NCBI RefSeq assembly: GCF_000472665.1
Contig: NZ_AXAC01000003.1
Coordinates: 1 to 64,000 of the forward strand
Reading direction: 5' to 3'
Source: Acetobacterium malicum subsp. dehalogenans DSM 11527
GTDB lineage: Bacteria; Bacillota; Clostridia; Eubacteriales; Eubacteriaceae
Length of the DNA: 64,000 nt
This document shows, piece after piece, positions 1-64,000 of this stretch. The number at the start of each line of letters is the position of its first letter. The first letter of the stretch is position 1. Under the pieces are notes generated by a model. It ran no database searches. It was not told the origin of the DNA and saw only the letters and a program-made list of their open reading frames with translations. Position numbers and translations under genes: made by a program.

Positions 1-146
1 AACAGCAATTCGAAAACTTGAGCAACTTTTATACCCTGTGCTTTACGGATCCCGGAATCTCTGAGTAATCCTGCCAGTTTCAATGCCTTAAAAGCTTTTA
101 AAAATGCAATTTTTGTCTGTTCAGATGGGTTGTTTTGGTTTATCAT
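1..146 (-). CDS. Transposase, N-terminal fragment cut by the window edge (possibly IS4-like)
   Basis: The minus strand has an open frame from an ATG at 146 running off the left edge, 48 codons. It begins MINQNNPSEQTKIAFLKAF and continues with a basic, helical stretch containing LLRDSGIRKAQG. This resembles the N-terminal helical region of IS4-type DDE transposases of clostridia, but the catalytic domain lies outside the window, so the family call is from memory and weak. An AGGTG ribosome-binding site lies 9 nt upstream, and a promoter and inverted repeat precede it, as expected at an insertion sequence end. It could also be a small DNA-binding protein. Confidence 0.45.
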   Translation of the reverse strand, partial: MINQNNPSEQTKIAFLKAFKALKLAGLLRDSGIRKAQGIKVAQVFELL

Positions 147-192
147 AGTGGTATGCACCTTTCCTGTCTGATTTTTGTTAGTTTGCATTTTC

Positions 193-243
193 ATTATATC
201 AGACGTTGGGTGCATTTTTCTGTCAACTTCTGTTTTTCAGAAG
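193..243 (-). promoter_or_regulatory. Promoter (extended -10) and upstream hairpin before the transposase fragment
   Basis: Reading the minus strand, a TGATATAAT extended -10 element lies at 193-201. Upstream of it is a perfect 6-bp inverted repeat with a 5-nt loop (CTTCTG at 227-232, CAGAAG at 238-243). Insertion sequences often carry such hairpins near an end to block read-through transcription. The remaining bases up to 396 contain no gene that I can see. No terminal inverted repeat could be confirmed because the other end of the element is missing. Confidence 0.35.
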
Positions 244-396
244 CTGCAGAGTGTGTTGTTGTAAAGTCTCAGCTGATTTTTAGAGCTGGGAAAGTTGAGT
301 AACTAATTATAGCCTTAAAAAAATATTTGTCAAGAAAAGCTCAGCTATTAACGGTTTTCTTAGGGCTCATTAAGATTTGCCGGATCAATCAGCAGA

Positions 397-1476
397 TCAT
401 GTACTTAAATATAATTCTTTGGTTAATTCATTCATTAAGGTTTCGACGGTTGTGATTTCATCGATCTTGTAGGCATTGGCTCCGGAAAAAACATAGCCAT
501 TTTCCAGATCACCTTCTTTTCCGGCAATCAGTGCCAGGCCGATACAATAGGGAGCGGTTTTGTACTCGCAGGATTTAATGCAATTAATGGGACAATTTTT
601 GGGATGTCGCAGCCCGGCTTTAACTTCCTCCAGAAAACGGTTATGGATCGCCCGACCCGGCAAACCGGCAGGACTAACAATGATTTCGATATCGGTTTTT
701 TGGGCATTGACGATGGCCTCTTTAAAGGCTTGGGAGGCATCACATTCTTCGGTGGCAACGAATCGGGAACCGATCTGCACCGCATCGGCACCAGCTGCCA
801 GCGTTTCCCGGACATCGGCTGCTGTGGTAATCCCGCCGCCGGCGATTAAGGGAATATGTCGTCCGACCAGATCTTCATAGGGTTTGATTTCTTCCAGGAC
901 ACCGGAAATCAGCGAGGGCAGCGTTTGTTCAGCCAGCCGTTCGGGGGTGAGATCCTCATTTTTAAAGCCTAAATGACCGCCAGCCAGGGGACCTTCCAGG
1001 ACAATGGCATCCGGAGCGACTACGTAGTGACGCCACCAATGTTTTAAAATTAGTTTAGCCACCCGTTTAGAAGAAATAATCGGGGCGATCTTGGTTAAGG
1101 AATTACGGGTCAGTTCCGGAAGCGTTAAGGGCAGACCAGCGCCGGCAAAAATAATGTCGTAACCGGTTTGCACAGCATCCTTGACCAGTTGCTCATATTG
1201 GGTCAAAGCCACCATAATATTAAGCCCAATGGGACGATTGCCAGATATTTCTTTAGCACGTTTAAAGTGATCCGCCATGGCCTGTCGGTTGGCTTCTCGC
1301 GGATTTTTCTGGTAGTTCGGGTAATCAGAACCCATTTCTACAGCAGACAAGACCCCGAGGCCGCCAAATTTCGAGACGTTTCCGGCCAGGCGGGAAAGGG
1401 AAATGCCAATCCCCATGCCACCTTGGACGATGGGTTTGGAAAATTCCAGATTTCCAATATTAAATTGAGTTTTCAA
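397..1476 (-). CDS. NAD(P)H-dependent flavin oxidoreductase, nitronate monooxygenase/FabK-like
   Basis: A 359-residue TIM-barrel flavoprotein of the 2-nitropropane dioxygenase-like family (COG2070), which includes nitronate monooxygenases and the FabK enoyl-ACP reductases. Visible family features are the N-terminal PIVQGGMGIGIS, the central LEGPLAGGHLG and the FMN phosphate loop IPLIAGGGITTAADV followed by GADAVQIGSRFVATEE. A C-terminal cluster of four cysteines (CPINCIKSCEYKTAPYC) is typical of a bacterial subgroup and could bind metal. The start is taken as TTG at 1476, 6 nt after an AGGAGG; a TTG 18 nt upstream would sit on top of that site. Substrate cannot be told from sequence. Monocistronic or followed by unseen genes to the left. 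Confidence 0.75.
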   Translation of the reverse strand: MKTQFNIGNLEFSKPIVQGGMGIGISLSRLAGNVSKFGGLGVLSAVEMGSDYPNYQKNPREANRQAMADHFKRAKEISGNRPIGLNIMVALTQYEQLVKDAVQTGYDIIFAGAGLPLTLPELTRNSLTKIAPIISSKRVAKLILKHWWRHYVVAPDAIVLEGPLAGGHLGFKNEDLTPERLAEQTLPSLISGVLEEIKPYEDLVGRHIPLIAGGGITTAADVRETLAAGADAVQIGSRFVATEECDASQAFKEAIVNAQKTDIEIIVSPAGLPGRAIHNRFLEEVKAGLRHPKNCPINCIKSCEYKTAPYCIGLALIAGKEGDLENGYVFSGANAYKIDEITTVETLMNELTKELYLST

Positions 1477-1552
1477 AAAAAACCTCCTCTGCAATTATTC
1501 TTGCGATTGGAGGTTATCATAGCATATTGAGAATAAATCTGTAAAGAAAAAG

Positions 1553-2482
1553 CTAAATCTCGGTAATTTTTTCAGGATTTTCCGGTTTTGTTTTAAGAAA
1601 TAACGGTTTAAGAAAAGACCACTTGGTTTCAGCAGTAAGGATCCCCATAAAAATGATCAGACAGCCCAAAAACATCAGGGAAGTAAAGTTATCACCAAGG
1701 ATAAGAATTGATAATAGGCTTCCGAAAACGGCCTCCAGACTGAGGATAATGGCGGCATGGGTGGAATTGGTGTATCTTTGCGCTACCGTCTGTCCTAAAA
1801 ATGCCAGGAAGGTGCAGAATATCCCCAGGTATAAGCCATTTAGGAGACCAGGCACCGGGATGGCCAGGGTAAATTCTCCGGAAATAAACACATAGGTCAG
1901 GGAGACCGCCGCCGCAAAGCCAAGTTGAATCACTGTCAGGGCAATGGGATCATGCTGTTTTGAGTAGATTCCCACCACCACAATGTGACAGGCATATAAA
2001 AAGGCACAAAGAACTGTCAAGGCATCCCCGGGATTAAAGGAAAAACCAACCGAAAAATCGATAGTCAGCAGGGCCAGTCCCAGCAACATAATAAAAGCAG
2101 CCACAAAATTATACTGATCCGGCCGCTGTTTTTTGACCGCCCAATAAATAAAGGGGACCATAATGACATTGGTGGCAGTTAAAAAGGCCTGCTTACCGGC
2201 CAGCATATATTGCAGGCCAATCATCTGGGCGGCAAAGGCGGTAAACAGAAAAAATCCGATCACACAACCGGCCTTAATGGTTTCTTTAGAGATGTTTGTT
2301 AAGCTTCTCCGGAAAATTAATCCGGATAACAGGGCGGCAACCGTAAATCTGACCGCCATCAGCATCATCGGCGACATCGAATCCAGGGCATTTTTTGAAG
2401 CAACAAAACCGCTGCCCCAGACAAAGGCCACTGCCACCAGTCCCAGATCAGCTAAAAGTGCTTGTTTTTTTGTTTTTTCCAT
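1553..2482 (-). CDS. EamA/DMT-family membrane transporter
   Basis: A 309-residue integral membrane protein with about ten hydrophobic segments arranged as two EamA repeats, the hallmark of drug/metabolite transporters. The N-terminal AFVWGSGFVASKNAL and the second-repeat motif IILSLEAVFGSLLSILILG are characteristic of the family. It starts at ATG 2482 with GGAAG 5 nt upstream. These proteins usually export amino acids, nucleosides or toxic metabolites; the substrate here is unknown. It is transcribed in the same direction as the flavin oxidoreductase downstream, 76 nt away, and the two may be cotranscribed. Confidence 0.8.
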   Translation of the reverse strand: MEKTKKQALLADLGLVAVAFVWGSGFVASKNALDSMSPMMLMAVRFTVAALLSGLIFRRSLTNISKETIKAGCVIGFFLFTAFAAQMIGLQYMLAGKQAFLTATNVIMVPFIYWAVKKQRPDQYNFVAAFIMLLGLALLTIDFSVGFSFNPGDALTVLCAFLYACHIVVVGIYSKQHDPIALTVIQLGFAAAVSLTYVFISGEFTLAIPVPGLLNGLYLGIFCTFLAFLGQTVAQRYTNSTHAAIILSLEAVFGSLLSILILGDNFTSLMFLGCLIIFMGILTAETKWSFLKPLFLKTKPENPEKITEI

Positions 2483-2549
2483 GGTGACTTCCTTTCTAAT
2501 GGTACTTTATTAATTATAACTAAAAAGATCAGGGTTGGCAAAAATATTT

Positions 2550-2578
2550 TGGTTTCCCTGATTAAAATGAGTTATAAT
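2550..2578 (+). promoter_or_regulatory. Possible promoter for the ybeY-era cluster
   Basis: A perfect TATAAT at 2573-2578 lies 35 nt before the histidine phosphatase start. The -35 position (TGGTTT at 2550-2555, 17-nt spacing) is poor. It lies in the divergent intergenic region with the exporter gene. Confidence 0.4.
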
Positions 2579-2613
2579 AATAGAAAAGTTTAAAATCACA
2601 TAAGGAAGAATAT

Positions 2614-3321
2614 ATGAAACTTGTACTGGTAAGACATGTCGAAACATATGGAAACGTGGAGCATCGCCTCAATGGCCACACCGAATCTGATTACACCCTG
2701 CGGGGCAAAGCGATGAAGGAAATACTCGTTAACGAATTGGTTGTTCTAAATGAAAAACTGTCGTTTAACAAAATTTATGCCAGCCCTACCACCCGAGCCT
2801 TTAAAATTGCCCAGGCCGTGGGGAATTCAACCGGAATGGAGATCCAGGTAGATCCGCGGCTACGGGAATTTAATTTTGGTATTTTCGAAGGTAAAACCCG
2901 GGACGAATGTATTGAAATTTTTGAGACAGAGTGGGATCACTGGATGGCCAACTATATTGATTATCCGGTCCCTGAAGGGCAGAGTCAGCGGGAGTATCAT
3001 GACCTGTGCGCCGAATTTTTAACTGAATTGAATGATGACGAAACGGTTTTGATCGTTGCCCATGGTGGTACCATTCATGGGATGCTGACCAATATGCTGA
3101 ATTTGCCCCTTGACTGTAAATGGCATTTTGACATCAAATTGGGGAGTATTACCATTATTGACTATAACCATGGCTTTGGGATGCTCTCGCACATGACAAC
3201 CCCCCCCTATGATGAATTAATACCTTATGACACGCCTTTAACGGATGCTAAAAAATCGGCCATGCGAGCTGCTGCGCGAGTTGAAGCAAAAACTAAAGCT
3301 GCCAACAAAAAAAAGAAATAG
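2614..3321 (+). CDS. Histidine phosphatase family (phosphoglycerate mutase-like) protein
   Basis: A 235-residue protein of the histidine phosphatase superfamily. The phosphohistidine motif is LVRHVET near residue 5, with valine where glycine is usual (RHGET). The second histidine is in VAHGGTIHGML near residue 150, and the conserved LREFNFGIFEGKTRDE lies between them. The C-terminal 25 residues are rich in lysine and alanine and end in KKKK, an unusual basic tail. The family covers cobalamin phosphatase (CobC), phosphoglycerate mutase and general phosphatases; substrate is not determinable. It opens the ybeY-dgkA-era-recO gene run. Confidence 0.75.
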   Translation: MKLVLVRHVETYGNVEHRLNGHTESDYTLRGKAMKEILVNELVVLNEKLSFNKIYASPTTRAFKIAQAVGNSTGMEIQVDPRLREFNFGIFEGKTRDECIEIFETEWDHWMANYIDYPVPEGQSQREYHDLCAEFLTELNDDETVLIVAHGGTIHGMLTNMLNLPLDCKWHFDIKLGSITIIDYNHGFGMLSHMTTPPYDELIPYDTPLTDAKKSAMRAAARVEAKTKAANKKKK

Positions 3322-3347
3322 AAAACCAGCACCAGAAAGGAAATAAT

Positions 3348-3815
3348 ATGCTCGTAGTCGCTTATGATAATCGCAGTGAAGTTGAAATAGCTGACTCCAT
3401 CCTTGAAGAGCTCGAAGACGCCATGGTGCGGACCCTGCTCCACCAGGAAATTGAAGTGGAGTGTGAGGTGAGTTTTTCATTTGTCAGCGCCACTGAAATA
3501 AAAGATCTCAACAGGGCGTATCGGGATAAAGATACCGTTACTGATGTGCTGTCTTTTCCAATGTATGAGGCTTTTATCCTCAATCGGCAAACCATCATTA
3601 AAAATAATCCCTTTTTGCCCTTGCTGCTCGGGGATGTTGTCATCTGCATTGAGCAGGCCGAAACCCAGGCCCAAGAATACGGTAATACTCTGACCCGAGA
3701 GCTTTCTTATCTGTCGGTGCATAGTATCTTACATTTGTTGGGCTATGACCATATGGAAGACGATGAAAAATCCCGGATGCGACGGATCGAAAAAGAAATT
3801 ATGGGAGACGACTAG
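3348..3815 (+). CDS. ybeY: Endoribonuclease YbeY (rRNA maturation factor)
   Basis: A 155-residue single-domain metalloprotein that takes part in 16S rRNA 3'-end maturation and ribosome quality control in other bacteria. The zinc-binding signature is HSILHLLGYDH around residues 125-135, with the three histidines intact; the residue after the first histidine is serine rather than the usual glycine. TDVLSFP, another family hallmark, is near residue 66. An AGGAA ribosome-binding site precedes ATG 3348. Gene order ybeY-dgkA-era-recO is classical for Firmicutes and supports the call. Confidence 0.93.
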   Translation: MLVVAYDNRSEVEIADSILEELEDAMVRTLLHQEIEVECEVSFSFVSATEIKDLNRAYRDKDTVTDVLSFPMYEAFILNRQTIIKNNPFLPLLLGDVVICIEQAETQAQEYGNTLTRELSYLSVHSILHLLGYDHMEDDEKSRMRRIEKEIMGDD

Positions 3816-3874
3816 AATTTCGTTAAACCTGAAAACAGACAACGACGCGATCCTAATCAGAACAGAATCAGGAG

Positions 3875-4246
3875 GTGGGAAAGATCAGACGAAAGTTAAA
3901 AAAGAGTTTTTCTTTTGCCATCGAAGGTATTTTATACACCCTTAAAACCCAGCCCAACATGCGGATTCACTTCGGCGTCGGGATCTTAGCTGTGGCTTTC
4001 GGTTTTGTTTTTAAAATCGAAAATTATGAATGGTTAGCCCTGGTGATTGTGATTGGCTTTGTTTTTATCCTGGAAATTATTAACACTGCCATCGAAACCC
4101 TGGTCGACCTTTATACTGAGGAATACCACCATCTGGCCAAGGTCGCCAAAGACACCGCTGCCGGCGCCGTTATGATAGCTGCGATCATGTCGGTTTGCGT
4201 GGGACTGATTATCTTTTTACCGAAAATTATCAATTGGTTTTTTTAA
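3875..4246 (+). CDS. dgkA: Diacylglycerol/undecaprenol kinase
   Basis: A protein of about 120 residues with three predicted membrane helices, family of prokaryotic diacylglycerol kinases; the Gram-positive members phosphorylate undecaprenol for cell wall precursor recycling. Family signature: EIINTAIETLVDL near residues 65-77, followed by AKDTAAGAV. The start is uncertain. GTG 3875 shares its first base with a perfect AGGAGG (3870-3875), leaving no spacer, whereas the next properly spaced codons are not standard starts (ATC at 3884, 8 nt from the site). See findings. It sits between ybeY and era. Confidence 0.9.
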   Translation: MGKIRRKLKKSFSFAIEGILYTLKTQPNMRIHFGVGILAVAFGFVFKIENYEWLALVIVIGFVFILEIINTAIETLVDLYTEEYHHLAKVAKDTAAGAVMIAAIMSVCVGLIIFLPKIINWFF

Positions 4247-4263
4247 CCAGAGAAAGAATGTGA

Positions 4264-5163
4264 ATGATGAACGAAAACTTTAAATCCGGCTTTATCAGCA
4301 TCGTCGGCCGCCCTAATGTGGGGAAATCGACTCTACTTAATAATATTATGGGGGAAAAACTGGTGATTACCTCAGCCAAACCTCAAACTACCCGCAATGC
4401 CATCCGCTGTATTTATACCGATGAGCAGGCGCAAATGGTCTTTATCGATACCCCGGGGATGCATCGCCCCAAAAACCGATTAGGCGACTACATGCAAAAA
4501 GCCGCTGAAAACACCGTGTCCGATGTCGATGTGGTCTTATATCTGGTCGAACCGGAAACAAAAATCGGACCGGGGGATCAGTATATTCTGGAAAAACTTA
4601 AGGCCAGCAAAACACCGGTTATTCTTGTCATCAATAAAATTGATCTGCTGCCCAAAGAAGATGTTTTAATTACCATTGCGGCCTATCAGAAATATGATTT
4701 TCTTAAAGCGATCATTCCTATTTCCGCCGTTCAAGGCGATGGGGTCAAAGAACTGCTGGACCTGATTACCGATCTGCTCAGTCCGGGACCGATGTTTTTC
4801 CCTGCCGATATGATCATTGATCAGTCGGAACGCTGGATCGTTTCGGAACTGATCCGGGAAAAACTCCTGAACCTTCTAAATGATGAGGTCCCCCATGGTA
4901 TTGCCGTAGAAGTAACCGCCATGAAACCCCGTAAAGGGAAGGATATCATTGATATCGAGGCCACTATTTTCTGTGAGCGAAAAACCCACAAGGGCATTCT
5001 GATCGGCAAGGGCGGTTCGATGCTGACTAAGATTGGCACCCAGGCCCGGAAAGATATCGAGTTTTTCCTCAAATCCCAGATCAACCTGCAGCTCTGGGTG
5101 AAGGTTCGCTCCGATTGGCGGGATAAGAATTTTGATCTGAAAGATTTAGGCTATTTTGAATAA
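4264..5163 (+). CDS. era: GTPase Era
   Basis: A 299-residue ribosome-assembly GTPase that binds 16S rRNA. G1 is GRPNVGKST at residues 15-23, G3 is DTPGMH, G4 is NKID near residue 123, and the C-terminal KH domain is present with the GKGGSMLTKIG loop near residue 240. The length is normal. Two consecutive ATG codons (4264 and 4267) are available behind a weak AGAAAG site, so the N-terminus is uncertain by one residue. It lies 17 nt after dgkA and 20 nt before recO. Confidence 0.97.
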   Translation: MMNENFKSGFISIVGRPNVGKSTLLNNIMGEKLVITSAKPQTTRNAIRCIYTDEQAQMVFIDTPGMHRPKNRLGDYMQKAAENTVSDVDVVLYLVEPETKIGPGDQYILEKLKASKTPVILVINKIDLLPKEDVLITIAAYQKYDFLKAIIPISAVQGDGVKELLDLITDLLSPGPMFFPADMIIDQSERWIVSELIREKLLNLLNDEVPHGIAVEVTAMKPRKGKDIIDIEATIFCERKTHKGILIGKGGSMLTKIGTQARKDIEFFLKSQINLQLWVKVRSDWRDKNFDLKDLGYFE

Positions 5164-5183
5164 ATCCTCTGGTTGGGAGAATT

Positions 5184-5942
5184 ATGGCATTGATTAAAAC
5201 AAAGGGCCTGGTCATCAAAGAACAGCCCTATAAGGAACAGGATAAAATTCTGACTATCTTTACCGAAGACGAAGGCAAGATTCAATGCATTGCCCGGGGC
5301 GTCCGCCGTCAGAAAAGCGGCCTGCTGGCCAGCACCCAGATCTTTGCCTACAGTGAATTTGTTTATTATCCCGGCAAAAACTTTGGCATCATCAATCAGT
5401 CCAATTTAATTGAGGCTTTTTATCCGTTGCGGAATGATTTGACCAAAATGGCATTGGCTTCGTATTTACTGGATCTGATGTATAATGCCTACGAATTTTT
5501 CCAGAAAAGCCCGGAAATTTTAAAACTACTGCTCCACGTATTATTTTATATGTCTGGCGGAAAAGCAAAAAACGACCTGATCTTAGTGGGTGCCTTTCAG
5601 ATGAAACTGGTTAGTTATTTAGGCTATCGTCCGGGTCTGGAAAGATGTATGATTTGTCAGGATGATCAGGAGATTAGCCTCTTCAGCATTGAGAACAATG
5701 GCATTATCTGCAGCGGCTGTCGGGAACAAACCGAGGGATATCTCTATAAGCTGAACCCCGCGATGCTGGAATTGTTGCAGGATTTTCTAAGACAACCGAT
5801 CAAACAGCTAAAAGATCGGGAAGTCAGCTCGGCCGAGGCAATAAAAATCAATGATCTGCTGGATCACTATATCGGCTATTGCATCGGAAAATCTTCCAAA
5901 GCCTACGCCTTTTACAAAACCATGCTGAATCCGCTGGGTTAA
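5184..5942 (+). CDS. recO: DNA repair protein RecO
   Basis: A 252-residue protein of the RecO family, which helps load RecA on SSB-coated DNA. The N-terminal OB fold starts LIKTKGLVIKEQPYKEQDKI, and the zinc-binding cysteines are visible as CMIC...CSGC between about residues 156 and 178. A GGGAG site lies just before ATG 5184. Position after era is the standard Firmicute arrangement, which strengthens the call because RecO sequences diverge quickly. Confidence 0.93.
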   Translation: MALIKTKGLVIKEQPYKEQDKILTIFTEDEGKIQCIARGVRRQKSGLLASTQIFAYSEFVYYPGKNFGIINQSNLIEAFYPLRNDLTKMALASYLLDLMYNAYEFFQKSPEILKLLLHVLFYMSGGKAKNDLILVGAFQMKLVSYLGYRPGLERCMICQDDQEISLFSIENNGIICSGCREQTEGYLYKLNPAMLELLQDFLRQPIKQLKDREVSSAEAIKINDLLDHYIGYCIGKSSKAYAFYKTMLNPLG

Positions 5943-5979
5943 CAGCAGGTTATAAACTTATCAAAAGATTGGAGACACT

Positions 5980-6342
5980 ATGAAAATAGCAATGACAATG
6001 GATGGCACCGCGCTGGAGTCAGCGGTGTCTTCTGAATTTGATAGCAGCCCGTATTTATTGGTAGTCCGTCGTTCAGAAACCGCCATCGAGGCCATTGAAG
6101 AAATCGGGGACTTAACAGCTGAGCAGCTGGCTCAAAAAATAATCGATTTGAACTGTGAAGGCATCATTACCGGAAATTTTAAAAGTCAGCCGGCCTTTGA
6201 TCTTTTGGCTGATGCCGGATTGACTCGTTTTCAGGGAGTGGGTCATTCCGGTCGGGAAGCGCTTGAATTGATGAAACAAAGAACCTTACCATTAATCAGA
6301 AATTTTGCAGGCACTGAAGGATGCTCAGACGACCACCACTAG
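5980..6342 (+). CDS. NifX/NifB-like (dinitrogenase iron-molybdenum cofactor family) protein
   Basis: A 120-residue protein with the small alpha/beta fold of the dinitrogenase iron-molybdenum cofactor family (PF02579-like). It begins MKIAMTMDGTALESAVSSEF, followed by a central LNCEGIITGNF and a VGHSGREALELM segment. No nitrogenase genes are nearby. In anaerobes such orphan proteins bind iron-sulfur or molybdenum cofactors or act as unknown scaffolds. The C-terminus (EGCSDDHH) is rich in possible metal ligands. A GGAG site precedes the ATG. The specific role is unknown. Confidence 0.65.
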   Translation: MKIAMTMDGTALESAVSSEFDSSPYLLVVRRSETAIEAIEEIGDLTAEQLAQKIIDLNCEGIITGNFKSQPAFDLLADAGLTRFQGVGHSGREALELMKQRTLPLIRNFAGTEGCSDDHH

Positions 6343-6379
6343 AATTATTAAAGATTATATACACAAAAAGGAGATTAAT

Positions 6380-6769
6380 ATGGGAAATTACAAAATGGCA
6401 CATACGATGATTCGGGTCCTGGATTTGGAACGGTCCCTGGCGTTTTACAAAGAAGCCTTGGGATTTGAGGAAGTGAAGCGACGGGACGAACCAACCTACG
6501 AATTTACCCTGGTATTTTTAGGTGATGGCAATCCCAACGGCCATCAATTGGAACTAACCTATAACTATGGCCAGGAGGTCCCTTATGATTTGGGAACGGC
6601 CTACGGTCATTTAGCAGTGCTTGTTGACGATCTTGAAGCATCCTGGGCTGACCATGAAGCTAAGGGGTATCAGCCTACCCAGCCAAAAGGGCTCAGCGGC
6701 GATGGCAAACCCCGTTATTATTTTATCACTGATCCTGATGGCTATAAAATTGAGATTATCCGAAATTAG
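6380..6769 (+). CDS. Glyoxalase/VOC superfamily protein, lactoylglutathione lyase-like
   Basis: A 129-residue protein with two beta-alpha-beta-beta-beta modules of the vicinal oxygen chelate fold. Candidate metal ligands match glyoxalase I: His near residue 7 (AHTMIRVLD), Glu in HQLELTYNYG, His in TAYGHLAVLVDD and Glu in YKIEIIRN near the end. This matches the 128-135 residue bacterial GloA length. The real start is ATG 6380 after AAAGGAG; an upstream in-frame extension would overlap the previous gene. Clostridia lack glutathione in most cases, so the physiological thiol or substrate is open. A strong terminator follows. Confidence 0.78.
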   Translation: MGNYKMAHTMIRVLDLERSLAFYKEALGFEEVKRRDEPTYEFTLVFLGDGNPNGHQLELTYNYGQEVPYDLGTAYGHLAVLVDDLEASWADHEAKGYQPTQPKGLSGDGKPRYYFITDPDGYKIEIIRN

Positions 6770-6794
6770 AACAATCACATAAACGTTACGGTTG

Positions 6795-6821
6795 AAAGAG
6801 AGGAAGTTCCTCTCTTTTTTT
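6795..6821 (+). terminator. Intrinsic terminator after the glyoxalase gene
   Basis: An AAAGAGAGGAA arm pairs with TTCCTCTCTTT, followed by a run of T residues up to 6821. It closes the transcription unit that begins with the histidine phosphatase or later. Confidence 0.85.
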
Positions 6822-6960
6822 GCAGGTGAAAATTATTCCGAGACAATTACGTTCGGACTTAACAAGACTTCGTGATTTAGAATGAGCCGATCCTGATCAA
6901 AAACTTGTTAGGGCTGACACTGTTGAAAATCGAATATTTTAGGTCCGCCGGGGTAAGAAG

Positions 6961-6977
6961 TTAATTGATACAATTAA
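6961..6977. promoter_or_regulatory. Palindromic operator-like site upstream of the MFS gene
   Basis: TTAATTG-ATA-CAATTAA is a perfect 7-3-7 dyad 39 nt before the TTG start of the transporter. It includes TTGATA (6965-6970), a possible -35 element. AT-rich palindromes of this size are typical of MarR/TetR-type repressor sites next to exporters, but no regulator gene is adjacent, so the function is inferred. Confidence 0.35.
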
Positions 6978-7015
6978 TCAAAAGTAGTCATTATTTTAGA
7001 AAAATGGAGTTACCA

Positions 7016-8187
7016 TTGGAAAAAAAACAAATTAAACTGGCCATCTTATCAATCGCATCGCTTTTAATGATATCAATGACGGCATCTGCTATTTTAGCAG
7101 ATATTGAGCTGCATTTTCCTGATCTGGAGGCATCTGTCATTCAAATGGTTTTAACCCTGCCAGCGTTATTGGGGTTGATTTTTGCTTTTGCAGCCGGTCC
7201 CTTATCGATGAGGATTTCCAAAAAAGTCTTGTCATTTTCAGCCTTGCCAGCGGTTTAGCCGGTGGGCTGATCGCCTTGATTCTGGGACCACTGGCTATCG
7301 GTTTTTTATTCCTTTCGAGCGTTTTAATTGGTGTTGCTCAAGGGATTAACGCAACAATGACGATGGCCTTAATCACCGATTATTTTACCGGCGATGAAAG
7401 CGGTGCAATGATGGGACTCCAGTCGGCTTTCCTAAATGGCGGTAGCATGATCCTTCTTTTCACCTCAGGCCTGCTGGCAAATGGCAAATGGAATCATGCC
7501 TATCTGGTTTACCTGGCTTTCATACCGGTTCTTTTAATTGTAATTAAAAACCTTCCTCACGATCGCCCGATCCGTCCTAATCGTCAGAATACTCCAGCTG
7601 ATTCTGGAAAACTCAATGTCAGGGTCTATTTCATTGCCTTTTTCATCTTTTTGTTTGGCAGTTTCTTTTTCGTTTTCCAGACGAATATTGCCCTCCTGGT
7701 TGTCAGTAAGGGCTACGGTGATGCCACGCTCAGTGGCATGATCAATACCGCGGTAGCCGCTGCCGGTATGATTACCGGTCTGCAATATGGAAATTTGAAA
7801 CGGCGATTAAAAACGATGACGATCCCCATTGGAATTGGAGCTGTGGGATTAGGAATGGGAGTAATATACATCCAGGGATCGCTGCCAAGTATTTTTGTGG
7901 CGGCTATTTTGGTTGGGTTTGGAATCGGCATTGTGATGCCGACCGGTATTTTTTTAGCTGCCAACGTTGTTCAAAAAGAAATGCAATCAACGGCCATCGC
8001 ACTTGTTACAGCAGCCGTTAATTTAGGTATGTTTATTTCGCCCTTGCTTTTTAACACGGTAGCTTTCCAGACTGATGGGGAAAACCTCAGTATTAAGTTT
8101 ATTATATCGTTTATTTGTTTATTGCTGTTGGCGGTATTATTTGTGATCTGTAATCAGATCATTCTAAAAAATTTCAATAGCAAATGA
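7016..8187 (+). pseudogene. MFS transporter, interrupted by a -1 frameshift
   Basis: Two open frames together encode one major facilitator superfamily protein of roughly 390 residues with about 12 hydrophobic segments. The first part, from TTG 7016 (GGAG 6 nt upstream), ends at a stop at 7256-7258. Adding one A to the A6 tract at 7220-7225 restores the frame and gives ISKKSLVIFSLASGLAGG, which joins smoothly to the second part at 7276-8187. The cause could be a natural null mutation, slippage-based phase variation, or an assembly error. The second fragment carries typical MFS loops, but no substrate-specific feature is visible. Confidence 0.75.
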
Positions 8188-8239
8188 AAGCTCACAAACC
8201 TGGTCTTTAGTAAAGTTTTAAAACACGAGGAGAACGACC

Positions 8240-11167
8240 ATGAAGATAAAAAAAAGTCACAAGATATTTCTGGTAATTTGGGGAATCATTGTCACGACGT
8301 TGATTTTTATGCTCGATTTTCCATTGGTCAGCCAGGCACTTAATGAAAATAGGCGGGTCTTGTTTATCAGCTCATATAGTGAGAGTTTTCCAACAGTACC
8401 GCAGCAAATAAAAGGGATCCAATCTGCCCTTGATAAAAACGTTTCTTTAGAAATAGAATATATGGATACAAAACGACTGGACACACCAGAGAACAAACAA
8501 CTATTTTACAAAAATCTGGCCTATAAACTAACCAATTTACCACCTTATGATGCTGTGTTGGTGGGAGACGATAATGCCCTGCAATTCATGATGGACTATC
8601 ACACTGAGCTATTCCCCGGAATACCAGTTGTATTCTTTGGAATCAATGACTTGGAACGGGGAAGGAAAGCGGCTGAGAATCCTTATTTTACCGGGATGAT
8701 TGAGAAGTTTTCTATGGTAGAAACGATTGAGATCGCAAAAAAGTTTAATCCCCAAGCCACAAAAGTGGTGGGGATTGTCGATTCAACCCTTACTGGGCAA
8801 GGCGATCAGGGTCAATTTCTGGCAACACAAAGCGCATTTTCAGATCTGGAATTCAAGGTCCTAAATGTTTCGGATTATTCTTTTGAGGAATTTGGTCAAA
8901 CCCTGGAAAGTCTTGACAACGATGTGATTCTTTTATTTCTCAGCATGAATCAAGATGATACCGGCATTTTTATGAGTTTAAACGACCAGTATCGATTCCT
9001 CAAAGAGCATACTGCAGTGCCAGTTTATCGTACCAGTATTGGAGGTATTGGCGAGGGTATCTTCGGGGGAAAGTTAATCGATTATGAAGCTTTTGGAAGA
9101 ACGTCCGGGAATTTAGTGATGGAGATTTTAAACGGTAAGTCGGTGGAGACAATGAGTCTCATCGAAGAAACTCCCTACTATTATATTTTTGATTACGACC
9201 TTGTTAAGAAATTTAATATTCCAGTCAGTTTAATTCCCCAGAATGCCGTCTTGATTAATAAAGAAGTCTCACCTTTCGAAAAATATCGGGAAATCTTTAT
9301 TGGTATCGGTGTGATCATGATTTTTCTCTTGATTGTATCAGTAATTCTTATCGTCGATAATATAAAGCGTCGGGCGATTCAAAGGGAACTCAGGGCGAGT
9401 TACGAAAAGCTTAAAACGACCAATGAGGATCTGGCTAAAACAGAAGACAAATTAAGAGATCAGTATGAAGTGATTGAAAAAAGTTTAATGGAAGTTGGGA
9501 TATTAAACCAGAAATATGCCATTGCTACGGAAATAACGAATAGTGCAGTCTGGGAACTGGATTTAGAGACAAAAGATGTTCAGCTTGCTGAAAATTTTTC
9601 ATTGATTGCCAATCGACTCATCAATAAAAAAGAAAATATCGACGATTTATTAAATCTGTTGACGGATACTGAACATAAAAACCAATTGAAGTCTGAAATA
9701 AACGCATATCTGGAAGGCCGCAAACAGGAAATAAACATTCAGATTCCTATTGAAGATGAGCATCATGAGATAAAATGGATCTTAATCAGGGGCAGAGGCC
9801 TATCCCGAGGAGACGGAAACATTAATCGAATTTATGGAATCCTGATGGATACAACAAAAATGAAGGAGCAGGAAGACTACATAGAATATTTGGCTACCCA
9901 CGACTATTTGACGATGCTTCCAAATCGGATGAGCTTTTTAGAAAAGCTTGCTTCAGTAATGGCGGCAGATAAACCCGGTGCTGTTTTATTGTTTGACATT
10001 GACAATTTTAAAGGGATTAACGATACCCAGGGACATGTGTATGGCGATGAGATCCTTAAAAAAATAGCGGGTCGGTTAAGCAGAATATCCAATGAAAAGA
10101 TGTTTGTTTCGCGTTTAGGTGGGGATGAATTCTTAATCCTAATCGAAAATGTAAGTAGTAGGCAAGAAATAGCAGAAATTGCGCAATTAATCAAAACCGC
10201 CTTTGACGAATCCTTCATCCTCGATGGTAAAGCTAATTTTATTAATATCAGTATGGGCATTACCTGTTTTCCAGATGATAGCAACGATATCAATCAAATC
10301 ATTATGAATGCTGATACAGCCATGTACCATGTCAAACACAGTGGCAAAAATAATTATATTTTCTATCAGAATAAAATGAAAGATGTTATGAATACGAAAA
10401 TTGAAATTGAAGCGATCTTAAGAGAGGCATTAAAAACAGATGGCTTCAAACTGCTTTACCAGCCTCAGGTCGATTTGTGTTCGGCTGAAATTTATGGGTT
10501 TGAAGCATTGCTGCGATTGAAAGATCATAATATCCGACCAGATCAATTTATCCCGGTAGCTGAGGATACCGGTTTGATAATTAACATTGGCCGTTGGGTA
10601 GCTAAGACAGCTATTGAACAATTTGCCAGATGGCGAGAAAAAGGCCTCGGGGAAAAAACAATCGCCATTAATTATTCCAGCAAACAATTAAGAGATAAAG
10701 ACTTCATTATTTATCTGACGCAATTGACAAAAGCAAATAAGGTCAAACCCGAACTTATCGAAATAGAAATAACTGAGAGTATTTTACTTGAGAATAACAA
10801 TGAAACTATGACTTTTCTGGCAGAACTAAAAGAAGTTGGTTTTAAAATAGCTTTGGATGATTTTGGAACCGGGTATTCCTCTTTAAATTATTTGACCTAC
10901 ATTCCAGTCGATAAAGTCAAATTGGATAAATCCATCAATGACAAATTTCTCAATCTTAAAAACAATCGTGTCATGGACAGCCTGATTTTATTGGCACATA
11001 GTCTGAACTTGAAAATAACAGCAGAAGGAATTGAAGAGTGGGAACAGTATTTGCAATTAAAACGCGCTGGTTGCGACTATATTCAGGGTTATCTTTTCAG
11101 CAAGCCGTTAGAATCGACAGAAGCAGAGGAAATATTCAATCACATTTTTGCGATGGCCGAGGATTAA
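8240..11167 (+). CDS. Membrane-anchored sensor with PAS-like, GGDEF and EAL domains (c-di-GMP turnover)
   Basis: A 975-residue protein. Residues 1-35 carry a signal/anchor helix. Residues about 38-340 form an extracellular domain of the ABC-substrate-binding type (PF04392-like: VLFISSYSESFPTVPQQIKGI, VVFFGIND). A second membrane helix lies at about 350-373, followed by a coiled coil and a PAS-like region (430-545). The diguanylate cyclase domain has an intact GGDEF at about 627-631 but no RxxD inhibitory site before it. The phosphodiesterase domain has an intact EAL at about 754-756, DDFGTGYSS and the AEGIEE glutamate. Both activities therefore look possible. It lies 1.5 kb before the tandem GEMM riboswitches of the pilus locus and could feed c-di-GMP to them. 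SD GAGGAG. Confidence 0.88.
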   Translation: MKIKKSHKIFLVIWGIIVTTLIFMLDFPLVSQALNENRRVLFISSYSESFPTVPQQIKGIQSALDKNVSLEIEYMDTKRLDTPENKQLFYKNLAYKLTNLPPYDAVLVGDDNALQFMMDYHTELFPGIPVVFFGINDLERGRKAAENPYFTGMIEKFSMVETIEIAKKFNPQATKVVGIVDSTLTGQGDQGQFLATQSAFSDLEFKVLNVSDYSFEEFGQTLESLDNDVILLFLSMNQDDTGIFMSLNDQYRFLKEHTAVPVYRTSIGGIGEGIFGGKLIDYEAFGRTSGNLVMEILNGKSVETMSLIEETPYYYIFDYDLVKKFNIPVSLIPQNAVLINKEVSPFEKYREIFIGIGVIMIFLLIVSVILIVDNIKRRAIQRELRASYEKLKTTNEDLAKTEDKLRDQYEVIEKSLMEVGILNQKYAIATEITNSAVWELDLETKDVQLAENFSLIANRLINKKENIDDLLNLLTDTEHKNQLKSEINAYLEGRKQEINIQIPIEDEHHEIKWILIRGRGLSRGDGNINRIYGILMDTTKMKEQEDYIEYLATHDYLTMLPNRMSFLEKLASVMAADKPGAVLLFDIDNFKGINDTQGHVYGDEILKKIAGRLSRISNEKMFVSRLGGDEFLILIENVSSRQEIAEIAQLIKTAFDESFILDGKANFINISMGITCFPDDSNDINQIIMNADTAMYHVKHSGKNNYIFYQNKMKDVMNTKIEIEAILREALKTDGFKLLYQPQVDLCSAEIYGFEALLRLKDHNIRPDQFIPVAEDTGLIINIGRWVAKTAIEQFARWREKGLGEKTIAINYSSKQLRDKDFIIYLTQLTKANKVKPELIEIEITESILLENNNETMTFLAELKEVGFKIALDDFGTGYSSLNYLTYIPVDKVKLDKSINDKFLNLKNNRVMDSLILLAHSLNLKITAEGIEEWEQYLQLKRAGCDYIQGYLFSKPLESTEAEEIFNHIFAMAED

Positions 11168-11208
11168 ATAAAACGTTGCAAAGATTAAATCAGGAAAATT
11201 CTCTTGGG

Positions 11209-11243
11209 GGTCATCCGAATATGTATGCAAAAATCGGATGACC
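11209..11243. terminator. Inverted repeat between convergent genes
   Basis: GGTCATCCGA pairs perfectly with TCGGATGACC across a 15-nt loop. It sits between the convergent GGDEF-EAL gene and the DUF3793 gene. There is no good T tract on either side, so it may be a weak bidirectional terminator or an mRNA 3'-end stabilising hairpin. Confidence 0.45.
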
Positions 11244-11297
11244 TTAAAAATTGACTTGCAATGCACTGTTCACTAAAGAGACTAAATGTCTTCAAAA

Positions 11298-11855
11298 TTA
11301 AGCTGCAACTGTTAGTCTGAGAATAGAAGATCCATCGAGCAAACGTTGATAATATGTTTCAGTGCATTTTTTATACTTGTTGAACAGTTTGATTTTTTCA
11401 TTCTTATCACAATATACTTTCCAGTATCCACAATGTTTACAGTTTTTTCCTTCGTGGCTGATAAAACCCTGAACATCTTCCAGAGGGTAACTCAGGAATA
11501 AGCCAACCTCATGAGGAAAGTTACTTGAATTTTCAATACGTTTTGACAAAAAATCCAAGCATGACTCTAGTCGTTTAGTTGGGTAACCTATTTCGGTTAA
11601 AAAACTCTCTGCCCTTGGACATGAAAGGTCCCTAAGTAAGCGGTTTTTTCGGTAAACATAAATAAGAACCCGACTGGCATTTGTCTTTAGTATTTTAAAA
11701 TAAACCCCGCGAGAATTCAGTGAATTATTCCAATCATTAATTTGATCGACTAGTTGATGATAGTCAGAAAAAGGATAGCTGAATAAATTACCAGTTTTGA
11801 TTCCAGCCAATGTTGGAGAACAATGCCGGATTATTTCTTTTTCAAAAGCATTCAT
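11298..11855 (-). CDS. DUF3793 family protein
   Basis: A 185-residue cytosolic protein of unknown function resembling the clostridial DUF3793 family. Recognisable parts are the N-terminal RHCSPTLAGIKTGNLFSYPF, the middle ASRVLIYVYRKNRL, and the C-terminal GLFLSYPLEDVQGF with CKHCGYWKVYCD. The last stretch contains three cysteines and a histidine that could bind metal. The start is ATG 11855, two bases after the DUF2325 stop, so the genes are cotranscribed and probably translationally coupled. From memory, such pairs often lie near ferrous iron transport genes in clostridia, but none are seen here. Confidence 0.75.
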   Translation of the reverse strand: MNAFEKEIIRHCSPTLAGIKTGNLFSYPFSDYHQLVDQINDWNNSLNSRGVYFKILKTNASRVLIYVYRKNRLLRDLSCPRAESFLTEIGYPTKRLESCLDFLSKRIENSSNFPHEVGLFLSYPLEDVQGFISHEGKNCKHCGYWKVYCDKNEKIKLFNKYKKCTETYYQRLLDGSSILRLTVAA

Positions 11856-11857
11856 AA

Positions 11858-12190
11858 TTATGCTTTCTGAGTGGCTGGTTTCAGGGTACATCGATCACAA
11901 TTTTTACATTGAGAACAATGCTCTTCAAGAATATTTCTTAGTGCAGCCAGACTGCTTGTATGTGATCGGGCTAGAGGTAATTTCAGCCTTTTCGCCTCAA
12001 ATGTTGCGCAATTTACCATTTTGTGAGAAACGGTACCTGTGAATAATACAATTAAATCTGGAACGCCAATTTTCTTTTTCATCGCTCCCTGCATTTGTGT
12101 GAAAACCTTCGCCTGGCAATCATACTCTTTACATAGATCTTTATATTGATAAATCATCCGATCATTTCCACCAATGATTACAATACTCAT
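11858..12190 (-). CDS. DUF2325 family protein
   Basis: A 110-residue Rossmann-like small protein of the DUF2325 family. It starts MSIVIIGGNDRM and has a conserved VLFTGTVSHKMV segment (the family's histidine and serine-rich loop) near residues 48-60, then PLARSHTSSLAALRNIL. The C-terminal tail CSQCKNCDRC is a candidate metal or iron-sulfur site. A GGAGG site precedes ATG 12190. Its own promoter and a dyad operator lie directly upstream, and DUF3793 follows in the same unit. Molecular function is unknown. Confidence 0.78.
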   Translation of the reverse strand: MSIVIIGGNDRMIYQYKDLCKEYDCQAKVFTQMQGAMKKKIGVPDLIVLFTGTVSHKMVNCATFEAKRLKLPLARSHTSSLAALRNILEEHCSQCKNCDRCTLKPATQKA

Positions 12191-12213
12191 AAATAGCCTC
12201 CATTAATTATTAT

Positions 12214-12231
12214 TGTTAGCTTTTGCTAACA
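12214..12231. promoter_or_regulatory. Perfect dyad operator at the DUF2325 transcription start
   Basis: TGTTAGC-TTTT-GCTAACA is a 7-4-7 perfect inverted repeat 24-41 nt upstream of the DUF2325 start and just downstream of its -10 box, the place where a repressor would block initiation. The TTAGC...GCTAA half-sites recall DtxR/IdeR-type iron boxes, which would fit a metal-linked gene pair. That assignment is an inference. Confidence 0.5.
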
Positions 12232-12237
12232 TAATCA

Positions 12238-12266
12238 AATTTAGCACAATATGCTTTGTATGTCAA
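12238..12266 (-). promoter_or_regulatory. Promoter of the DUF2325-DUF3793 unit
   Basis: On the minus strand a perfect TTGACA (12266-12261) is followed after 17 nt by TAAATT (12243-12238). Predicted start of transcription is near 12231, inside the dyad operator. Confidence 0.65.
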
Positions 12267-12630
12267 TAATTTAATCTTTTATTAAGGATTTTTTTCAGTG
12301 CAACTTGAAGACCATATAATAGTGAAATTATATTTATATAATATAATAAAATGCATACGTGCATTTTAGGGATAATCTATTTGATATTTAGATCTCTAAA
12401 GGAAAGTAGACAAGAAACGGCTACAATATTAGATTATTATAATACAATGGATAATTGATAATAAAATAACAAATATATACAACATAAGTAATTAATAAGC
12501 GATTGAAAAACAGGAAACATCGACGCTTAAAATGAATTCAAGGTTTTGAAGATTATAAAGTACAAAATTAAAATCGAACAAGATATTACTGATAAAATTG
12601 ATAAAAAAGAAAATATCACAAATATATCAC
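12267..12630. other. AT-rich gene-free stretch upstream of the pilus promoter
   Basis: No supported gene lies between the two divergent promoters. The stretch is very AT-rich. It contains a perfect 8-4-8 palindrome, AAAATGCA-TACG-TGCATTTT at 12348-12367, which could be an operator. Several homopolymeric A/T runs could bend DNA or act as UP-like elements for the promoter at 12631. Confidence 0.5.
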
Positions 12631-12659
12631 TTGACATTAGTAAAATAATACCTTATCAT
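12631..12659 (+). promoter_or_regulatory. Promoter driving the tandem riboswitch leader and tad locus
   Basis: A perfect TTGACA (12631-12636), 17-nt spacer and TATCAT (12654-12659). Predicted transcription start is near 12666, so the first aptamer begins almost at the mRNA 5' end. Confidence 0.7.
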
Positions 12660-12667
12660 GATGCCAA

Positions 12668-12750
12668 TAGAATATTTAGCAAACTTATCGAAAGGTAAGG
12701 ACGCAAAGCTTTAGGGTCTAAGTAATTTTTTATATGACAGCCAGTTGCAA
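12668..12750 (+). promoter_or_regulatory. GEMM-I (cyclic-di-GMP-I class) riboswitch, first copy
   Basis: The aptamer has the class's conserved core: GCAAAC at 12679-12684, a GAAA tetraloop in the P2 hairpin, GGACGCAAAGC, AGGGTCTAA and the 3' ACAGCCAGTTGC. The nucleotide just 5' of GCAAAC, equivalent to Vc2 position 20, is A (12678). In published variants A20 allows 3',3'-cGAMP recognition, whereas G20 favours c-di-GMP. The 3' GTTGCA (12744-12749) can also pair with TGCAAC at 12778-12783, which would disrupt the terminator downstream. Confidence 0.88.
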
Positions 12751-12778
12751 AAAATCATCATCACAAGATGATATTAGT

Positions 12779-12803
12779 GCAACGTGTCAGAGCGTTGTTT
12801 TTT
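12779..12803 (+). terminator. Expression-platform terminator of the first riboswitch
   Basis: CAACG (12780-12784) pairs with CGTTG (12793-12797), followed by six T residues. The 5' arm overlaps the predicted antiterminator partner of the aptamer's 3' strand, so terminator and antiterminator are mutually exclusive. Confidence 0.7.
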
Positions 12804-12829
12804 ATTCTATATCATTCTCCGGTTGGATA

Positions 12830-12912
12830 ATTTAATATTCGGCAAACTTACCGAAAGGTGAGGACGCAAAGCTATAGGGTCTAAATAATTTTTTATATGA
12901 CAGCCAGTTGCA
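12830..12912 (+). promoter_or_regulatory. GEMM-I (cyclic-di-GMP-I class) riboswitch, second copy
   Basis: A near copy of the first aptamer: GCAAAC at 12842-12847, GAAA tetraloop, GGACGCAAAGC, AGGGTCTAA and ACAGCCAGTTGC. The P2 pairs differ but remain complementary (TTACC/GGTGA against TTATC/GGTAA), with a covarying change. Here the ligand-specificity base is G (12841), the canonical c-di-GMP form. GTTGCA (12907-12912) can pair with TGCAAC (12942-12947) as an antiterminator. Confidence 0.9.
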
Positions 12913-12942
12913 GATTTTAGGTGTATTTAATTCGCCTTTAGT

Positions 12943-12966
12943 GCAACGCGTAAACGTTGCTTTTTT
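12943..12966 (+). terminator. Expression-platform terminator of the second riboswitch
   Basis: GCAACG (12943-12948) pairs with CGTTGC (12955-12960) across a 6-nt loop and is followed by six T residues, 28 nt before the prepilin peptidase start. It is stronger than the first terminator by one GC pair. Confidence 0.8.
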
Positions 12967-12994
12967 ATTACCAAAAATTGATGGAGGTGTGCCA

Positions 12995-13675
12995 ATGAAT
13001 CAATTTACAACAACAGTACTGATTATGATAATTGGAGCAGTCGTTGGAGTGTTGATGGAGAAATCAGCTGTGTACTTGATCAAGCAGAGAGTTAAGACCC
13101 TGACGCACCATCAGTTTTCAGGAAGCCTTGCTAAAACCATGTTTTGGGCCGTAATGAATGCAACCATTTGGCTGATCTTTATAAAAATCAACGGGCTTGA
13201 ATCAAAAACTTTGGAATGTATGATGCTCTTTTCTATTTGTCTCATCCTTTCAGCGGTAGACATCAGCATAAAGAAAATCCCCAATGAGTTGGTATTGATG
13301 ACGATCTTCGTTGGCGGGGCATTCATAATTACAGGTCAACCCATTACAAGTATTGGTATGAATGTTTTTGGTTTATTGATTGGTTTTGTTATTTTTTTCT
13401 TACCGGCAATGATAGGAAAGGGCGCTGGTTGGGGAGACGTGAAATATGCAGCAGCAGTTGGTTTTTGTTTAGGAGCATATGGCATTATATCAGCAATTAT
13501 GATCATGACCTTCTTTCTGATGATCTATGCATGTTATTTGATTATCAGAGGAAAAGGCAATTTAAAATCAAAAGTTGCGTTGGGACCGTTTATGGCATCA
13601 GGTTTTGTATCAGTTTTAGTTTTAAATCTTATAAATGCAAACTATCATCTATTCGAATTAGGTATGTTATTTTAA
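12995..13675 (+). CDS. tadV: Prepilin peptidase of the Tad/Flp system (type A24)
   Basis: A 226-residue polytopic membrane protease that cleaves Flp prepilins. About six to seven hydrophobic segments are seen. The two catalytic aspartates of the A24 family are visible: one in CLILSAVDISIKKIPNEL near residue 90 and one in GAGWGDVKYAAAVG near residue 150. The start is ATG 12995 behind GGAGG; a longer in-frame reading would begin inside the second riboswitch and is rejected. Lacking the methyltransferase domain of type IV pilin peptidases, it fits the TadV/CpaA group. First gene of the riboswitch-controlled locus. Confidence 0.88.
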   Translation: MNQFTTTVLIMIIGAVVGVLMEKSAVYLIKQRVKTLTHHQFSGSLAKTMFWAVMNATIWLIFIKINGLESKTLECMMLFSICLILSAVDISIKKIPNELVLMTIFVGGAFIITGQPITSIGMNVFGLLIGFVIFFLPAMIGKGAGWGDVKYAAAVGFCLGAYGIISAIMIMTFFLMIYACYLIIRGKGNLKSKVALGPFMASGFVSVLVLNLINANYHLFELGMLF

Positions 13676-13738
13676 AGATTAAAAATATATGTTAACGATT
13701 ACGAAATTAAATTAACAATGTAAAAGGAGAAGAAAGAG

Positions 13739-13906
13739 ATGAAAAACGTATTTACACGAATGATGAGAGAAGAAGATGGACAGGGTATGGTTGAATATGG
13801 ATTAATTATCGCTGGGATTGCCTTGGCAGCTATTGCCGCCATCTGGTTGTTAGGTCCGCAAATTGGTCAGATGTTCACAGACATTGGTACTCAGTTAGCA
13901 GCATAG
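13739..13906 (+). CDS. flp: Flp-type pilin, copy 1
   Basis: A 55-residue Flp prepilin: a 14-residue basic/acidic leader ending EEDG, predicted cleavage after Gly14, then QGMVEYGLIIAGIALA with the Glu at +5 and Tyr at +6 that define Flp pilins, and a hydrophobic helix. It differs from copies 2-4 in the mature part by Met45 in place of Phe. The strong GGAGAAGAAAGAG site is repeated in front of three of the four copies. It is too short for normal ORF length cut-offs. Confidence 0.9.
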   Translation: MKNVFTRMMREEDGQGMVEYGLIIAGIALAAIAAIWLLGPQIGQMFTDIGTQLAA

Positions 13907-13962
13907 CAGCACTGATTAGTTAGACTAATAAACGATATTTAATAATATAAGGAGAAAATGAG

Positions 13963-14130
13963 ATGAAAAACGTATTTACACGGATGATCAGAGAAGAAGA
14001 TGGACAGGGCATGGTTGAATATGGATTAATTATCGCCGGGATTGCTTTAGCAGCCATTGCTGCCATCTGGTTACTGGGACCACAAATTGGCCAATTCTTT
14101 ACCGATATCGGAACTCAGTTAGCGGCATAA
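13963..14130 (+). CDS. flp: Flp-type pilin, copy 2
   Basis: A 55-residue Flp prepilin with the same G^QGMVEYGL processing site. Its leader has Ile9 (TRMIREEDG) where copies 1 and 4 have Met9. The mature 41-residue pilin is identical to those of copies 3 and 4. It is preceded by AAGGAG 56 nt after the stop of copy 1. Shorter spacer than the other copies. Confidence 0.9.
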   Translation: MKNVFTRMIREEDGQGMVEYGLIIAGIALAAIAAIWLLGPQIGQFFTDIGTQLAA

Positions 14131-14202
14131 AACGCAAAGAATATTTACAGATAACATTCAAATCAAAAAATAAATTTCAAAAAAATAAAGGAGAAGAAAG
14201 AA

Positions 14203-14370
14203 ATGAAAAACGTATTTACACGAATGATCAGAGAAGAAGATGGACAGGGTATGGTTGAGTATGGATTAATTATTGCCGGAATTGCTTTAGCAGCCATTGC
14301 TGCCATCTGGTTACTGGGACCACAAATTGGTCAATTCTTTACCGATATCGGAACCCAATTAGCAGCATAA
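14203..14370 (+). CDS. flp: Flp-type pilin, copy 3
   Basis: A 55-residue Flp prepilin whose protein is identical to copy 2 over its entire length, although several third-codon positions differ (for example GAG against GAA in the VEY motif). Silent divergence with protein identity argues for selection on the protein, or for partial gene conversion, rather than a very recent duplication alone. AAAGGAG ribosome-binding site. Confidence 0.9.
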   Translation: MKNVFTRMIREEDGQGMVEYGLIIAGIALAAIAAIWLLGPQIGQFFTDIGTQLAA

Positions 14371-14440
14371 AAATCCAAGCAATTTACTAATAACACTTAA
14401 AGCAACCGAATTAATTATAAAAATAAAGGAGAAGAAAGAA

Positions 14441-14608
14441 ATGAAAAACGTATTTACACGAATGATGAGAGAAGAAGATGGACAGGGTATGGTTGAATAT
14501 GGATTAATTATTGCCGGGATTGCCTTAGCAGCCATTGCTGCCATCTGGTTACTGGGACCACAAATTGGTCAATTCTTTACCGATATCGGAACCCAATTAG
14601 CAGCATAA
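14441..14608 (+). CDS. flp: Flp-type pilin, copy 4
   Basis: A 55-residue Flp prepilin with the leader of copy 1 (Met9) and the mature part of copies 2 and 3 (Phe45), so it looks like a mosaic of the others. Same AAAGGAG-type site and spacing. The four-gene array ends here and is followed by a long hairpin before tadE. Confidence 0.9.
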   Translation: MKNVFTRMMREEDGQGMVEYGLIIAGIALAAIAAIWLLGPQIGQFFTDIGTQLAA

Positions 14609-14649
14609 AGTCTATAGGTAGTTATTGTGTTTACTGTGAAGAAACCAGT

Positions 14650-14708
14650 GGCATATTGGCAACGTCAGAGTAGAAATTTCTGCCAGACGTAATCAATATG
14701 CCTTTTTT
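14650..14708 (+). terminator. Long hairpin terminator/attenuator between pilin array and tad machinery genes
   Basis: GGCATATTG (14650-14658) pairs with CAATATGCC (14694-14702), an inner ACGTC/GACGT pair (14662-14666, 14686-14690) extends it, and six T residues follow. No promoter is evident before tadE, so this probably acts as a partial terminator that keeps pilin mRNA far above the assembly genes. Confidence 0.7.
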
Positions 14709-14786
14709 AATGGACTGAGCGACGGATACCGAGAGCTTTTATAAGGACAAAATAAGATCTTCAAATGGAACGATCGGGGAGGAAAG

Positions 14787-15197
14787 ATGTTTGCAAACAT
14801 AATCAAAAGAATAAAAAAAGAAGACGGACAAGCTATTGTTGAGCTTGCATTAACCCTGCCAATTTTGATTATGATTTTGTGTGGAATCATCGATTTTGGT
14901 TGGTTGTTCATGAACCAGAATAGTATTGATTATGCCTCCAGAGAAGGCGCACGGTATGCAATCGTTCATTCAACCAGCAAAACAGCAATTGAGGATCATA
15001 TCCGGGCTATAGCGCCGGAAAATATTTCCGATACGGTAGATATCGATATTACTTTTACAAACGCCTCTAATCCTCGTCTGGGTGATGTAATTATTGTAAT
15101 CAGTGATGATGTCGATATACTAACACCGATTGTGGATGTTTTTGTTCAGGGTGAAACCATGAATCTTTCTTCATCCTGTACCATGAAGGTGGAATAA
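14787..15197 (+). CDS. tadE: TadE-like pseudopilin
   Basis: A 136-residue minor pilin-like protein. The N-terminus has a pilin-type site: KKEDGQAIVELALTLPIL near residues 10-27, cleavage expected after Gly14, and Glu at +5. It continues with GIIDFGWLFMNQNSIDYASREGARYA, the classical TadE pattern. TadV is presumed to process it. An AGGAGG-like GGGAGGAAAG site lies before ATG 14787. Its stop overlaps the start of the next gene by one base, indicating translational coupling. Confidence 0.88.
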   Translation: MFANIIKRIKKEDGQAIVELALTLPILIMILCGIIDFGWLFMNQNSIDYASREGARYAIVHSTSKTAIEDHIRAIAPENISDTVDIDITFTNASNPRLGDVIIVISDDVDILTPIVDVFVQGETMNLSSSCTMKVE

Positions 15198-16222
15198 TGA
15201 AAAAGCTGATTAAGTTATTAAAAAAACTACCTATTATATATATAAGACGCGAGGAACATGGTGATGCATTAATTATTGTAGCTGTCTCAATGGTCTTTAT
15301 AATGGGTATTTTAGCATTGGTCATCGATCTGGGACTGGCTTATTTAAGCACCGGTGAGCAGCAAAAAGCTGCAGATTCAGCCGTGTATTCTGCAGGGCGG
15401 TTGCTACCCATTGAAACAGGCAATACGGCAAAGGTCAATCAAATTAAAAATAGTGCGATTAATTATGCTAGCCTGAATGGATTTGAAGATTTAACGCAAG
15501 ATGATATTATTTTAGGTAAAATCAGCAATGGCCAATACACTGAAATCCGGGTAATTGTCGATAAATCCGTACCCATGAATTTTGCAAAAATTTTTGGGAT
15601 TGATTATCTCGATTTATCAAGAAGCGCTGTTGCAAAACTTTCGCCAGTTATCCGAACCAGCGGGGTTGCCCCGATTGGCTTAACTAAAGATGAAATGGAT
15701 GCCCGAATTGCCAGCAACAACCTGACCCATGTCACCTTAAAATATGGGGTACAAGGTGGTTCAACGTCATTCTTTGGGGCCCTGGATCTCGATGGACAGG
15801 GCGGTGGAGCTAGCGATTATCGGATTTGGATTACTCAGGGTTATGCCGGCGAAATCAGCGTGGGCGATGTGCTTCTGGAAGAAAGCGGAAATATGGTGGG
15901 TCCTACTTATCAGGGTTTTGAAGAACGTTATGCCGCCTGTACCCATTTTGGCGCCCTTAGCGGTGGTGATGGTTGTACCACTGAAAATTTTGAATCGTCC
16001 TGCCCGAGAATTGTCAAAGTACCCATCTATTCCTTTGGCGTCGATAAAAAAACAGTGGTGGTAGAAGGCTTTGCTGCATTTCTACTGGAGAACCAGACAA
16101 ATGATGGATACATCACGGGTTCATTTTTAAATATGGTATCAAATGGAGCATCATCAGGAAGCAATGTTGGCGAAGGTACAGAAGGGGATTTTGGATTATA
16201 TAATTTGATCCTGTCAGAATAA
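15197..16222 (+). CDS. TadG-like pilus assembly protein
   Basis: A 341-residue secreted or membrane-anchored protein with the Tad-like N-terminal domain. A short basic region is followed by EHGDALIIVAVSMVFIMGIL, one transmembrane helix, DLGLAYLSTGEQQKAADSAV (the TadG/Tad signature) and a long extracellular part. The Gly-rich C-terminal region contains four cysteines that could form disulfides. No von Willebrand factor A domain is obvious, so it is shorter than proteobacterial TadG. It overlaps tadE by one base. Confidence 0.75.
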   Translation: MKKLIKLLKKLPIIYIRREEHGDALIIVAVSMVFIMGILALVIDLGLAYLSTGEQQKAADSAVYSAGRLLPIETGNTAKVNQIKNSAINYASLNGFEDLTQDDIILGKISNGQYTEIRVIVDKSVPMNFAKIFGIDYLDLSRSAVAKLSPVIRTSGVAPIGLTKDEMDARIASNNLTHVTLKYGVQGGSTSFFGALDLDGQGGGASDYRIWITQGYAGEISVGDVLLEESGNMVGPTYQGFEERYAACTHFGALSGGDGCTTENFESSCPRIVKVPIYSFGVDKKTVVVEGFAAFLLENQTNDGYITGSFLNMVSNGASSGSNVGEGTEGDFGLYNLILSE

Positions 16223-16290
16223 TTAATAATTGATTGAATTCTGGGTAGATATCAAGCATAAACCCATTAATCAGTCGAATGGAGAAATTT

Positions 16291-16959
16291 ATGAAAAAAC
16301 TCATAATAATCGCATTGATTGTATCATTGATTACCGGATTTGCCATCTTTCAGTTTGCATCATCATTGGAAAAAGGTAAAAATCTAGAAACACAACCGGT
16401 TGTATTAGCGGCCCAGGCAATTCCCAAGGGTACGGTTATTGAAAAAGAAATGCTTAAAATGGCAGATATTCCTATTGAAATGGTACACCCGTTGTCAATT
16501 GCCAATCAGGATGATGTTCTAGGCCGGATTACGAAAGAAAACATTGAAGCCGATGAACAGATTCTGACAAGTCGATTAAGTGATACCAATCAGGAAAACA
16601 ATAATTTATCTTATGCCATTGAACCGAATTATCGGGGGGTAACCATCCTTGTTGATGAAGACAGAGGTGTGGGAGGGTTTTTAACAAAGGGTGACCGGGT
16701 CGATCTTGTCGCGCAAGTATTGGATAATGGCGTGATCAGTTCTCGGTATGTCGTTGAAGACATTGAAATTTTAGAAATTGGGCCCAAAAGTAGTGGAGAC
16801 AAAGGTGGAGAATATACCTCGGTGACACTATTAGTTCCTGCTTCACAGGTTGAAAAAGTACATGCGGCAGTTTTGACTGGCATGGAGATGAAATATCGCC
16901 TGGTACTCCGTTCACCTGTGGATCACGCCATTTTAGCTACGACACCCAATCCGACTTAG
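16291..16959 (+). CDS. cpaB: CpaB/RcpC-type pilus assembly protein with SAF domain
   Basis: A 222-residue protein with an N-terminal membrane anchor (residues 4-22), then the SAF domain: VVLAAQAIPKGTVIEKEMLK and VLGRITKENIEADEQILTSRL. Then follows the CpaB beta domain with YRGVTILVDEDRGVGGFLTKGDRVDLVAQV. In Gram-negative bacteria CpaB works with the outer-membrane secretin; here, with no secretin, it may cap or guide the pilus through the cell wall. Start taken at ATG 16291 because GGAG at 16281-16284 is well spaced; ATG 16279 would overlap that site. Confidence 0.85.
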   Translation: MKKLIIIALIVSLITGFAIFQFASSLEKGKNLETQPVVLAAQAIPKGTVIEKEMLKMADIPIEMVHPLSIANQDDVLGRITKENIEADEQILTSRLSDTNQENNNLSYAIEPNYRGVTILVDEDRGVGGFLTKGDRVDLVAQVLDNGVISSRYVVEDIEILEIGPKSSGDKGGEYTSVTLLVPASQVEKVHAAVLTGMEMKYRLVLRSPVDHAILATTPNPT

Positions 16960-17016
16960 GCTTTCTGATAAACAATAAAGTTCTGCAATCGATAAAAAAC
17001 GAAATGGGGTGAACCG

Positions 17017-18168
17017 ATGGAAAAGATAAAAGTAATGATCGTCGGAAACAATGACAATCGGATCTATGAAATTAAGAGCTTACTGCGGAATGACAAGGTT
17101 GCATTTATCGGATTTTCAAAACATGATGAAAATGTTTTGGATAAGTCGATCAGTTTAAAACCCCATGTGATGATTATCCAATGCGAGGATGAGTACATAG
17201 CCGCTATCGATTTGGCTGAAAAGATCTATATTAAGATACCTGGTTGCGCAGTGATCCTTTTATGTGACAGTTTTGATGTAAGCATGATTGAAAAAGTTAT
17301 GTTGGCCGGGGTGCGAAAAGTTTTGCAGTTCCCGATTGATGCGGAAACATTGACAGAAAATATCGAATTAGCCCATTATATGGAAAAATCCCGGATGGAA
17401 AATTCTGATATGGCCGGATCAAATAATATGCAATCCCGAATCGTCACGGTATTTGGCGCAAAAGGCGGGATTGGGAAGACGACCATCACGGTAAATTTAG
17501 CCGTGTCACTGGCAAAAATGGGAAAAAAAGTGGCTGTTATCGATGCTGATCTTCAGTTTGGAGATGTCAATGTCTATTTCGACATTGATCCCAAGGATAC
17601 CATCTCTGAACTATCCCAGGGTAATGACGCTGGCGACATTGATGCCATCAAAAGAATGATGGCTTTGCACTTTTCGGGAGTCAGTATTGTTTGTGCTCCC
17701 AAAAGTCCGGAATATGCCGAATATGTTTCGCCCAAAAACATCGAAACGATGATCACTACCATGCGACCTTTTTATGATTATATAATAATCGATACGGCTC
17801 CAGTATTTAATGATATTACCATGGCGGCTATCGAAAATTCTAACCTGGTCCTGTTAATTTCAGTTCAAGATATTTCAACTTTGCGTAATACAAAAATAAC
17901 CCTTAATATTCTCGAGTCCCTGCAGCAGAAAGAGAAAACTGAATTAGTCATTAACCGTTTAACAAAGGGACTTGTCAGTCTAAAAGACATGCAACGGGTT
18001 TTAAATGAAGCAGTTAAAAACACGATTACTTTTGACTTTAAGACGGCGACAACCGCTCACAATAAGGGTATTCCCATTGTGTTGGACGCGCCAAAATCGG
18101 AAATCGGTAAGGATCTAAAAAAGCTTGCCAATTATGTAGTGAATACAATCGACCATCGGGTCAGTTGA
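17017..18168 (+). CDS. tadZ: TadZ/CpaE, MinD-like ATPase with degenerate receiver domain
   Basis: A 383-residue localisation factor for the Tad machine. Residues 4-115 have a receiver-like fold (KVMIVGNNDN... VRKVLQFPIDAETL), but the usual phospho-acceptor Asp is replaced (PHVMIIQCEDEY), and the acidic pair is NN-D. Residues about 140-380 form a deviant Walker A ATPase, GAKGGIGKTT near 147-156, with VIDADLQFGDVN and DTAPVFNDITMA. It probably places the pilus complex at a pole or site on the membrane. GGGGTGA site upstream. Confidence 0.9.
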   Translation: MEKIKVMIVGNNDNRIYEIKSLLRNDKVAFIGFSKHDENVLDKSISLKPHVMIIQCEDEYIAAIDLAEKIYIKIPGCAVILLCDSFDVSMIEKVMLAGVRKVLQFPIDAETLTENIELAHYMEKSRMENSDMAGSNNMQSRIVTVFGAKGGIGKTTITVNLAVSLAKMGKKVAVIDADLQFGDVNVYFDIDPKDTISELSQGNDAGDIDAIKRMMALHFSGVSIVCAPKSPEYAEYVSPKNIETMITTMRPFYDYIIIDTAPVFNDITMAAIENSNLVLLISVQDISTLRNTKITLNILESLQQKEKTELVINRLTKGLVSLKDMQRVLNEAVKNTITFDFKTATTAHNKGIPIVLDAPKSEIGKDLKKLANYVVNTIDHRVS

Positions 18169-18194
18169 ATAGAATCAATAGGTGAGGTATAAAA

Positions 18195-19538
18195 ATGGGA
18201 CTTCTGGAAAGAATGGAACAACAGCGGCTGGGACAAAAAGACAGTGCCCAGGAGGAAGGGAAAAAAGAAGTTTTTCATGTTGACATCCACCAGGATCTGA
18301 AGAACAGAGTCCATCAGGAAGTTATTAATGAAATTAACAGTAACAAGGTTGAAAAGGTCGGCAAAGAAAATACCATTGAAATATTAAGAATATTAGAAAA
18401 TGTCATGACTGTTGAAGCCGAAAATATCAACCGGTTGGACCGCAGTCGTATTACGGAAGAATTACTCAATGAGATTATCGGTTATGGACCACTTGAAGTT
18501 CTTTTGAATGATCCGGATATTTCCGAAATCATGGTAAATGGATATAATCGGGTGTATATTGAAAAAAATGGCAAGATTCAATTATCACCGGTTGTTTTTA
18601 AAGATAACCAGCACGTAATGAATGTTATCGATCGGATCGTCTCGTCGGTAGGGCGGCATATTGATGAATCAAGTCCGATGGTGGATGCCCGTCTCCAGGA
18701 CGGATCCCGGGTGAATGTTGTGATACCGCCACTTTCCCTGGTAGGACCAGTCATTACAATTCGAAAATTCTCAAAAAAACCGATTACGACAGATCAGTTA
18801 CTGGGTTATGGTTCCATCTCCAAAAAAATGTTGTCTTTTTTGGAAGCCTGCGTCAAAGGTAAACTGAATATCATTGTTTCGGGGGGGACCGGTAGTGGCA
18901 AAACGACCATGCTCAACGTTCTTTCCAGTTTTATTCCTGATAACGAGCGGATCATCACCATTGAAGACTCGGCCGAACTGCGGTTACTGCAGGATCATGT
19001 CATTACTTTGGAAAGTCGTCCATCCAACCTGGAAGGAAGAGGTAAGGTATCGATTCGGGAACTGGTTGTCAATGCACTCCGAATGCGGCCGGACCGAATC
19101 ATTGTCGGCGAAGTCCGATCGGCTGAAACCATCGATATGCTTCAGGCTATGAATACCGGCCATGATGGTTCCCTGACCACGATTCATGCGAATACCCCAC
19201 GAGATTCGCTGTCGCGGATTGAGACCATGGTTTTAATGTCAGGCATGGATTTACCCTTGCGGGCAATCCGGGATCAGACGACTTCTGCTATTGACATCAT
19301 CATCCAGCAATCCCGGCTCCGGGATGGAACCAGAAAGGTGGTTAATATTACCGAGGTCACTGGACTGGAGGGAGATGTTATCGTTATGCAGGATATTTTC
19401 AGCTATGAAATGACGGGACAATTGGATACCGATGGAAAATTCAAGGGGCGGTTTAAAAGTATGGGCATAAAACCCCGGTGTTTAGAAAAAATTGCCCACA
19501 ATGGGATTATGATCAACGATGATTGGTTTATTGAATAA
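18195..19538 (+). CDS. tadA: TadA/CpaF secretion ATPase
   Basis: A 447-residue hexameric type II/IV secretion ATPase that powers pilus assembly. Walker A is GGTGSGKTT at about 230-238. The Asp box [11 protein letters not shown], Walker [13 protein letters not shown] and His box [13 protein letters not shown] follow in order. The N-terminal [14 protein letters not shown] is characteristic of the CpaF subgroup. It lies 26 nt after tadZ and directly before tadB and tadC, the standard core order. Confidence 0.95.
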
Positions 19539-19560
19539 ATAACGTAAATGGGGTAATACA

Positions 19561-20493
19561 ATGAACGCGATAATGGTCACCTTGCTAATGATGATCTCGG
19601 TTTTCTTTTTGGTGTTGCTGTTGCTGTATGCTATTTCTGCCGATCAGCGGCAAATGCAAAAACGATTTGACGCAATGACAAATCTGAGAAGTTCGGATTT
19701 GGCAACATTGAAAAAGGTCAAAAGCAATCGCGACAAATCCAAGCATAAGGTTCTAAAAAAACTGGAGAATGACTTGTCGATGTCCGGAATTCTGATCAGG
19801 CCATCAGAATTTCTGCTTTTCTGGTTTGTCTTGGCCATTGTTCCCTCAACCCTGTTGTTTATGCTGGGTAGCAATATTATCTTTTCAATTATCTTATTGA
19901 TTTTTGGATTATTAACCCCGCCATTATATGTGAATAAAAAAAGAGCGAAACGGGTTGAATTGTTTGAACAACAGCTGATTGACGCCATCAGCATTATGAG
20001 CAGCTGTTTAAAGGCGGGACTCACCTTTCAACAGGCGTTGGTCAGTATTTCAGCGGAAATGCCAAATCCGATTTCAGAAGAATTTGGACGGGTTGTCAAA
20101 GAATTAAAATTAGGAAGCTCGATTGAGACCTCCTTAACCCGATTGTCAGAAAAAATAGGTAGCCAAAACTTTATGATGATTGTTTCAGCGATTCTGATTC
20201 AGCGTCAAACCGGGGGCAATCTCTCCGAAATTTTGACAAATATTTCAGGAACCATCAAGGAACGCTTTAAAATAAAAAACGAAATAAAAGTACTGACCGC
20301 CACTGCCAGAACCTCAGGACTTGTGGTTGGTTTAATGCCCGTGGCAATAATTCTGGTATTTATGCTTTTTAATCCCGATTATGTGACGATTTTCTTTGAA
20401 TCTAATCTAGGCATTGCGATGATTGTCATTGCCATTGTTATGGAAGTGATTGGATACCTGGTGATTCGAAGAATTGTCAATATAAAATTCTAA
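19561..20493 (+). CDS. tadB: TadB inner-membrane platform protein
   Basis: A 310-residue type II secretion F-domain protein. An N-terminal membrane segment (residues 4-24) and a short cytosolic linker precede two hydrophobic segments at about 85-120. Then comes the GspF/TadB motif LIDAISIMSSCLKAGLTFQQAL, with LSEILTNISGTIKER and two C-terminal helices. With TadC it should form the membrane platform on which TadA acts. A GGGG site lies just upstream. Confidence 0.88.
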   Translation: MNAIMVTLLMMISVFFLVLLLLYAISADQRQMQKRFDAMTNLRSSDLATLKKVKSNRDKSKHKVLKKLENDLSMSGILIRPSEFLLFWFVLAIVPSTLLFMLGSNIIFSIILLIFGLLTPPLYVNKKRAKRVELFEQQLIDAISIMSSCLKAGLTFQQALVSISAEMPNPISEEFGRVVKELKLGSSIETSLTRLSEKIGSQNFMMIVSAILIQRQTGGNLSEILTNISGTIKERFKIKNEIKVLTATARTSGLVVGLMPVAIILVFMLFNPDYVTIFFESNLGIAMIVIAIVMEVIGYLVIRRIVNIKF

Positions 20494-20536
20494 TTGTGGT
20501 GACTATTTTATTCAGTTTGAAACGAGGTGGAGTTCA

Positions 20537-21451
20537 ATGATGTTTTTAGCAATAAGTGTTTCAGCTCTGCTTTTTGTCCTGCTCCTAATTATTTTTTATA
20601 ATAAGGCAAGAGTCGCTGATACTAAAAAGAAAAGACTTGATTCGATTAAAAAAAGAAATAAAAGCGATCTGGGAGATGAGTTTGAAAAACCGTTTTTTCA
20701 AAGGGTTATTCTACCGATCTATCAATCATTAATCAAGAAAATTTCCTCCCTGTTCCCCAAGAATAGTGGCGTGCAAAATAAAAAAACCGAAACCAATCTG
20801 AGGCTTGCCGGGTTGCAGCTTGCTGTCAATGAATATAATGCCATTCGGATTGTAGTTTTTGGTGGCTTTTTCATGGGGGCGTTCGTGATGACTTTATTTA
20901 CACGCTGGAACATTTTAAATGAATTATTATTCATGTTTGTTAGTATGTTATTGGGGGTTGTTTTCCCGGTAATCTTTTTAAAACTTAAGATTAATAAGCG
21001 CCAGGGTGCCATTTCAAATGAATTGCCGGATATTATGGATATTTTATGTGTTACCATGGAAGCGGGGTTGGGTTTTGATTCAGCCCTAATTAAAATCGGC
21101 GAGCGCTTAAGTGGGGTATTGGTGGCGGAGCTGAATATTGTCCATTCGGAAATCAACTTTGGAAAACCAAGAAAAGATGCGCTAAAGAGTTTGGCTGATC
21201 GTAATTCGGTCGAAGAATTAAAAACCTTCGTTGGCTCAATTATTCAGGCTGAACAATTGGGGATCCCCATCAATCATGTGCTCAAAGCGCAGTCGGAAGA
21301 ATTGCGGATAAAAAGAAGGCAACGGGCCGAAGAAAAAGCAATGAAAGCACCGGTAAAAATGATGATTCCGCTGGTTTTTTTCGTACTCCCGGTGTTATTT
21401 ATCGTTCTTTTGGGACCGACGATTTTACAGCTTGTTAAACAGTTTGGTTAA
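20537..21451 (+). CDS. tadC: TadC inner-membrane platform protein
   Basis: A 304-residue paralogue of TadB with the same F-domain layout: N-terminal membrane helix, two central helices near 95-145, the motif LPDIMDILCVTMEAGLGFDSAL at about 160-181, and a C-terminal hydrophobic segment. The conserved AQSEELRIKRRQRAEEKAMKAPVKM matches TadC rather than TadB. GAGGTGGAG site before two adjacent ATG codons (20537 and 20540). Confidence 0.88.
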   Translation: MMFLAISVSALLFVLLLIIFYNKARVADTKKKRLDSIKKRNKSDLGDEFEKPFFQRVILPIYQSLIKKISSLFPKNSGVQNKKTETNLRLAGLQLAVNEYNAIRIVVFGGFFMGAFVMTLFTRWNILNELLFMFVSMLLGVVFPVIFLKLKINKRQGAISNELPDIMDILCVTMEAGLGFDSALIKIGERLSGVLVAELNIVHSEINFGKPRKDALKSLADRNSVEELKTFVGSIIQAEQLGIPINHVLKAQSEELRIKRRQRAEEKAMKAPVKMMIPLVFFVLPVLFIVLLGPTILQLVKQFG

Positions 21452-21463
21452 GGGGTATAATAA

Positions 21464-21817
21464 ATGAAGAATTGTATCATCCTAAAAAATGACATCGTAT
21501 TATTCAGTGAGGTAAAAGTAGCTGATCGTTTTGGAACCCGACTGGTTGGTTTATTGAGAACCGCTGGATTGGCTGAGAATCAGGGGCTGCTGCTGAAAAA
21601 ATGTAACCAGGTCCATACCTTTGGGATGAAATTTTTTATCGATGCGATATTTTTATCAAAAGACGGGGATATATTGTACATAGAACATGAAATGGGACCA
21701 GGAAAAGTTAGTCCACATATCAAAAGAGCATACTGGGTATTGGAGCTAAAGTCCGGTTCCGGTCGACAATATCATTTGGAAATCAATCAACGTCTTGTTG
21801 TCAGGCAGAACAATTAG
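21464..21817 (+). CDS. DUF192 family protein in the tad operon
   Basis: A 117-residue protein of the DUF192 fold. It shows the family landmarks ADRFGTRLVGLL, NQVHTFGMKFFIDAIFL and YWVLELKSGS. Most DUF192 proteins are exported, but this one has no signal peptide, as in other copies sitting beside tad genes. It begins only 13 nt after the tadC stop and is therefore almost certainly cotranscribed. The role in pilus biology is not known. Confidence 0.75.
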   Translation: MKNCIILKNDIVLFSEVKVADRFGTRLVGLLRTAGLAENQGLLLKKCNQVHTFGMKFFIDAIFLSKDGDILYIEHEMGPGKVSPHIKRAYWVLELKSGSGRQYHLEINQRLVVRQNN

Positions 21818-21833
21818 AAAGGTATGAGTAATT

Positions 21834-22754
21834 ATGGCAAAAAAATCTGAACAGTTAACCTTAGATGAACTCAGGGATAAGTCTGTCAAGTCAAAAACAA
21901 AACTATCTTTTGGAAAAGAAATGGGCGGATACAATAAAAAACAAGTAACGGATTATATCGACAATTTAACTGAGAATTTACGCAGTGCCGAGGAATCCTT
22001 TAATAACCGGCTTGAAGAATATGCAGCCATGATAACAATGTTAAAACAGGAGCGGGATCAATATGGGGAAATGTATAATTTGTGTAAAAGTTCAAAAATT
22101 GAAATGTCAAATCAAATTGACGAACTGAAAAATGAAAATGAAGAGCTGAGTCAATTAATCAAGGAACTGAGCATCAATCAAAATCCACTGCATTCCGAAT
22201 CTGTCCATACGGATCCCAGAGAAGATAGTGTTGAATCACAAAAAAAACTCGAGGAATATCTGGGCTTTGAACAGGAAAGCAAGGAAATGAAAGCTCAACT
22301 GGATCTGCTTAAGTCAATGGTGCGAGAATTGAACAGTGAACTTGAAACCTATGCCAAAGAAAATATAACCGGGTATGATTCAGGGAACACTTTTGTTGAA
22401 AAAAAGCCAGAAGCGAACGACATCTTAAAAAGTCAATACGACGATATCCTTAAAGAAAGAAGTGCGCTATTGGCAGAAAAAAATCGCCTCAACGATGAGA
22501 ACCATAAACTAACGGGTGAGGTATCGATCTTAAACGAGCAATTAAAAACCATCAATGCAAGATGTAATGAAAGGATTCAGGCGCTACTAACTGATTATGA
22601 GACAAATGCCCAGGAGTTCATTAAGAATCATCAGGAAAGAATGGTTCAGCTCGCCGAAAATATGAATAGTTCATTGAATCTGATCAAAACAGAGGAAGAC
22701 AGGCTGGCGGATTTAAAGATGAAAATGTTCTTAAGTGAGCATAATCAGGAGTGA
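21834..22754 (+). CDS. DivIVA-like coiled-coil protein at the end of the tad operon
   Basis: A 306-residue, highly charged, soluble protein. Residues 30-45 (GGYNKKQVTDYIDNL) match the DivIVA N-terminal lipid-binding module, in which a short RGY/GGY loop precedes a dimerising coil. Almost everything after it is predicted coiled coil, with a low-complexity break near 115-145. DivIVA proteins mark cell poles and septa by sensing membrane curvature. Placed 17 nt after the DUF192 gene, it may anchor the pilus machine. It is shorter on aromatic and basic tip residues than true DivIVA, so the analogy is moderate. Confidence 0.6.
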   Translation: MAKKSEQLTLDELRDKSVKSKTKLSFGKEMGGYNKKQVTDYIDNLTENLRSAEESFNNRLEEYAAMITMLKQERDQYGEMYNLCKSSKIEMSNQIDELKNENEELSQLIKELSINQNPLHSESVHTDPREDSVESQKKLEEYLGFEQESKEMKAQLDLLKSMVRELNSELETYAKENITGYDSGNTFVEKKPEANDILKSQYDDILKERSALLAEKNRLNDENHKLTGEVSILNEQLKTINARCNERIQALLTDYETNAQEFIKNHQERMVQLAENMNSSLNLIKTEEDRLADLKMKMFLSEHNQE

Positions 22755-22766
22755 TAAAACCAAAAA

Positions 22767-22796
22767 TGGGAATTCGGCGAATGTGCCGCGATCCCA
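22767..22796 (+). other. Hairpin at the end of the tad operon
   Basis: TGGGA...CGGC pairs with GCCG...TCCCA around a small internal loop. It lies just after the last tad-linked gene but has no T tract, so it is more likely an RNA 3'-end hairpin than a strong terminator. Confidence 0.35.
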
Positions 22797-22837
22797 AATA
22801 AAATTAGCCAATTTAAGAATATAAATACTGCTTCTGC

Positions 22838-22866
22838 TTGATTTGTCAATGATTCTGTATTAGTAT
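22838..22866 (+). promoter_or_regulatory. Promoter of the degV gene
   Basis: TTGATT (22838-22843), 17-nt spacer, TAGTAT (22861-22866), 31 nt before the start codon. Confidence 0.5.
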
Positions 22867-22897
22867 GGTATCAACGCTAAAAAAAGGAGTGGAAGTA

Positions 22898-23767
22898 ATG
22901 AGCTATGAAATTGTAACGGACTCTTCTGCTAATTTGCCAGATGAATTAATTAATCAATATAACCTGCACATATTATCACTTTTATATCGCATCGGTGAAG
23001 AAGAATATGAGAGTTATATCAAGGGACAGCAAACGGATTTAACTGATTTTTATAAACGGATGCGAAATAAAGAAGCTATCACCACCTCTTGTATGAGTTC
23101 AGGAACCTGTCGTGATTTGTTTGAGAGTATTCTCAGTCAGGGGAAAGACCTTCTCTATATTGGCTTTTCATCTGCGCTCAGTGCAACTTATCAAACCGGT
23201 ATTCAGGTGCTGGAGGAAATGAAAGCTGAGTATCCTAATGCTAAAATTATGTCGGTAGATACCCTGGGGGCATCACTTGGTGAAGGTCTTCTGGTAACCC
23301 ACGCGGCTAAACTTCGAGAAGAGGGGCGGTCCATTGAATCAGTTTATGATTGGTTGATCAAGAATCGATTGCATCTTTGTCACTGGTTTACGGTTGACGA
23401 TTTATTTTTTTTGATGCGCGGGGGCAGAGTCTCAGCGTCAAGTGCGATCATGGGGACGGTATTTAGCATTAAGCCGGTCATGCATATGGATGATTCCGGT
23501 CGTCTGATTCCGGTATCTAAGGTACGGGGGCGAAAAAATTCGCTCCGTGTTCTTTTGGAACAAATGGAACAAACAGCCGTTGATCCCAAAAACCAGACCA
23601 TTTACATTTCTCATGGTGATTGTTTGGAAGATGCTCTTTATCTGGCTGATAAAATAAAACAGAAATTCGGTACTACGGATATTCTCGTTCATCTGATTGA
23701 ACCAGTCATAGGTGCTCATTGTGGCCCGGGAACAGTGGCATTGTTCTTTATTGGCACCGAAAGATAA
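22898..23767 (+). CDS. DegV family fatty-acid-binding protein
   Basis: A 289-residue DegV/EDD-fold protein. DegV proteins bind long-chain fatty acids, and relatives (FakB) present them to the FakA kinase in Firmicutes. Landmarks are the N-terminal YEIVTDSSANLPDEL, the TTSCMSSGTCRDLF loop, and the C-terminal IGAHCGPGTVALFFIG. The start is ATG 22898, 8 nt after GGAG; an in-frame ATG 33 nt upstream lacks a site. Stands alone between promoter and terminator; no fakA nearby. Confidence 0.87.
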   Translation: MSYEIVTDSSANLPDELINQYNLHILSLLYRIGEEEYESYIKGQQTDLTDFYKRMRNKEAITTSCMSSGTCRDLFESILSQGKDLLYIGFSSALSATYQTGIQVLEEMKAEYPNAKIMSVDTLGASLGEGLLVTHAAKLREEGRSIESVYDWLIKNRLHLCHWFTVDDLFFLMRGGRVSASSAIMGTVFSIKPVMHMDDSGRLIPVSKVRGRKNSLRVLLEQMEQTAVDPKNQTIYISHGDCLEDALYLADKIKQKFGTTDILVHLIEPVIGAHCGPGTVALFFIGTER

Positions 23768-23792
23768 GATTATTTACCAGTTAAAATAAACG

Positions 23793-23819
23793 CCTGATGA
23801 TTTCGTCAGGTTTTTTTAT
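23793..23819 (+). terminator. Intrinsic terminator after degV
   Basis: CCTGA...TCAGG stem with an 8-nt loop, followed by seven T residues and further T-rich sequence. Confidence 0.85.
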
Positions 23820-24001
23820 TTTTTAATTTAATAAGCTTTGATTAATTTGACTTAGCGCTTAACAAAGGTGGAAGTCGAAGTAGAATACATAACTCTAGTT
23901 TAAACAGATTGCGATAACAGCGTTTAATCAACTTCAAAAAGGTTATAAATAAAACAAAGCCATTTATGTGGCAGATTATTCTATACTCATGGAGGATTGA
24001 G

Positions 24002-24865
24002 ATGTTTGATAAAATAATTGTTGTTTCTGAGGTTTCAAATGCATCTTCTGAGATGGTGAAATGCGTCAAGAGTCTGAGGTCTCTGGGTGCCGAGGAATGT
24101 TTGCTTATCCAATGTTTTAATCCCCAGGATATTGATGCCGGAGTTTCGTCTTATTTAACGTCTGTATTTAATGAGAATTTAAAAAATCAGTCCGCGATGT
24201 TGGCTGAGCAGGGGTTTAAAGTCAAAACGCAAATCATTTCTGGTAATATCAAAAATGAAATTAATCGGATTGCCCAGGAGGATCAATACTCATTAATTGT
24301 TGTCGGTGCTGAAAACCATTCGATTGTCGGGTCTTTGTTCTTAGGCGGGATTGCTTATGATATTTTATATGGTTCCACAAAGCCAATTTTACTAATCAAA
24401 GATACGAATCAGGATCAATCGATCGATGATACAAAGGATTTGATGCGGCATATATTGTTTCCTACAGATTTTTCTGAGAATGCTGATATCGCATTTGAAA
24501 AAGTTAAGGAGATGGTGAAAAATGGCGTGAAGAAGGTGACGATTTTTCATATTCAGGATGAATCCAAAATTAATCCCTACCTCTTGCATCGATTGGTAGA
24601 GTTTAATGAAGTTGACAATGGCCGGCTTCAAAAACTTAAGGACGAATTGATATCACTAAATGAGGTCGAAGTTGAAATCCAGATACGTTACGGAGCCCCA
24701 ACCGCAGAGATCATTAAACTCGTTGATAAAGAAAAAATTCCTTTGATTGTGATGGGAACCCAGGGGCGCGGTTTTATCAAAGAGATTTTTTTAGGTAGTG
24801 TCAGCCATAATATTGTCCGTCATGCTTCGGCATCCGTTCTGTTGATACCGGGAAACCGCGAATGA
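24002..24865 (+). CDS. Tandem-domain universal stress protein (UspA family)
   Basis: A 287-residue cytosolic protein with two Usp folds. The first domain (1-145) has a degenerate nucleotide loop (GAENHSIVGSLFLGG). The second (146-287) has the ATP-binding pattern G-x2-G-x9-G-S in GTQGRGFIKEIFLGSVSHNIV, so only the second is likely to bind ATP. The start is ATG 24002 with GGAGG 6 nt upstream. It has its own terminator. Usp proteins respond to stress or energy limitation; the specific trigger is unknown. Confidence 0.87.
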   Translation: MFDKIIVVSEVSNASSEMVKCVKSLRSLGAEECLLIQCFNPQDIDAGVSSYLTSVFNENLKNQSAMLAEQGFKVKTQIISGNIKNEINRIAQEDQYSLIVVGAENHSIVGSLFLGGIAYDILYGSTKPILLIKDTNQDQSIDDTKDLMRHILFPTDFSENADIAFEKVKEMVKNGVKKVTIFHIQDESKINPYLLHRLVEFNEVDNGRLQKLKDELISLNEVEVEIQIRYGAPTAEIIKLVDKEKIPLIVMGTQGRGFIKEIFLGSVSHNIVRHASASVLLIPGNRE

Positions 24866-24893
24866 TAAAAAGAAAATATCACGAAAACTAATA

Positions 24894-24937
24894 AACAGTT
24901 GGAATCCGCTGATAAATGGAATTCCAGCTGTTTATTC
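24894..24937 (+). terminator. Intrinsic terminator after the Usp gene
   Basis: A 12-bp stem (AACAGTTGGAAT against ATTCCAGCTGTT, with one GU pair) and a loop of 15 nt, followed by a moderately T-rich tail. Confidence 0.65.
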
Positions 24938-24955
24938 TATTCAGGCAAATAAAAC

Positions 24956-24984
24956 TTGAATTTTTATGCATTGCAAAATATAAT
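24956..24984 (+). promoter_or_regulatory. Promoter of the substrate-binding lipoprotein gene
   Basis: TTGAAT (24956-24961), exactly 17 nt, and a perfect TATAAT (24979-24984), 33 nt before the ATG. Confidence 0.65.
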
Positions 24985-25016
24985 GAAAGACAAAGTTTAT
25001 ATTACAGGAGGAAGAA

Positions 25017-25841
25017 ATGAAAAGAAAAAGTTATCTACTGATTACAATTGTATTGGGAATGGCCTTGTTTTTAACAGGGTGCGGCAGTAAAACTGCAAAC
25101 AGCGAAGATCCTCTGGCTGATGGTGTCTTAACCGCCGGAACTAATGATATGTATCTGCCGCTGGAATTCCGGGATGAAAACAATGAGCTTGTCGGTTTTG
25201 ATATTGATCTGGGGCAGGCTCTGGCAGATGAACTCGGTGTCGAAATCAAATGGGTACCGACTGCTTGGGACGGTATCTTTAATGGGCTTAATGCCAACCA
25301 GTATGACATTGTCTTATCTGGAACAAGCATTACTGAAGAACGGTTAACTGGATTTAATATGACGGATCCATATCTTGCCAATGGGATCGTAATCGTGTCT
25401 CGTAAAGATGCAACTCCAGCTAAAACACCAAAGGATCTGGCTGGAAAAACGGTTGGTGTACAAATTGAAACCACCGCAGATTATGCGGCAGAAGCTTTGA
25501 AAACTCAGGAAAATGTAGAGTACACCGTGAATAAATATGATGCGATGTTGGACGCCTTTGCTGCTCTGGAAGGAAAACAGATCGATAATATCATGACCGA
25601 CATCAGTGTTGCTCAGTTTTATACAACTTTAAAACCAGACGTCTATGCTGTTTCTTCAGACGTATTATCAAACGAACCAATCGGTATCACCGTTCGAAAA
25701 GCTGATACGGCCTTCAACGAACAATTAAATACAGCCTTGGACGCTTTGCGCGAAAATGGAAAATTAACAGAATTGTCAATGAAGTGGTTTGGCCAGGATG
25801 TTACCCAGAACATTGATACGAATTTAAAAGTCATTGAATAG
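25017..25841 (+). CDS. Amino-acid-type ABC transporter substrate-binding lipoprotein
   Basis: A 274-residue class 3 extracellular solute-binding protein. The signal peptide ends in the lipobox LTGC, so Cys22 would be lipidated and the protein tethered outside the membrane. The mature part has the polar amino acid binder pattern: AGTNDMYLPLEFRDENNELVGF near residues 41-62, WDGIFNGLNANQYDIVLSG, and GKTVGVQIETTADYA. No permease or ATPase gene is next to it, and it is bounded by its own promoter and terminator, so its partner must be encoded elsewhere. AGGAGGAAG site. Confidence 0.88.
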   Translation: MKRKSYLLITIVLGMALFLTGCGSKTANSEDPLADGVLTAGTNDMYLPLEFRDENNELVGFDIDLGQALADELGVEIKWVPTAWDGIFNGLNANQYDIVLSGTSITEERLTGFNMTDPYLANGIVIVSRKDATPAKTPKDLAGKTVGVQIETTADYAAEALKTQENVEYTVNKYDAMLDAFAALEGKQIDNIMTDISVAQFYTTLKPDVYAVSSDVLSNEPIGITVRKADTAFNEQLNTALDALRENGKLTELSMKWFGQDVTQNIDTNLKVIE

Positions 25842-25861
25842 TCAGAATAATTAAACTTCCC

Positions 25862-25902
25862 GACCCGGTGCTGAGATTTCATTCTCGGTCGGGTCTTTTT
25901 TT
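25862..25902 (+). terminator. Intrinsic terminator after the lipoprotein gene
   Basis: GACCCG (25862-25867) pairs with CGGGTC (25890-25895), with an inner CTGAG/CTCGG helix, then seven T residues. Confidence 0.88.
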
Positions 25903-25976
25903 ATAGTGAAAGGCTTTTAATTGCCAATATGATTGTGATATTATAAAGAATATGGATAAGAAGGGAAAACAAAGCG

Positions 25977-27074
25977 GTGAAAGATTTAATTTATTGGATA
26001 TGGTTTATGCGTCTTGAAAAAATATCAATCAAGCATAAAAACATATTACTTGAACAATTTGTATCCCCTGAAGTGATTTTTTCACTAAGTTCTGAAGATC
26101 TTGTAAAAACAAAAATATTCGATCAAAATGCAGCGGATTATATTTGCCAGACCAAATCAATCGACCAGGCCAAACATGATTTGTCTTATATGGAGAAAAA
26201 TAATATCCGGCTGATCCCTCGCTGTGATCCTGAATTTCCGGAATCGCTTACTAATCTTTACACGCCACCGCTGGGCTTGTATGCAAAAGGCAATTTATCA
26301 CTACTGCATGCTCCGCTCGCCATCGGGATTATTGGTTCCCGTAATCCCACTGTAGCAGGAGAAAAACATGCCAGACTATTTTCTCAGTCACTTTCATCCA
26401 TCGGGGTTACAATCGTCAGTGGTTTGGCTGATGGCATTGATGGTAAAAGTCATTGGGCCAGTGTGAATGAACTGGGCAGCACCATCGGTGTTTTAGGTAC
26501 TGGGATTGATATTTGCTATCCCCGGGTTAATAAAAAACTGTTTGATTTGATGTCAGAAAAGGCTCTAATTATTACCGAATTCAATTTGGGTGAGAAGCCG
26601 CTGCCCTACCACTTTCCTCAGCGAAATCGAATTATTAGCGGACTTTCCCAGGGTGTTCTGGTTATCGAAGCCCGGAAAAAAAGCGGCTCACTAATTACTG
26701 TCAATCATGCCTTAGAACAAGGTAAGAATATTTACGTGATTCCTGGCGATATCAGCAGTTCTAACTGGGCCGGTGGAAACCAGCTGCTCAAGGAGGGTGC
26801 CAAACTTGTTACGGATCCCAGAGATATTTTAGAGGATTATGTCATTTTTGATCAGACCGCGAAAAGCGGCGACGCAAGTAATAAGCAATCCATCATAAAG
26901 ATGGCAACGGTTGAAGAACAGCTGCTGTTTGATCTGATCAAGAAAGGTTATCGTTCCATCGATGAGCTGGTTGCCTGTTCAGGTTTACCGATCAGTCGGA
27001 TTAACAGTTTGCTGACGATGTTGGAAATAGAAGAAATTATTATGATTAAATACGGAAACATTGTTTTAATTTAA
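25977..27074 (+). CDS. dprA: DNA-processing protein DprA
   Basis: A 365-residue protein with the Rossmann-like core of DprA, which loads RecA on incoming single-stranded DNA in transformable bacteria. Landmarks are IGIIGSRNPTVAGEKHA near residue 114, SGLADGIDGKSHW near 142, HFPQRNRIISGLS near 212, and AKKSGSLITVNHALEQG. A C-terminal winged helix (MATVEEQLLFDLI) ends the protein. Start GTG 25977 is only modestly supported by a GGGAAAAC site; ATG 26004 is an alternative. It precedes topA as in other clostridia. Confidence 0.92.
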   Translation: MKDLIYWIWFMRLEKISIKHKNILLEQFVSPEVIFSLSSEDLVKTKIFDQNAADYICQTKSIDQAKHDLSYMEKNNIRLIPRCDPEFPESLTNLYTPPLGLYAKGNLSLLHAPLAIGIIGSRNPTVAGEKHARLFSQSLSSIGVTIVSGLADGIDGKSHWASVNELGSTIGVLGTGIDICYPRVNKKLFDLMSEKALIITEFNLGEKPLPYHFPQRNRIISGLSQGVLVIEARKKSGSLITVNHALEQGKNIYVIPGDISSSNWAGGNQLLKEGAKLVTDPRDILEDYVIFDQTAKSGDASNKQSIIKMATVEEQLLFDLIKKGYRSIDELVACSGLPISRINSLLTMLEIEEIIMIKYGNIVLI

Positions 27075-27104
27075 GGACAATGGGTTATATTCGACGGCAT
27101 AAGT

Positions 27105-27133
27105 TTGTATTTTGTGGAAATGTTTGCTATAAT
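27105..27133 (+). promoter_or_regulatory. Promoter of topA
   Basis: TTGTAT (27105-27110), 17-nt spacer and TATAAT (27128-27133) with an extended -10 TGC just before it. Confidence 0.7.
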
Positions 27134-27188
27134 GTGGCTATTTTAAGAGAGAAAACGTCATTACTATTAAGAAAGAAGGAGGTATTCA

Positions 27189-29258
27189 ATGAGTAAAACC
27201 TTGGTTATCGTTGAATCACCGGCAAAAGCAAAAACAATAAAAAAGTATTTACCAAAAGGCTATGAAGTTGAAGCAACTATGGGACATGTGATTGATCTGC
27301 CCAAAAGTCGGATTGGTATTAATATAGAAGAAGATTTTAAACCGGATTATATTAAAATTCGTGGTAAGGCTGAGTTGCTTAAAAAATTGAAAAATGCCGC
27401 CAAAAAAGCCGATCAAGTTTATCTCGCCACTGACCCTGACCGCGAAGGGGAAGCCATATCCTGGCATATGGCAAATTTTCTGGAGATTGATTTAGCGACA
27501 AAATGCCGGATTGAATTTCATGAAATTACAAAAAAAGCGGTAAATGCCGCCATAGAAAACAAAAGAATGATTGATATTGACTTAGTCAATTCACAGCAGG
27601 CGCGACGTATTCTGGATCGACTGGTTGGGTATTCGCTGAGTCCTTTTTTGTGGAAGAAAGTCAAGAAGGGTCTCAGTGGCGGCCGGGTCCAATCGGTTGT
27701 GACACGCATTATTGTCGATCGGGAAGAGGAGATTGCTGCATTTATTCCAGAAGAATATTGGAATTTGGAACTGCTCTTAAAAAAACATGATGATGATAAA
27801 TCATTTGTATCAAAGTTCTATTCTGAGGATGGCAAGAAAAAAACCATCACCAATGCTGAAGAGGCCGTCCGGTTGGAAAAAGTAGTGGAAGCAAATACGA
27901 TTGTGGTCGAAAATGTCAAAAAGCGAACGCGATATCAGAAACCGCCCTTGCCATTTACGACCAGTACTCTCCAACAGGAAGCCTATAAATCACTTGGCTT
28001 CACGACTCAACGGACCATGCGTCTGGCCCAGCAACTATATGAAGGGGTGGATATTAAAGGTGTTGGCTTGACTGGCTTAATTACTTATTTGAGAACCGAT
28101 TCAACCCGGATTGCCGACGAAGCAGTACAAGAGAGTAAAGAATATATCAAGCAGCATTTTGGTGAAGATTATCTGGGCACCGAAAAAAAAGTCGGCAAAA
28201 AGAAAAATGTTCAGGATGCCCATGAAGCCATTCGTCCTTCGTCGGTTATGCTGACTCCAGATGAAGCCCGAAATTCGTTGGAACCGGATCAGTATCGCTT
28301 GTATAAACTCATTTGGGAAAGACTGCTCTGCAGTCAGATGGCTGACGCCCAGTATTACGTTACCGATGTTGATATCGCCTGCAGTAATCTGATTTTTAAA
28401 ACCAAGGGTGAAACCCAAAAATTTGATGGATTTACCCGGGTAGGTAAAAGTGCCGGAAAAAATGATGATAGTATCCTGCCTGAATTAGCCATTGGAGACG
28501 ACCTGGTCCGGCTTAAAACGACGAAAGAACAAAAATTTACCAAGCCCCCGGCTCGTTATACTGAAGCATCACTGGTTAAAATCCTGGAAGAAAAAGGTAT
28601 TGGCCGACCCAGTACCTATGCGCCAACCATCGCGACTATCAAGAATCGCGACTATGTTGAAGTGGAGGATAAACATTTTAAACCCACCGAGCTCGGCGTC
28701 ACGGTTACCCATTTGATGAAGGAGTACTTTAGCGATGTGGTTAATATTTCGTTCACTGCCGAAATGGAAGATCGTTTGGATTCAGTTTCAGAGGGCGAAA
28801 CAGATTGGATTGAACTGCTGAAGAATTTTTATAAGGGCTTTGAAAAGGAACTGACCAATGCCCAAGAAAAGGCGGAATCAGTGACAATTGCCGATCCTGA
28901 ATCTGATGTGGATTGTGAATTGTGTGGCCGGCGGATGGTCATAAAAAAAGGGAAGTTCGGTCGTTTCCTGGCCTGTCCAGGCTTTCCGGAATGCAAAAAC
29001 ACGAAGCCTTTTTTTGAAAAAACCGGGGGAATCTGCTCCGTTTGCGGCGGAGACATCGTCAAACGAACCTCCAAAACGGGTCGGACCTTTTATTCGTGCA
29101 GTAATTACCCGGCCTGTGACTATATGAACTGGGATTTGCCAATCCCTGACCAATGCCCGGTCTGTGGTTCAACACTCTTTCAAAAAGGTCTAGGCAAACG
29201 AAAATCAATCTATTGCGATAAAAAAGATTGTGGTTATAAAGCCCCAACGGCAGAATAA
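27189..29258 (+). CDS. topA: DNA topoisomerase I
   Basis: A 689-residue type IA topoisomerase that relaxes negative supercoils. The TOPRIM domain starts LVIVESPAKAKTIKKYL and contains DPDREGEAI near residue 84. The active-site tyrosine is Tyr300 in LITYLRTDSTRI. The C-terminus has three four-cysteine zinc modules (CELCGRR, CSVCGGDI and CPVCGST with their partner pairs). The length is normal. AAGGAGG site before ATG 27189. Confidence 0.97.
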   Translation: MSKTLVIVESPAKAKTIKKYLPKGYEVEATMGHVIDLPKSRIGINIEEDFKPDYIKIRGKAELLKKLKNAAKKADQVYLATDPDREGEAISWHMANFLEIDLATKCRIEFHEITKKAVNAAIENKRMIDIDLVNSQQARRILDRLVGYSLSPFLWKKVKKGLSGGRVQSVVTRIIVDREEEIAAFIPEEYWNLELLLKKHDDDKSFVSKFYSEDGKKKTITNAEEAVRLEKVVEANTIVVENVKKRTRYQKPPLPFTTSTLQQEAYKSLGFTTQRTMRLAQQLYEGVDIKGVGLTGLITYLRTDSTRIADEAVQESKEYIKQHFGEDYLGTEKKVGKKKNVQDAHEAIRPSSVMLTPDEARNSLEPDQYRLYKLIWERLLCSQMADAQYYVTDVDIACSNLIFKTKGETQKFDGFTRVGKSAGKNDDSILPELAIGDDLVRLKTTKEQKFTKPPARYTEASLVKILEEKGIGRPSTYAPTIATIKNRDYVEVEDKHFKPTELGVTVTHLMKEYFSDVVNISFTAEMEDRLDSVSEGETDWIELLKNFYKGFEKELTNAQEKAESVTIADPESDVDCELCGRRMVIKKGKFGRFLACPGFPECKNTKPFFEKTGGICSVCGGDIVKRTSKTGRTFYSCSNYPACDYMNWDLPIPDQCPVCGSTLFQKGLGKRKSIYCDKKDCGYKAPTAE

Positions 29259-29294
29259 ATCACAGTACATTTTGATAAGAAAGCGAGAAAAAAT

Positions 29295-29825
29295 ATGTTT
29301 CATGCAACAACCATTGTAGGAATACGCCATAACGGTCAGGTCGCCATTGCCGGAGATGGGCAGGTAACCATGGGCGAAAAGACGATCATGAAAAATAAGG
29401 CCACAAAAATCAGAAGAATCTATCATGATAAAATTTTAGTGGGTTTTGCGGGTTCGGTTGCCGATGCCTTTACCCTCTGCGAAAAGTTCGAACACAAGGT
29501 CGAACAGTACAATGGCAATTTAAAACGTTCGGCAGTGGAACTGGCCAAAGAATGGCGTTCAGACAAAATCCTCAGAAAGCTTGAAGCACTGCTGATAGTT
29601 ATGGATGAATCGGAAACCCTGGTTTTATCGGGAAATGGTGAAGTCATCGAACCCGATGACGATGTGGCCGCCATCGGTTCCGGTGGATCCTATGCCTTGG
29701 CGGCAGCCAGAGCGCTAAAAAGTCACTCAACCCTCAGTGCTGAAGAAATGGTCTATGAATCGTTGAAAATTGCCTCAGAAATATGCGTGTTTACAAACAA
29801 TAATATTTCTGTAGAAGTATTATAG
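29295..29825 (+). CDS. hslV: HslV (ClpQ) peptidase subunit
   Basis: A 176-residue proteasome-like peptidase. The sequence [20 protein letters not shown] places the catalytic threonine after a four-residue propeptide, similar to Thermotoga. The Gly-Asp-Gly [11 protein letters not shown] and C-terminal [16 protein letters not shown] are typical. It forms the double hexamer that pairs with HslU, whose gene begins 16 nt after the hslV stop. There are no xerC/codV or codY genes nearby, unlike Bacillus. Confidence 0.95.
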
Positions 29826-29841
29826 AAACGGAAGTATGGTT

Positions 29842-31248
29842 ATGAAAGAATTAACACCCAAAAAAATCGTTACTGAATTAAACCGTTATATTATTGGTCA
29901 GGAGTCGGCTAAGAAAGCCGTTGCCGTCGCCATTAGAAACCGCTATCGCCGATCACTGTTGCCGGCTGATTTAATTGATGAGTTTACACCTAAGAACATC
30001 ATTTTAATCGGACCAACCGGGGTGGGTAAAACAGAAATTGCCAGAAGAATAGCAAAACTGGTAAAAGCACCATTTATAAAAGTAGAAGCGACAAAATTTA
30101 CCGAAGTCGGTTATGTTGGCAGAGATGTGGAATCGATGGTTCGTGATCTGGTCAACACATCGATTCGTAATGTCCAGCAGGAAAAAATGAAAGAGGTTTA
30201 TGCCGAAGCCGAAAAGAATGCCAATAAAATCATTCTGGACACCTTGGTGCCCTCAAAAAAAGTGAAAGAAACCCTAAAAACGCCCTTTGATATCTTTATG
30301 AAACCGACTCCGCCGACAACTCCAACCCAATATGAATTGGAAGGGGATGCTGAAAAGGAAAAATCAAAAAAAGAAAAAAGGGAAGCTTTATCAAAGGAAC
30401 TGGAAGCTGGTCTGCTGGAAGACACGATTATCGAAATTGAAGTCGATGATGATGGCTCGAAGACCATTGGCGTTATGCAAGGCATGAACAATGACAGCAT
30501 GTCCTTTAATATGAATGACATCCTGGGCGATTTTCTGCCACAAAAGAAAAAAAAGAAGAGTGTTAAAATTTCCGAGGCCAGGAAAATCCTGATCAATCAG
30601 GAAGCCCAAAAACTGATTGATCAGGATCAGGTAAACGAGCAGGGCGTCAAAGATGCCGAGCAAAACGGCATTATCTTTATTGATGAAATCGACAAAATTA
30701 TTGGAAATGGTAACAATCACGGCCCGGATGTTTCACGGGAAGGTGTCCAGCGGGATATCTTACCAATCGTCGAGGGTAGTACCGTTAATACAAAATATGG
30801 CCCGATCAAAACGGATTTTATTTTATTTATAGGTGCCGGAGCCTTCCATGTTTCGAAAATATCAGACATGATTCCTGAGCTGCAGGGACGTTTTCCGATC
30901 AGTGTTCATTTGGATAGTTTAACGGAGGAAGACTTTATTCAGATTTTGACCCATACGGAAAATTCGGTGATCAAACAATACCAGGAGCTGATTCGAACTG
31001 AGGATGTCAATCTCATTTTTGCGGAGGACGCTGTTAAGTACATTGCTAAAATTGCCTATCTCCAGAATGAAGAAGATGAAAATATCGGCGCTCGGCGGCT
31101 GCACACGGTGATGGAAAAACTACTGGAAGAAATATCCTTTTATGCTTCGGATTATGAACAGGATGATTTTACAATTGATATGAATTATGTCGAGCGAGTC
31201 TTCAATATATCTGATAAACGGGATAATTATCAAAAATATTTGCTGTAA
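29842..31248 (+). CDS. hslU: HslU (ClpY) unfoldase ATPase
   Basis: A 468-residue AAA+ ATPase that unfolds substrates for HslV. Walker A GPTGVGKTEIARR at about 57-69, Walker B IIFIDEIDKI near 277, then the sensor/arginine region LQGRFPISVHLDSL and the C-terminal FNISDKRDNYQKYLL that docks into HslV. The charged I-domain lies at about 130-260. Start chosen at ATG 29842 because GGAAG is 7 nt upstream; ATG 29836 is one base from that site. Confidence 0.95.
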   Translation: MKELTPKKIVTELNRYIIGQESAKKAVAVAIRNRYRRSLLPADLIDEFTPKNIILIGPTGVGKTEIARRIAKLVKAPFIKVEATKFTEVGYVGRDVESMVRDLVNTSIRNVQQEKMKEVYAEAEKNANKIILDTLVPSKKVKETLKTPFDIFMKPTPPTTPTQYELEGDAEKEKSKKEKREALSKELEAGLLEDTIIEIEVDDDGSKTIGVMQGMNNDSMSFNMNDILGDFLPQKKKKKSVKISEARKILINQEAQKLIDQDQVNEQGVKDAEQNGIIFIDEIDKIIGNGNNHGPDVSREGVQRDILPIVEGSTVNTKYGPIKTDFILFIGAGAFHVSKISDMIPELQGRFPISVHLDSLTEEDFIQILTHTENSVIKQYQELIRTEDVNLIFAEDAVKYIAKIAYLQNEEDENIGARRLHTVMEKLLEEISFYASDYEQDDFTIDMNYVERVFNISDKRDNYQKYLL

Positions 31249-31260
31249 TTAAAAAAATGC

Positions 31261-31289
31261 TTGTACAAATGAAGTGACTATGCTAGTAT
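31261..31289 (+). promoter_or_regulatory. Promoter of rpsB with a 100-nt leader
   Basis: TTGTAC (31261-31266), 17-nt spacer, TAGTAT (31284-31289). The transcript would carry a leader of about 100 nt containing a small GGCA/TGCC hairpin near 31322-31334. Ribosomal protein leaders often bind their own product, so this is a candidate autoregulatory site, but I recognise no known motif. Confidence 0.6.
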
Positions 31290-31395
31290 ATGAAGGTATG
31301 TATTACACACATTCTCTGAGAGGCATCAGGTGCCTGTTTTCAGGTCGATGTTCTTGATTGATGAGAGTGGAGGAAAAACCAAGGAGGAACGAATT

Positions 31396-32190
31396 ATGGC
31401 ATGTGTTTCAATGAAACAATTATTAGAAGCAGGGGTGCATTTTGGGCACCAGACTCGACGATGGAATCCGAAAATGGCTCCATATATTTTCACAGAAAGA
31501 AATGGTATTTACATCATTGATTTACAACAAACTGTGAAGAGAATTGAAAAAGCTTATAGTTTTGTCAAAGAACTGGCAGAAAACGGCGAAGAAATTCTTT
31601 TTGTCGGGACAAAAAAACAAGCTCAAACAAGCATCGAGAGAGAAGCAAAACGTAGTGGTAGCTACTGCGTCAATCATCGTTGGTTAGGTGGAACCTTAAC
31701 AAACTTCGGGACCATTAGCAAACGAATTGACCGATTAAATGAACTGGAACAAATGGAAGAAGACGGAACCTTTGCGCTTCTGCCTAAAAAAGAAGTTATT
31801 AAACTGAAACGTCAACGAGAAAAACTACAAAAATTCCTGGGCGGCATCAAAGATATGAAGGGTGTTCCCGGCGCAATTTTTGTTATTGATACTAAAAAAG
31901 AACGAATTGCCATTGCCGAAGCTAAAAAACTGGGTATTCCAATTATCGGTATTGTTGATACTAACTGTGACCCAGACGAAATTGACTATATCATTCCTGG
32001 TAATGATGATGCGATTCGTGCTGTTGCTTTAATCCTTTCTGTTATTTCAGATGCTATCATTGAAGGACGTCAGGGCGAGCAAGTTGAAGAAGAAATTGAA
32101 GTAGCTCCTGTAGTAGCACCAGCCGTCGAAGAAGTTATTGTCGAAGTTGAAGTTGTTGAAGAAACTGCAGAAGTTACTGAAGCAGAATAA
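31396..32190 (+). CDS. rpsB: Ribosomal protein S2
   Basis: A 264-residue small-subunit protein. It begins [27 protein letters not shown] and has [10 protein letters not shown] and [15 protein letters not shown]. The last 30 residues form an acidic Val/Glu-rich tail, longer than in Bacillus. The start is ATG 31396 behind an AGGAGG; an upstream in-frame extension lies in the leader and is rejected. Cotranscribed with tsf. Confidence 0.97.
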
Positions 32191-32217
32191 TTTATAATTA
32201 CTATCAGGAGGAGAAAA

Positions 32218-32862
32218 GTGGACGCAAAATTAGTAAAAGAATTAAGAGCTAAAAGTGGTGCCGGTATGATGGACTGCAAAAAAGCCTTAGTCGAAACAGA
32301 TGGAAATATCGAAGATGCAATGATCTTTTTAAGAGAAAAAGGATTGGCTGCAACCAACAAAAAAGCTGGTCGTGTTGCTGCTGAAGGCATCGTTGAATCA
32401 TATATTCACATGGGTGGAAAAATTGGTGTTCTTGTCGAAGTCAACTGCGAAACTGATTTCGTAGCAAAAAATGAAGGATTTAAAAACTTTGTTAAAGACG
32501 TAGCTATGCATATTGCAGCAGCAAACCCTTTATATGTGACTAAAGAAGAAGTGCCGATGGACGAAATTGAAAAAGAAAAAGAAATTCTTCGGGCTCAAGC
32601 AATTAATGAAGGCAAACCTGAAAAAATCATCGATAAAATGGTTGAAGGCCGGGTTAGTAAGTTCTATAAAGAAATCTGTTTACTGGAACAGCCTTTTGTA
32701 AAAAATCCAGATCTGACAATTGAGGATCTGGTCAAAGAACAAATCATGACCATTGGCGAAAATGTCAAAATCAGACGATTTGCACGATTCCAAATGGGCG
32801 AAGGATTAGAGAAAAAAGAAGAAAACTTTGCCGAAGAAGTAGCGAAGCAATTAAACGCATAA
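32218..32862 (+). CDS. tsf: Elongation factor Ts
   Basis: A 214-residue nucleotide-exchange factor for EF-Tu. The N-terminal UBA-like helix bundle [18 protein letters not shown] and the EF-Tu-contacting [14 protein letters not shown] are present. It is shorter than E. coli EF-Ts, with one dimerisation half, as in many Firmicutes. The start is GTG 32218 with AGGAGGAG upstream. A terminator follows. Confidence 0.97.
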
Positions 32863-32872
32863 ACGCTGAAAA

Positions 32873-32897
32873 AGAACACATTCGTGTTCTTTTTTTA
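32873..32897 (+). terminator. Intrinsic terminator after tsf
   Basis: AGAACAC/GTGTTCT stem with a short loop and a run of T residues. Confidence 0.9.
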
Positions 32898-32963
32898 CCG
32901 TTGATAAGATTGTAAATTGTTTCTGCTTACGATATAATATAGAAAATGAAAGGGGGAATCTTT

Positions 32964-33674
32964 TTGGAACCGAAATATAAACGTGTCATCATAAAATTAA
33001 GCGGTGAAGCATTATCCGGCAGTGCCGGTCATGGCATCGATACCCCAACGGTGCAATCAATCTGCAGCCAGATCAAAGAAGTTTTTGAATTGGGTGTTGA
33101 AATTGCCATTGTTGTGGGTGGCGGTAATTTTTGGCGGGGACGAAGTGGCGAAGGAATGGATAAATCCACAGCCGACTATATGGGAATGCTCGCTACCTGC
33201 ATTAACGCTCTTGGTTTACAGGATGTTCTGGAAGAAATGGATGTACCAGTGCGGGTTCAAACAGCAATCGAAATGAAACAAATTGCCGAGCCTTATATCC
33301 GCAGAAAAGCAATTCGCCATCTCGAAAAAAGAAGAGTTGTCATTTTTGCCTGTGGTACCGGAAATCCCTTTTTCACAACCGATACAACGGCAGCACTGCG
33401 AGCTGCTGAAATTGATGCTGAAATTATTCTTTTAGCAAAAAGTATTGATGCGGTATATGATTCAGATCCGCTGGTTAACCCAGATGCAATACGCTATTCC
33501 GAATTATCATACATCGATGTATTGAATCAAGGCCTAAAGGTCATGGATTCAACGGCAACGTCGCTATGTATGGATAATCACATTCCAATTCTAGTGTTTG
33601 GCTTAAATGAACCGGAGAATATTTTACGTGCGATCATGGGCGAAAAAATCGGAACAATTATTCAGGAGGTATAG
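32964..33674 (+). CDS. pyrH: UMP kinase
   Basis: A 236-residue amino-acid-kinase-fold UMP kinase for pyrimidine nucleotide synthesis. It shows [26 protein letters not shown], and [30 protein letters not shown]. The start is TTG 32964, seven nt after AGGGGG; an ATG 18 nt upstream would overlap that site and would add six residues not usual for the family. It ends 3 nt before frr. Confidence 0.95.
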
Positions 33675-33677
33675 AAG

Positions 33678-34235
33678 ATGGTAAATGAGATTAAAGCGAC
33701 AGCTAATGAAAAAATGGAAAAAGCACTCAGAAATCTAAATGAGAGTTTGGGCAGCTTACGGGCAGGAAGAGCTAATCCACGCATTCTCGATAAGGTAATG
33801 GTTGATTATTACGGGTCACCGACAAGCTTGAATCAGTTGGCAAACATCAGCACTCCTGAAGCAAGAATGATTGTCGTGCAACCTTATGATGCTACGGCTA
33901 TCCCCGCCATTGAAAAAGGTATTTTGAAATCAGACCTGGGTTTTAATCCTTCTAACGACGGAAAAATCATTCGTTTATTAATCCCTCAATTAACCGAGGA
34001 ACGACGAAAAGAACTGGTTAAACTCGTTAAGAAATATGGCGAAGAGTGTAAGGTCGCAATGCGTAATATTCGTCGACATGCCATTCAGGAACTGAAAGAC
34101 GGTCAAAAAGAAGGACTGATCACCGAAGATGATTTGAAACAAGGTGAAAAAGAAATTCAGAAAGTTACGGACGAAGAGATTAAAAACATTGAAACGATTC
34201 TAAAAGAAAAAGAAGCTGAAATTTTAGAAGTTTAA
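33678..34235 (+). CDS. frr: Ribosome recycling factor
   Basis: A 185-residue protein that splits post-termination ribosomes with EF-G. Signature segments are [32 protein letters not shown] and [13 protein letters not shown], and the length is typical. It lies three bases after pyrH. The uppS-cdsA-dxr-rseP block that commonly follows frr in Firmicutes is not here. Confidence 0.97.
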
Positions 34236-34292
34236 TTGTTTTTTCGGGATATGATTTCTTTAATTGTTCATTCAATTATATAGTATTTCATT

Positions 34293-34326
34293 AAGAGTGG
34301 GGAGACCCACTCTTAACTATTTTTCG
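34293..34326 (+). terminator. Intrinsic terminator after frr
   Basis: A perfect 9-bp stem, AAGAGTGGG and CCCACTCTT, with a GAGA tetraloop, followed by a short T run at 34320-34325. Confidence 0.75.
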
Positions 34327-34404
34327 AGTAGGTATCAAGATGATAACTGCTGTGAAAAAGTCCCCGCGATTTTAGATAAATAATGAATTAAAAAAGGAAA
34401 AAGT

Positions 34405-34896
34405 ATGAAAAAAGTATCGAAAGAATTCTTTTTAGAAGAATTAACTGCGCCAGTGGTGGAATCACTTGGCTATGAATTAACCGATTTGACCTTTGAAAAA
34501 CAGGGCAAAGATTGGTGCCTGACCCTGTTTATCGATTCGGAAAGTGGGATTTCATTGGACGATTGTGAAATCGTCAGCCGACAGATCAGCGAATTGCTTG
34601 ACGAAAAGGATCCCATCGAACAGAGCTATTTTTTAGAAGTCTCTTCACCTGGTATGGATCGGCCACTAAAAAAAGAAAAGCATTTTCTCTCAAATATTGA
34701 TAAGAAAATTGCTGTTCATCTTTTCGCACCGTTAGATGGGAAAAAGGATATTGAAGGGGTATTAAAATCATATACCGCAGCAGAATTAACCCTTGAGTTA
34801 GAAACAGGTGAAATGCTGACACTGGAAAATAGTAAAATCGCAAAAGCAAATCGGTTGGATGAGTTGAATTTCAAACCTCTTCCATCAGCTGAATAA
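34405..34896 (+). CDS. rimP: Ribosome maturation factor RimP
   Basis: A 163-residue two-domain protein needed for 30S subunit maturation. Typical motifs: LGYELTDLTFEKQGKDWCLTLFID, DCEIVSRQISELLDEKDPI and YFLEVSSPGMDRPLKKEKHF. AAGGAAAAAG site before the ATG. It heads the nusA operon in the standard order. Confidence 0.95.
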   Translation: MKKVSKEFFLEELTAPVVESLGYELTDLTFEKQGKDWCLTLFIDSESGISLDDCEIVSRQISELLDEKDPIEQSYFLEVSSPGMDRPLKKEKHFLSNIDKKIAVHLFAPLDGKKDIEGVLKSYTAAELTLELETGEMLTLENSKIAKANRLDELNFKPLPSAE

Positions 34897-34919
34897 AACG
34901 GAAGGCGGAGAAAACGAAT

Positions 34920-36113
34920 ATGAATCAGGAGTTTATACGCGCTCTGGATGTAATTCAAGAAGAAAAATCAATTGATAAAGAAGAATTGATTCAAGCAATT
35001 GAAGCGGCCATTACTACAGCATATAAAAAGAATTATGGCAACTCTCATAATGTTGAGATTAACATTGATCGGGAAAATGGCGATATTCAAGTATTTGCAT
35101 TAAAAGAAATTGTCGAAGTTCCCGAAAATGATCACAGTCAGATTTCGCTGGAAAAAGCCCGGGAAGTCGATAGCAACTATGCTGTTGGCGATTTCTTCAG
35201 AAAAGAAGTCCGCCCCAGAGATTTCGGACGAATTGCGGCACAAAATGCCAAACAACTGATCATCCAGCGGATTAAAGAAGCGGAACGCAATATCATCTAC
35301 GATGATTACCTCAAGCGCCAGGATGAAGTATTAACGGGTATTATCAAGCGGATTGAAAAAGGTGTTGTCTATGTTGAGGTTGGAAAACTTGAGGCGGTAA
35401 TGTTGCCTTCGGAACAAACAACAGGTGAGTCTTATACATTGAATCAGCGATTAAAAGTTTATCTGTTGATGGTTAAAAAAACAACCAAAGGACCACAGGT
35501 TAATGTATCGCGAACACATCCAGGGCTGGTAAAACGCTTATTCGAGTCTGAAGTGCCTGAAATCTTTGACGGGATAGTAGACATCGTCTCCATTTCCAGA
35601 GAAGCCGGTTCGCGGACCAAGGTAGCTGTAAAAGCCAATGATCCAAGCATTGATCCAGTAGGTGCTTGTGTCGGCCAAAAAGGCGTTCGGGTGCAAAACA
35701 TCATCAATGAACTGCAAGGCGAAAAAATCGATGTGATTAAGTGGAGTGATAATATTGAAGAATACTTATCCAATGCTTTGAGTCCGGCGAAGGTGGTTGA
35801 AATTATCCCAAATAAAGATGATAAAACTGCGATTGCCATTGTCGATGATTACCAGTTATCTCTGGCTATTGGAAAAGAAGGTCAGAATGTCCGATTGGCG
35901 GCAAAATTAACCGGTTGGAAGATTGATATTAAGAGTAAAATTGATTATGTAAATCAGCATCGAATCACCGATGAAAGCACAAGTGTTTTTACCGACGATA
36001 TTTTACTGGAACTAAAAGAAGAACTGGAATCAGCGGAAGCATTGGAAATTCTGGATGCGTCAATACCTGATGATGATTCGGTATTTGAAGACATTTCAGA
36101 TCTTGAAAATTAA
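34920..36113 (+). CDS. nusA: Transcription termination/antitermination factor NusA
   Basis: A 397-residue RNA polymerase-binding factor. Order: N-terminal polymerase-binding domain (1-125), S1 domain (about 135-200; VLTGIIKRIEKGVVYVEVG), KH1 (NDPSIDPVGACVGQKGVRVQ) and KH2 (LSLAIGKEGQNVRLAAKLTG), then an acidic tail. It lacks the C-terminal repeats of Gram-negative NusA, as usual in Firmicutes. GGAGAAAACG site. Confidence 0.96.
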   Translation: MNQEFIRALDVIQEEKSIDKEELIQAIEAAITTAYKKNYGNSHNVEINIDRENGDIQVFALKEIVEVPENDHSQISLEKAREVDSNYAVGDFFRKEVRPRDFGRIAAQNAKQLIIQRIKEAERNIIYDDYLKRQDEVLTGIIKRIEKGVVYVEVGKLEAVMLPSEQTTGESYTLNQRLKVYLLMVKKTTKGPQVNVSRTHPGLVKRLFESEVPEIFDGIVDIVSISREAGSRTKVAVKANDPSIDPVGACVGQKGVRVQNIINELQGEKIDVIKWSDNIEEYLSNALSPAKVVEIIPNKDDKTAIAIVDDYQLSLAIGKEGQNVRLAAKLTGWKIDIKSKIDYVNQHRITDESTSVFTDDILLELKEELESAEALEILDASIPDDDSVFEDISDLEN

Positions 36114-36140
36114 AGGTTTAATCAATAATATAGCTTTTTA

Positions 36141-36149
36141 TGCTATAAT
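36141..36149 (+). promoter_or_regulatory. Possible internal promoter (extended -10) before ylxR
   Basis: TGCTATAAT at 36141-36149 matches an extended -10 element 31 nt before ylxR. No good -35 is seen. It may give extra expression of ylxR-infB. Confidence 0.45.
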
Positions 36150-36179
36150 ACTTAGATAAAACAATGTCAGGGAGGTACA

Positions 36180-36452
36180 ATGAAAAAAATTCCACAGAGA
36201 ACCTGTGTTATATGCCATTCGAAATTTGATAAGCGCGACTTATTTAGGATTGTATCAGATAAATCTGGTGAAATTTTTTTTGATCCCACTGGAAAAGCAA
36301 ATGGACGCGGTGCCTATGTATGCACGTCTGATGCCTGTGTGGATCAATTCCTGAGTAAAAATTACCTGGAACGGGCATTTAAAAGAAAAGTAGAAAGTGA
36401 TGTTGTCGAAATTGTTCGTCAGCAACTGTCAGAGAAAAAACAAATGAAATAA
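36180..36452 (+). CDS. ylxR: YlxR family RNA-binding protein (DUF448)
   Basis: A 90-residue small protein with the YlxR fold. It has [20 protein letters not shown] near the start and the GRGAYVC signature near residue 44, followed by CVDQFL and a basic C-terminus. Members have been linked to RNase P or nucleic acid binding. It lies between nusA and infB; the L7Ae-like ylxQ that usually follows it is missing here. Confidence 0.93.
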
Positions 36453-36475
36453 TAAATATTGAAGGGAGGAATAAT

Positions 36476-38683
36476 ATGTCAAAATTAAGAGTTTACGATT
36501 TAGCTAAAAAATATAATATTCCCAGTAAAGAATTCGTAGCCATTCTAAATAAGTACAATATTCCTGTAAAAAACCATATGAGCGCCCTGACTGATCAACA
36601 AATTGCGGAGTTTGAAGAAAAATTCGATAAAGATAAGTATCAAGCAGAGCTGGTAGCAGAAAAGAAAAAAGAACCGGTCAAGGAAAGTGTCAAAATCAGT
36701 TCTAATAATGTTGCCCCGAAAGTGAGTTCAGATACAAAAAAAACAACCAGACCACCACAAAAAAATCAACAAAATACAGGGGGCAATGTGCCGAAAAAAG
36801 CAGATGATAAAAAACGACCCGTTTCCAGCAATCAGGGTCAGCAACCAAAGGTTAGAGATCATAGTAAAAAAGAAAAAACAGCACGAAGTGTTTATAAACG
36901 AATAAAAGATGAAAAAAAGAAATCTGTTCAATTAAACCAGATATTTGAAATTCCCGAGTTTTTAACCGTTGGCGAGTTAGCTGACATTCTTGAAATAAGT
37001 GCCACCGAAGTTATTAAAACCCTGATGCTTTCAGGTACTATGGTGAGTATTAACCAGGAGATCGATTTCGAAACGGCAGCCATCGTTGCAGCTGAGTTAG
37101 GTTTTGAAGTCGAAGCGATTAAAATTGAAGATGTTGTTTCAAAAATTCTCGAAGAATATGATGAAGAAGAAAGCGAAAACGAAATTCCCCGCCCTCCGGT
37201 TGTTACGGTTATGGGACATGTCGATCATGGTAAAACGTCACTTCTGGATCGAATTCGTAAAGCAAATGTTATTGCCGGCGAAGCTGGTGGTATCACCCAA
37301 CATATTGGTGCCTATACCGTTAATATCAAAAACCATGCGATTACAGTGATCGATACTCCAGGCCATGAGGCGTTTACAGCGATGCGTTCCCGGGGTGCTC
37401 AAATCACCGATATTGCGGTCCTGGTTGTGGCCGCGGATGATGGTGTTATGCCACAAACCGTCGAAGCCATTAATCATGCCAAAGCGGCCGGTGTTCCAAT
37501 TCTGGTTGCCATCAATAAAATTGATAAGCCAGGAGCAGATCCGGAACGGGTTAAACAGGAATTGACTAAATATAACCTGGTTGTTGAAGAATGGGGCGGC
37601 GAAACGATTGCTGTTAACGTCTCAGCAAAAACCGGTGAGGGGATCGAATCGCTGCTGGAAATGATCATCATGATGTCTGAAATGGAAGAATTGACTGCAG
37701 ATCCAAGCCGTGAAGCCCGAGGAAGTGTCATTGAATCGCAAATTAAACGTGGTAAAGGATCGGTTGCAACCTTATTGGTTCAGCAGGGTACCTTGCATGT
37801 TGGGGATTCTATTATTTCAGGAACGACCTACGGTAAGATCCGGACAATGATTGACGATAAAGGCAAGCGACTGAAGAAGGCTGGCCCATCGACCCCGGTA
37901 GAAATTTCAGGTCTCTCTGATATTCCCGCGGCAGGGGACGATTTCATCGTGCTTGAAAATGAAAAAGAAGCTCGTCAGTTGGCTGAAAAACGAAAAGAAA
38001 TGCAAAAAGGCGAACGTCAACGGCGGTCCAACATTTCCCTCGATGATCTATTTAGTCAGATTCAGGATGGTAACATTCAGGATGTCAACATTATCATAAA
38101 GGCTGATGTTCAGGGTTCTATTGAGGCAATTAAGCAATCCCTTGAAAAACTGGATAATGAAGCAGTACGGATTAATATTATTCACGGTGCAGTTGGCGCC
38201 ATCAATGAAACGGATGTAATGCTGGCTGCCACCTCAAATGCCATTGTGATTGGTTTTAATGTCAGACCGGACAAAAATGCTGTCAAGCTGGCTGAAACCG
38301 AAGAAGTGGATATTCGACTCTATCGGGTTATTTACGATGCGGTTGAAGATATTAAAAAAGCCATGGAAGGAATGCTGGCACCAGAGTTCCGGGAAAAAGT
38401 CATGGGTAATGCAGAAATACGTGAAGTATTTAAAATTCCCAGTATTGGTACTATCGCAGGCTGCTATATTACCGAAGGAAAAATCAACCGAAATGATGAT
38501 GTTCGTATTATTCGCGATGGCATCGTAATTTTGGAAGGTAAAATCGCCTCTTTACGTCGTTTTAAAGATGACGTCAAAGAAGTAAACACCGGCTATGAAT
38601 GTGGAATCGGGATCGAAAAATACAATGATTTAAAAGTTGGCGATAACATCGAAGCATTTACCATGGAAAAAATCGAAAGATAA
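36476..38683 (+). CDS. infB: Translation initiation factor IF-2
   Basis: A 735-residue GTPase that recruits initiator tRNA. The N-terminus has an IF2_N domain ([21 protein letters not shown]) and a lysine-rich linker (about 65-150). G1 is [14 protein letters not shown] at about 247, G3 is DTPGHEAF, and G4 is [10 protein letters not shown]; two beta-barrel domains and the fMet-tRNA-binding C-terminal domain follow. GGGAGGAA site. Confidence 0.97.
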
Positions 38684-38720
38684 GCGCAAGCCTATCTTTC
38701 CGACGAAGGAGATAAACAAA

Positions 38721-39104
38721 ATGGCATCTCATCGAAATGAAAAAATTAACGGCTTAATTCAAAGAGAATTAAGTTTAATCATTATTCACAAAATGAAAGA
38801 CAGCCGGATTAAAGACAGCAATGTCAGTATTACCAGGGTCAAAGCGGCTCCGGACCTAAAGACAGCGACCGTCTATGTCAGTATTTTTGGTGATGATCAT
38901 CAGAAAAAAGTTGTTCTTGAATTATTGAATAATGCCAAAAGCTTCTTAAGATCCAGCCTTGGTCAGGTAATTACAGTCCATTCTGTACCAGCGCTGATCT
39001 TTGAAATTGATAATTCGATTGAATATGGTATGCACATTGAATCAATTTTAAAAAGTTTAAAGGACGATAAAGAATTGAAGGATCAGAATGAAGAAGATTC
39101 CTGA
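38721..39104 (+). CDS. rbfA: Ribosome-binding factor A
   Basis: A 127-residue KH-like protein for late 30S assembly. The start is ATG 38721 behind GAAGGAGA, giving MASHRNEKINGLIQRELSLI; a longer reading inside infB is rejected. The family motif VKAAPDLKTATVYVSIFG is near residue 40. Its end overlaps nrnA by 17 nt. Confidence 0.95.
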   Translation: MASHRNEKINGLIQRELSLIIIHKMKDSRIKDSNVSITRVKAAPDLKTATVYVSIFGDDHQKKVVLELLNNAKSFLRSSLGQVITVHSVPALIFEIDNSIEYGMHIESILKSLKDDKELKDQNEEDS

Positions 39105-40047
39105 TGAAATATTAAATTGTTTTCATAATAATCAACGGTTTTTAATTCTGCTTCATCAAAAACCCGATGGCGACGCAATTGGATCAGCAGTGGCTTTGGG
39201 TAAGGGTTTGAAGCAACTGAACAAAACCGTTGATTATTATATTGACCTGCCGCTTGAGGACAAACTGGTTTTCTTTGATGAAATTCAGTACTTTAATCAA
39301 TCGTTGCAGGACAGCTACGACGTCATCGTTTTTTTAGACTGCTCCAGCAGCAGTTTTGCCTATTCACCGGCCGAAATGCCCGCGGCCAAAACCAAACTGG
39401 TTATTGATCATCATAAAAGCAATGCTCATTATGGTGATCTTAACTTTGTCGAAATTACCGGAGCAACTGCTGAAATCGTCTTTCGCATTTTAAAAGGTCT
39501 GCAGGTGGAATTTGACGAAGAAATGGCTGATGCTGTTTTCACCGGAATCACCACCGATACCGGTAGTTTTCAATTTTCCAATGTGACGGTTGACACGCAT
39601 TTAATTGCCAGTGAATTGTATGCCATCAAAACTAACTACGCCCATCTTTCCAAAAGACTGCATACGCAAAAGAATATTGATCAGATGAAAATGACCGGAG
39701 CAGCCATCCATTCGCTGGAAATACTCGATAGTATGCCCATTGCGATGATGATCCTGGACCATGAAACGATCATCAAATTTGGCGGTACCATCAACATCAC
39801 TGACGATGTAGCCAATCTGGGTCAAAATACGATCGGGGTTTCAATCACGGCACTGTTAAAAGAAATCGACGGTGGCGAATACCGGGTCTCTTTGCGGGCA
39901 AAATTCCCCTATGATATTCATGAAATTGCTTTAAAATATGGCGGCGGAGGACATGAACGGGCGGCAGGCTTTAATTTCAGTGGTGATATTAATGAACTGA
40001 AACGTGACCTGATGGAGGTTTATGAGAGTCAAAATGGAGAAAATTAA
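39088..40047 (+). CDS. nrnA: NrnA-type DHH phosphoesterase (nanoRNase/pAp phosphatase)
   Basis: A 319-residue DHH-DHHA1 protein. Metal-binding motifs: KPDGDAIGSAVALGKG near residue 27, FLDCSSSSF near 86, DHHKS near 108, and DTDTGSF-like TTDTGSF near 153. The C-terminal substrate motif is GGGGHERAAGF near 295. In Firmicutes these enzymes degrade 2-5-mer RNAs and 3'-phosphoadenosine 5'-phosphate; some relatives also hydrolyse pGpG from c-di-GMP breakdown. It overlaps rbfA and truB at both ends, implying coupled translation. Confidence 0.9.
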   Translation: MKKIPDEILNCFHNNQRFLILLHQKPDGDAIGSAVALGKGLKQLNKTVDYYIDLPLEDKLVFFDEIQYFNQSLQDSYDVIVFLDCSSSSFAYSPAEMPAAKTKLVIDHHKSNAHYGDLNFVEITGATAEIVFRILKGLQVEFDEEMADAVFTGITTDTGSFQFSNVTVDTHLIASELYAIKTNYAHLSKRLHTQKNIDQMKMTGAAIHSLEILDSMPIAMMILDHETIIKFGGTINITDDVANLGQNTIGVSITALLKEIDGGEYRVSLRAKFPYDIHEIALKYGGGGHERAAGFNFSGDINELKRDLMEVYESQNGEN

Positions 40048-40954
40048 CAGTTTCAATGGCTATCTCAATGTTTACAAAGAAAAAGGCATGACATCTCACG
40101 ATGTGGTGTTTAAGGCCCGAAAAATTCTGAAAACAAAAAAAATTGGTCATACCGGAACGCTGGATCCCGATGCCCAGGGCGTTCTTGTTTTATGCGTTGG
40201 GCAGGCGACAAAAATGGTTGAATATATCACTGACCACGAAAAGGTTTATCAAGCAGAAGTCATCCTCGGGCGGGAAACCGACACCTGTGATTTATCAGGG
40301 ACTATTATTAATGAAAGCGATCAGCGGATCAGCCGGGACGCTTTTGAAAGTATCCTCCCCCAGTTTATGGGTGATATCCAGCAGCGACCACCGATCTATT
40401 CAGCTATTCGGGTGAAGGGAAAAAAACTGTATCACTACGCCAGGAACGGCGAAACAGTGGAGATACCAGAACGGGACGTTCATGTTGCCGGGATCAGTCT
40501 GCTGGAGTTTTGTGAAGCGTCCCAAAAAGCTAAAATCAGGGTAACCTGTTCTAAGGGAACCTATATTCGCTCACTGTGTCGTGATATCGGAAGTGCCCTG
40601 GGGACGTTGGGATGCATGGGAAACCTGATCCGACATCGCGTTGGCAGCTTCAGCATTGACGACGCTTTAACCCTGACTGAGATTGATGCAATCGTCAACC
40701 ACAACCCGAGTACACCGCTTTTTTTCCCATTGGAGTATTCACTTGAACGTTATCCCTGCGTCCGGGCAACCGAGCAGGGTCGTAAGTTTTTACTCAATGG
40801 AAATAAGCTGTTTCAATGGAATATCCATGAATCGCTGGAAAATTTTCAGCTGGGAGAAACCCTGCGCTTATACGATGGCGATCAGCTTATCGGGATGGGC
40901 AGATATGTCCAGAACGAAGAAGGTAACTATATTAAACCGACAAAACTACTGTGA
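40022..40954 (+). CDS. truB: tRNA pseudouridine(55) synthase
   Basis: A 310-residue enzyme that makes pseudouridine 55 in the T loop of tRNAs. The catalytic aspartate lies in GHTGTLDPDAQGVL near residue 48, and RPPIYSAIRVKGKKLYHYARNGE and GTYIRSLCRDIG are present. ATG 40022 is close to GGAGG (3 nt); ATG 40034 is an alternative. It overlaps nrnA by 26 nt. Confidence 0.95.
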   Translation: MRVKMEKINSFNGYLNVYKEKGMTSHDVVFKARKILKTKKIGHTGTLDPDAQGVLVLCVGQATKMVEYITDHEKVYQAEVILGRETDTCDLSGTIINESDQRISRDAFESILPQFMGDIQQRPPIYSAIRVKGKKLYHYARNGETVEIPERDVHVAGISLLEFCEASQKAKIRVTCSKGTYIRSLCRDIGSALGTLGCMGNLIRHRVGSFSIDDALTLTEIDAIVNHNPSTPLFFPLEYSLERYPCVRATEQGRKFLLNGNKLFQWNIHESLENFQLGETLRLYDGDQLIGMGRYVQNEEGNYIKPTKLL

Positions 40955-40962
40955 GGTGAACA

Positions 40963-41871
40963 ATGACAACAAATACTTATCGCGGAGAAAAAATTGTTTT
41001 AGCCCTCGGCTTTTTTGATGGGGTTCATCTGGGACACCAGGCATTACTCGAAGAAACAAAAAAAATCGGCCAACGATTAGGCTGTAAAACAGGGGTTATG
41101 ACCTTTAAAGAACACCCGCTGGAATTGATTTTTCCTAATTATACGCCCTGGCTAATTACCTCCAATGCTGAAAAAGAAGCGATGATTCGGGCGTATGGTG
41201 TTGATTTTGTTTTTTTGAATCCGTTCACCGAAAAGCTGATGAAATTAACTCCAGAGAAATTCATCACTGACTATCTTTTAAAAAAATACAATGTCAAAGT
41301 AGTTGTTGTCGGTTTCAATTACAATTTTGGTTATAAAGGAGCCGGAACAACAGCCACACTAAAAGAACTGGGAAAAAAGTATGGTTTCGAAGTTGAAATT
41401 CTACCGCCATTTATCATTAACACGCACTCGGTCAGCTCAACCTTTATACGCGAACTGATTAGCTGCGGTCAGGTGGATGAGGTTAAGACTTTTCTGGGCC
41501 GGGATTATGCCTTAAGCGGCGTTGTTGTTCAAGGGAAGGGACTGGGTCACCAGTTTGGCATTCCCACTGCCAATATAAAACTAGATAAAAAAATCATCCT
41601 GCCGAGTACCGGCGTTTACTATACCCACGTTCATTATCAGGGAAAATGTTTAAATGGACTGACGAATTTGGGATTCAACCCAACTTTTGAAAAACATCCT
41701 TTCAGTATCGAGACCTATATCTACGATTTTGATGAGGATATTTATAATCAGGAAATCACCATTGAATTTAAGAAAAAAATCAGAGATGAAATAAAATTTG
41801 ACTCGATCGATGATTTAATTAGTCAAATTAAAATGGATATTGACCAGATCAGAAAAGATTTTATTGAATAA
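40963..41871 (+). CDS. ribF: Bifunctional riboflavin kinase/FAD synthetase
   Basis: A 302-residue protein that converts riboflavin to FMN and FAD. The nucleotidyltransferase domain has LALGFFDGVHLGHQALL near residue 11 and VSSTFIRELI near 152. The kinase domain has GKGLGHQFGIPTANI near 192 and TNLGFNPTFE near 230. It lies 8 nt after truB, the usual order. The following rpsO has its own promoter. Confidence 0.95.
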   Translation: MTTNTYRGEKIVLALGFFDGVHLGHQALLEETKKIGQRLGCKTGVMTFKEHPLELIFPNYTPWLITSNAEKEAMIRAYGVDFVFLNPFTEKLMKLTPEKFITDYLLKKYNVKVVVVGFNYNFGYKGAGTTATLKELGKKYGFEVEILPPFIINTHSVSSTFIRELISCGQVDEVKTFLGRDYALSGVVVQGKGLGHQFGIPTANIKLDKKIILPSTGVYYTHVHYQGKCLNGLTNLGFNPTFEKHPFSIETYIYDFDEDIYNQEITIEFKKKIRDEIKFDSIDDLISQIKMDIDQIRKDFIE

Positions 41872-41875
41872 TACA

Positions 41876-41904
41876 TTTACAACGATAAATGTTTATGATA
41901 TACT
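41876..41904 (+). promoter_or_regulatory. Promoter of rpsO
   Basis: TTTACA (41876-41881), 17-nt spacer and TATACT (41899-41904), giving a leader of roughly 80 nt. Confidence 0.6.
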
Positions 41905-41991
41905 CATTAAGTTATTACCATTCACTTAGTTTTTTGACACTCCAACAGAATACTCGGTCTATGGCTAAATTAAAAAACAAGGAGATTTTAA

Positions 41992-42258
41992 ATGATCAGT
42001 AAAGAATTAAAAGCACAGGTAGTTGAAGACTACAAAACACACGAAGGTGACACTGGGTCACCAGAAGTACAAATTGCCTTATTAACAGCACGAATTAATG
42101 ATCTTAACGGACATCTTCAAATCCACAAAAAAGATCATCACTCACGACGCGGCCTGCTCAAACTGGTAGGACAGCGAAGAAGATTATTAACTTATCTGAA
42201 AAACAAAGATATCAATCGATATCGTGAACTAATCCAAAGATTAGGTTTAAGAAAATAA
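41992..42258 (+). CDS. rpsO: Ribosomal protein S15
   Basis: An 88-residue small-subunit protein. It has the complete family pattern [39 protein letters not shown] and the C-terminal [19 protein letters not shown] site. Followed directly by a strong terminator. Confidence 0.98.
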
Positions 42259-42262
42259 TTTG

Positions 42263-42289
42263 GGGCGGAGTATTCCGCCCTTTTTTTTT
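42263..42289 (+). terminator. Intrinsic terminator after rpsO
   Basis: GGGCGGA/TCCGCCC stem with a GTAT loop and nine T residues. Confidence 0.93.
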
Positions 42290-42403
42290 ACCTGAAGGTC
42301 ATCAATCAAAATGCGGTAACTAACCCTGATGATTGCAGTCTTCAACCCAGACGGAGTCTTAAAGCACCGCTTCTGGTGAATTATAATAGAAAGCGAGAAA
42401 AGA

Positions 42404-44482
42404 ATGAATATTTTTGAAACTCAAATTGCGGGACGTCCTTTCCGGGTGGAAATTGGCGAAGTTGCACAACTTGCAAAAGGTGCGGCGATGATCAGATATG
42501 GCAAAACAGAAATTTTAGCAGTCGCTTCAGCTTCTAAAAAGCCTCGCGAAGGCATGGATTTTTTTCCATTAAGCTGTGACTATGAAGAAAAACAATACTC
42601 TGTCGGAAAATTCCCCGGCGGTTTTATTAAGCGAGAAGGCCGCCCGACTGAACGGGCAATCCTGAACTCCCGACTGATGGATCGACCGATCCGACCTCTT
42701 TTTCCCAAAGGCTTCCGAAATGACGTTCAGGTTGTTGCCACCGTGATGTCCGTTGACCAGGATAATGCTCCAGAAATTGCGGCGATGATCGGTTCATCGA
42801 TTGCCCTGTCTATTTCAGACATTCCTTTCAATGGCCCCACCGGGGCTGTCGCCGTTGGTTATGTTGATGGCAACTATGTCATCAATCCCAATGAAGCTGA
42901 ACGCGAAATCAGTGATCTGAACCTGGTTGTCTCCGGAACAAAAGATGCCATTATGATGGTGGAAGCCGGTGCCAATGAAGTTTCTGAAGAACTGATGCTG
43001 GAAGCGATCCTGCTGGCGCATGAAGAAATTAAAAAAATTGTCGCTTTCCAGGAAGAAATCATCGCAGTTGTCGGCAAAGAAAAACAGGTTTATACGCTGT
43101 TCACCCCAGCCGAAGAAATCAAAGCCGAAATTGTCGCTTTCTTAGGCGATCAATTATCAACCGCCGTAAAAACAGCTGATAAACTGGAACGACTGGACAA
43201 TATTGAAGCAACGAAAAACTTAGTAAAAGAACATTTCTCTGAAACATATCCCAACCAGGGCAACGAAATCGACGAAGTCCTTAATTCGTTGGTCAAAAAA
43301 GAAATTCGTCGCATGATTCTTGAAGATCGCATTCGTCCGGATAATCGAAAAATGGATGAAATCCGTCAGATTACCGCTAAAATCGACTTTTTAGAAAGAC
43401 CCCATGGTTCAGGATTGTTCACCCGAGGTGAAACTCAGGTACTTTCGGTTGTAACTCTGGGTGTTCTTGGTGACGTGCAAAAACTGGATGGCTTATCGAA
43501 TGAAGACTCCAAACGTTATATTCACCATTATAACTTCCCATCATACAGTGTCGGCGAAGCCCGACCATCACGTGGTCCCGGCCGTCGTGAAATCGGACAT
43601 GGTGCTTTGGCTGAACGCGCGCTGATTCCGGTACTGCCATCTGAAGACGTATTTCCATATGCAATCCGAGTTGTTTCTGAAGTATTAAGCTCAAATGGTT
43701 CTACCTCTCAAGCCAGTGTTTGTGGCAGCTCGCTTTCACTTATGGCAGCCGGGGTACCTCTGAAGGCACCTGTTGCTGGTATTGCTATGGGACTGATCAA
43801 AGAAGATGATAAACTGGCGATCCTTTCCGATATTCAGGGGATGGAAGATTTCCTTGGTGACATGGACTTCAAGGTGGCCGGAACCGCTGACGGTATCACT
43901 GCCATCCAGATGGATATTAAAATCGATGGTATCAACAAGCAGATCCTTACCGAAGCACTGGAACAAGCCCGCATTGGTCGACTGCATATTCTTGGCATTA
44001 TGAATGAAGAAATTGCCGAGTCGCGTAAAGATTTATCACCTTATGCCCCACGAATCATTATTTTCCAGATCAAACCTGATAAAATCCGCGACGTCATCGG
44101 TTCTGGCGGCAAGGTCATTAACAAGATTATTGATGATACCGGGGTTAAAATTGATATTGAAGATGATGGCCGAATTTTCATTGCTTCAGTGGATACCGAA
44201 TCCGGTAACCGGGCCAAGGAAATTATCGAGAACATCGTCAGAGAAGTTGAAGTTGGCGAAGTATTAACCGGTAAGGTTGTTCGAATCATGAATTTTGGCG
44301 CCTTTGTTTCCCTGCCAGGGGGTAAAGATGGTTTAGTTCATATTTCTAAATTAGCCAATGAACGCGTCAACGCCGTTGAAGACGTGGTTAAAATCGGCGA
44401 TGAAGTGACTGTTAAGGTTATGGAAATTGACGCTCAGGGCCGTATCAATCTTTCCCGAAAAGCAATGCTACCAAAGGAATAA
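42404..44482 (+). CDS. pnp: Polynucleotide phosphorylase
   Basis: A 692-residue 3'-5' phosphorolytic exoribonuclease. Two RNase PH domains (about 10-220 and 310-540; the active second copy has [20 protein letters not shown] and [15 protein letters not shown]). A KH domain ([13 protein letters not shown]) and an S1 domain ([26 protein letters not shown]) follow. Length is normal. Dut follows after two bases. Confidence 0.97.
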
Positions 44483-44484
44483 TA

Positions 44485-44937
44485 ATGATCAAGAATTATT
44501 CAATAAAAATACTTAACCAGTCGCAGTTTCCGTTGCCGGAATATCAAACCATTGGTTCTTCAGGCGTGGATTTACGAGCAAATCTTGAAGCAAAAATGAT
44601 CATCATGCCTCATAAGGTTTACCAGATCCCCACCGGTATTTTTTTAGAAATGCCGATTGGTGTTGAAGCCCAAATTCGTGCCCGCAGCGGATTGGCGCTA
44701 AAACATGGGTTATCGCTGGTCAACGGGGTTGGTACCATTGATGCCGATTATCGTGGCGAAATTAAGATAATTTTGATAAACTTATTAGATAAACCGTATC
44801 AGCTGGAGCCGGGTGAGCGGATTGCTCAAATGGTTTTTGCTGAGTATGTCAAAGCCGATTTTATAGAAGTGTTCAGCACGGAAGAATTGGCTAGCAGCGA
44901 ACGTGGCGATGGCGGCTTTGGTCATTCTGGAAAATAA
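44485..44937 (+). CDS. dut: dUTP diphosphatase
   Basis: A 150-residue trimeric dUTPase that keeps uracil out of DNA. The five family motifs are visible: SSGVDLRA, ARSGLALK, NGVGTIDADYRGEI, GERIAQMVF and the C-terminal RGDGGFGHSGK. Begins two bases after pnp, so coupled. Confidence 0.95.
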   Translation: MIKNYSIKILNQSQFPLPEYQTIGSSGVDLRANLEAKMIIMPHKVYQIPTGIFLEMPIGVEAQIRARSGLALKHGLSLVNGVGTIDADYRGEIKIILINLLDKPYQLEPGERIAQMVFAEYVKADFIEVFSTEELASSERGDGGFGHSGK

Positions 44938-45027
44938 TCCGCTGCAAATAATTAAAAGTAAGCTAAAGTCATGAACCTTCATTGATTGCTGCACCGCTTT
45001 CCAATCCTATCTTTATAACACAATCTC

Positions 45028-45056
45028 AAGGTGCAGGTTTACCTGCACCTTTTATC
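45028..45056 (+). terminator. Intrinsic terminator after dut
   Basis: An 11-bp perfect stem, AAGGTGCAGGT with ACCTGCACCTT, very short loop, and TTT tail. Confidence 0.75.
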
Positions 45057-45129
45057 ATATCTTTTATTACGATCGTATAATTTAAATTTGACTCATATAA
45101 ATTCGTGTAACCTAAATTCGAGGAGTATA

Positions 45130-47601
45130 ATGGCAACAAATAAAAACACTACAAAAAAAACAAATCAGAATAAATCAAATAAAAGTAAAGCTAAAAAGAA
45201 ATCTGCCCCCAAAACGGTGAAGCGATTTTCGATCAGCAATATGGCAATCGGGATCTTCTTAATTATTTTGGGAATCTTTTCGATTTATGCCTATATCGAC
45301 TTTAATGCCGGGATGGTGGGTAACTTTGTCAGCCTGGCCTTCAGCTATTGTTTCGGTGCGCTCACTATTTTCATGTCACTTTTCATTGTTACCCTTGGGG
45401 TGGTGCTGTGTCTGAATAAAATTGAGGATTGGGCAACAACATTTGTGTTAGTCTTTTTATTGTTTGTCAACACGATGATCGGCTTTACAGTTAACGCCCC
45501 CAATCTGATGGACTATAGTATTCCTGAGCTGTTCAGCTTAGCTCAGTACGGCCAATATGGTGGTATTATCGGGATTTTGTTGGCAGTGCTATTTATTAAA
45601 CTGTTTGCTGTCAAAGGCACGCTGCTGCTGGTTATTATAAGTTCGGCAATTATCTTAATTTTCATTTTCCGAAACAGGCTAAAAAAATATTTGAATCAAA
45701 TCAAGGATAAAAGTCAAAACGCACCGCCACTTAAAGATCGCCTGAAAGATCGGATTGATGTAATCCGGGACAAACAACGAATCAAACAAGAGGTTAAAGC
45801 CACTAAGGAACGAACCTCGGAAACCACATTGATCCCAATGGTCGGTGATTATGATGACAATGCACCATTGTTTGAGCCCTATCAGATCAATGAGTCTAAT
45901 CAGCCTCATCAGAGCGCTGAGAAACCTTTATTTGAACCGGTAACGGGGGTCATCCCACCGGCAAAAAAGAAAACCAAACAAGATCCTTTTGGTTTTATCG
46001 AAGAAGATGCGGATGAACCGGAAACGCCCATGAAAATTCATGAAAACTTCTTAAAGCCACCTAACTTTGACGATTTCGGATCCCCTAAAAAGGATTCTGA
46101 TAAAGCATTAGAAAAAGAAAAAAAAGCTGATGATGAAACAAAGGTATTAGACTTATCAGCCGTCAGTTTCGAAACAGCCGTTGCGGAATATACCTTTCCA
46201 TCCTTAGATCTTTTAAACCCGCCGGCCATTAAAAAGAAATCAAAAAAAGATGATGTCATTAAAAAAGCGAAGATCATCGAGGAGACCTTGAAGAATTTTG
46301 GGGTAAAAGCTAAGATCGTCGAGGTCAATGTCGGTCCCAGTATTACCCGGTTTGAATTACAACTTGATCCGGGGGTCAAGGTCAATAAATTTGTTAATCT
46401 GTCCAGCGATTTAGCCCTTAGTCTGGCCACCTCCGATATCCGCATTGAAGCCCCGATTCCCGGGAAAGCGGCGGTTGGCATTGAAGTACCGAACGATATT
46501 TCGGAAATTGTCGGCCTGCGGGAAATTATTGAGACCCCGCAATTTATCAATAGCAAAAGTCCCTTGACCTTCGCCCTGGGTAAAACCCTTTCAGGCGAAA
46601 ATGTCATTGGCGACATCGGTAAGATGCCCCATGTGCTGATTGCCGGGTCGACCGGATCCGGTAAAAGTGTCTGCATCAACAGCATCATTGTCAGTCTGAT
46701 CTTTAAATCATCGCCGGAAGAGTTGCGTTTTATTATGATCGATCCCAAAATGGTGGAACTGAATCAATACAACGCCATTCCGCATCTGCTGATACCGGTG
46801 GTGACTGATCCTAAAAAAGCATCCTATGCCCTTAACTGGGGGCTGAAAGAAATGACCGATCGTTATATGCTCTTTAAAGAAGCCGGCGTCCGGGATATTG
46901 AGGGCTATAACGAACAGATGACCCAAGCGGGCGCAAAAAAACTGCCGCGGATTGTGATTGTCATCGATGAGTTGGCCGACCTGATGATCACCTCACCAAA
47001 AGAATGTGAGAATGCCATCTGCCGGATCGCCCAGTTGGCAAGAGCCTGCGGGATCCATCTGATCATCGCCACCCAACGTCCTTCGGTGGACGTTATCACT
47101 GGCTTAATTAAAGCCAATATCCCCTCGCGGATTGCCTTTTCAGTGGCCTCAAACACCGATTCCCGGACCATTCTTGATACCGGCGGGGCTGAAAAACTGC
47201 TTGGAAAAGGGGATATGCTGTACTATCCGGTTGGACAATCGAAACCGACTCGGGTACAATGTACCTACGTATCCGATGCGGAGATCAATGCCGTTATTGA
47301 TGCCGTGAAGATTAAAAAGGGGATGCAATATGATGCTGCCATCGAAGAAGCCATTTCCCAGGAACCTGAAGAAAAACCGCAAAGTCGGGAAGGGGACGTT
47401 CTGCTGGAAGATGCCCTCAATATCGCCTTTGAATACAATCAATTGTCAACCTCGATGCTCCAGCGAAAATTACAGGTTGGTTATGCTCGAGCGGGACGAA
47501 TTATTGATGATCTCGAAGAACGGGGCATTATTTCCGGTCCCAACGGCAGCAAACCCCGGCAAATTTTAATTACGGAAGATGAATTTAAGAAAAGAGAGTA
47601 G
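45130..47601 (+). CDS. ftsK: DNA translocase FtsK/SpoIIIE
   Basis: An 823-residue chromosome translocase. Four membrane helices (about 45-180) precede a charged linker, the alpha/beta motor and a C-terminal winged-helix gamma domain (TSMLQRKLQVGYARAGRIIDDLE). Walker A GSTGSGKSVCIN is near residue 507, and Walker B IVIVIDELADLM follows. ATG 45130 has AGGAG 4 nt before it; a 33-codon upstream extension runs back through the terminator and is rejected. It may serve as vegetative FtsK or SpoIIIE; this cannot be told from sequence. Confidence 0.94.
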   Translation: MATNKNTTKKTNQNKSNKSKAKKKSAPKTVKRFSISNMAIGIFLIILGIFSIYAYIDFNAGMVGNFVSLAFSYCFGALTIFMSLFIVTLGVVLCLNKIEDWATTFVLVFLLFVNTMIGFTVNAPNLMDYSIPELFSLAQYGQYGGIIGILLAVLFIKLFAVKGTLLLVIISSAIILIFIFRNRLKKYLNQIKDKSQNAPPLKDRLKDRIDVIRDKQRIKQEVKATKERTSETTLIPMVGDYDDNAPLFEPYQINESNQPHQSAEKPLFEPVTGVIPPAKKKTKQDPFGFIEEDADEPETPMKIHENFLKPPNFDDFGSPKKDSDKALEKEKKADDETKVLDLSAVSFETAVAEYTFPSLDLLNPPAIKKKSKKDDVIKKAKIIEETLKNFGVKAKIVEVNVGPSITRFELQLDPGVKVNKFVNLSSDLALSLATSDIRIEAPIPGKAAVGIEVPNDISEIVGLREIIETPQFINSKSPLTFALGKTLSGENVIGDIGKMPHVLIAGSTGSGKSVCINSIIVSLIFKSSPEELRFIMIDPKMVELNQYNAIPHLLIPVVTDPKKASYALNWGLKEMTDRYMLFKEAGVRDIEGYNEQMTQAGAKKLPRIVIVIDELADLMITSPKECENAICRIAQLARACGIHLIIATQRPSVDVITGLIKANIPSRIAFSVASNTDSRTILDTGGAEKLLGKGDMLYYPVGQSKPTRVQCTYVSDAEINAVIDAVKIKKGMQYDAAIEEAISQEPEEKPQSREGDVLLEDALNIAFEYNQLSTSMLQRKLQVGYARAGRIIDDLEERGIISGPNGSKPRQILITEDEFKKRE

Positions 47602-47607
47602 GTAAAT

Positions 47608-48987
47608 ATGAAGACACTTCACATGACGACTTTGGGATGTGATAAAAATACCATTGACTCAGAAATGATGCTGGGTTTAATTGAAGAAAAAAATTATGAT
47701 ATTATTGATGATCCCCAAGCGGCCGAAATTATTATTGTCAATACCTGTTGTTTTATCCAATCGGCAAAAGAGCAATCGATCGATTACATCCTGGAATACG
47801 TTGAGTATAAAAATTCGGGGTCATGTCAACTGCTGATTGTGGCCGGCTGCATGGCCGAGCGATACCATCAGGAGCTGGCAGCGGAAATACCCGAAGTCGA
47901 CGGATTTTTGGGAGTTGGTCATTTCGACAATATTCTCGATTTAATCACTGCTCTGGAAACCAAGTCTGATTCGGATCAGCCGGATCAGATCGGTGACGAT
48001 GAAAAAAGGAATGCGCAGCAGTTTTTCGGCGACATTGATAAAACCATCATCGAAGCCCGGCGCTATATCCCGGCCGGCACGGTGTCGACCTTCGTCCGCA
48101 TCAGTGAGGGTTGCGATCACGGCTGTACCTATTGCGTGATTCCCAAGATCCGGGGCAAATACCGCAGTCGCCACAGCCAGGAGATTTTTAATGAACTGCG
48201 CGTCCTCCAGGAAAAAGGGATCAAAGAAATTATTCTGATTGGACAGGACATTGCGCCCTATGGCAGCGATCTGGATGAAGGTTTAGACCTGCCCGCACTG
48301 CTGGAAAAAATTGCCACGGAGTTTAATTTCACCTGGATCCGGATGATGTATCTCTACCCGGAAGGCATCACCGACAAATTGCTGGCCGTTGTCAAACAAT
48401 ATCCGGCGATCTGCCAATACTTCGACATTCCGCTGCAGCATCTGAATGATACGGTTTTAAAACGGATGGGCCGAAAGATGAGCTTTGCGCAAATCAGCGA
48501 TCTGATTCACAAAATCCGAACGAATCTGCCGGACGCGGTGCTGCGAACCTCAATCATCACCGGCTTTCCGGGTGAGACCGCGGAGCAGCATGGCGACCTG
48601 ATTAAAAAAATTAAACTGTTGCCTTTTGATCATTTAGGGGTATTTAAATATTCACAGGAAGAAAATACCCCGGCCGCTGAATTTGACAATCAAATTTCCG
48701 AAGATGAAAAAGAAAAACGCTACAATGAAATTATGATCACCCAGCAAACTATTTCACATGCCAATAAACAGCGTTTTATCGGTAAAACCCTGCCAGTGCT
48801 GATCGAAGGCGTGGAAGAAGAGTCATGCTTTGGCCGTTTTTATGGTGATGCCCCGGAAATCGACGGAACTGTTTTTGTCGACAGCAACGATACCCCCTTA
48901 ACAATCGGAAACTTTTATTCCGTTAAGATAGTCAATGCCTTAGAATATGATTTGATAGGAGATATTGAAAATGAATTTACCAAATAA
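47608..48987 (+). CDS. rimO: Ribosomal protein S12 methylthiotransferase RimO
   Basis: A 459-residue radical-SAM enzyme that methylthiolates Asp in S12. The N-terminal iron-sulfur domain has TLGCDKNTIDSE, NTCCFIQSAKEQSI and GCMAER. The radical-SAM cluster motif is CDHGCTYC (Cys169, 173, 176), with a C-terminal TRAM domain. It overlaps pgsA by 17 nt. MiaB is excluded mainly by the GCDKN and NTCCFI motifs and genomic position. Confidence 0.93.
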   Translation: MKTLHMTTLGCDKNTIDSEMMLGLIEEKNYDIIDDPQAAEIIIVNTCCFIQSAKEQSIDYILEYVEYKNSGSCQLLIVAGCMAERYHQELAAEIPEVDGFLGVGHFDNILDLITALETKSDSDQPDQIGDDEKRNAQQFFGDIDKTIIEARRYIPAGTVSTFVRISEGCDHGCTYCVIPKIRGKYRSRHSQEIFNELRVLQEKGIKEIILIGQDIAPYGSDLDEGLDLPALLEKIATEFNFTWIRMMYLYPEGITDKLLAVVKQYPAICQYFDIPLQHLNDTVLKRMGRKMSFAQISDLIHKIRTNLPDAVLRTSIITGFPGETAEQHGDLIKKIKLLPFDHLGVFKYSQEENTPAAEFDNQISEDEKEKRYNEIMITQQTISHANKQRFIGKTLPVLIEGVEEESCFGRFYGDAPEIDGTVFVDSNDTPLTIGNFYSVKIVNALEYDLIGDIENEFTK

Positions 48988-49510
48988 GATTACCGTTGTC
49001 AGAATGGTCATGATTCCTTTCTTCATCGCAGCGTTACTGATCGATTTTCCCTACCATCAGCCCCTTGCCGCCGCCTTGTTTATTATCGCCTCGTTAACCG
49101 ACAGTCTCGATGGTTATCTGGCGAGAAGTCGAAACCTGGTTACTGATTTTGGCAAATTCATGGATCCGCTGGCAGATAAATTACTGGTTTGCTCAGCCCT
49201 GATCTGTTTTGTCCAGTTAGGTTCGGTTCCAGCCTGGATGGTTATTATCATCATTGCCCGAGAATTTGCCATCACCGGCTTACGTTCATTGGCTGCCGCC
49301 GATGGGATTATCATTGCCGCCAGTAAATGGGGGAAAGCCAAAACGATTTCCCAAATGATTGCCATCATCCTGATTCTTTTTGGCAACTGGCCATTCTCAC
49401 TGATCAATATCCCGGCGGCGACGATTATGATGTATGTTGCTACCATTCTGACCTTGTATTCCGGAATTGATTACATTATCCTGAATAAAAAAGTATTCCG
49501 TTCTATGTAA
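48971..49510 (+). CDS. pgsA: CDP-diacylglycerol-glycerol-3-phosphate 3-phosphatidyltransferase
   Basis: A 179-residue membrane enzyme for phosphatidylglycerol phosphate synthesis. The CDP-alcohol phosphotransferase motif D-G-x2-A-R-x8-G-x3-D-x3-D is seen as DGYLARSRNLVTDFGKFMD at about residue 40. Several hydrophobic helices follow. Start ATG 48971 is 9 nt from AGGAG; a TTG six bases upstream is worse placed. Confidence 0.93.
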   Translation: MNLPNKITVVRMVMIPFFIAALLIDFPYHQPLAAALFIIASLTDSLDGYLARSRNLVTDFGKFMDPLADKLLVCSALICFVQLGSVPAWMVIIIIAREFAITGLRSLAAADGIIIAASKWGKAKTISQMIAIILILFGNWPFSLINIPAATIMMYVATILTLYSGIDYIILNKKVFRSM

Positions 49511-49569
49511 GGGATCGAGCAATAATTAATTGTGCATAAAACCGTTAACACTTTGAAAGGAAACAAATA

Positions 49570-50811
49570 ATGAAATGTGAATTGATTTCTGTCGGCACTG
49601 AGCTGTTAGTGGGGGATACTCTTAACACCAATGTCCAGTTTTTATCCCGGGAGTTGTCCCTCTTAGGTATTCCAGTGTATTTTCACACAACCGTTGGCGA
49701 TAACCCAAAACGTTTGGAAGAAGCGGTCAGAATTGCCTTTAACCGTAGTGATCTGATTATCACAACCGGTGGGCTGGGACCTACCCAGGATGATTTAACC
49801 AAAGAAGTTATCGCGGAACTTTTTAAAAAAAAGCTGATTCAGGATGAGAAGACTAAAGAAGATCTGCTGCAATATTTTGTCAACCGTGAGTTTACCATGA
49901 CCCCTAATAATCTTAAACAGACTTTCATCCCGGAAAGTGCCGAGATCTTATTTAATCCTTGCGGCACCGCTCCGGGGATTCTATTAAAAGAACAGGGCCG
50001 GATGATTATCATGCTTCCGGGACCACCACGAGAAATGACCCGGGTTTTTGAAGAAGCGGTCTTACCGATCTTAAAACATGACAATAATCAGCTGGTGATC
50101 TCCCGTTATTATAATTTATCGGACATTGGCGAATCAGCAGCTGAAGATCGCCTGTTGGACCTGATCGATACCCAGGTCAATCCAACCATTGCCACCTACG
50201 CCAAGATGGGCGAAGTGCTGATCCGAATTACTGCCAACGGCAATGATGAAAATGAAATGAACGCCTTACTTGATCACTATGAAGAGATTATGCTATCTCG
50301 ATTTGAAGATAATATCTTTTCATTTTCTAAAGATTCGCTCCAGATCACTGTGTGTAAACTATTATTGGAAAGAAATATCACCCTGGCTACCGCCGAATCC
50401 TGTACCGGCGGTTTGATAGCCTCCCAAGTGACCGAATACCCGGGTATCTCCAAAATTTTCGGAACCGGTTTGGTGACCTATTCAAATGAAGCGAAAATCA
50501 ATCTGTTAGGGATAAAAAAAGAAACGCTTGATACATATGGCGCGGTCAGTAATGAAACTGCCATAGAAATGTGTGAAAACCTGCAAAAGATTTCGCAAGC
50601 GATGCTGTGTGTTTCGGTAACCGGAATTGCCGGCCCAGATGGAGGCAGTGCCGAAAAGCCGGTGGGACTTGTCTATATCGGGGTTTGCTTTGACGGAAAA
50701 ACCGACGTTTATCACTATCACTTTAATGGTGACCGAAAAATTGTCCAACAAAAAACTGCCAATAAAGTCTTTCATCTGATTCGAAAAACCATAGTTGACA
50801 AATCCAAATAA
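49570..50811 (+). CDS. cinA: CinA-like protein (NMN deamidase domain)
   Basis: A 413-residue protein. The N-terminal molybdopterin-binding-like domain begins ELISVGTELLVGDTLNTN and has TTGGLGPTQDD near residue 62 and LPGPPREM near 139. The C-terminal CinA domain has ATAESCTGGLIASQVTEYPG near 273 and VTGIAGPDGGSAEKPVG near 348; this domain removes the amide from NMN. It lies directly before recA, the same order as in competent Firmicutes. The recA -35 element overlaps its last codons. Confidence 0.93.
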   Translation: MKCELISVGTELLVGDTLNTNVQFLSRELSLLGIPVYFHTTVGDNPKRLEEAVRIAFNRSDLIITTGGLGPTQDDLTKEVIAELFKKKLIQDEKTKEDLLQYFVNREFTMTPNNLKQTFIPESAEILFNPCGTAPGILLKEQGRMIIMLPGPPREMTRVFEEAVLPILKHDNNQLVISRYYNLSDIGESAAEDRLLDLIDTQVNPTIATYAKMGEVLIRITANGNDENEMNALLDHYEEIMLSRFEDNIFSFSKDSLQITVCKLLLERNITLATAESCTGGLIASQVTEYPGISKIFGTGLVTYSNEAKINLLGIKKETLDTYGAVSNETAIEMCENLQKISQAMLCVSVTGIAGPDGGSAEKPVGLVYIGVCFDGKTDVYHYHFNGDRKIVQQKTANKVFHLIRKTIVDKSK

Positions 50812-50823
50812 AATAGATATAAT
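50795..50823 (+). promoter_or_regulatory. Promoter of recA
   Basis: A textbook promoter: perfect TTGACA (50795-50800), 17-nt spacer and perfect TATAAT (50818-50823). The -35 lies inside the cinA 3' end. Among the best promoters in the window, consistent with strong SOS-inducible expression. Confidence 0.88.
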
Positions 50824-50836
50824 AAAAAAAGAGCAA

Positions 50837-50848
50837 GAACGAATGTTC
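50837..50848. promoter_or_regulatory. LexA (SOS) box
   Basis: GAACGAATGTTC matches the Gram-positive SOS box GAAC-N4-GTTC exactly, just downstream of the -10 at about +7 to +18. LexA bound here would block recA transcription. Confidence 0.82.
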
Positions 50849-50872
50849 TAATAAAGAATAGGATGGTTACAA

Positions 50873-51958
50873 ATGGCTGAAAAAACGAAAACAAATAATA
50901 ATGAAGAATTAACAGATAAACAAAAAGCTCTGGACGCGGCTCTGAAAAATATTGAAAGAAGTTTTGGCAAAGGTGCCGTAATGCGTCTGGGTGATGATGC
51001 GGCCAAATTAAATGTGGAAGTCATTTCAACCTCTTCCATCGGTTTGGATATGGCACTGGGTGTCGGCGGTGTCCCCCGGGGACGCGTTGTCGAAATCTAT
51101 GGTCCGGAATCTTCAGGTAAAACGACGATCGCTCTGCATATCATTGCCGAAGCCCAAAAAGCTGGCGGAAATGCCGCCTTTGTTGATGCCGAACATGCGC
51201 TGGATCCCACCTATGCAAAAGCATTGGGGGTTGACATTGACAATTTGCTGGTGGCCCAACCGGATACCGGTGAACAGGCCATGGAAATTGTTGAAGCCCT
51301 GGTCAGAAGTAACGCCATTGACGTTGTGGTTATTGACTCCGTTGCGGCTTTGGTGCCCCGGGCTGAAATTGACGGTGAAATGGGCGATTCCCACATGGGA
51401 CTCCAGGCTCGTTTGATGTCTCAGGCTTTGAGAAAACTGACCGGGGTAATAAAAAAATCGAACACGACAACGATCTTCATTAATCAGTTGCGAGAAAAAA
51501 TCGGAGTCATGTTTGGTAATCCAGAAACAACAACTGGCGGAAAGGCACTTAAATTTTATGCTTCAGTGCGAATCGATGTCCGTCGGATTGAATCCCTGAA
51601 AAAGGGTACTGAAATTGTTGGTAACCGGACCCGGGCTAAAATTGTCAAGAACAAAATTGCACCGCCGTTTAAGCAGGCAGAGTTTGACATCATGTATGGC
51701 AAAGGAATCTCCAAAGAAGGTGATCTACTCGATGTCGGTGTCGATTTCGGAATTGTTGATAAGTCGGGATCCTGGTTTTCTTATAATGAACAACGCTTGG
51801 GACAAGGCCGGGATAATTCAAAAGAATATCTGATGGCTAATCCAGAAGTTGCCAATGCCATCGAAAAAGAAATACGTGAAAAGAATGCCGCGAGTAAGAT
51901 TGTTGCTGAACCTGAAGACATCGAAGAAAACTTGATGGATGATGAAGATATTGAATAA
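50873..51958 (+). CDS. recA: Recombinase A
   Basis: A 361-residue DNA recombinase and SOS co-protease. Walker [10 protein letters not shown] at about 77-85, the [11 protein letters not shown] and [13 protein letters not shown] core, loop [14 protein letters not shown], and [20 protein letters not shown] follow in order. The acidic C-terminus is normal. Confidence 0.98.
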
Positions 51959-51988
51959 TAAATGAATTAAGCGGGAAATCTATTCAAA

Positions 51989-52015
51989 AAAGAACCTTTT
52001 AGAGGTTCTTTTTTT
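51989..52015 (+). terminator. Intrinsic terminator after recA
   Basis: AGAACCT/AGGTTCT stem with a short loop and seven T residues; the flanking A run makes it potentially bidirectional. Confidence 0.88.
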
Positions 52016-52054
52016 GAATTCTTAAAAATAACCCCTTTGAGTGATCTTTGTTTC

Positions 52055-52083
52055 TTGACACTATTTTCAAAAGAGTATAAAAT
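52055..52083 (+). promoter_or_regulatory. Promoter of rny
   Basis: Perfect TTGACA (52055-52060), 17-nt spacer and TAAAAT (52078-52083), about 50 nt before the coding region. Confidence 0.7.
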
Positions 52084-52132
52084 ATAGATCATGATGAGTA
52101 GATTAAAAACATAGCAAATAGTTTATAAGGAG

Positions 52133-53677
52133 GTGAAAATTATAGACATACTAACAATTATTTTATTCATTGGTATCATCGCAGCTTTTGTGATTGGTTA
52201 TTTTGTACGCAAGAATATTGCCGAAGGCAAGATCAAGAATGCTGAATTGACCGCTACAACAATTGTGAATGATGCCGTTAAAGAAGGCGAAACTTTAAAA
52301 AAGGAAATTCTGTTTGATGCCAAGGAAGAATCCCTGAAATTAAAAGAATCCCTTGAAAAAGATAACCGCGAACGTCGAGCCGAGCTTCAAAAACTTGAAA
52401 ATCGATTGATTCAAAAAGAAGAAAATCTTGAGAAGAAACTAACCAATTTAGAACGCAACGAAGAAGCCCTTACTAAAAGAGGGAAAGAAGTTGAAAAGAA
52501 AAAAGAAAAAGTGGATAGCTTGTATGACGAACAGGTAAAGGAACTTGAACGGATATCCGGTCTTACTTATGACGAAGCAAAAGAAATTCTGCTTGAAGAC
52601 ATCAGTAAGGATACCCGACGAGAAGCGGCTATCATGATCCGCCAAATCGAGGTTGAATCAAAAGCTGTTGCTGATAAAAAAGCAAAAGAACTGATTGCCC
52701 AATCCATTCAACGTTGTGCTGCCGATCACGTGGCAGAGCAAACCATTACCGTCGTCAACTTACCAAATGACGAAATGAAGGGCCGTATTATCGGTCGAGA
52801 AGGTCGAAATATCCGTACATTGGAAACATTAACGGGGATTGACCTGATCATTGATGACACCCCAGAAGCAGTTATTCTTTCCGGTTTTGATCCCATTCGC
52901 CGGGAAGTCGCCAGACTATCCTTAGAAAAACTTATCATTGATGGTCGCATCCATCCGGCCAGAATTGAAGAGATGGTTAAGAAATCACAAAAAGAAGTCG
53001 AAAACCATATCAAAGAAGTTGGGGAACAAGCTTGTTTTGATACTGGAATTCATGGCCTGCATCCTGAGATTGTACGACTGTTGGGACGGCTGAAATACCG
53101 GACCAGTTATGGTCAAAATGTATTAAAGCATTCGATTGAGGTTTCCCATCTGGCTGGTATTATGGCAGCGGAATTGGATGGTAACATTAAGGTCGCTAAA
53201 CGAGCAGGATTATTACATGATATTGGAAAAGCTATTGATCATGAGGTCGAAGGTCCCCATGTTGAAATCGGAGTCAATGTACTAAAGAAATACAAAGAAA
53301 ATAAGAACGTTATTCACGCTGTCGAAGCTCATCATGGTGATGTTGAAGCGCGAACAATGGAAGCAGTTCTGGTTCAATCAGCAGATGCCATTTCAGCAGC
53401 ACGACCTGGCGCCAGAAGAGAAACCCTGGTTTCCTATATCCAACGATTACAGGAATTGGAAACCATTGCCATGTCGTTTGAAGGCGTTGAGAAATCGTAT
53501 GCGATTCAAGCTGGACGTGAAGTGAGAATTATGGTTAAACCAAACGAAGTTGATGATGATGAAATGATTTTATTGTCACGTGATATTGCCAAGAAGATTG
53601 AAGCAGAAATGGAATATCCCGGAAACATTAAGGTTAATCTGATTCGTGAAACTAGAGCAAGTGACTACGCTAAATAG
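52133..53677 (+). CDS. rny: Ribonuclease Y
   Basis: A 514-residue membrane-anchored endoribonuclease that starts mRNA decay in Firmicutes. The N-terminal helix (residues 5-24) is followed by a long coiled coil (25-190), a KH domain ([19 protein letters not shown]) near 215-235, and an HD domain with [13 protein letters not shown] near 362. The start is odd: the GTG at 52133 shares its first base with a perfect AGGAGG (52128-52133). The next in-frame codons at the proper distance are ATT (52139) and ATA (52142). See findings. Confidence 0.95.
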
Positions 53678-53683
53678 TCTGAA

Positions 53684-53822
53684 GTTGTCGATAAACTACC
53701 GTACCGACCAATTGTTAATCTGTTGTTCGCCGCGGAATCGGACAGGCTTTGCCGTGTCCGCTCCGATGCGTACAACATGATGTAACAATTGTCGGTACTG
53801 CTTTATCGGTATAGTCGACAGC
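53684..53822 (+). ncRNA. Long imperfect hairpin RNA element downstream of rny (candidate structured RNA)
   Basis: Nearly the entire 139-nt stretch folds on itself. The base helix is GTTGTC (53684-53689) with GACAGC (53817-53822), followed by GATAAA/TTTATC. A 16-bp helix pairs GTACCGAC-C-AATTGTTA (53701-53717) with TAACAATTGTCGGTAC (53783-53798). Then TGTTGT/ACAACA, and a terminal CGGACA/TGTCCG plus GGC/GCC hairpin (53739-53760). An intrinsic terminator follows 10 nt later. It is either an rny 3' UTR structure or a separate small RNA. It does not have the large central bubble of 6S RNA, and I do not recognise it. Confidence 0.55.
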
Positions 53823-53832
53823 ATCAAGAGTA

Positions 53833-53857
53833 AGGGGAGATAATCTCCCCTTTTTTT
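53833..53857 (+). terminator. Intrinsic terminator after the rny hairpin element
   Basis: AGGGGAGA/TCTCCCCT stem with a TAA loop and seven T residues. Confidence 0.92.
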
Positions 53858-53891
53858 AAGCCGTTTTCTTAAGCAGGTAGAAGGATAAATT

Positions 53892-54695
53892 ATGAATATA
53901 TTAATACTGGGTGATGTCTATGGCCGACCCGGACGAAGAATTTTAAAGGACCAACTAACCCATTTAATTTCGGAGCATCAAATTGATTTTACCATCGTCA
54001 ATGGTGAAAATGCTTCCGCCGGAAATGGACTCTCGACCAAAAATGCCAGGGAATTGTTGAATTTACCAATCGATGTCATTACCATGGGGAACCATGTCTG
54101 GCAGCAAAAAGAATTATTGGAAACAATCGCGGACTTTCCTCAAATTATCCGGCCCCTGAATTATCCGGAGCCATGTCCCGGTAAGGGCTATGATTTTTTT
54201 AGCTGTGAATTAAAAAATGGTGTTACAAAAAAAATCGGTGTTGTCAATTTATCCGGTCAGATTTTTATGCCCAACCTGAGTTGCCCTTTTAATACAATGG
54301 CGCCGCTGATGGATACATTAAAAAAATCGGCGGATCTGGTGATCATTGATTTTCACGCCGAAGCAACCTCAGAAAAAATTGCCTTTGGTTATTTTATGGA
54401 TGGCTGGGCCACCGCAGTTTACGGAACCCATACTCATGTTCAAACCGCCGATGAGCGAATTTTGGAAGGTGGAACCGCCTATATTACCGATATCGGTATG
54501 ACTGGACCTATCGATGGGGTGATCGGTGTTGATCGCCAGATTATTATCGATACGATGCTGACCAAAAGACCCAATCGCTTTGTGACTGCCACCGGCAACG
54601 TTCAAATCAATGGGATCATCCTGGCAATCGATGAAATTGAAAATAAGGTGAGTAAAATCACTCGATTATATGAAACCTACGAAGTCGAAAAGTAA
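53892..54695 (+). CDS. ymdB: YmdB-type metallophosphoesterase
   Basis: A 267-residue calcineurin-like enzyme (TIGR00282-type) whose Bacillus relative hydrolyses 2',3'-cyclic nucleotides and influences biofilm and sporulation. Metal ligands: ILGDVYGRPGRR near residue 5, NGENASAGNGLS near 38, MGNHVWQQKE near 65, DFHAEATSEKIAFGY near 155 and YGTHTHVQTADE near 178. It follows rny, as in Bacillus and clostridia, which suggests a shared RNA metabolism role. Confidence 0.93.
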   Translation: MNILILGDVYGRPGRRILKDQLTHLISEHQIDFTIVNGENASAGNGLSTKNARELLNLPIDVITMGNHVWQQKELLETIADFPQIIRPLNYPEPCPGKGYDFFSCELKNGVTKKIGVVNLSGQIFMPNLSCPFNTMAPLMDTLKKSADLVIIDFHAEATSEKIAFGYFMDGWATAVYGTHTHVQTADERILEGGTAYITDIGMTGPIDGVIGVDRQIIIDTMLTKRPNRFVTATGNVQINGIILAIDEIENKVSKITRLYETYEVEK

Positions 54696-54767
54696 GTGAC
54701 TGATTCATCGAATCCTGACCTTATCGAAGCTGTGATTTAACTGTGAAAGGAATAAACGAAAATTATT

Positions 54768-56201
54768 ATGAAAGAATATTATGAAAACCCCTTAATCGAA
54801 CGTTATTCATCAAAGGAAATACTCCATATTTTCTCTGCGGACAACAAATTTCAAAACTGGCGAAAGTTATGGGTGGCCCTGGCCGAAGCCGAACGCGAAC
54901 TGGGTCTTAATATTACCGAAGAGCAGATTGCTGAGCTTAAAGCAAACATCACCAACATTGATTATGAACTGGCTGCAAAAAAAGAAAAAGAACTGCGCCA
55001 TGATGTCATGGCTCATGTTCACACCTATGGCGCCCAATGTCCTAAAGCTAAAGGCATTATCCATCTTGGCGCGACCAGTGCCTATGTCGGTGATAATACT
55101 GATGTCATTGTCTACACTGAAGGATTGCTGCATGTTCGTAAGCAACTGATTAATCTGATTAACCATCTTTCCCACTTTGCAAATACACACAAAGATTTAC
55201 CAACATTAGGCTTCACCCATTTTCAACCAGCCCAATTAACCACTATCGGCAAACGGGCGTGTTTGTGGATTCAGGATTTATTAATGGATTTAGCCGATCT
55301 TGATCACGTCATCAGCAATGTTAAACTGCTAGGGGTTAAAGGAACCACTGGTACCCAGGCAAGTTTTATGGAACTTTTTGATAATGATCATCAAAAAGTG
55401 AAGCGCCTGGATGATCTGGTCGCCGAAAAAATGGGGTTCAAAAAATCATATGCAGTCAGTGGACAGACCTATTCAAGAAAATTTGATTCCCAGGTGCTGA
55501 ACGTCCTAAGTGGCATTGCTCAAACGCTGACTAAATTTGCCACCGACATCCGCCTGCTTCAGAATTTAAAAGAGGTCGAAGAACCGTTCGAAAAAAATCA
55601 GATCGGTTCATCAGCAATGGCATACAAACGTAACCCGATGCGATCAGAACGGATCTGTTCGCTGGCCCGTTATGTGATTGTCAATTCTCTTAATCCGGCC
55701 TTAACGGCCTCGGCACAGTGGTTTGAGCGGACTCTGGACGATTCAGCCAACAAGCGGATCAGTATTCCCGAAGGATTTTTAGCTACTGATGCGATTCTAA
55801 TGATTGCTATGAATATATCGGAAAACCTAGTTGTTTATCCCAAAGTCATCCTTCAGCACATCAACGCCGAGCTTCCGTTTATGGTCACCGAAAATATTAT
55901 CATGGAAGGTGTCAAACGGGGTGGGGATCGTCAAGATCTTCATGAAAAAATCAGAGTCCTCTCCATGGAAGCAGGTCATACCGTTAAAGTCGAAGGGAAG
56001 CCCAATGATTTAATCGACAGAATCCTTAAGGATCCATCGTTTAATCTCAAAGCTGAAGATGTTGATGCCCTTCTGGATCCCATCCTTTACGTTGGCAGAG
56101 CACCCCAGCAGGTTGATGATTTTATTAGCGAAGAAGTTAATCCAATCCTGGATGCTAACCAGGAATTGCTTGATTTAAACAGAATTGACTTAAAAGTCTA
56201 A
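54768..56201 (+). CDS. purB: Adenylosuccinate lyase
   Basis: A 477-residue purine biosynthesis enzyme of the aspartase/fumarase superfamily, acting on SAICAR and adenylosuccinate. The signature [17 protein letters not shown] is near residue 280, and [15 protein letters not shown] near 150 supplies a catalytic histidine. [16 protein letters not shown] near 77 is also conserved. GAAAGGA site. No other purine genes are adjacent. Confidence 0.95.
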
Positions 56202-56249
56202 GTGATGCAGCGTTGTATTAACAAATAAGTAAAAAAATAAATATAGCTA

Positions 56250-56278
56250 TTGACAAGTACCGCGCCAGCAATTATAAT
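56250..56278 (+). promoter_or_regulatory. Promoter of tRNA-Trp
   Basis: Perfect TTGACA (56250-56255), 17-nt spacer, and perfect TATAAT (56273-56278), 18 nt before the tRNA 5' end. Confidence 0.85.
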
Positions 56279-56295
56279 ATAGTAGTTGCTGTTGT

Positions 56296-56371
56296 AGGGG
56301 TATAGCTCAGCTGGTAGAGCAGTGGTCTCCAAAACCACGTGCCGAGGGTTCAAATCCTTCTGCCCCTGCCA
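56296..56371 (+). tRNA. tRNA-Trp (anticodon CCA)
   Basis: A 76-nt gene folding as a full cloverleaf. The acceptor stem is AGGGGTA with TGCCCCT, the D arm is GCTC AGCTGGTA GAGC, and the anticodon stem GTGGT/ACCAC carries the loop CTCCAAA (anticodon CCA). The T arm is AGGGTTCAAATCCTT. The 3' CCA is encoded. It is a single tRNA gene with its own promoter and terminator. Confidence 0.97.
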
Positions 56372-56385
56372 TTTTAATGAAATTT

Positions 56386-56417
56386 AACTTCGACTCGTTT
56401 GAGTCGAAGTTTTTTTT
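56386..56417 (+). terminator. Intrinsic terminator after tRNA-Trp
   Basis: An 11-bp perfect stem AACTTCGACTC/GAGTCGAAGTT with a GTTT loop, followed by T residues. The remaining 250 nt to the next gene are AT-rich; apart from a TATAAT at 56631-56636 likely serving the citrate synthase gene, I see no feature. Confidence 0.92.
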
Positions 56418-56669
56418 AGTTGCGAAACAACCAACGTCGCTTAGAATTAATTAAGTGGTAAAGAATAAAAATAATTCAAATAATGAAAGAAATATAATTA
56501 AACTTTCATATTTTCGAAAATATTCATATTATTTACGGGAACTAAAGAAAAAAAAGGGATTATTTCTGATTGTCTTTCAAAAATGCAAAAAATAGTTATA
56601 AATTAACTTTATCTGGATCCTGTTTTAAGGTATAATTATAGAAAATAAGTGAGATAGAGGAGATTGATG

Positions 56670-58034
56670 ATGAATCGTATTTTTTCGGAAATTACCCCTG
56701 AAATTATAGAGTATAGTGAATTATGTGTAAAAAATAGCTACATCGAACCTGAATTATATAAAAAATATCAAGTGAACCGTGGTTTGAGAGATTTAGACGG
56801 AAACGGTGTCTTAACTGGCTTGACTGAAATATCAGAAATCCAGGCTTATGTCTTTGAAGAAGGCAAGAAAATTGGGACTGAAGGGAAATTGTTTTATCGC
56901 GGTGTCGACGTTGAAGAAATGGTCGATGGCTTTGTTAAAGAAAAACGTTTTGGCTTTGAAGAAGTTGTCTATCTGTTGCTATTTGGTGATCAGCCAAGTC
57001 GGGAGGAACTGGGTAGTTTTACCAAAGTTCTCGGTAATTATCGGAGCTTACCAACCAGCTTTGTTCGTGACATCATTATGAAGGCGCCAAGTTCTGATAT
57101 GATGAACACCCTGGCGAGAAGTGTGCTGACACTTTTTTCTTATGATGACAACGCCAGTGATGTGTCAATTCCCAATGTTTTGAGACAATCGCTGGAGCTG
57201 ATTGCCTTATTTCCATTATTGGCAGTCTATGGTTATCAGACCTATAAACATTATCATGATGATCAGAGTCTATTTATTCATCAACCCCAACCAGAGCTGT
57301 CAACCGCCGAGAATATTCTTTATATTCTGAGACCAGATAGCCAGTATACGGAGCTGGAAGCACGAATACTGGATATCGCGCTGGTCCTCCATGCCGAACA
57401 TGGCGGTGGGAATAACTCGACCTTTACTACCCATGTGGTTTCATCTTCCGGCACCGATACCTATTCGGTTATTGCCGCCTCGCTGGGTTCATTAAAAGGA
57501 CCGAAACATGGTGGTGCCAACATTAAAGTAGTCGAAATGTTTGCTGATATGAAGAAAACCTTAGACGATTGGACCGACGAAAAACAGGTGCGTCAATATC
57601 TGGTCGATCTACTCCACAAACGAGCCTTTGACAATGCCGGTCTGATTTACGGTATGGGTCATGCCATCTATTCGGTATCGGATCCCCGGGCCAATGTATT
57701 TAAAGGATTTGTCCGCAGCTTATCGGAAGAAAAGGGCTTGCATGATGAGTTTGAACTCTATTCAATGGTCGAACGTCTGGCCCCTGAAGTAATCGGCGAA
57801 GAACGAAAAATCTACAAAGGCGTCAGCGCCAATGTCGATTTCTACAGTGGCTTTGTTTACAGCATGCTGGGATTACCACTGGAACTCTTTACCCCGATTT
57901 TTGCCATCGCCAGAATTGCCGGTTGGAGCGCTCACCGTCTTGAAGAACTGATCAATGCCGGTAAAATTATTCGTCCCGCCTATATGAATGTCAGCGAACG
58001 ACGAGCTTACGAACCATTAGACGAACGAAAATAG
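56670..58034 (+). CDS. Citrate synthase-family protein
   Basis: A 454-residue citrate/2-methylcitrate synthase-type protein. Catalytic positions are visible: His in LHAEHGGGNNSTF near residue 246, His in GPKHGGANIKVV near 280, and Asp in NVDFYSGFVYSMLGL near 388. It has a longer N-terminus than Gram-negative enzymes, as in the clostridial group. In anaerobes lacking a full citric acid cycle it feeds glutamate synthesis; methylcitrate activity is an alternative. Start ATG 56670 lies 7 nt after GGAG; two in-frame starts 3-6 nt upstream are too close. Confidence 0.88.
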   Translation: MNRIFSEITPEIIEYSELCVKNSYIEPELYKKYQVNRGLRDLDGNGVLTGLTEISEIQAYVFEEGKKIGTEGKLFYRGVDVEEMVDGFVKEKRFGFEEVVYLLLFGDQPSREELGSFTKVLGNYRSLPTSFVRDIIMKAPSSDMMNTLARSVLTLFSYDDNASDVSIPNVLRQSLELIALFPLLAVYGYQTYKHYHDDQSLFIHQPQPELSTAENILYILRPDSQYTELEARILDIALVLHAEHGGGNNSTFTTHVVSSSGTDTYSVIAASLGSLKGPKHGGANIKVVEMFADMKKTLDDWTDEKQVRQYLVDLLHKRAFDNAGLIYGMGHAIYSVSDPRANVFKGFVRSLSEEKGLHDEFELYSMVERLAPEVIGEERKIYKGVSANVDFYSGFVYSMLGLPLELFTPIFAIARIAGWSAHRLEELINAGKIIRPAYMNVSERRAYEPLDERK

Positions 58035-58093
58035 TTCCTTAATTTGAGGATCTGTTTTGACAGCAAGAAAAAATATCTCCGTGTTTGTATAGT

Positions 58094-58138
58094 CTTCCTG
58101 ATCTGTTCTGTGCTAGAATAGATCAGGAAGCTTTTTTT
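58094..58138 (+). terminator. Intrinsic terminator after the citrate synthase gene
   Basis: A 16-bp hairpin (CTTCCTGATCT and AGATCAGGAAG plus an inner helix) and seven T residues. A possible ORF reading through it into ptb is rejected for this reason. Confidence 0.9.
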
Positions 58139-58234
58139 ATCACAAATTTTATTTTACGGTGTTCAGCATCAGTCAGAGATTGTCCAGAAGTAATTGTAAC
58201 AAAATTGTTTCTTTATTATGGGTTTGAATTAGTG

Positions 58235-58240
58235 TATAAT
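58235..58240 (+). promoter_or_regulatory. -10 element upstream of the ptb-iorAB unit
   Basis: A perfect TATAAT lies 27 nt before the ptb-like start codon; the -35 at 17-nt spacing (TTTATT) is weak. It implies the operon starts here. Confidence 0.45.
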
Positions 58241-58267
58241 ATTTCATATGAAAAAAATGAGGTTAAG

Positions 58268-59239
58268 ATGTTTGATAATTTTAAGGACATTGGTGAATCG
58301 GTGAAGTGTGGCGAAAAGGGAACCCTGGTTGTTGCCGCCGCTGCGGAAGGTGACTTGTTAAAAGCCCTTGCCATTGCAAACGAATTATATCTGAGTCACA
58401 TTATTCTAGTTGGTAGTCGAACGAAAATCGAAACGATCAGTCGTGATGAAAGCATCGACGTCAGTAATATGGAAATCATCGACGTCGCTGACACGGCGGT
58501 AGCCTGTCAGAAGGCTGTGTCACTGGTACACCATGGACAGGCTGATTTTATTATGAAGGGTTTAGTGGATACCTCTGTCTTTCTCAAAGCTGTGATCAAT
58601 AAGGCTGAGGGGTTGATGGTTGGCCGCCTCTTGAGTAGTATAATGATGGTCAGAATCACGTCGTATCACAAATTTTTGATTCTGTCTGATGGCGGAATGA
58701 TCATTGATCCAGATCTGGTGAAAAAGCAAGGGATAATTGCGAATACTGTCGATTTTGCGCGACTGCTGGGTATTTCTCCGATTAAGGTCGGCTGTCTGGC
58801 AGCCAAAGAGAAGGTTAATCCCAAAATGCCGGCAACTGTGGACGGCGCAGCATTAAAACAATTATCTCAACACCAGTATTTTGGCGCTGATGTGCTGGTT
58901 GAAGGTCCCATTGCGATGGATCTGCTGATCTCTCAAAAAGCCGCCCAGGTCAAGGGTTATGAATCGGATGTCGCCGGCGATGCCGATGTTATTATCATGC
59001 CAAATATTGAAACCGGTAATGCAATCATAAAAGTAATGACTCATTTGGGTAATGCCCAATTGGGAGGGATCGTAATGGGTGCCTGTGCACCCATTATTTT
59101 AACATCCCGATCGGATTCTTATGAAAATAAATTAAATTCCATTATCCTGGGGGCATATCTAACCCAGAGAATGGGCAATTGTCACCAAATCAGAGAGGAG
59201 CATCAAGAAAGAAATGAAGCTATTATTAACAGGAAATGA
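58268..59239 (+). CDS. Phosphate acyltransferase (phosphate butyryltransferase-like)
   Basis: A 323-residue member of the phosphate acetyl/butyryl transferase family, which swaps CoA for phosphate on acyl groups. It shows LVVAAAAEGDLLKALAIAN, ADFIMKGLVDTSVFLKAVI, PNIETGNAIIKVMTHLGNAQLGGIVMG and the ending ILTSRSDSYENKLNSI. The family resemblance is closest to Ptb, not Pta. Start ATG 58268; a longer upstream reading crosses a terminator. It overlaps iorA by 26 nt, so it likely acts on acyl-CoA made by IorAB. No butyrate kinase gene is adjacent. Confidence 0.85.
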   Translation: MFDNFKDIGESVKCGEKGTLVVAAAAEGDLLKALAIANELYLSHIILVGSRTKIETISRDESIDVSNMEIIDVADTAVACQKAVSLVHHGQADFIMKGLVDTSVFLKAVINKAEGLMVGRLLSSIMMVRITSYHKFLILSDGGMIIDPDLVKKQGIIANTVDFARLLGISPIKVGCLAAKEKVNPKMPATVDGAALKQLSQHQYFGADVLVEGPIAMDLLISQKAAQVKGYESDVAGDADVIIMPNIETGNAIIKVMTHLGNAQLGGIVMGACAPIILTSRSDSYENKLNSIILGAYLTQRMGNCHQIREEHQERNEAIINRK

Positions 59240-60995
59240 AGCCATCGCAAGAGGGGCCTGGGAGGCTGGGGTAAAGTTTGCCACAGCCTATCCGGGAACA
59301 CCAAGTACTGAAATTTTAGAAAATGTGGCTACTTATAAGGAAATTGTCTCCGAATGGGCCCCCAATGAAAAGGTCGCCCTGGAAGCAGCGGCTGGAGCAT
59401 CTATCGGTGGCGTCAGAAGCTTATGTGCGATGAAACACGTGGGGGTCAATGTTGCCACCGATCCATTGTTTACCTTTGCTTATCTGGGGGTTAACGCCGG
59501 GTCAGTTCTCGTCACAGCTGACGAACCAGGCATGCATTCATCTCAAAACGAGCAGGACAACCGTAATTATGCTCGTCATGCCAAAGTTTGTATGTTTGAA
59601 CCATCAGACAGCCAGGAAGCTAAGGATATGCTTAAAGAAGCGTATGCCGTCAGCGAAGCCTACGACATGCCAGTATTATTTCGAATGACCACCCGGGTAT
59701 GCCACTCCAAATCAATTGTCGACTGTAGCGACCGGGTTGAAGTAATGGATAAGCCTTACGAAAAGGATATCCGGAAATATTGCCCGCTGCCGGCATTTGC
59801 TCGCGGCATGCAGGTTAAGCTAGCCGATAATTTTAAGCGACTGGAAGACTATTCCAATAATTCGCCATTTAATTATATTGAAGATAATGGTGCTGATATC
59901 GGTATTATCGGATCTGGGGTGGCCTATCGTTATGCCAAGGAAGTGTTTGGGAAGACCGTTTCTTATTTAAAAATTGGCTTTAGTTATCCACTGCCGATGG
60001 AAAAAATTGCCGCCTTCGCCAAGGGGAAAAAGACCCTTTATATATTTGAAGAAAACGATCCGATTATGGAAACCGAAATCAAAGCGGCTGGAATTGACTG
60101 TATCGGCAAAGAAAAATTGCCTGCTATGGGAGAGTTGACTCCTGATCGTGTCCGTAAAGCCCTCTTAAACGAGGAAGCTCAAATTATTGAACCAAACCCA
60201 GAAATGGTATTGCCACGACCTCCAGCGCTGTGTGCCGGATGTCCGCATCGTGGCGTTTTTTATGAACTGGGGCGTCGCAAAGATCTGATGATTTTCAGTG
60301 ATATTGGTTGCTACTCGTTAGGACTAATGCCTCCTTACAATGCTACTGATGCCATGATTTGTATGGGCGCCAGCATCAGTGCCGGCCATGGCGTTCAAAA
60401 AGCCTTTGACATTAAGGGCGATCATTCAAAAAAAGTGGTGTCGATCCTCGGCGATTCAACCTTTTTCCATTCTGGCATTACCAGTCTGATGGATGTCACT
60501 TATAATAAAAGCAATACCCTGACCATTATCCTGGATAATCGCATTACCGGCATGACTGGTCACCAGCAGAATCCCGGTACTGGGTACGATTTAATGGGCG
60601 AAGCTGCGCCAATGATCGACATTGAAGCGATGGTTAAAGCCTGTGGCGTCAAAAACCTGATTTCCATCGATCCCAATAATTTGACCATTGTTGAAGAAGC
60701 GATTGAATGGGGTCTTAACATCGAAGGACCCGCTGTCATTATTACCCGTTGGCCCTGTGTTCTTAAAAAGTTCTCAGCCCAGGATAATAAGGAGTTTCCG
60801 ACGGCTTTTAAAATGGTTGCAACCGTCGATGTGGAAAAATGCATTGGCTGTAAAAAATGCCTGAAGTCCGGTTGCCCGGCGTTAGCATTTGATCGCGCTA
60901 ATAAAAAATCCGGCATTTTAAAAGAAACCTGTGTTGGCTGTGGTGTTTGTGCTCAGATCTGTCCCAAACAAGCCATTAATGTGGAGGTGAGATAG
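59214..60995 (+). CDS. iorA: Indolepyruvate:ferredoxin oxidoreductase alpha subunit
   Basis: A 593-residue thiamine-diphosphate enzyme that oxidatively decarboxylates aryl-2-oxo acids such as indolepyruvate and phenylpyruvate to acyl-CoA with reduction of ferredoxin. The N-terminal half holds the pyrimidine-binding part (ATAYPGTPSTEILEN). The TPP-binding motif is GDSTFFHSG...ILDNRITGMTGHQQNPGTG near 410-450. Two 4Fe-4S clusters sit at the C-terminus (CIGCKKC near 543 and CVGCGVC near 571). Normal length. Coupled to ptb. Confidence 0.94.
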   Translation: MKLLLTGNEAIARGAWEAGVKFATAYPGTPSTEILENVATYKEIVSEWAPNEKVALEAAAGASIGGVRSLCAMKHVGVNVATDPLFTFAYLGVNAGSVLVTADEPGMHSSQNEQDNRNYARHAKVCMFEPSDSQEAKDMLKEAYAVSEAYDMPVLFRMTTRVCHSKSIVDCSDRVEVMDKPYEKDIRKYCPLPAFARGMQVKLADNFKRLEDYSNNSPFNYIEDNGADIGIIGSGVAYRYAKEVFGKTVSYLKIGFSYPLPMEKIAAFAKGKKTLYIFEENDPIMETEIKAAGIDCIGKEKLPAMGELTPDRVRKALLNEEAQIIEPNPEMVLPRPPALCAGCPHRGVFYELGRRKDLMIFSDIGCYSLGLMPPYNATDAMICMGASISAGHGVQKAFDIKGDHSKKVVSILGDSTFFHSGITSLMDVTYNKSNTLTIILDNRITGMTGHQQNPGTGYDLMGEAAPMIDIEAMVKACGVKNLISIDPNNLTIVEEAIEWGLNIEGPAVIITRWPCVLKKFSAQDNKEFPTAFKMVATVDVEKCIGCKKCLKSGCPALAFDRANKKSGILKETCVGCGVCAQICPKQAINVEVR

Positions 60996-60997
60996 AG

Positions 60998-61570
60998 ATG
61001 GAAACAAAAAATATTGTATTAGTGGGCGTTGGCGGTCAGGGCACCATTTTAGCGGCCAAGTTGTTAACCACTGGTTTGATGGAAGCTGGTTATGACGTGA
61101 AAATGAGCGAAATTCATGGCATGAGTCAGCGTGGTGGCTCGGTTTCTTCGTTAGTTCGTTATGGTGATGATGTTCAGTCTCCGGTTATTGAGATCGGCAG
61201 TGCCGATATTGTCGTTGCTTTTGAAAAAATGGAAGGTCTGAGATCTCTGGAATACCTTAAACCGACCGGCAAAATGATCGTTAATGATACTGAAATCTTT
61301 CCACTGTCGGTCATTATTGGTGTCACCACCTATCCTGACAATATTCTCGATGAAATTAACAGCAAGGTTAATCTGCGGGTGATGTCAGCCTCCAAAATGG
61401 CTGAAGAGCTGGGTAATCCCAAGGTCATGAACGTGATTCTGCTGGGTTCGATCATCAAATCGATGGGCCTGACCGATATCGATTGGGAAGCAATTATTGC
61501 CGATAATGTCAAAGCTCAGTTTAAAGATCTTAATATTAAAGCCCTGCAGGCCGGAATGAATGCTGTATAA
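60998..61570 (+). CDS. iorB: Indolepyruvate:ferredoxin oxidoreductase beta subunit
   Basis: A 190-residue gamma/beta-type subunit that pairs with IorA. It begins ETKNIVLVGVGGQGTILAAKLL, has EIHGMSQRGGSVSSLVR near residue 45 and ends with helices typical of the family. GGAGG site near its start, and it lies 2 nt after iorA. Confidence 0.94.
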   Translation: METKNIVLVGVGGQGTILAAKLLTTGLMEAGYDVKMSEIHGMSQRGGSVSSLVRYGDDVQSPVIEIGSADIVVAFEKMEGLRSLEYLKPTGKMIVNDTEIFPLSVIIGVTTYPDNILDEINSKVNLRVMSASKMAEELGNPKVMNVILLGSIIKSMGLTDIDWEAIIADNVKAQFKDLNIKALQAGMNAV

Positions 61571-61572
61571 AA

Positions 61573-61848
61573 ATGAAAAAAGACGATTCGAATTATAAAT
61601 ATTTTCAGCATACCGCCTGCGAGTACTTTCCTTGCCATAAGATTGATGATCTAAAAGATTTTAATTGTCTGTTTTGTTATTGTCCGCTGTATGCCTTGGG
61701 CAGTAACTGTGGTGGTCATTTTACTTATACGGATAAGGGTATTAAAAACTGCAGTTCTTGCAGTTTTCCTCACCAGCGCGAGCATTATGATGAGGTATTG
61801 GAAAAACTGGGAACGCTCATTGAACAACTCAGAATAACTAAAATTTAA
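61573..61848 (+). CDS. Cysteine-rich small domain protein
   Basis: A 91-residue protein with nine cysteines, matching the cysteine-rich small domain (PF04071-like) described in anaerobes. The core is EYFPCHKIDDLKDFNCLFCY followed by CPLYALGSNCGG and NCSSCSFPH. The spacing suggests a metal or iron-sulfur site. It sits 2 nt after iorB and is probably part of the ptb-iorAB unit. Related proteins occur beside cobalamin genes, so the role is open. Confidence 0.72.
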   Translation: MKKDDSNYKYFQHTACEYFPCHKIDDLKDFNCLFCYCPLYALGSNCGGHFTYTDKGIKNCSSCSFPHQREHYDEVLEKLGTLIEQLRITKI

Positions 61849-61868
61849 TGTGTTAAAGGGGTAGTGAA

Positions 61869-62483
61869 ATGTCGATTGTTATTGGACTTGTTTTTGTTGT
61901 CGCGGCTTATTTAATTGGAAATTTGAATTTTGCCTATATCCTGGTGAAATTTTTAAAAAATGAAGACGTGCGCAACTACGGCAGCGGCAACGCGGGAACA
62001 ACAAACGTACTCCGGGTGATGGGAAAAAATGTCGCCATTCCCGTGTTTCTGCTTGACGCATTAAAGGGCTGTCTGGTGGTTGTCATTGGTCGCTATGTTT
62101 TAAGCCTGAACGAGGTCTTTCTTGTTTTAGGTGGAATCGCCGTTGTCGCTGGTCATAACTGGCCTGCCTTTCTGCAGTTCCGCGGCGGTAAGGGCACTGC
62201 AACTTCGCTGGGCGTCTTTCTGACCTATGACTGGGAGGTTGCTATCATTGCCATCATGATCGGTTTGATTGTTCTGGCTATCTGGAAAATGGTTTCCCTG
62301 ACATCGATGGTTGGGATGACGATGCTGCCAATTTTCGCCCTTTTGTTTGGCCGTACTGTGACCGAAGTTATTTTTGCGGTTGTTTTATGTCTTTTCAGTT
62401 TATTCCAGCATCGCAAGAATATCGGCCGGATCATTCAGGGGCGGGAAAGCAAGCTGGGACAAAAAGTTAAAATGAAAAATTAG
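61869..62483 (+). CDS. plsY: Glycerol-3-phosphate acyltransferase PlsY
   Basis: A 204-residue membrane enzyme that moves an acyl group from acyl phosphate to glycerol-3-phosphate. Motifs: YGSGNAGTTNVLRVMGK near residue 36, FRGGKGTATSLGVFLTY near 100 and FQHRKNIGRIIQGRESKLG at the end. Five hydrophobic helices are expected. Its acyl-phosphate substrate normally comes from PlsX; its placement beside a phosphate acyltransferase gene is probably coincidental. Confidence 0.94.
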   Translation: MSIVIGLVFVVAAYLIGNLNFAYILVKFLKNEDVRNYGSGNAGTTNVLRVMGKNVAIPVFLLDALKGCLVVVIGRYVLSLNEVFLVLGGIAVVAGHNWPAFLQFRGGKGTATSLGVFLTYDWEVAIIAIMIGLIVLAIWKMVSLTSMVGMTMLPIFALLFGRTVTEVIFAVVLCLFSLFQHRKNIGRIIQGRESKLGQKVKMKN

Positions 62484-62526
62484 ATAATTGAATTTTTAAT
62501 AATCAATAAATACAAGATTCTCTTAT

Positions 62527-62556
62527 AAAAAGGCTCTGTCATGAGCCTTTTTATTT
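62527..62556 (+). terminator. Intrinsic terminator after plsY
   Basis: AAAGGCTC/GAGCCTTT stem with a short loop and T-rich tail. Confidence 0.88.
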
Positions 62557-62604
62557 GCTCTGAGACACACTTTGAAATTTGCAACATACGCATTAAAAAA
62601 TACA

Positions 62605-62633
62605 TTGTTAAACACTATATATATGATTATAAT
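62605..62633 (+). promoter_or_regulatory. Promoter of the ribonucleotide reductase gene
   Basis: TTGTTA (62605-62610), 17-nt spacer and a perfect TATAAT (62628-62633), about 50 nt before the TTG start. The leader is too short for a cobalamin riboswitch. Confidence 0.65.
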
Positions 62634-62682
62634 TAGAGATAAAACCCAAGATCATGTAAAAAAATTAGGAGGAACAAAAGAA

Positions 62683-64000
62683 TTGAATCAAATAAATCAA
62701 CTGTTCAAACGGGTATTCACCAAAGAACTGGAAAATTCAGATAAAACGGTTTATGATCTGTTTCAATGGCAGACTGTCGACGTTATTTTAAAAAACTATA
62801 AAACCGGTGCAACCATTTATGAAATGAAAGACCTGGAATTCCCTGAGCATTACTCTCAAAATGCCTGCAATATTATCGCCACCAAGTACTTCCGTCGAAA
62901 AGGTGTTCCCAATCAATTTGGTTATGAACACAGCATGCGCGAAATTGCTGACCGTCTGGTCGGCTTTTGGACTGACGCCATTCGCGAAGAAGGACTAATT
63001 AACTCTGATGAGGAATGGCAGATTTATTACGATGAACTGGTTTATGCCTTTCTGATGCAAATGTGGGCGCCTAATTCACCCCAATGGTTTAACACCGGGC
63101 TGATGCGCAGCTATCAGATTGCCGGTTCCAAAGATGATTTGTATTTTTACGATGAAAAAACCGAACAGGTTCTCGAATCCGAAGATCGCTACACCCGCAC
63201 TCAGGCCAGTGCCTGCTTTATTTTATCGATTGAGGATCGGCTACTTGGTGATCATTCCATCTCTGAACATTATGTCAGTGAAACCAAGTTATTCAAAGGT
63301 GGATCCGGTGTCGGCACGAATTTTTCCAGCCTCAGAGCTGCCAATGAAGGTCTTACCAGTGGTGGGCAATCATCAGGGATGATGAGTTTTCTTCAGGGTC
63401 TGGATCGCAATGCCGGAGCGATTAAATCGGGGGGAACGACGAGGCGGGCCGCCAAAATGGTGATCGTCGACATTGATCATCCGGAAATAGATAATTTTAT
63501 CAACTGGAAAGTCAAAGAAGAACAAAAAGTCCGGGCGTTGGGAAAAATGGGCTACGACATTTCGATGGATGGTGAAGCCTACCAGACCGTCAGCGGCCAG
63601 AACAGCAATAACTCGGTCCGTCTCAACGCTGAATTTATGCAGGCCGTCTTGAATTTAAAAAACGAGCCGGATCATAAGTTAAAACTGCGGGGGCGGGTTG
63701 ATGATAAGGTTGATCGGGAAGTACCGGTGCAGGAATTATGGAATCATCTTAATCAGGCTACCTGGGAATGCGCCGATCCGGGCATTCAATTTGACGATAT
63801 TTTTAATGCCTGGCATACCTGTCCCGGCGGCGAAAATGGCAACATCAATGAAAAATTCAATCGGATCAATGCCACCAATCCCTGTTCAGAGTATGCTTTC
63901 TTAGATGATACCGCTTGTAATCTGGCTTCCATTAATATTTTTAAATTTTATAATCAAGAAGACAATAGTTTTGAACTTGAACCCTACATCCACCTGGTAG
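62683..64000 (+). CDS. nrdJ: Class II (adenosylcobalamin-dependent) ribonucleotide reductase, 5' part
   Basis: The frame opens at TTG 62683 behind AGGAGGA and runs off the window after 439 codons. It matches the large class II reductase: MWAPNSPQWFNTGL near residue 130, ASACFILSIEDRLLGDHS near 180 (substrate-binding Cys), LFKGGSGVGTNFSSLRA near 204, SGGTTRRAAKMVIVDIDHPEI near 249 and NPCSEYAFLDDTACNLASIN near 400. The enzyme makes deoxyribonucleotides without oxygen, in keeping with an anaerobe. Truncation is only by the window. Confidence 0.9.
   Translation, partial: MNQINQLFKRVFTKELENSDKTVYDLFQWQTVDVILKNYKTGATIYEMKDLEFPEHYSQNACNIIATKYFRRKGVPNQFGYEHSMREIADRLVGFWTDAIREEGLINSDEEWQIYYDELVYAFLMQMWAPNSPQWFNTGLMRSYQIAGSKDDLYFYDEKTEQVLESEDRYTRTQASACFILSIEDRLLGDHSISEHYVSETKLFKGGSGVGTNFSSLRAANEGLTSGGQSSGMMSFLQGLDRNAGAIKSGGTTRRAAKMVIVDIDHPEIDNFINWKVKEEQKVRALGKMGYDISMDGEAYQTVSGQNSNNSVRLNAEFMQAVLNLKNEPDHKLKLRGRVDDKVDREVPVQELWNHLNQATWECADPGIQFDDIFNAWHTCPGGENGNINEKFNRINATNPCSEYAFLDDTACNLASINIFKFYNQEDNSFELEPYIHLV

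Follow-up and report, generated by a model that had tools for sequence, protein, structure and literature searches.

Does the leader of a pilus operon that carries two copies of one riboswitch aptamer, differing at the base linked to ligand specificity, sense two different cyclic dinucleotides, or one ligand through two unequal sensors? The question was raised by a pair of GEMM-I aptamers in the window, i.e. the whole 64,000-nt stretch of DNA analysed here. It was approached through the structure of the leader, the conservation of the base in Acetobacterium, the context of the binding pocket and the search for a source of the second ligand.

Two riboswitches ahead of a Tad/Flp pilus operon

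When the window was compared with Rfam using cmscan, two matches to RF01051 (c-di-GMP-I, GEMM-I) were observed, copy 1 at 12668-12752 (72.0 bits; E-value 3.7 × 10−12) and copy 2 at 12831-12915 (74.4 bits; E-value 9.7 × 10−13). Both clear the gathering score of 35 by a wide margin, and the sole further Rfam match in the window is one tRNA. The entire assembly (4.05 Mb) contains 9 RF01051 matches and 76 GGDEF matches. The features of the locus are as follows.

8240-11167, + strand: GGDEF-EAL protein, upstream (Pfam; Asp at the guanine-specificity residue, c-di-GMP type)
12631-12659, + strand: promoter-like TTGACA-17-TATCAT, 5' of both riboswitches (11/12 consensus matches)
12668-12752, + strand: GEMM-I (c-di-GMP-I) aptamer, copy 1 (RF01051)
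12678, + strand: position-20 equivalent of copy 1, A (Rfam model position 11; A in 14/15 orthologues)
G12679-C12704, + strand: P2-closing pair G21-C46 of copy 1, c-di-GMP type (Rfam model, pocket comparison)
12744-12749 with 12778-12783, + strand: predicted antiterminator of copy 1, GUUGCA with UGCAAC (folding; conserved in the leader alignment)
12779-12803, + strand: intrinsic terminator of copy 1, GCAACG...CGUUGU and U run (terminator scan, match 12779-12798)
12831-12915, + strand: GEMM-I (c-di-GMP-I) aptamer, copy 2 (RF01051)
12841, + strand: position-20 equivalent of copy 2, G (Rfam model position 11; G in 11/14 orthologues)
12907-12912 with 12942-12947, + strand: predicted antiterminator of copy 2, GUUGCA with UGCAAC (folding, orthologue pairing)
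12943-12966, + strand: intrinsic terminator of copy 2, GCAACG-CGUAAA-CGUUGC and U run (terminator scan, match 12943-12960)
12995-13675, + strand: first gene, prepilin peptidase (Peptidase_A24, TadV-like; Pfam PF01478)
13739-14608, + strand: four 55-aa ORFs, the first scoring as Flp/Fap pilin (PF04964)
14787-21451, + strand: TadE, TadG-like, RcpC/CpaB, TadZ/CpaE-like ATPase, TadA (T2SSE), TadB and TadC (T2SSF) (Pfam)

The genes after the leader form a Tad/Flp pilus operon, in which the pilin seems to have been expanded in tandem, as four 55-aa ORFs follow one another on the same strand. The upstream GGDEF-EAL gene is tied to the pilus leader by proximity only, and its product carries a long N-terminal stretch that the Pfam matches do not cover.

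Each aptamer has its own intrinsic terminator downstream (two matches found, 0.3 expected), no ORF lies between the two units, and the first gene starts at 12995. One promoter-like site precedes both copies and its TTGACA is kept in most orthologous leaders in the alignment. No clear second promoter was found between the copies; a weak candidate (12734-12761, 9/12) sits where copy 1 ends.

In both copies, GUUGC at the 3' end of the aptamer is complementary to GCAAC in the 5' arm of the terminator. This GUUGC includes C92 in each copy; in copy 1, the antiterminator strand at 12744-12749 is the aptamer 3' end itself, with C92 at 12748. Because the two pairings compete for the same strand, the leader is predicted to consist of two transcriptional OFF switches in series. 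Without ligand, GUUGC would pair with the terminator arm, an antiterminator would form and transcription would continue; with ligand bound, the aptamer would retain GUUGC, the terminator would fold and transcription would stop. The pilus operon would then be read only if both aptamers are unoccupied.

When both folds were calculated for the window, the antiterminator was the minimum in each copy, 3.2 (copy 1) and 2.1 (copy 2) kcal/mol below the form with aptamer and terminator. Both competing folds can be formed in all the copies tested, with a gap from -2.9 to +7.6 kcal/mol, and the antiterminator is mostly favoured. However, in the relative G014 (both copies) and in copy 1 of G005 the aptamer fold is the preferred one even when no ligand is present, which counts against the OFF direction. 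For copy 2, ten orthologues pair in 100 % of the terminator stem cells and in 96.7 % of those of the antiterminator. Two pairs of a hairpin inside the antiterminator are altered on both sides among these orthologues (partly covarying), but most helix pairs are invariant and thus the support from covariation is modest.

The base at position 20 and its conservation

The earlier note had read A at 12678 in copy 1 and G at 12841 in copy 2 and had taken both as position 20 of Vc2. Both readings were confirmed. In the cmscan alignment the two bases occupy Rfam model position 11, directly 5' of the P2-closing pair (model 12-37). In the cGAMP riboswitch, a passage of the structural report gives P2 as C15-G40 and A14 as the last J1/2 base (PMC6274999). 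In Geobacter numbering the specificity base is A20, and A20G switches the cGAMP selectivity of Gmet_0970 to c-di-GMP (PMC6456294), while G11 of Cd1 has been equated with G20 of Vc2 (PMC9262584). Since the model position and the published numbering agree, A12678 and G12841 are position 20, and an error of coordinates or mapping was ruled out.

The second ligand-contact base, position 92, which pairs with the other base of the ligand, is C in copy 1 (12748) and in copy 2 (12911). Compared with the c-di-GMP-I type (G20, C92), copy 2 has both contact bases, whereas copy 1 has C92 but A20.

A genus covariance model was built from 15 Acetobacterium aptamers; it matched 156 times in the loci retrieved from the genus, and the best 150 matches were scored. 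At position 20, 38 of these best 150 of 156 carry A and 112 carry G; at position 92, 146 carry C and 4 carry U. Position 18 of Vc2 is an adenine in contact with the ligand in published structures; its equivalent is U in both copies of the window (12676, 12839) and in 62 of the best 150. The pocket may therefore differ in other ways too.

Fifteen tad leaders, including that of the window, were compared by model-based alignment. Ten are A/G, three are A/A (G013, G016 and G017), one is G/G (G005) and one has a single A aptamer (G006). Copy 1 thus carries A in 14 of 15 leaders and copy 2 carries G in 11 of 14, while the other genus aptamers have A in 21 of 121 (counts that are not phylogenetically independent). 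By these alignments the difference between the copies exceeds chance and is conserved. A sequencing error or a variant of a single strain was ruled out by the orthologous leaders. The mixed A/G state is shared by the main group and by G008 and G014, two divergent lineages. By simple parsimony it would therefore be ancestral, and each copy would have changed once.

These data also bear on a simpler reading, in which A or G is tolerated at position 20 with equal c-di-GMP binding and the leader is an ordinary pseudo-cooperative doublet. The A/A and G/G relatives, a single transition apart from the mixed state, are in line with such near-neutral variation, as is the frequency of A20 (38 of the best 150 genus aptamers). 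In a quick tree without support values, copies 1 and 2 group together in G013 and in G017, where one copy could have overwritten the other. However, A persists in copy 1 of the divergent G008 and G014 as well, and base 20 directly contacts the ligand in published structures. We consider this reading possible, though unlikely.

Other arrays of the genus were also observed. In the window's genome, a second leader on contig C12 has A, G and G at position 20; this triple GEMM-I array (56664-56987) precedes an ORF in which a VTEPV stretch recurs and which resembles a surface protein. Single A20 aptamers are found on contigs C16 and C1. In G014, a three-aptamer array (L145; C1:2456150-2457000, minus strand) reads, 5' to 3', A20/U92, A20/C92 and G20/C92. 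The A20/U92 combination, engineered in Vc2 as G20A/C92U, reportedly binds c-di-AMP, and by analogy three types of pocket may be combined in this leader. The G014 genome has two SMODS CD-NTase matches. Pockets with G20 and U92 were found at L124 and L125 (both G009) and at L159 (G017).

Beyond these leaders, genomes of 84,980 species were scanned with a pattern for GEMM-I cores in tandem with fixed P2 length; this gave at least 116 stretches, of which 80 loci were read. Among the loci listed, both sites are A or G in 71 tandems (60 GG, 6 AG, 4 GA and 1 AA). When nine mixed loci were compared with Rfam, eight had two aptamers that matched RF01051 or its relative RF03167, while the A copy of the ninth (L259) scored below threshold. 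The hosts are Acetobacterium, Papillibacter, Peptococcaceae, Lachnospiraceae, Clostridium, Acetatifactor, Fusibacter and a Chloroflexi MAG. Across a sample of 391 genomes drawn from the class, A-then-G was found in at least 3 and G-then-A in at least 2, strict lower bounds as the patterns fix both spacing and P2 length. Judged from these sequences, mixed A/G tandems are a minority but recurrent form, not unique to this leader. The earlier note knew of no GEMM tandem of mixed specificity at this base. That agrees with the sections of the literature compared below, but not with the genomes, where at least 10 of the 71 tandems are mixed and a second mixed leader lies in the same genome.

Pocket context and the ligand of copy 1

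Geomonas edaphica was used as the Geobacteraceae control (17 RF01051 matches, ten distinct A20 aptamers). All ten of its A20 aptamers have C21-G46 and U22-G45, and its G20 aptamers mostly have G21-C46. In contrast, all 38 Acetobacterium A20 aptamers, copy 1 included, have G21-C46 and C22-G45. The C21-G46/U22-G45 signature is a correlate found here in one control genome and not a published definition. Of the GEMM-Ib features, copy 1 therefore has A20 but lacks both pairs. By this signature the Acetobacterium A20 aptamers are not GEMM-Ib, and they resemble the engineered Vc2 G20A pocket instead. That pocket binds cGAMP too, according to a passage of PMC7288161. For a natural A-variant of Desulfobacca acetoxidans, the relevant section of PMC9481103 gives a markedly raised affinity for cGAMP (c-AMP-GMP) and perhaps a slightly lowered one for c-di-GMP. 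Position 20 has been described as a factor of selectivity and not as a hard filter (PMC9262584). A20 by itself is insufficient for annotation of a cGAMP riboswitch.

A cGAMP sensor needs a cGAMP source, and a genome search for a synthase of the DncV or Hypr-GGDEF type had been proposed as a check. Among the readable GGDEF domains of the window's genome, no Hypr serine was found (aligned rows: 71 Asp, 1 Asn, 1 Gln, 1 Thr and 0 Ser). The remaining weak or partial matches have no intact motif or are truncated; L244-L247 lack the GGDEF motif. Only L243 (G000:C35:170900-171600) lacks the half of the domain that sets specificity; it is an apparently broken gene, in which an unrelated start resembling a membrane protein runs in frame into the C-terminal half of a GGDEF domain. 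The same procedure did find one Hypr protein in Geomonas (L397, GHLIGS with GGDEY). In a domain search, no SMODS CD-NTase was found in the window's genome. Such proteins occur in 3 of the 19 genus genomes and are absent from 8 of the 10 with an A/G leader. The search with PF21654 (DncV-like) gave no match anywhere, controls included, and so says nothing on presence.

These results weigh on a two-ligand reading, in which copy 1 binds 3',3'-cGAMP, copy 2 binds c-di-GMP and either ligand shuts off the pilus operon as in a NOR gate. A20 is the known cGAMP determinant, its replacement by G flips the selectivity of Gmet_0970 (PMC6456294), the A/G order is kept in the genus and a few genus genomes do encode SMODS CD-NTases. 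However, the pair context of the Geomonas A20 aptamers is missing from every Acetobacterium A20 aptamer, neither Hypr GGDEF (among the readable domains) nor SMODS protein was found in the window's genome, and most genomes with the A/G leader have no SMODS protein. The c-di-GMP-type G21-C46 context together with the outcome of the synthase search weakens the cGAMP reading of copy 1, and we regard two ligands as improbable. It is still a little less probable that the leader is a natural two-input NOR gate made from one aptamer class, with the ligands split by a single base and Tad pili turned off when c-di-GMP or cGAMP rises. If it were, cGAMP signalling in Acetobacterium would proceed through an unrecognised synthase, and the leader would amount to a logic gate within one aptamer class and would speak for cGAMP signalling in acetogens.

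Another dinucleotide or a breakdown product, e.g. a linear or mixed-base dinucleotide, was also considered as the ligand of copy 1. A20 with G21-C46 is common in the genus without a detected cGAMP synthase, and the U92 pockets point to a diverse repertoire. c-di-GMP is nevertheless the simplest ligand in a genome with about 76 GGDEF domains, and we give such a molecule very little chance.

We therefore favour, with a probability of roughly 0.57, a leader in which a relaxed and probably weaker c-di-GMP switch (copy 1) is followed by a canonical one (copy 2), which gives a staggered OFF response on the Tad pilus transcript. Two complete and independent GEMM-I riboswitches would act in series on a single transcript. 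Copy 2 (G20, G21-C46, C92) would be the canonical c-di-GMP sensor. Copy 1, with A20 in an otherwise c-di-GMP-type pocket, would most likely bind c-di-GMP more weakly and accept cGAMP in vitro. As no cGAMP synthase was detected, both units probably share one ligand, and copy 1 would set a second c-di-GMP threshold for a pseudo-cooperative, staggered shut-off. We infer the ligand, the order of affinities and the direction of switching from the pocket and the pairings described above. Of the two possibilities in the earlier note, one selective and one relaxed sensor is thus preferred over two dinucleotides, for which the C21-G46/U22-G45 pairs and a Hypr or SMODS protein were looked for and not found.

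Since the A/G difference is conserved in the genus, a functional difference is plausible. The conservation also counts against the staggered c-di-GMP reading, as a mere tweak of affinity might need no such constancy of A in copy 1 across deep divergence; the three A/A leaders and the G/G leader of relatives count against it as well, and so does the U at the position-18 equivalent of both copies. With paralogous aptamers on a single mRNA whose difference has been maintained genus-wide, this leader is a clean natural test of base 20 in a c-di-GMP-like pocket. If they have two affinities for one ligand, the threshold of a tandem riboswitch would be tunable by one base.

Comparison with known tandem and cGAMP riboswitches

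In the tandem survey's section on this class, c-di-GMP-I doublets are the most frequent (347, in addition to 12 triplets), and same-class tandems are treated there as pseudo-cooperative (PMC9481103). A characterised triplet is described as more digital in its behaviour, and a known c-di-GMP-I triplet is Bc3-5 of Bacillus thuringiensis (PMC4759541). The window shares with these tandems complete class I units of aptamer and terminator before one operon and a predicted steeper response. Its units differ at position 20, however, and the survey's c-di-GMP-I section does not sort by that base (PMC9481103).

Copy 1 shares A20, C92 and the GEMM-I fold with the Geobacter GEMM-Ib riboswitches for 3',3'-cGAMP (c-AMP-GMP), and pilus genes are among the targets of these too. 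The P2 loop and pairs are different: C21-G46, U22-G45 and GCGA in the Geomonas A20 aptamers (n = 10), but G21-C46, C22-G45 and GAAA in copy 1. In addition, expression of the Geobacter targets falls with loss of the synthase GacA, i.e. they are under ON switches (PMC6456294), whereas the window pair is predicted to be OFF.

The AdoCbl/c-di-GMP-I/c-AMP-GMP cluster of Desulfobacca acetoxidans also has homologous aptamers that differ at base 20, and for these the survey's section on the cluster reports measured binding. According to that section, the A- and G-types lie in separate clusters, each beside AdoCbl switches, whereas both lie in one leader in the window (PMC9481103). Vc2 G20A (PDB 4YB1) has A20 in a c-di-GMP-type pocket, as copy 1 does, but the Vc2 version is engineered and copy 1 is natural. 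Finally, the SAM-I/AdoCbl tandem NOR gate resembles the predicted OFF/OFF arrangement, in which either ligand stops expression; that gate joins two unrelated ligand classes, whereas the window combines two forms of one aptamer class, probably for one ligand.
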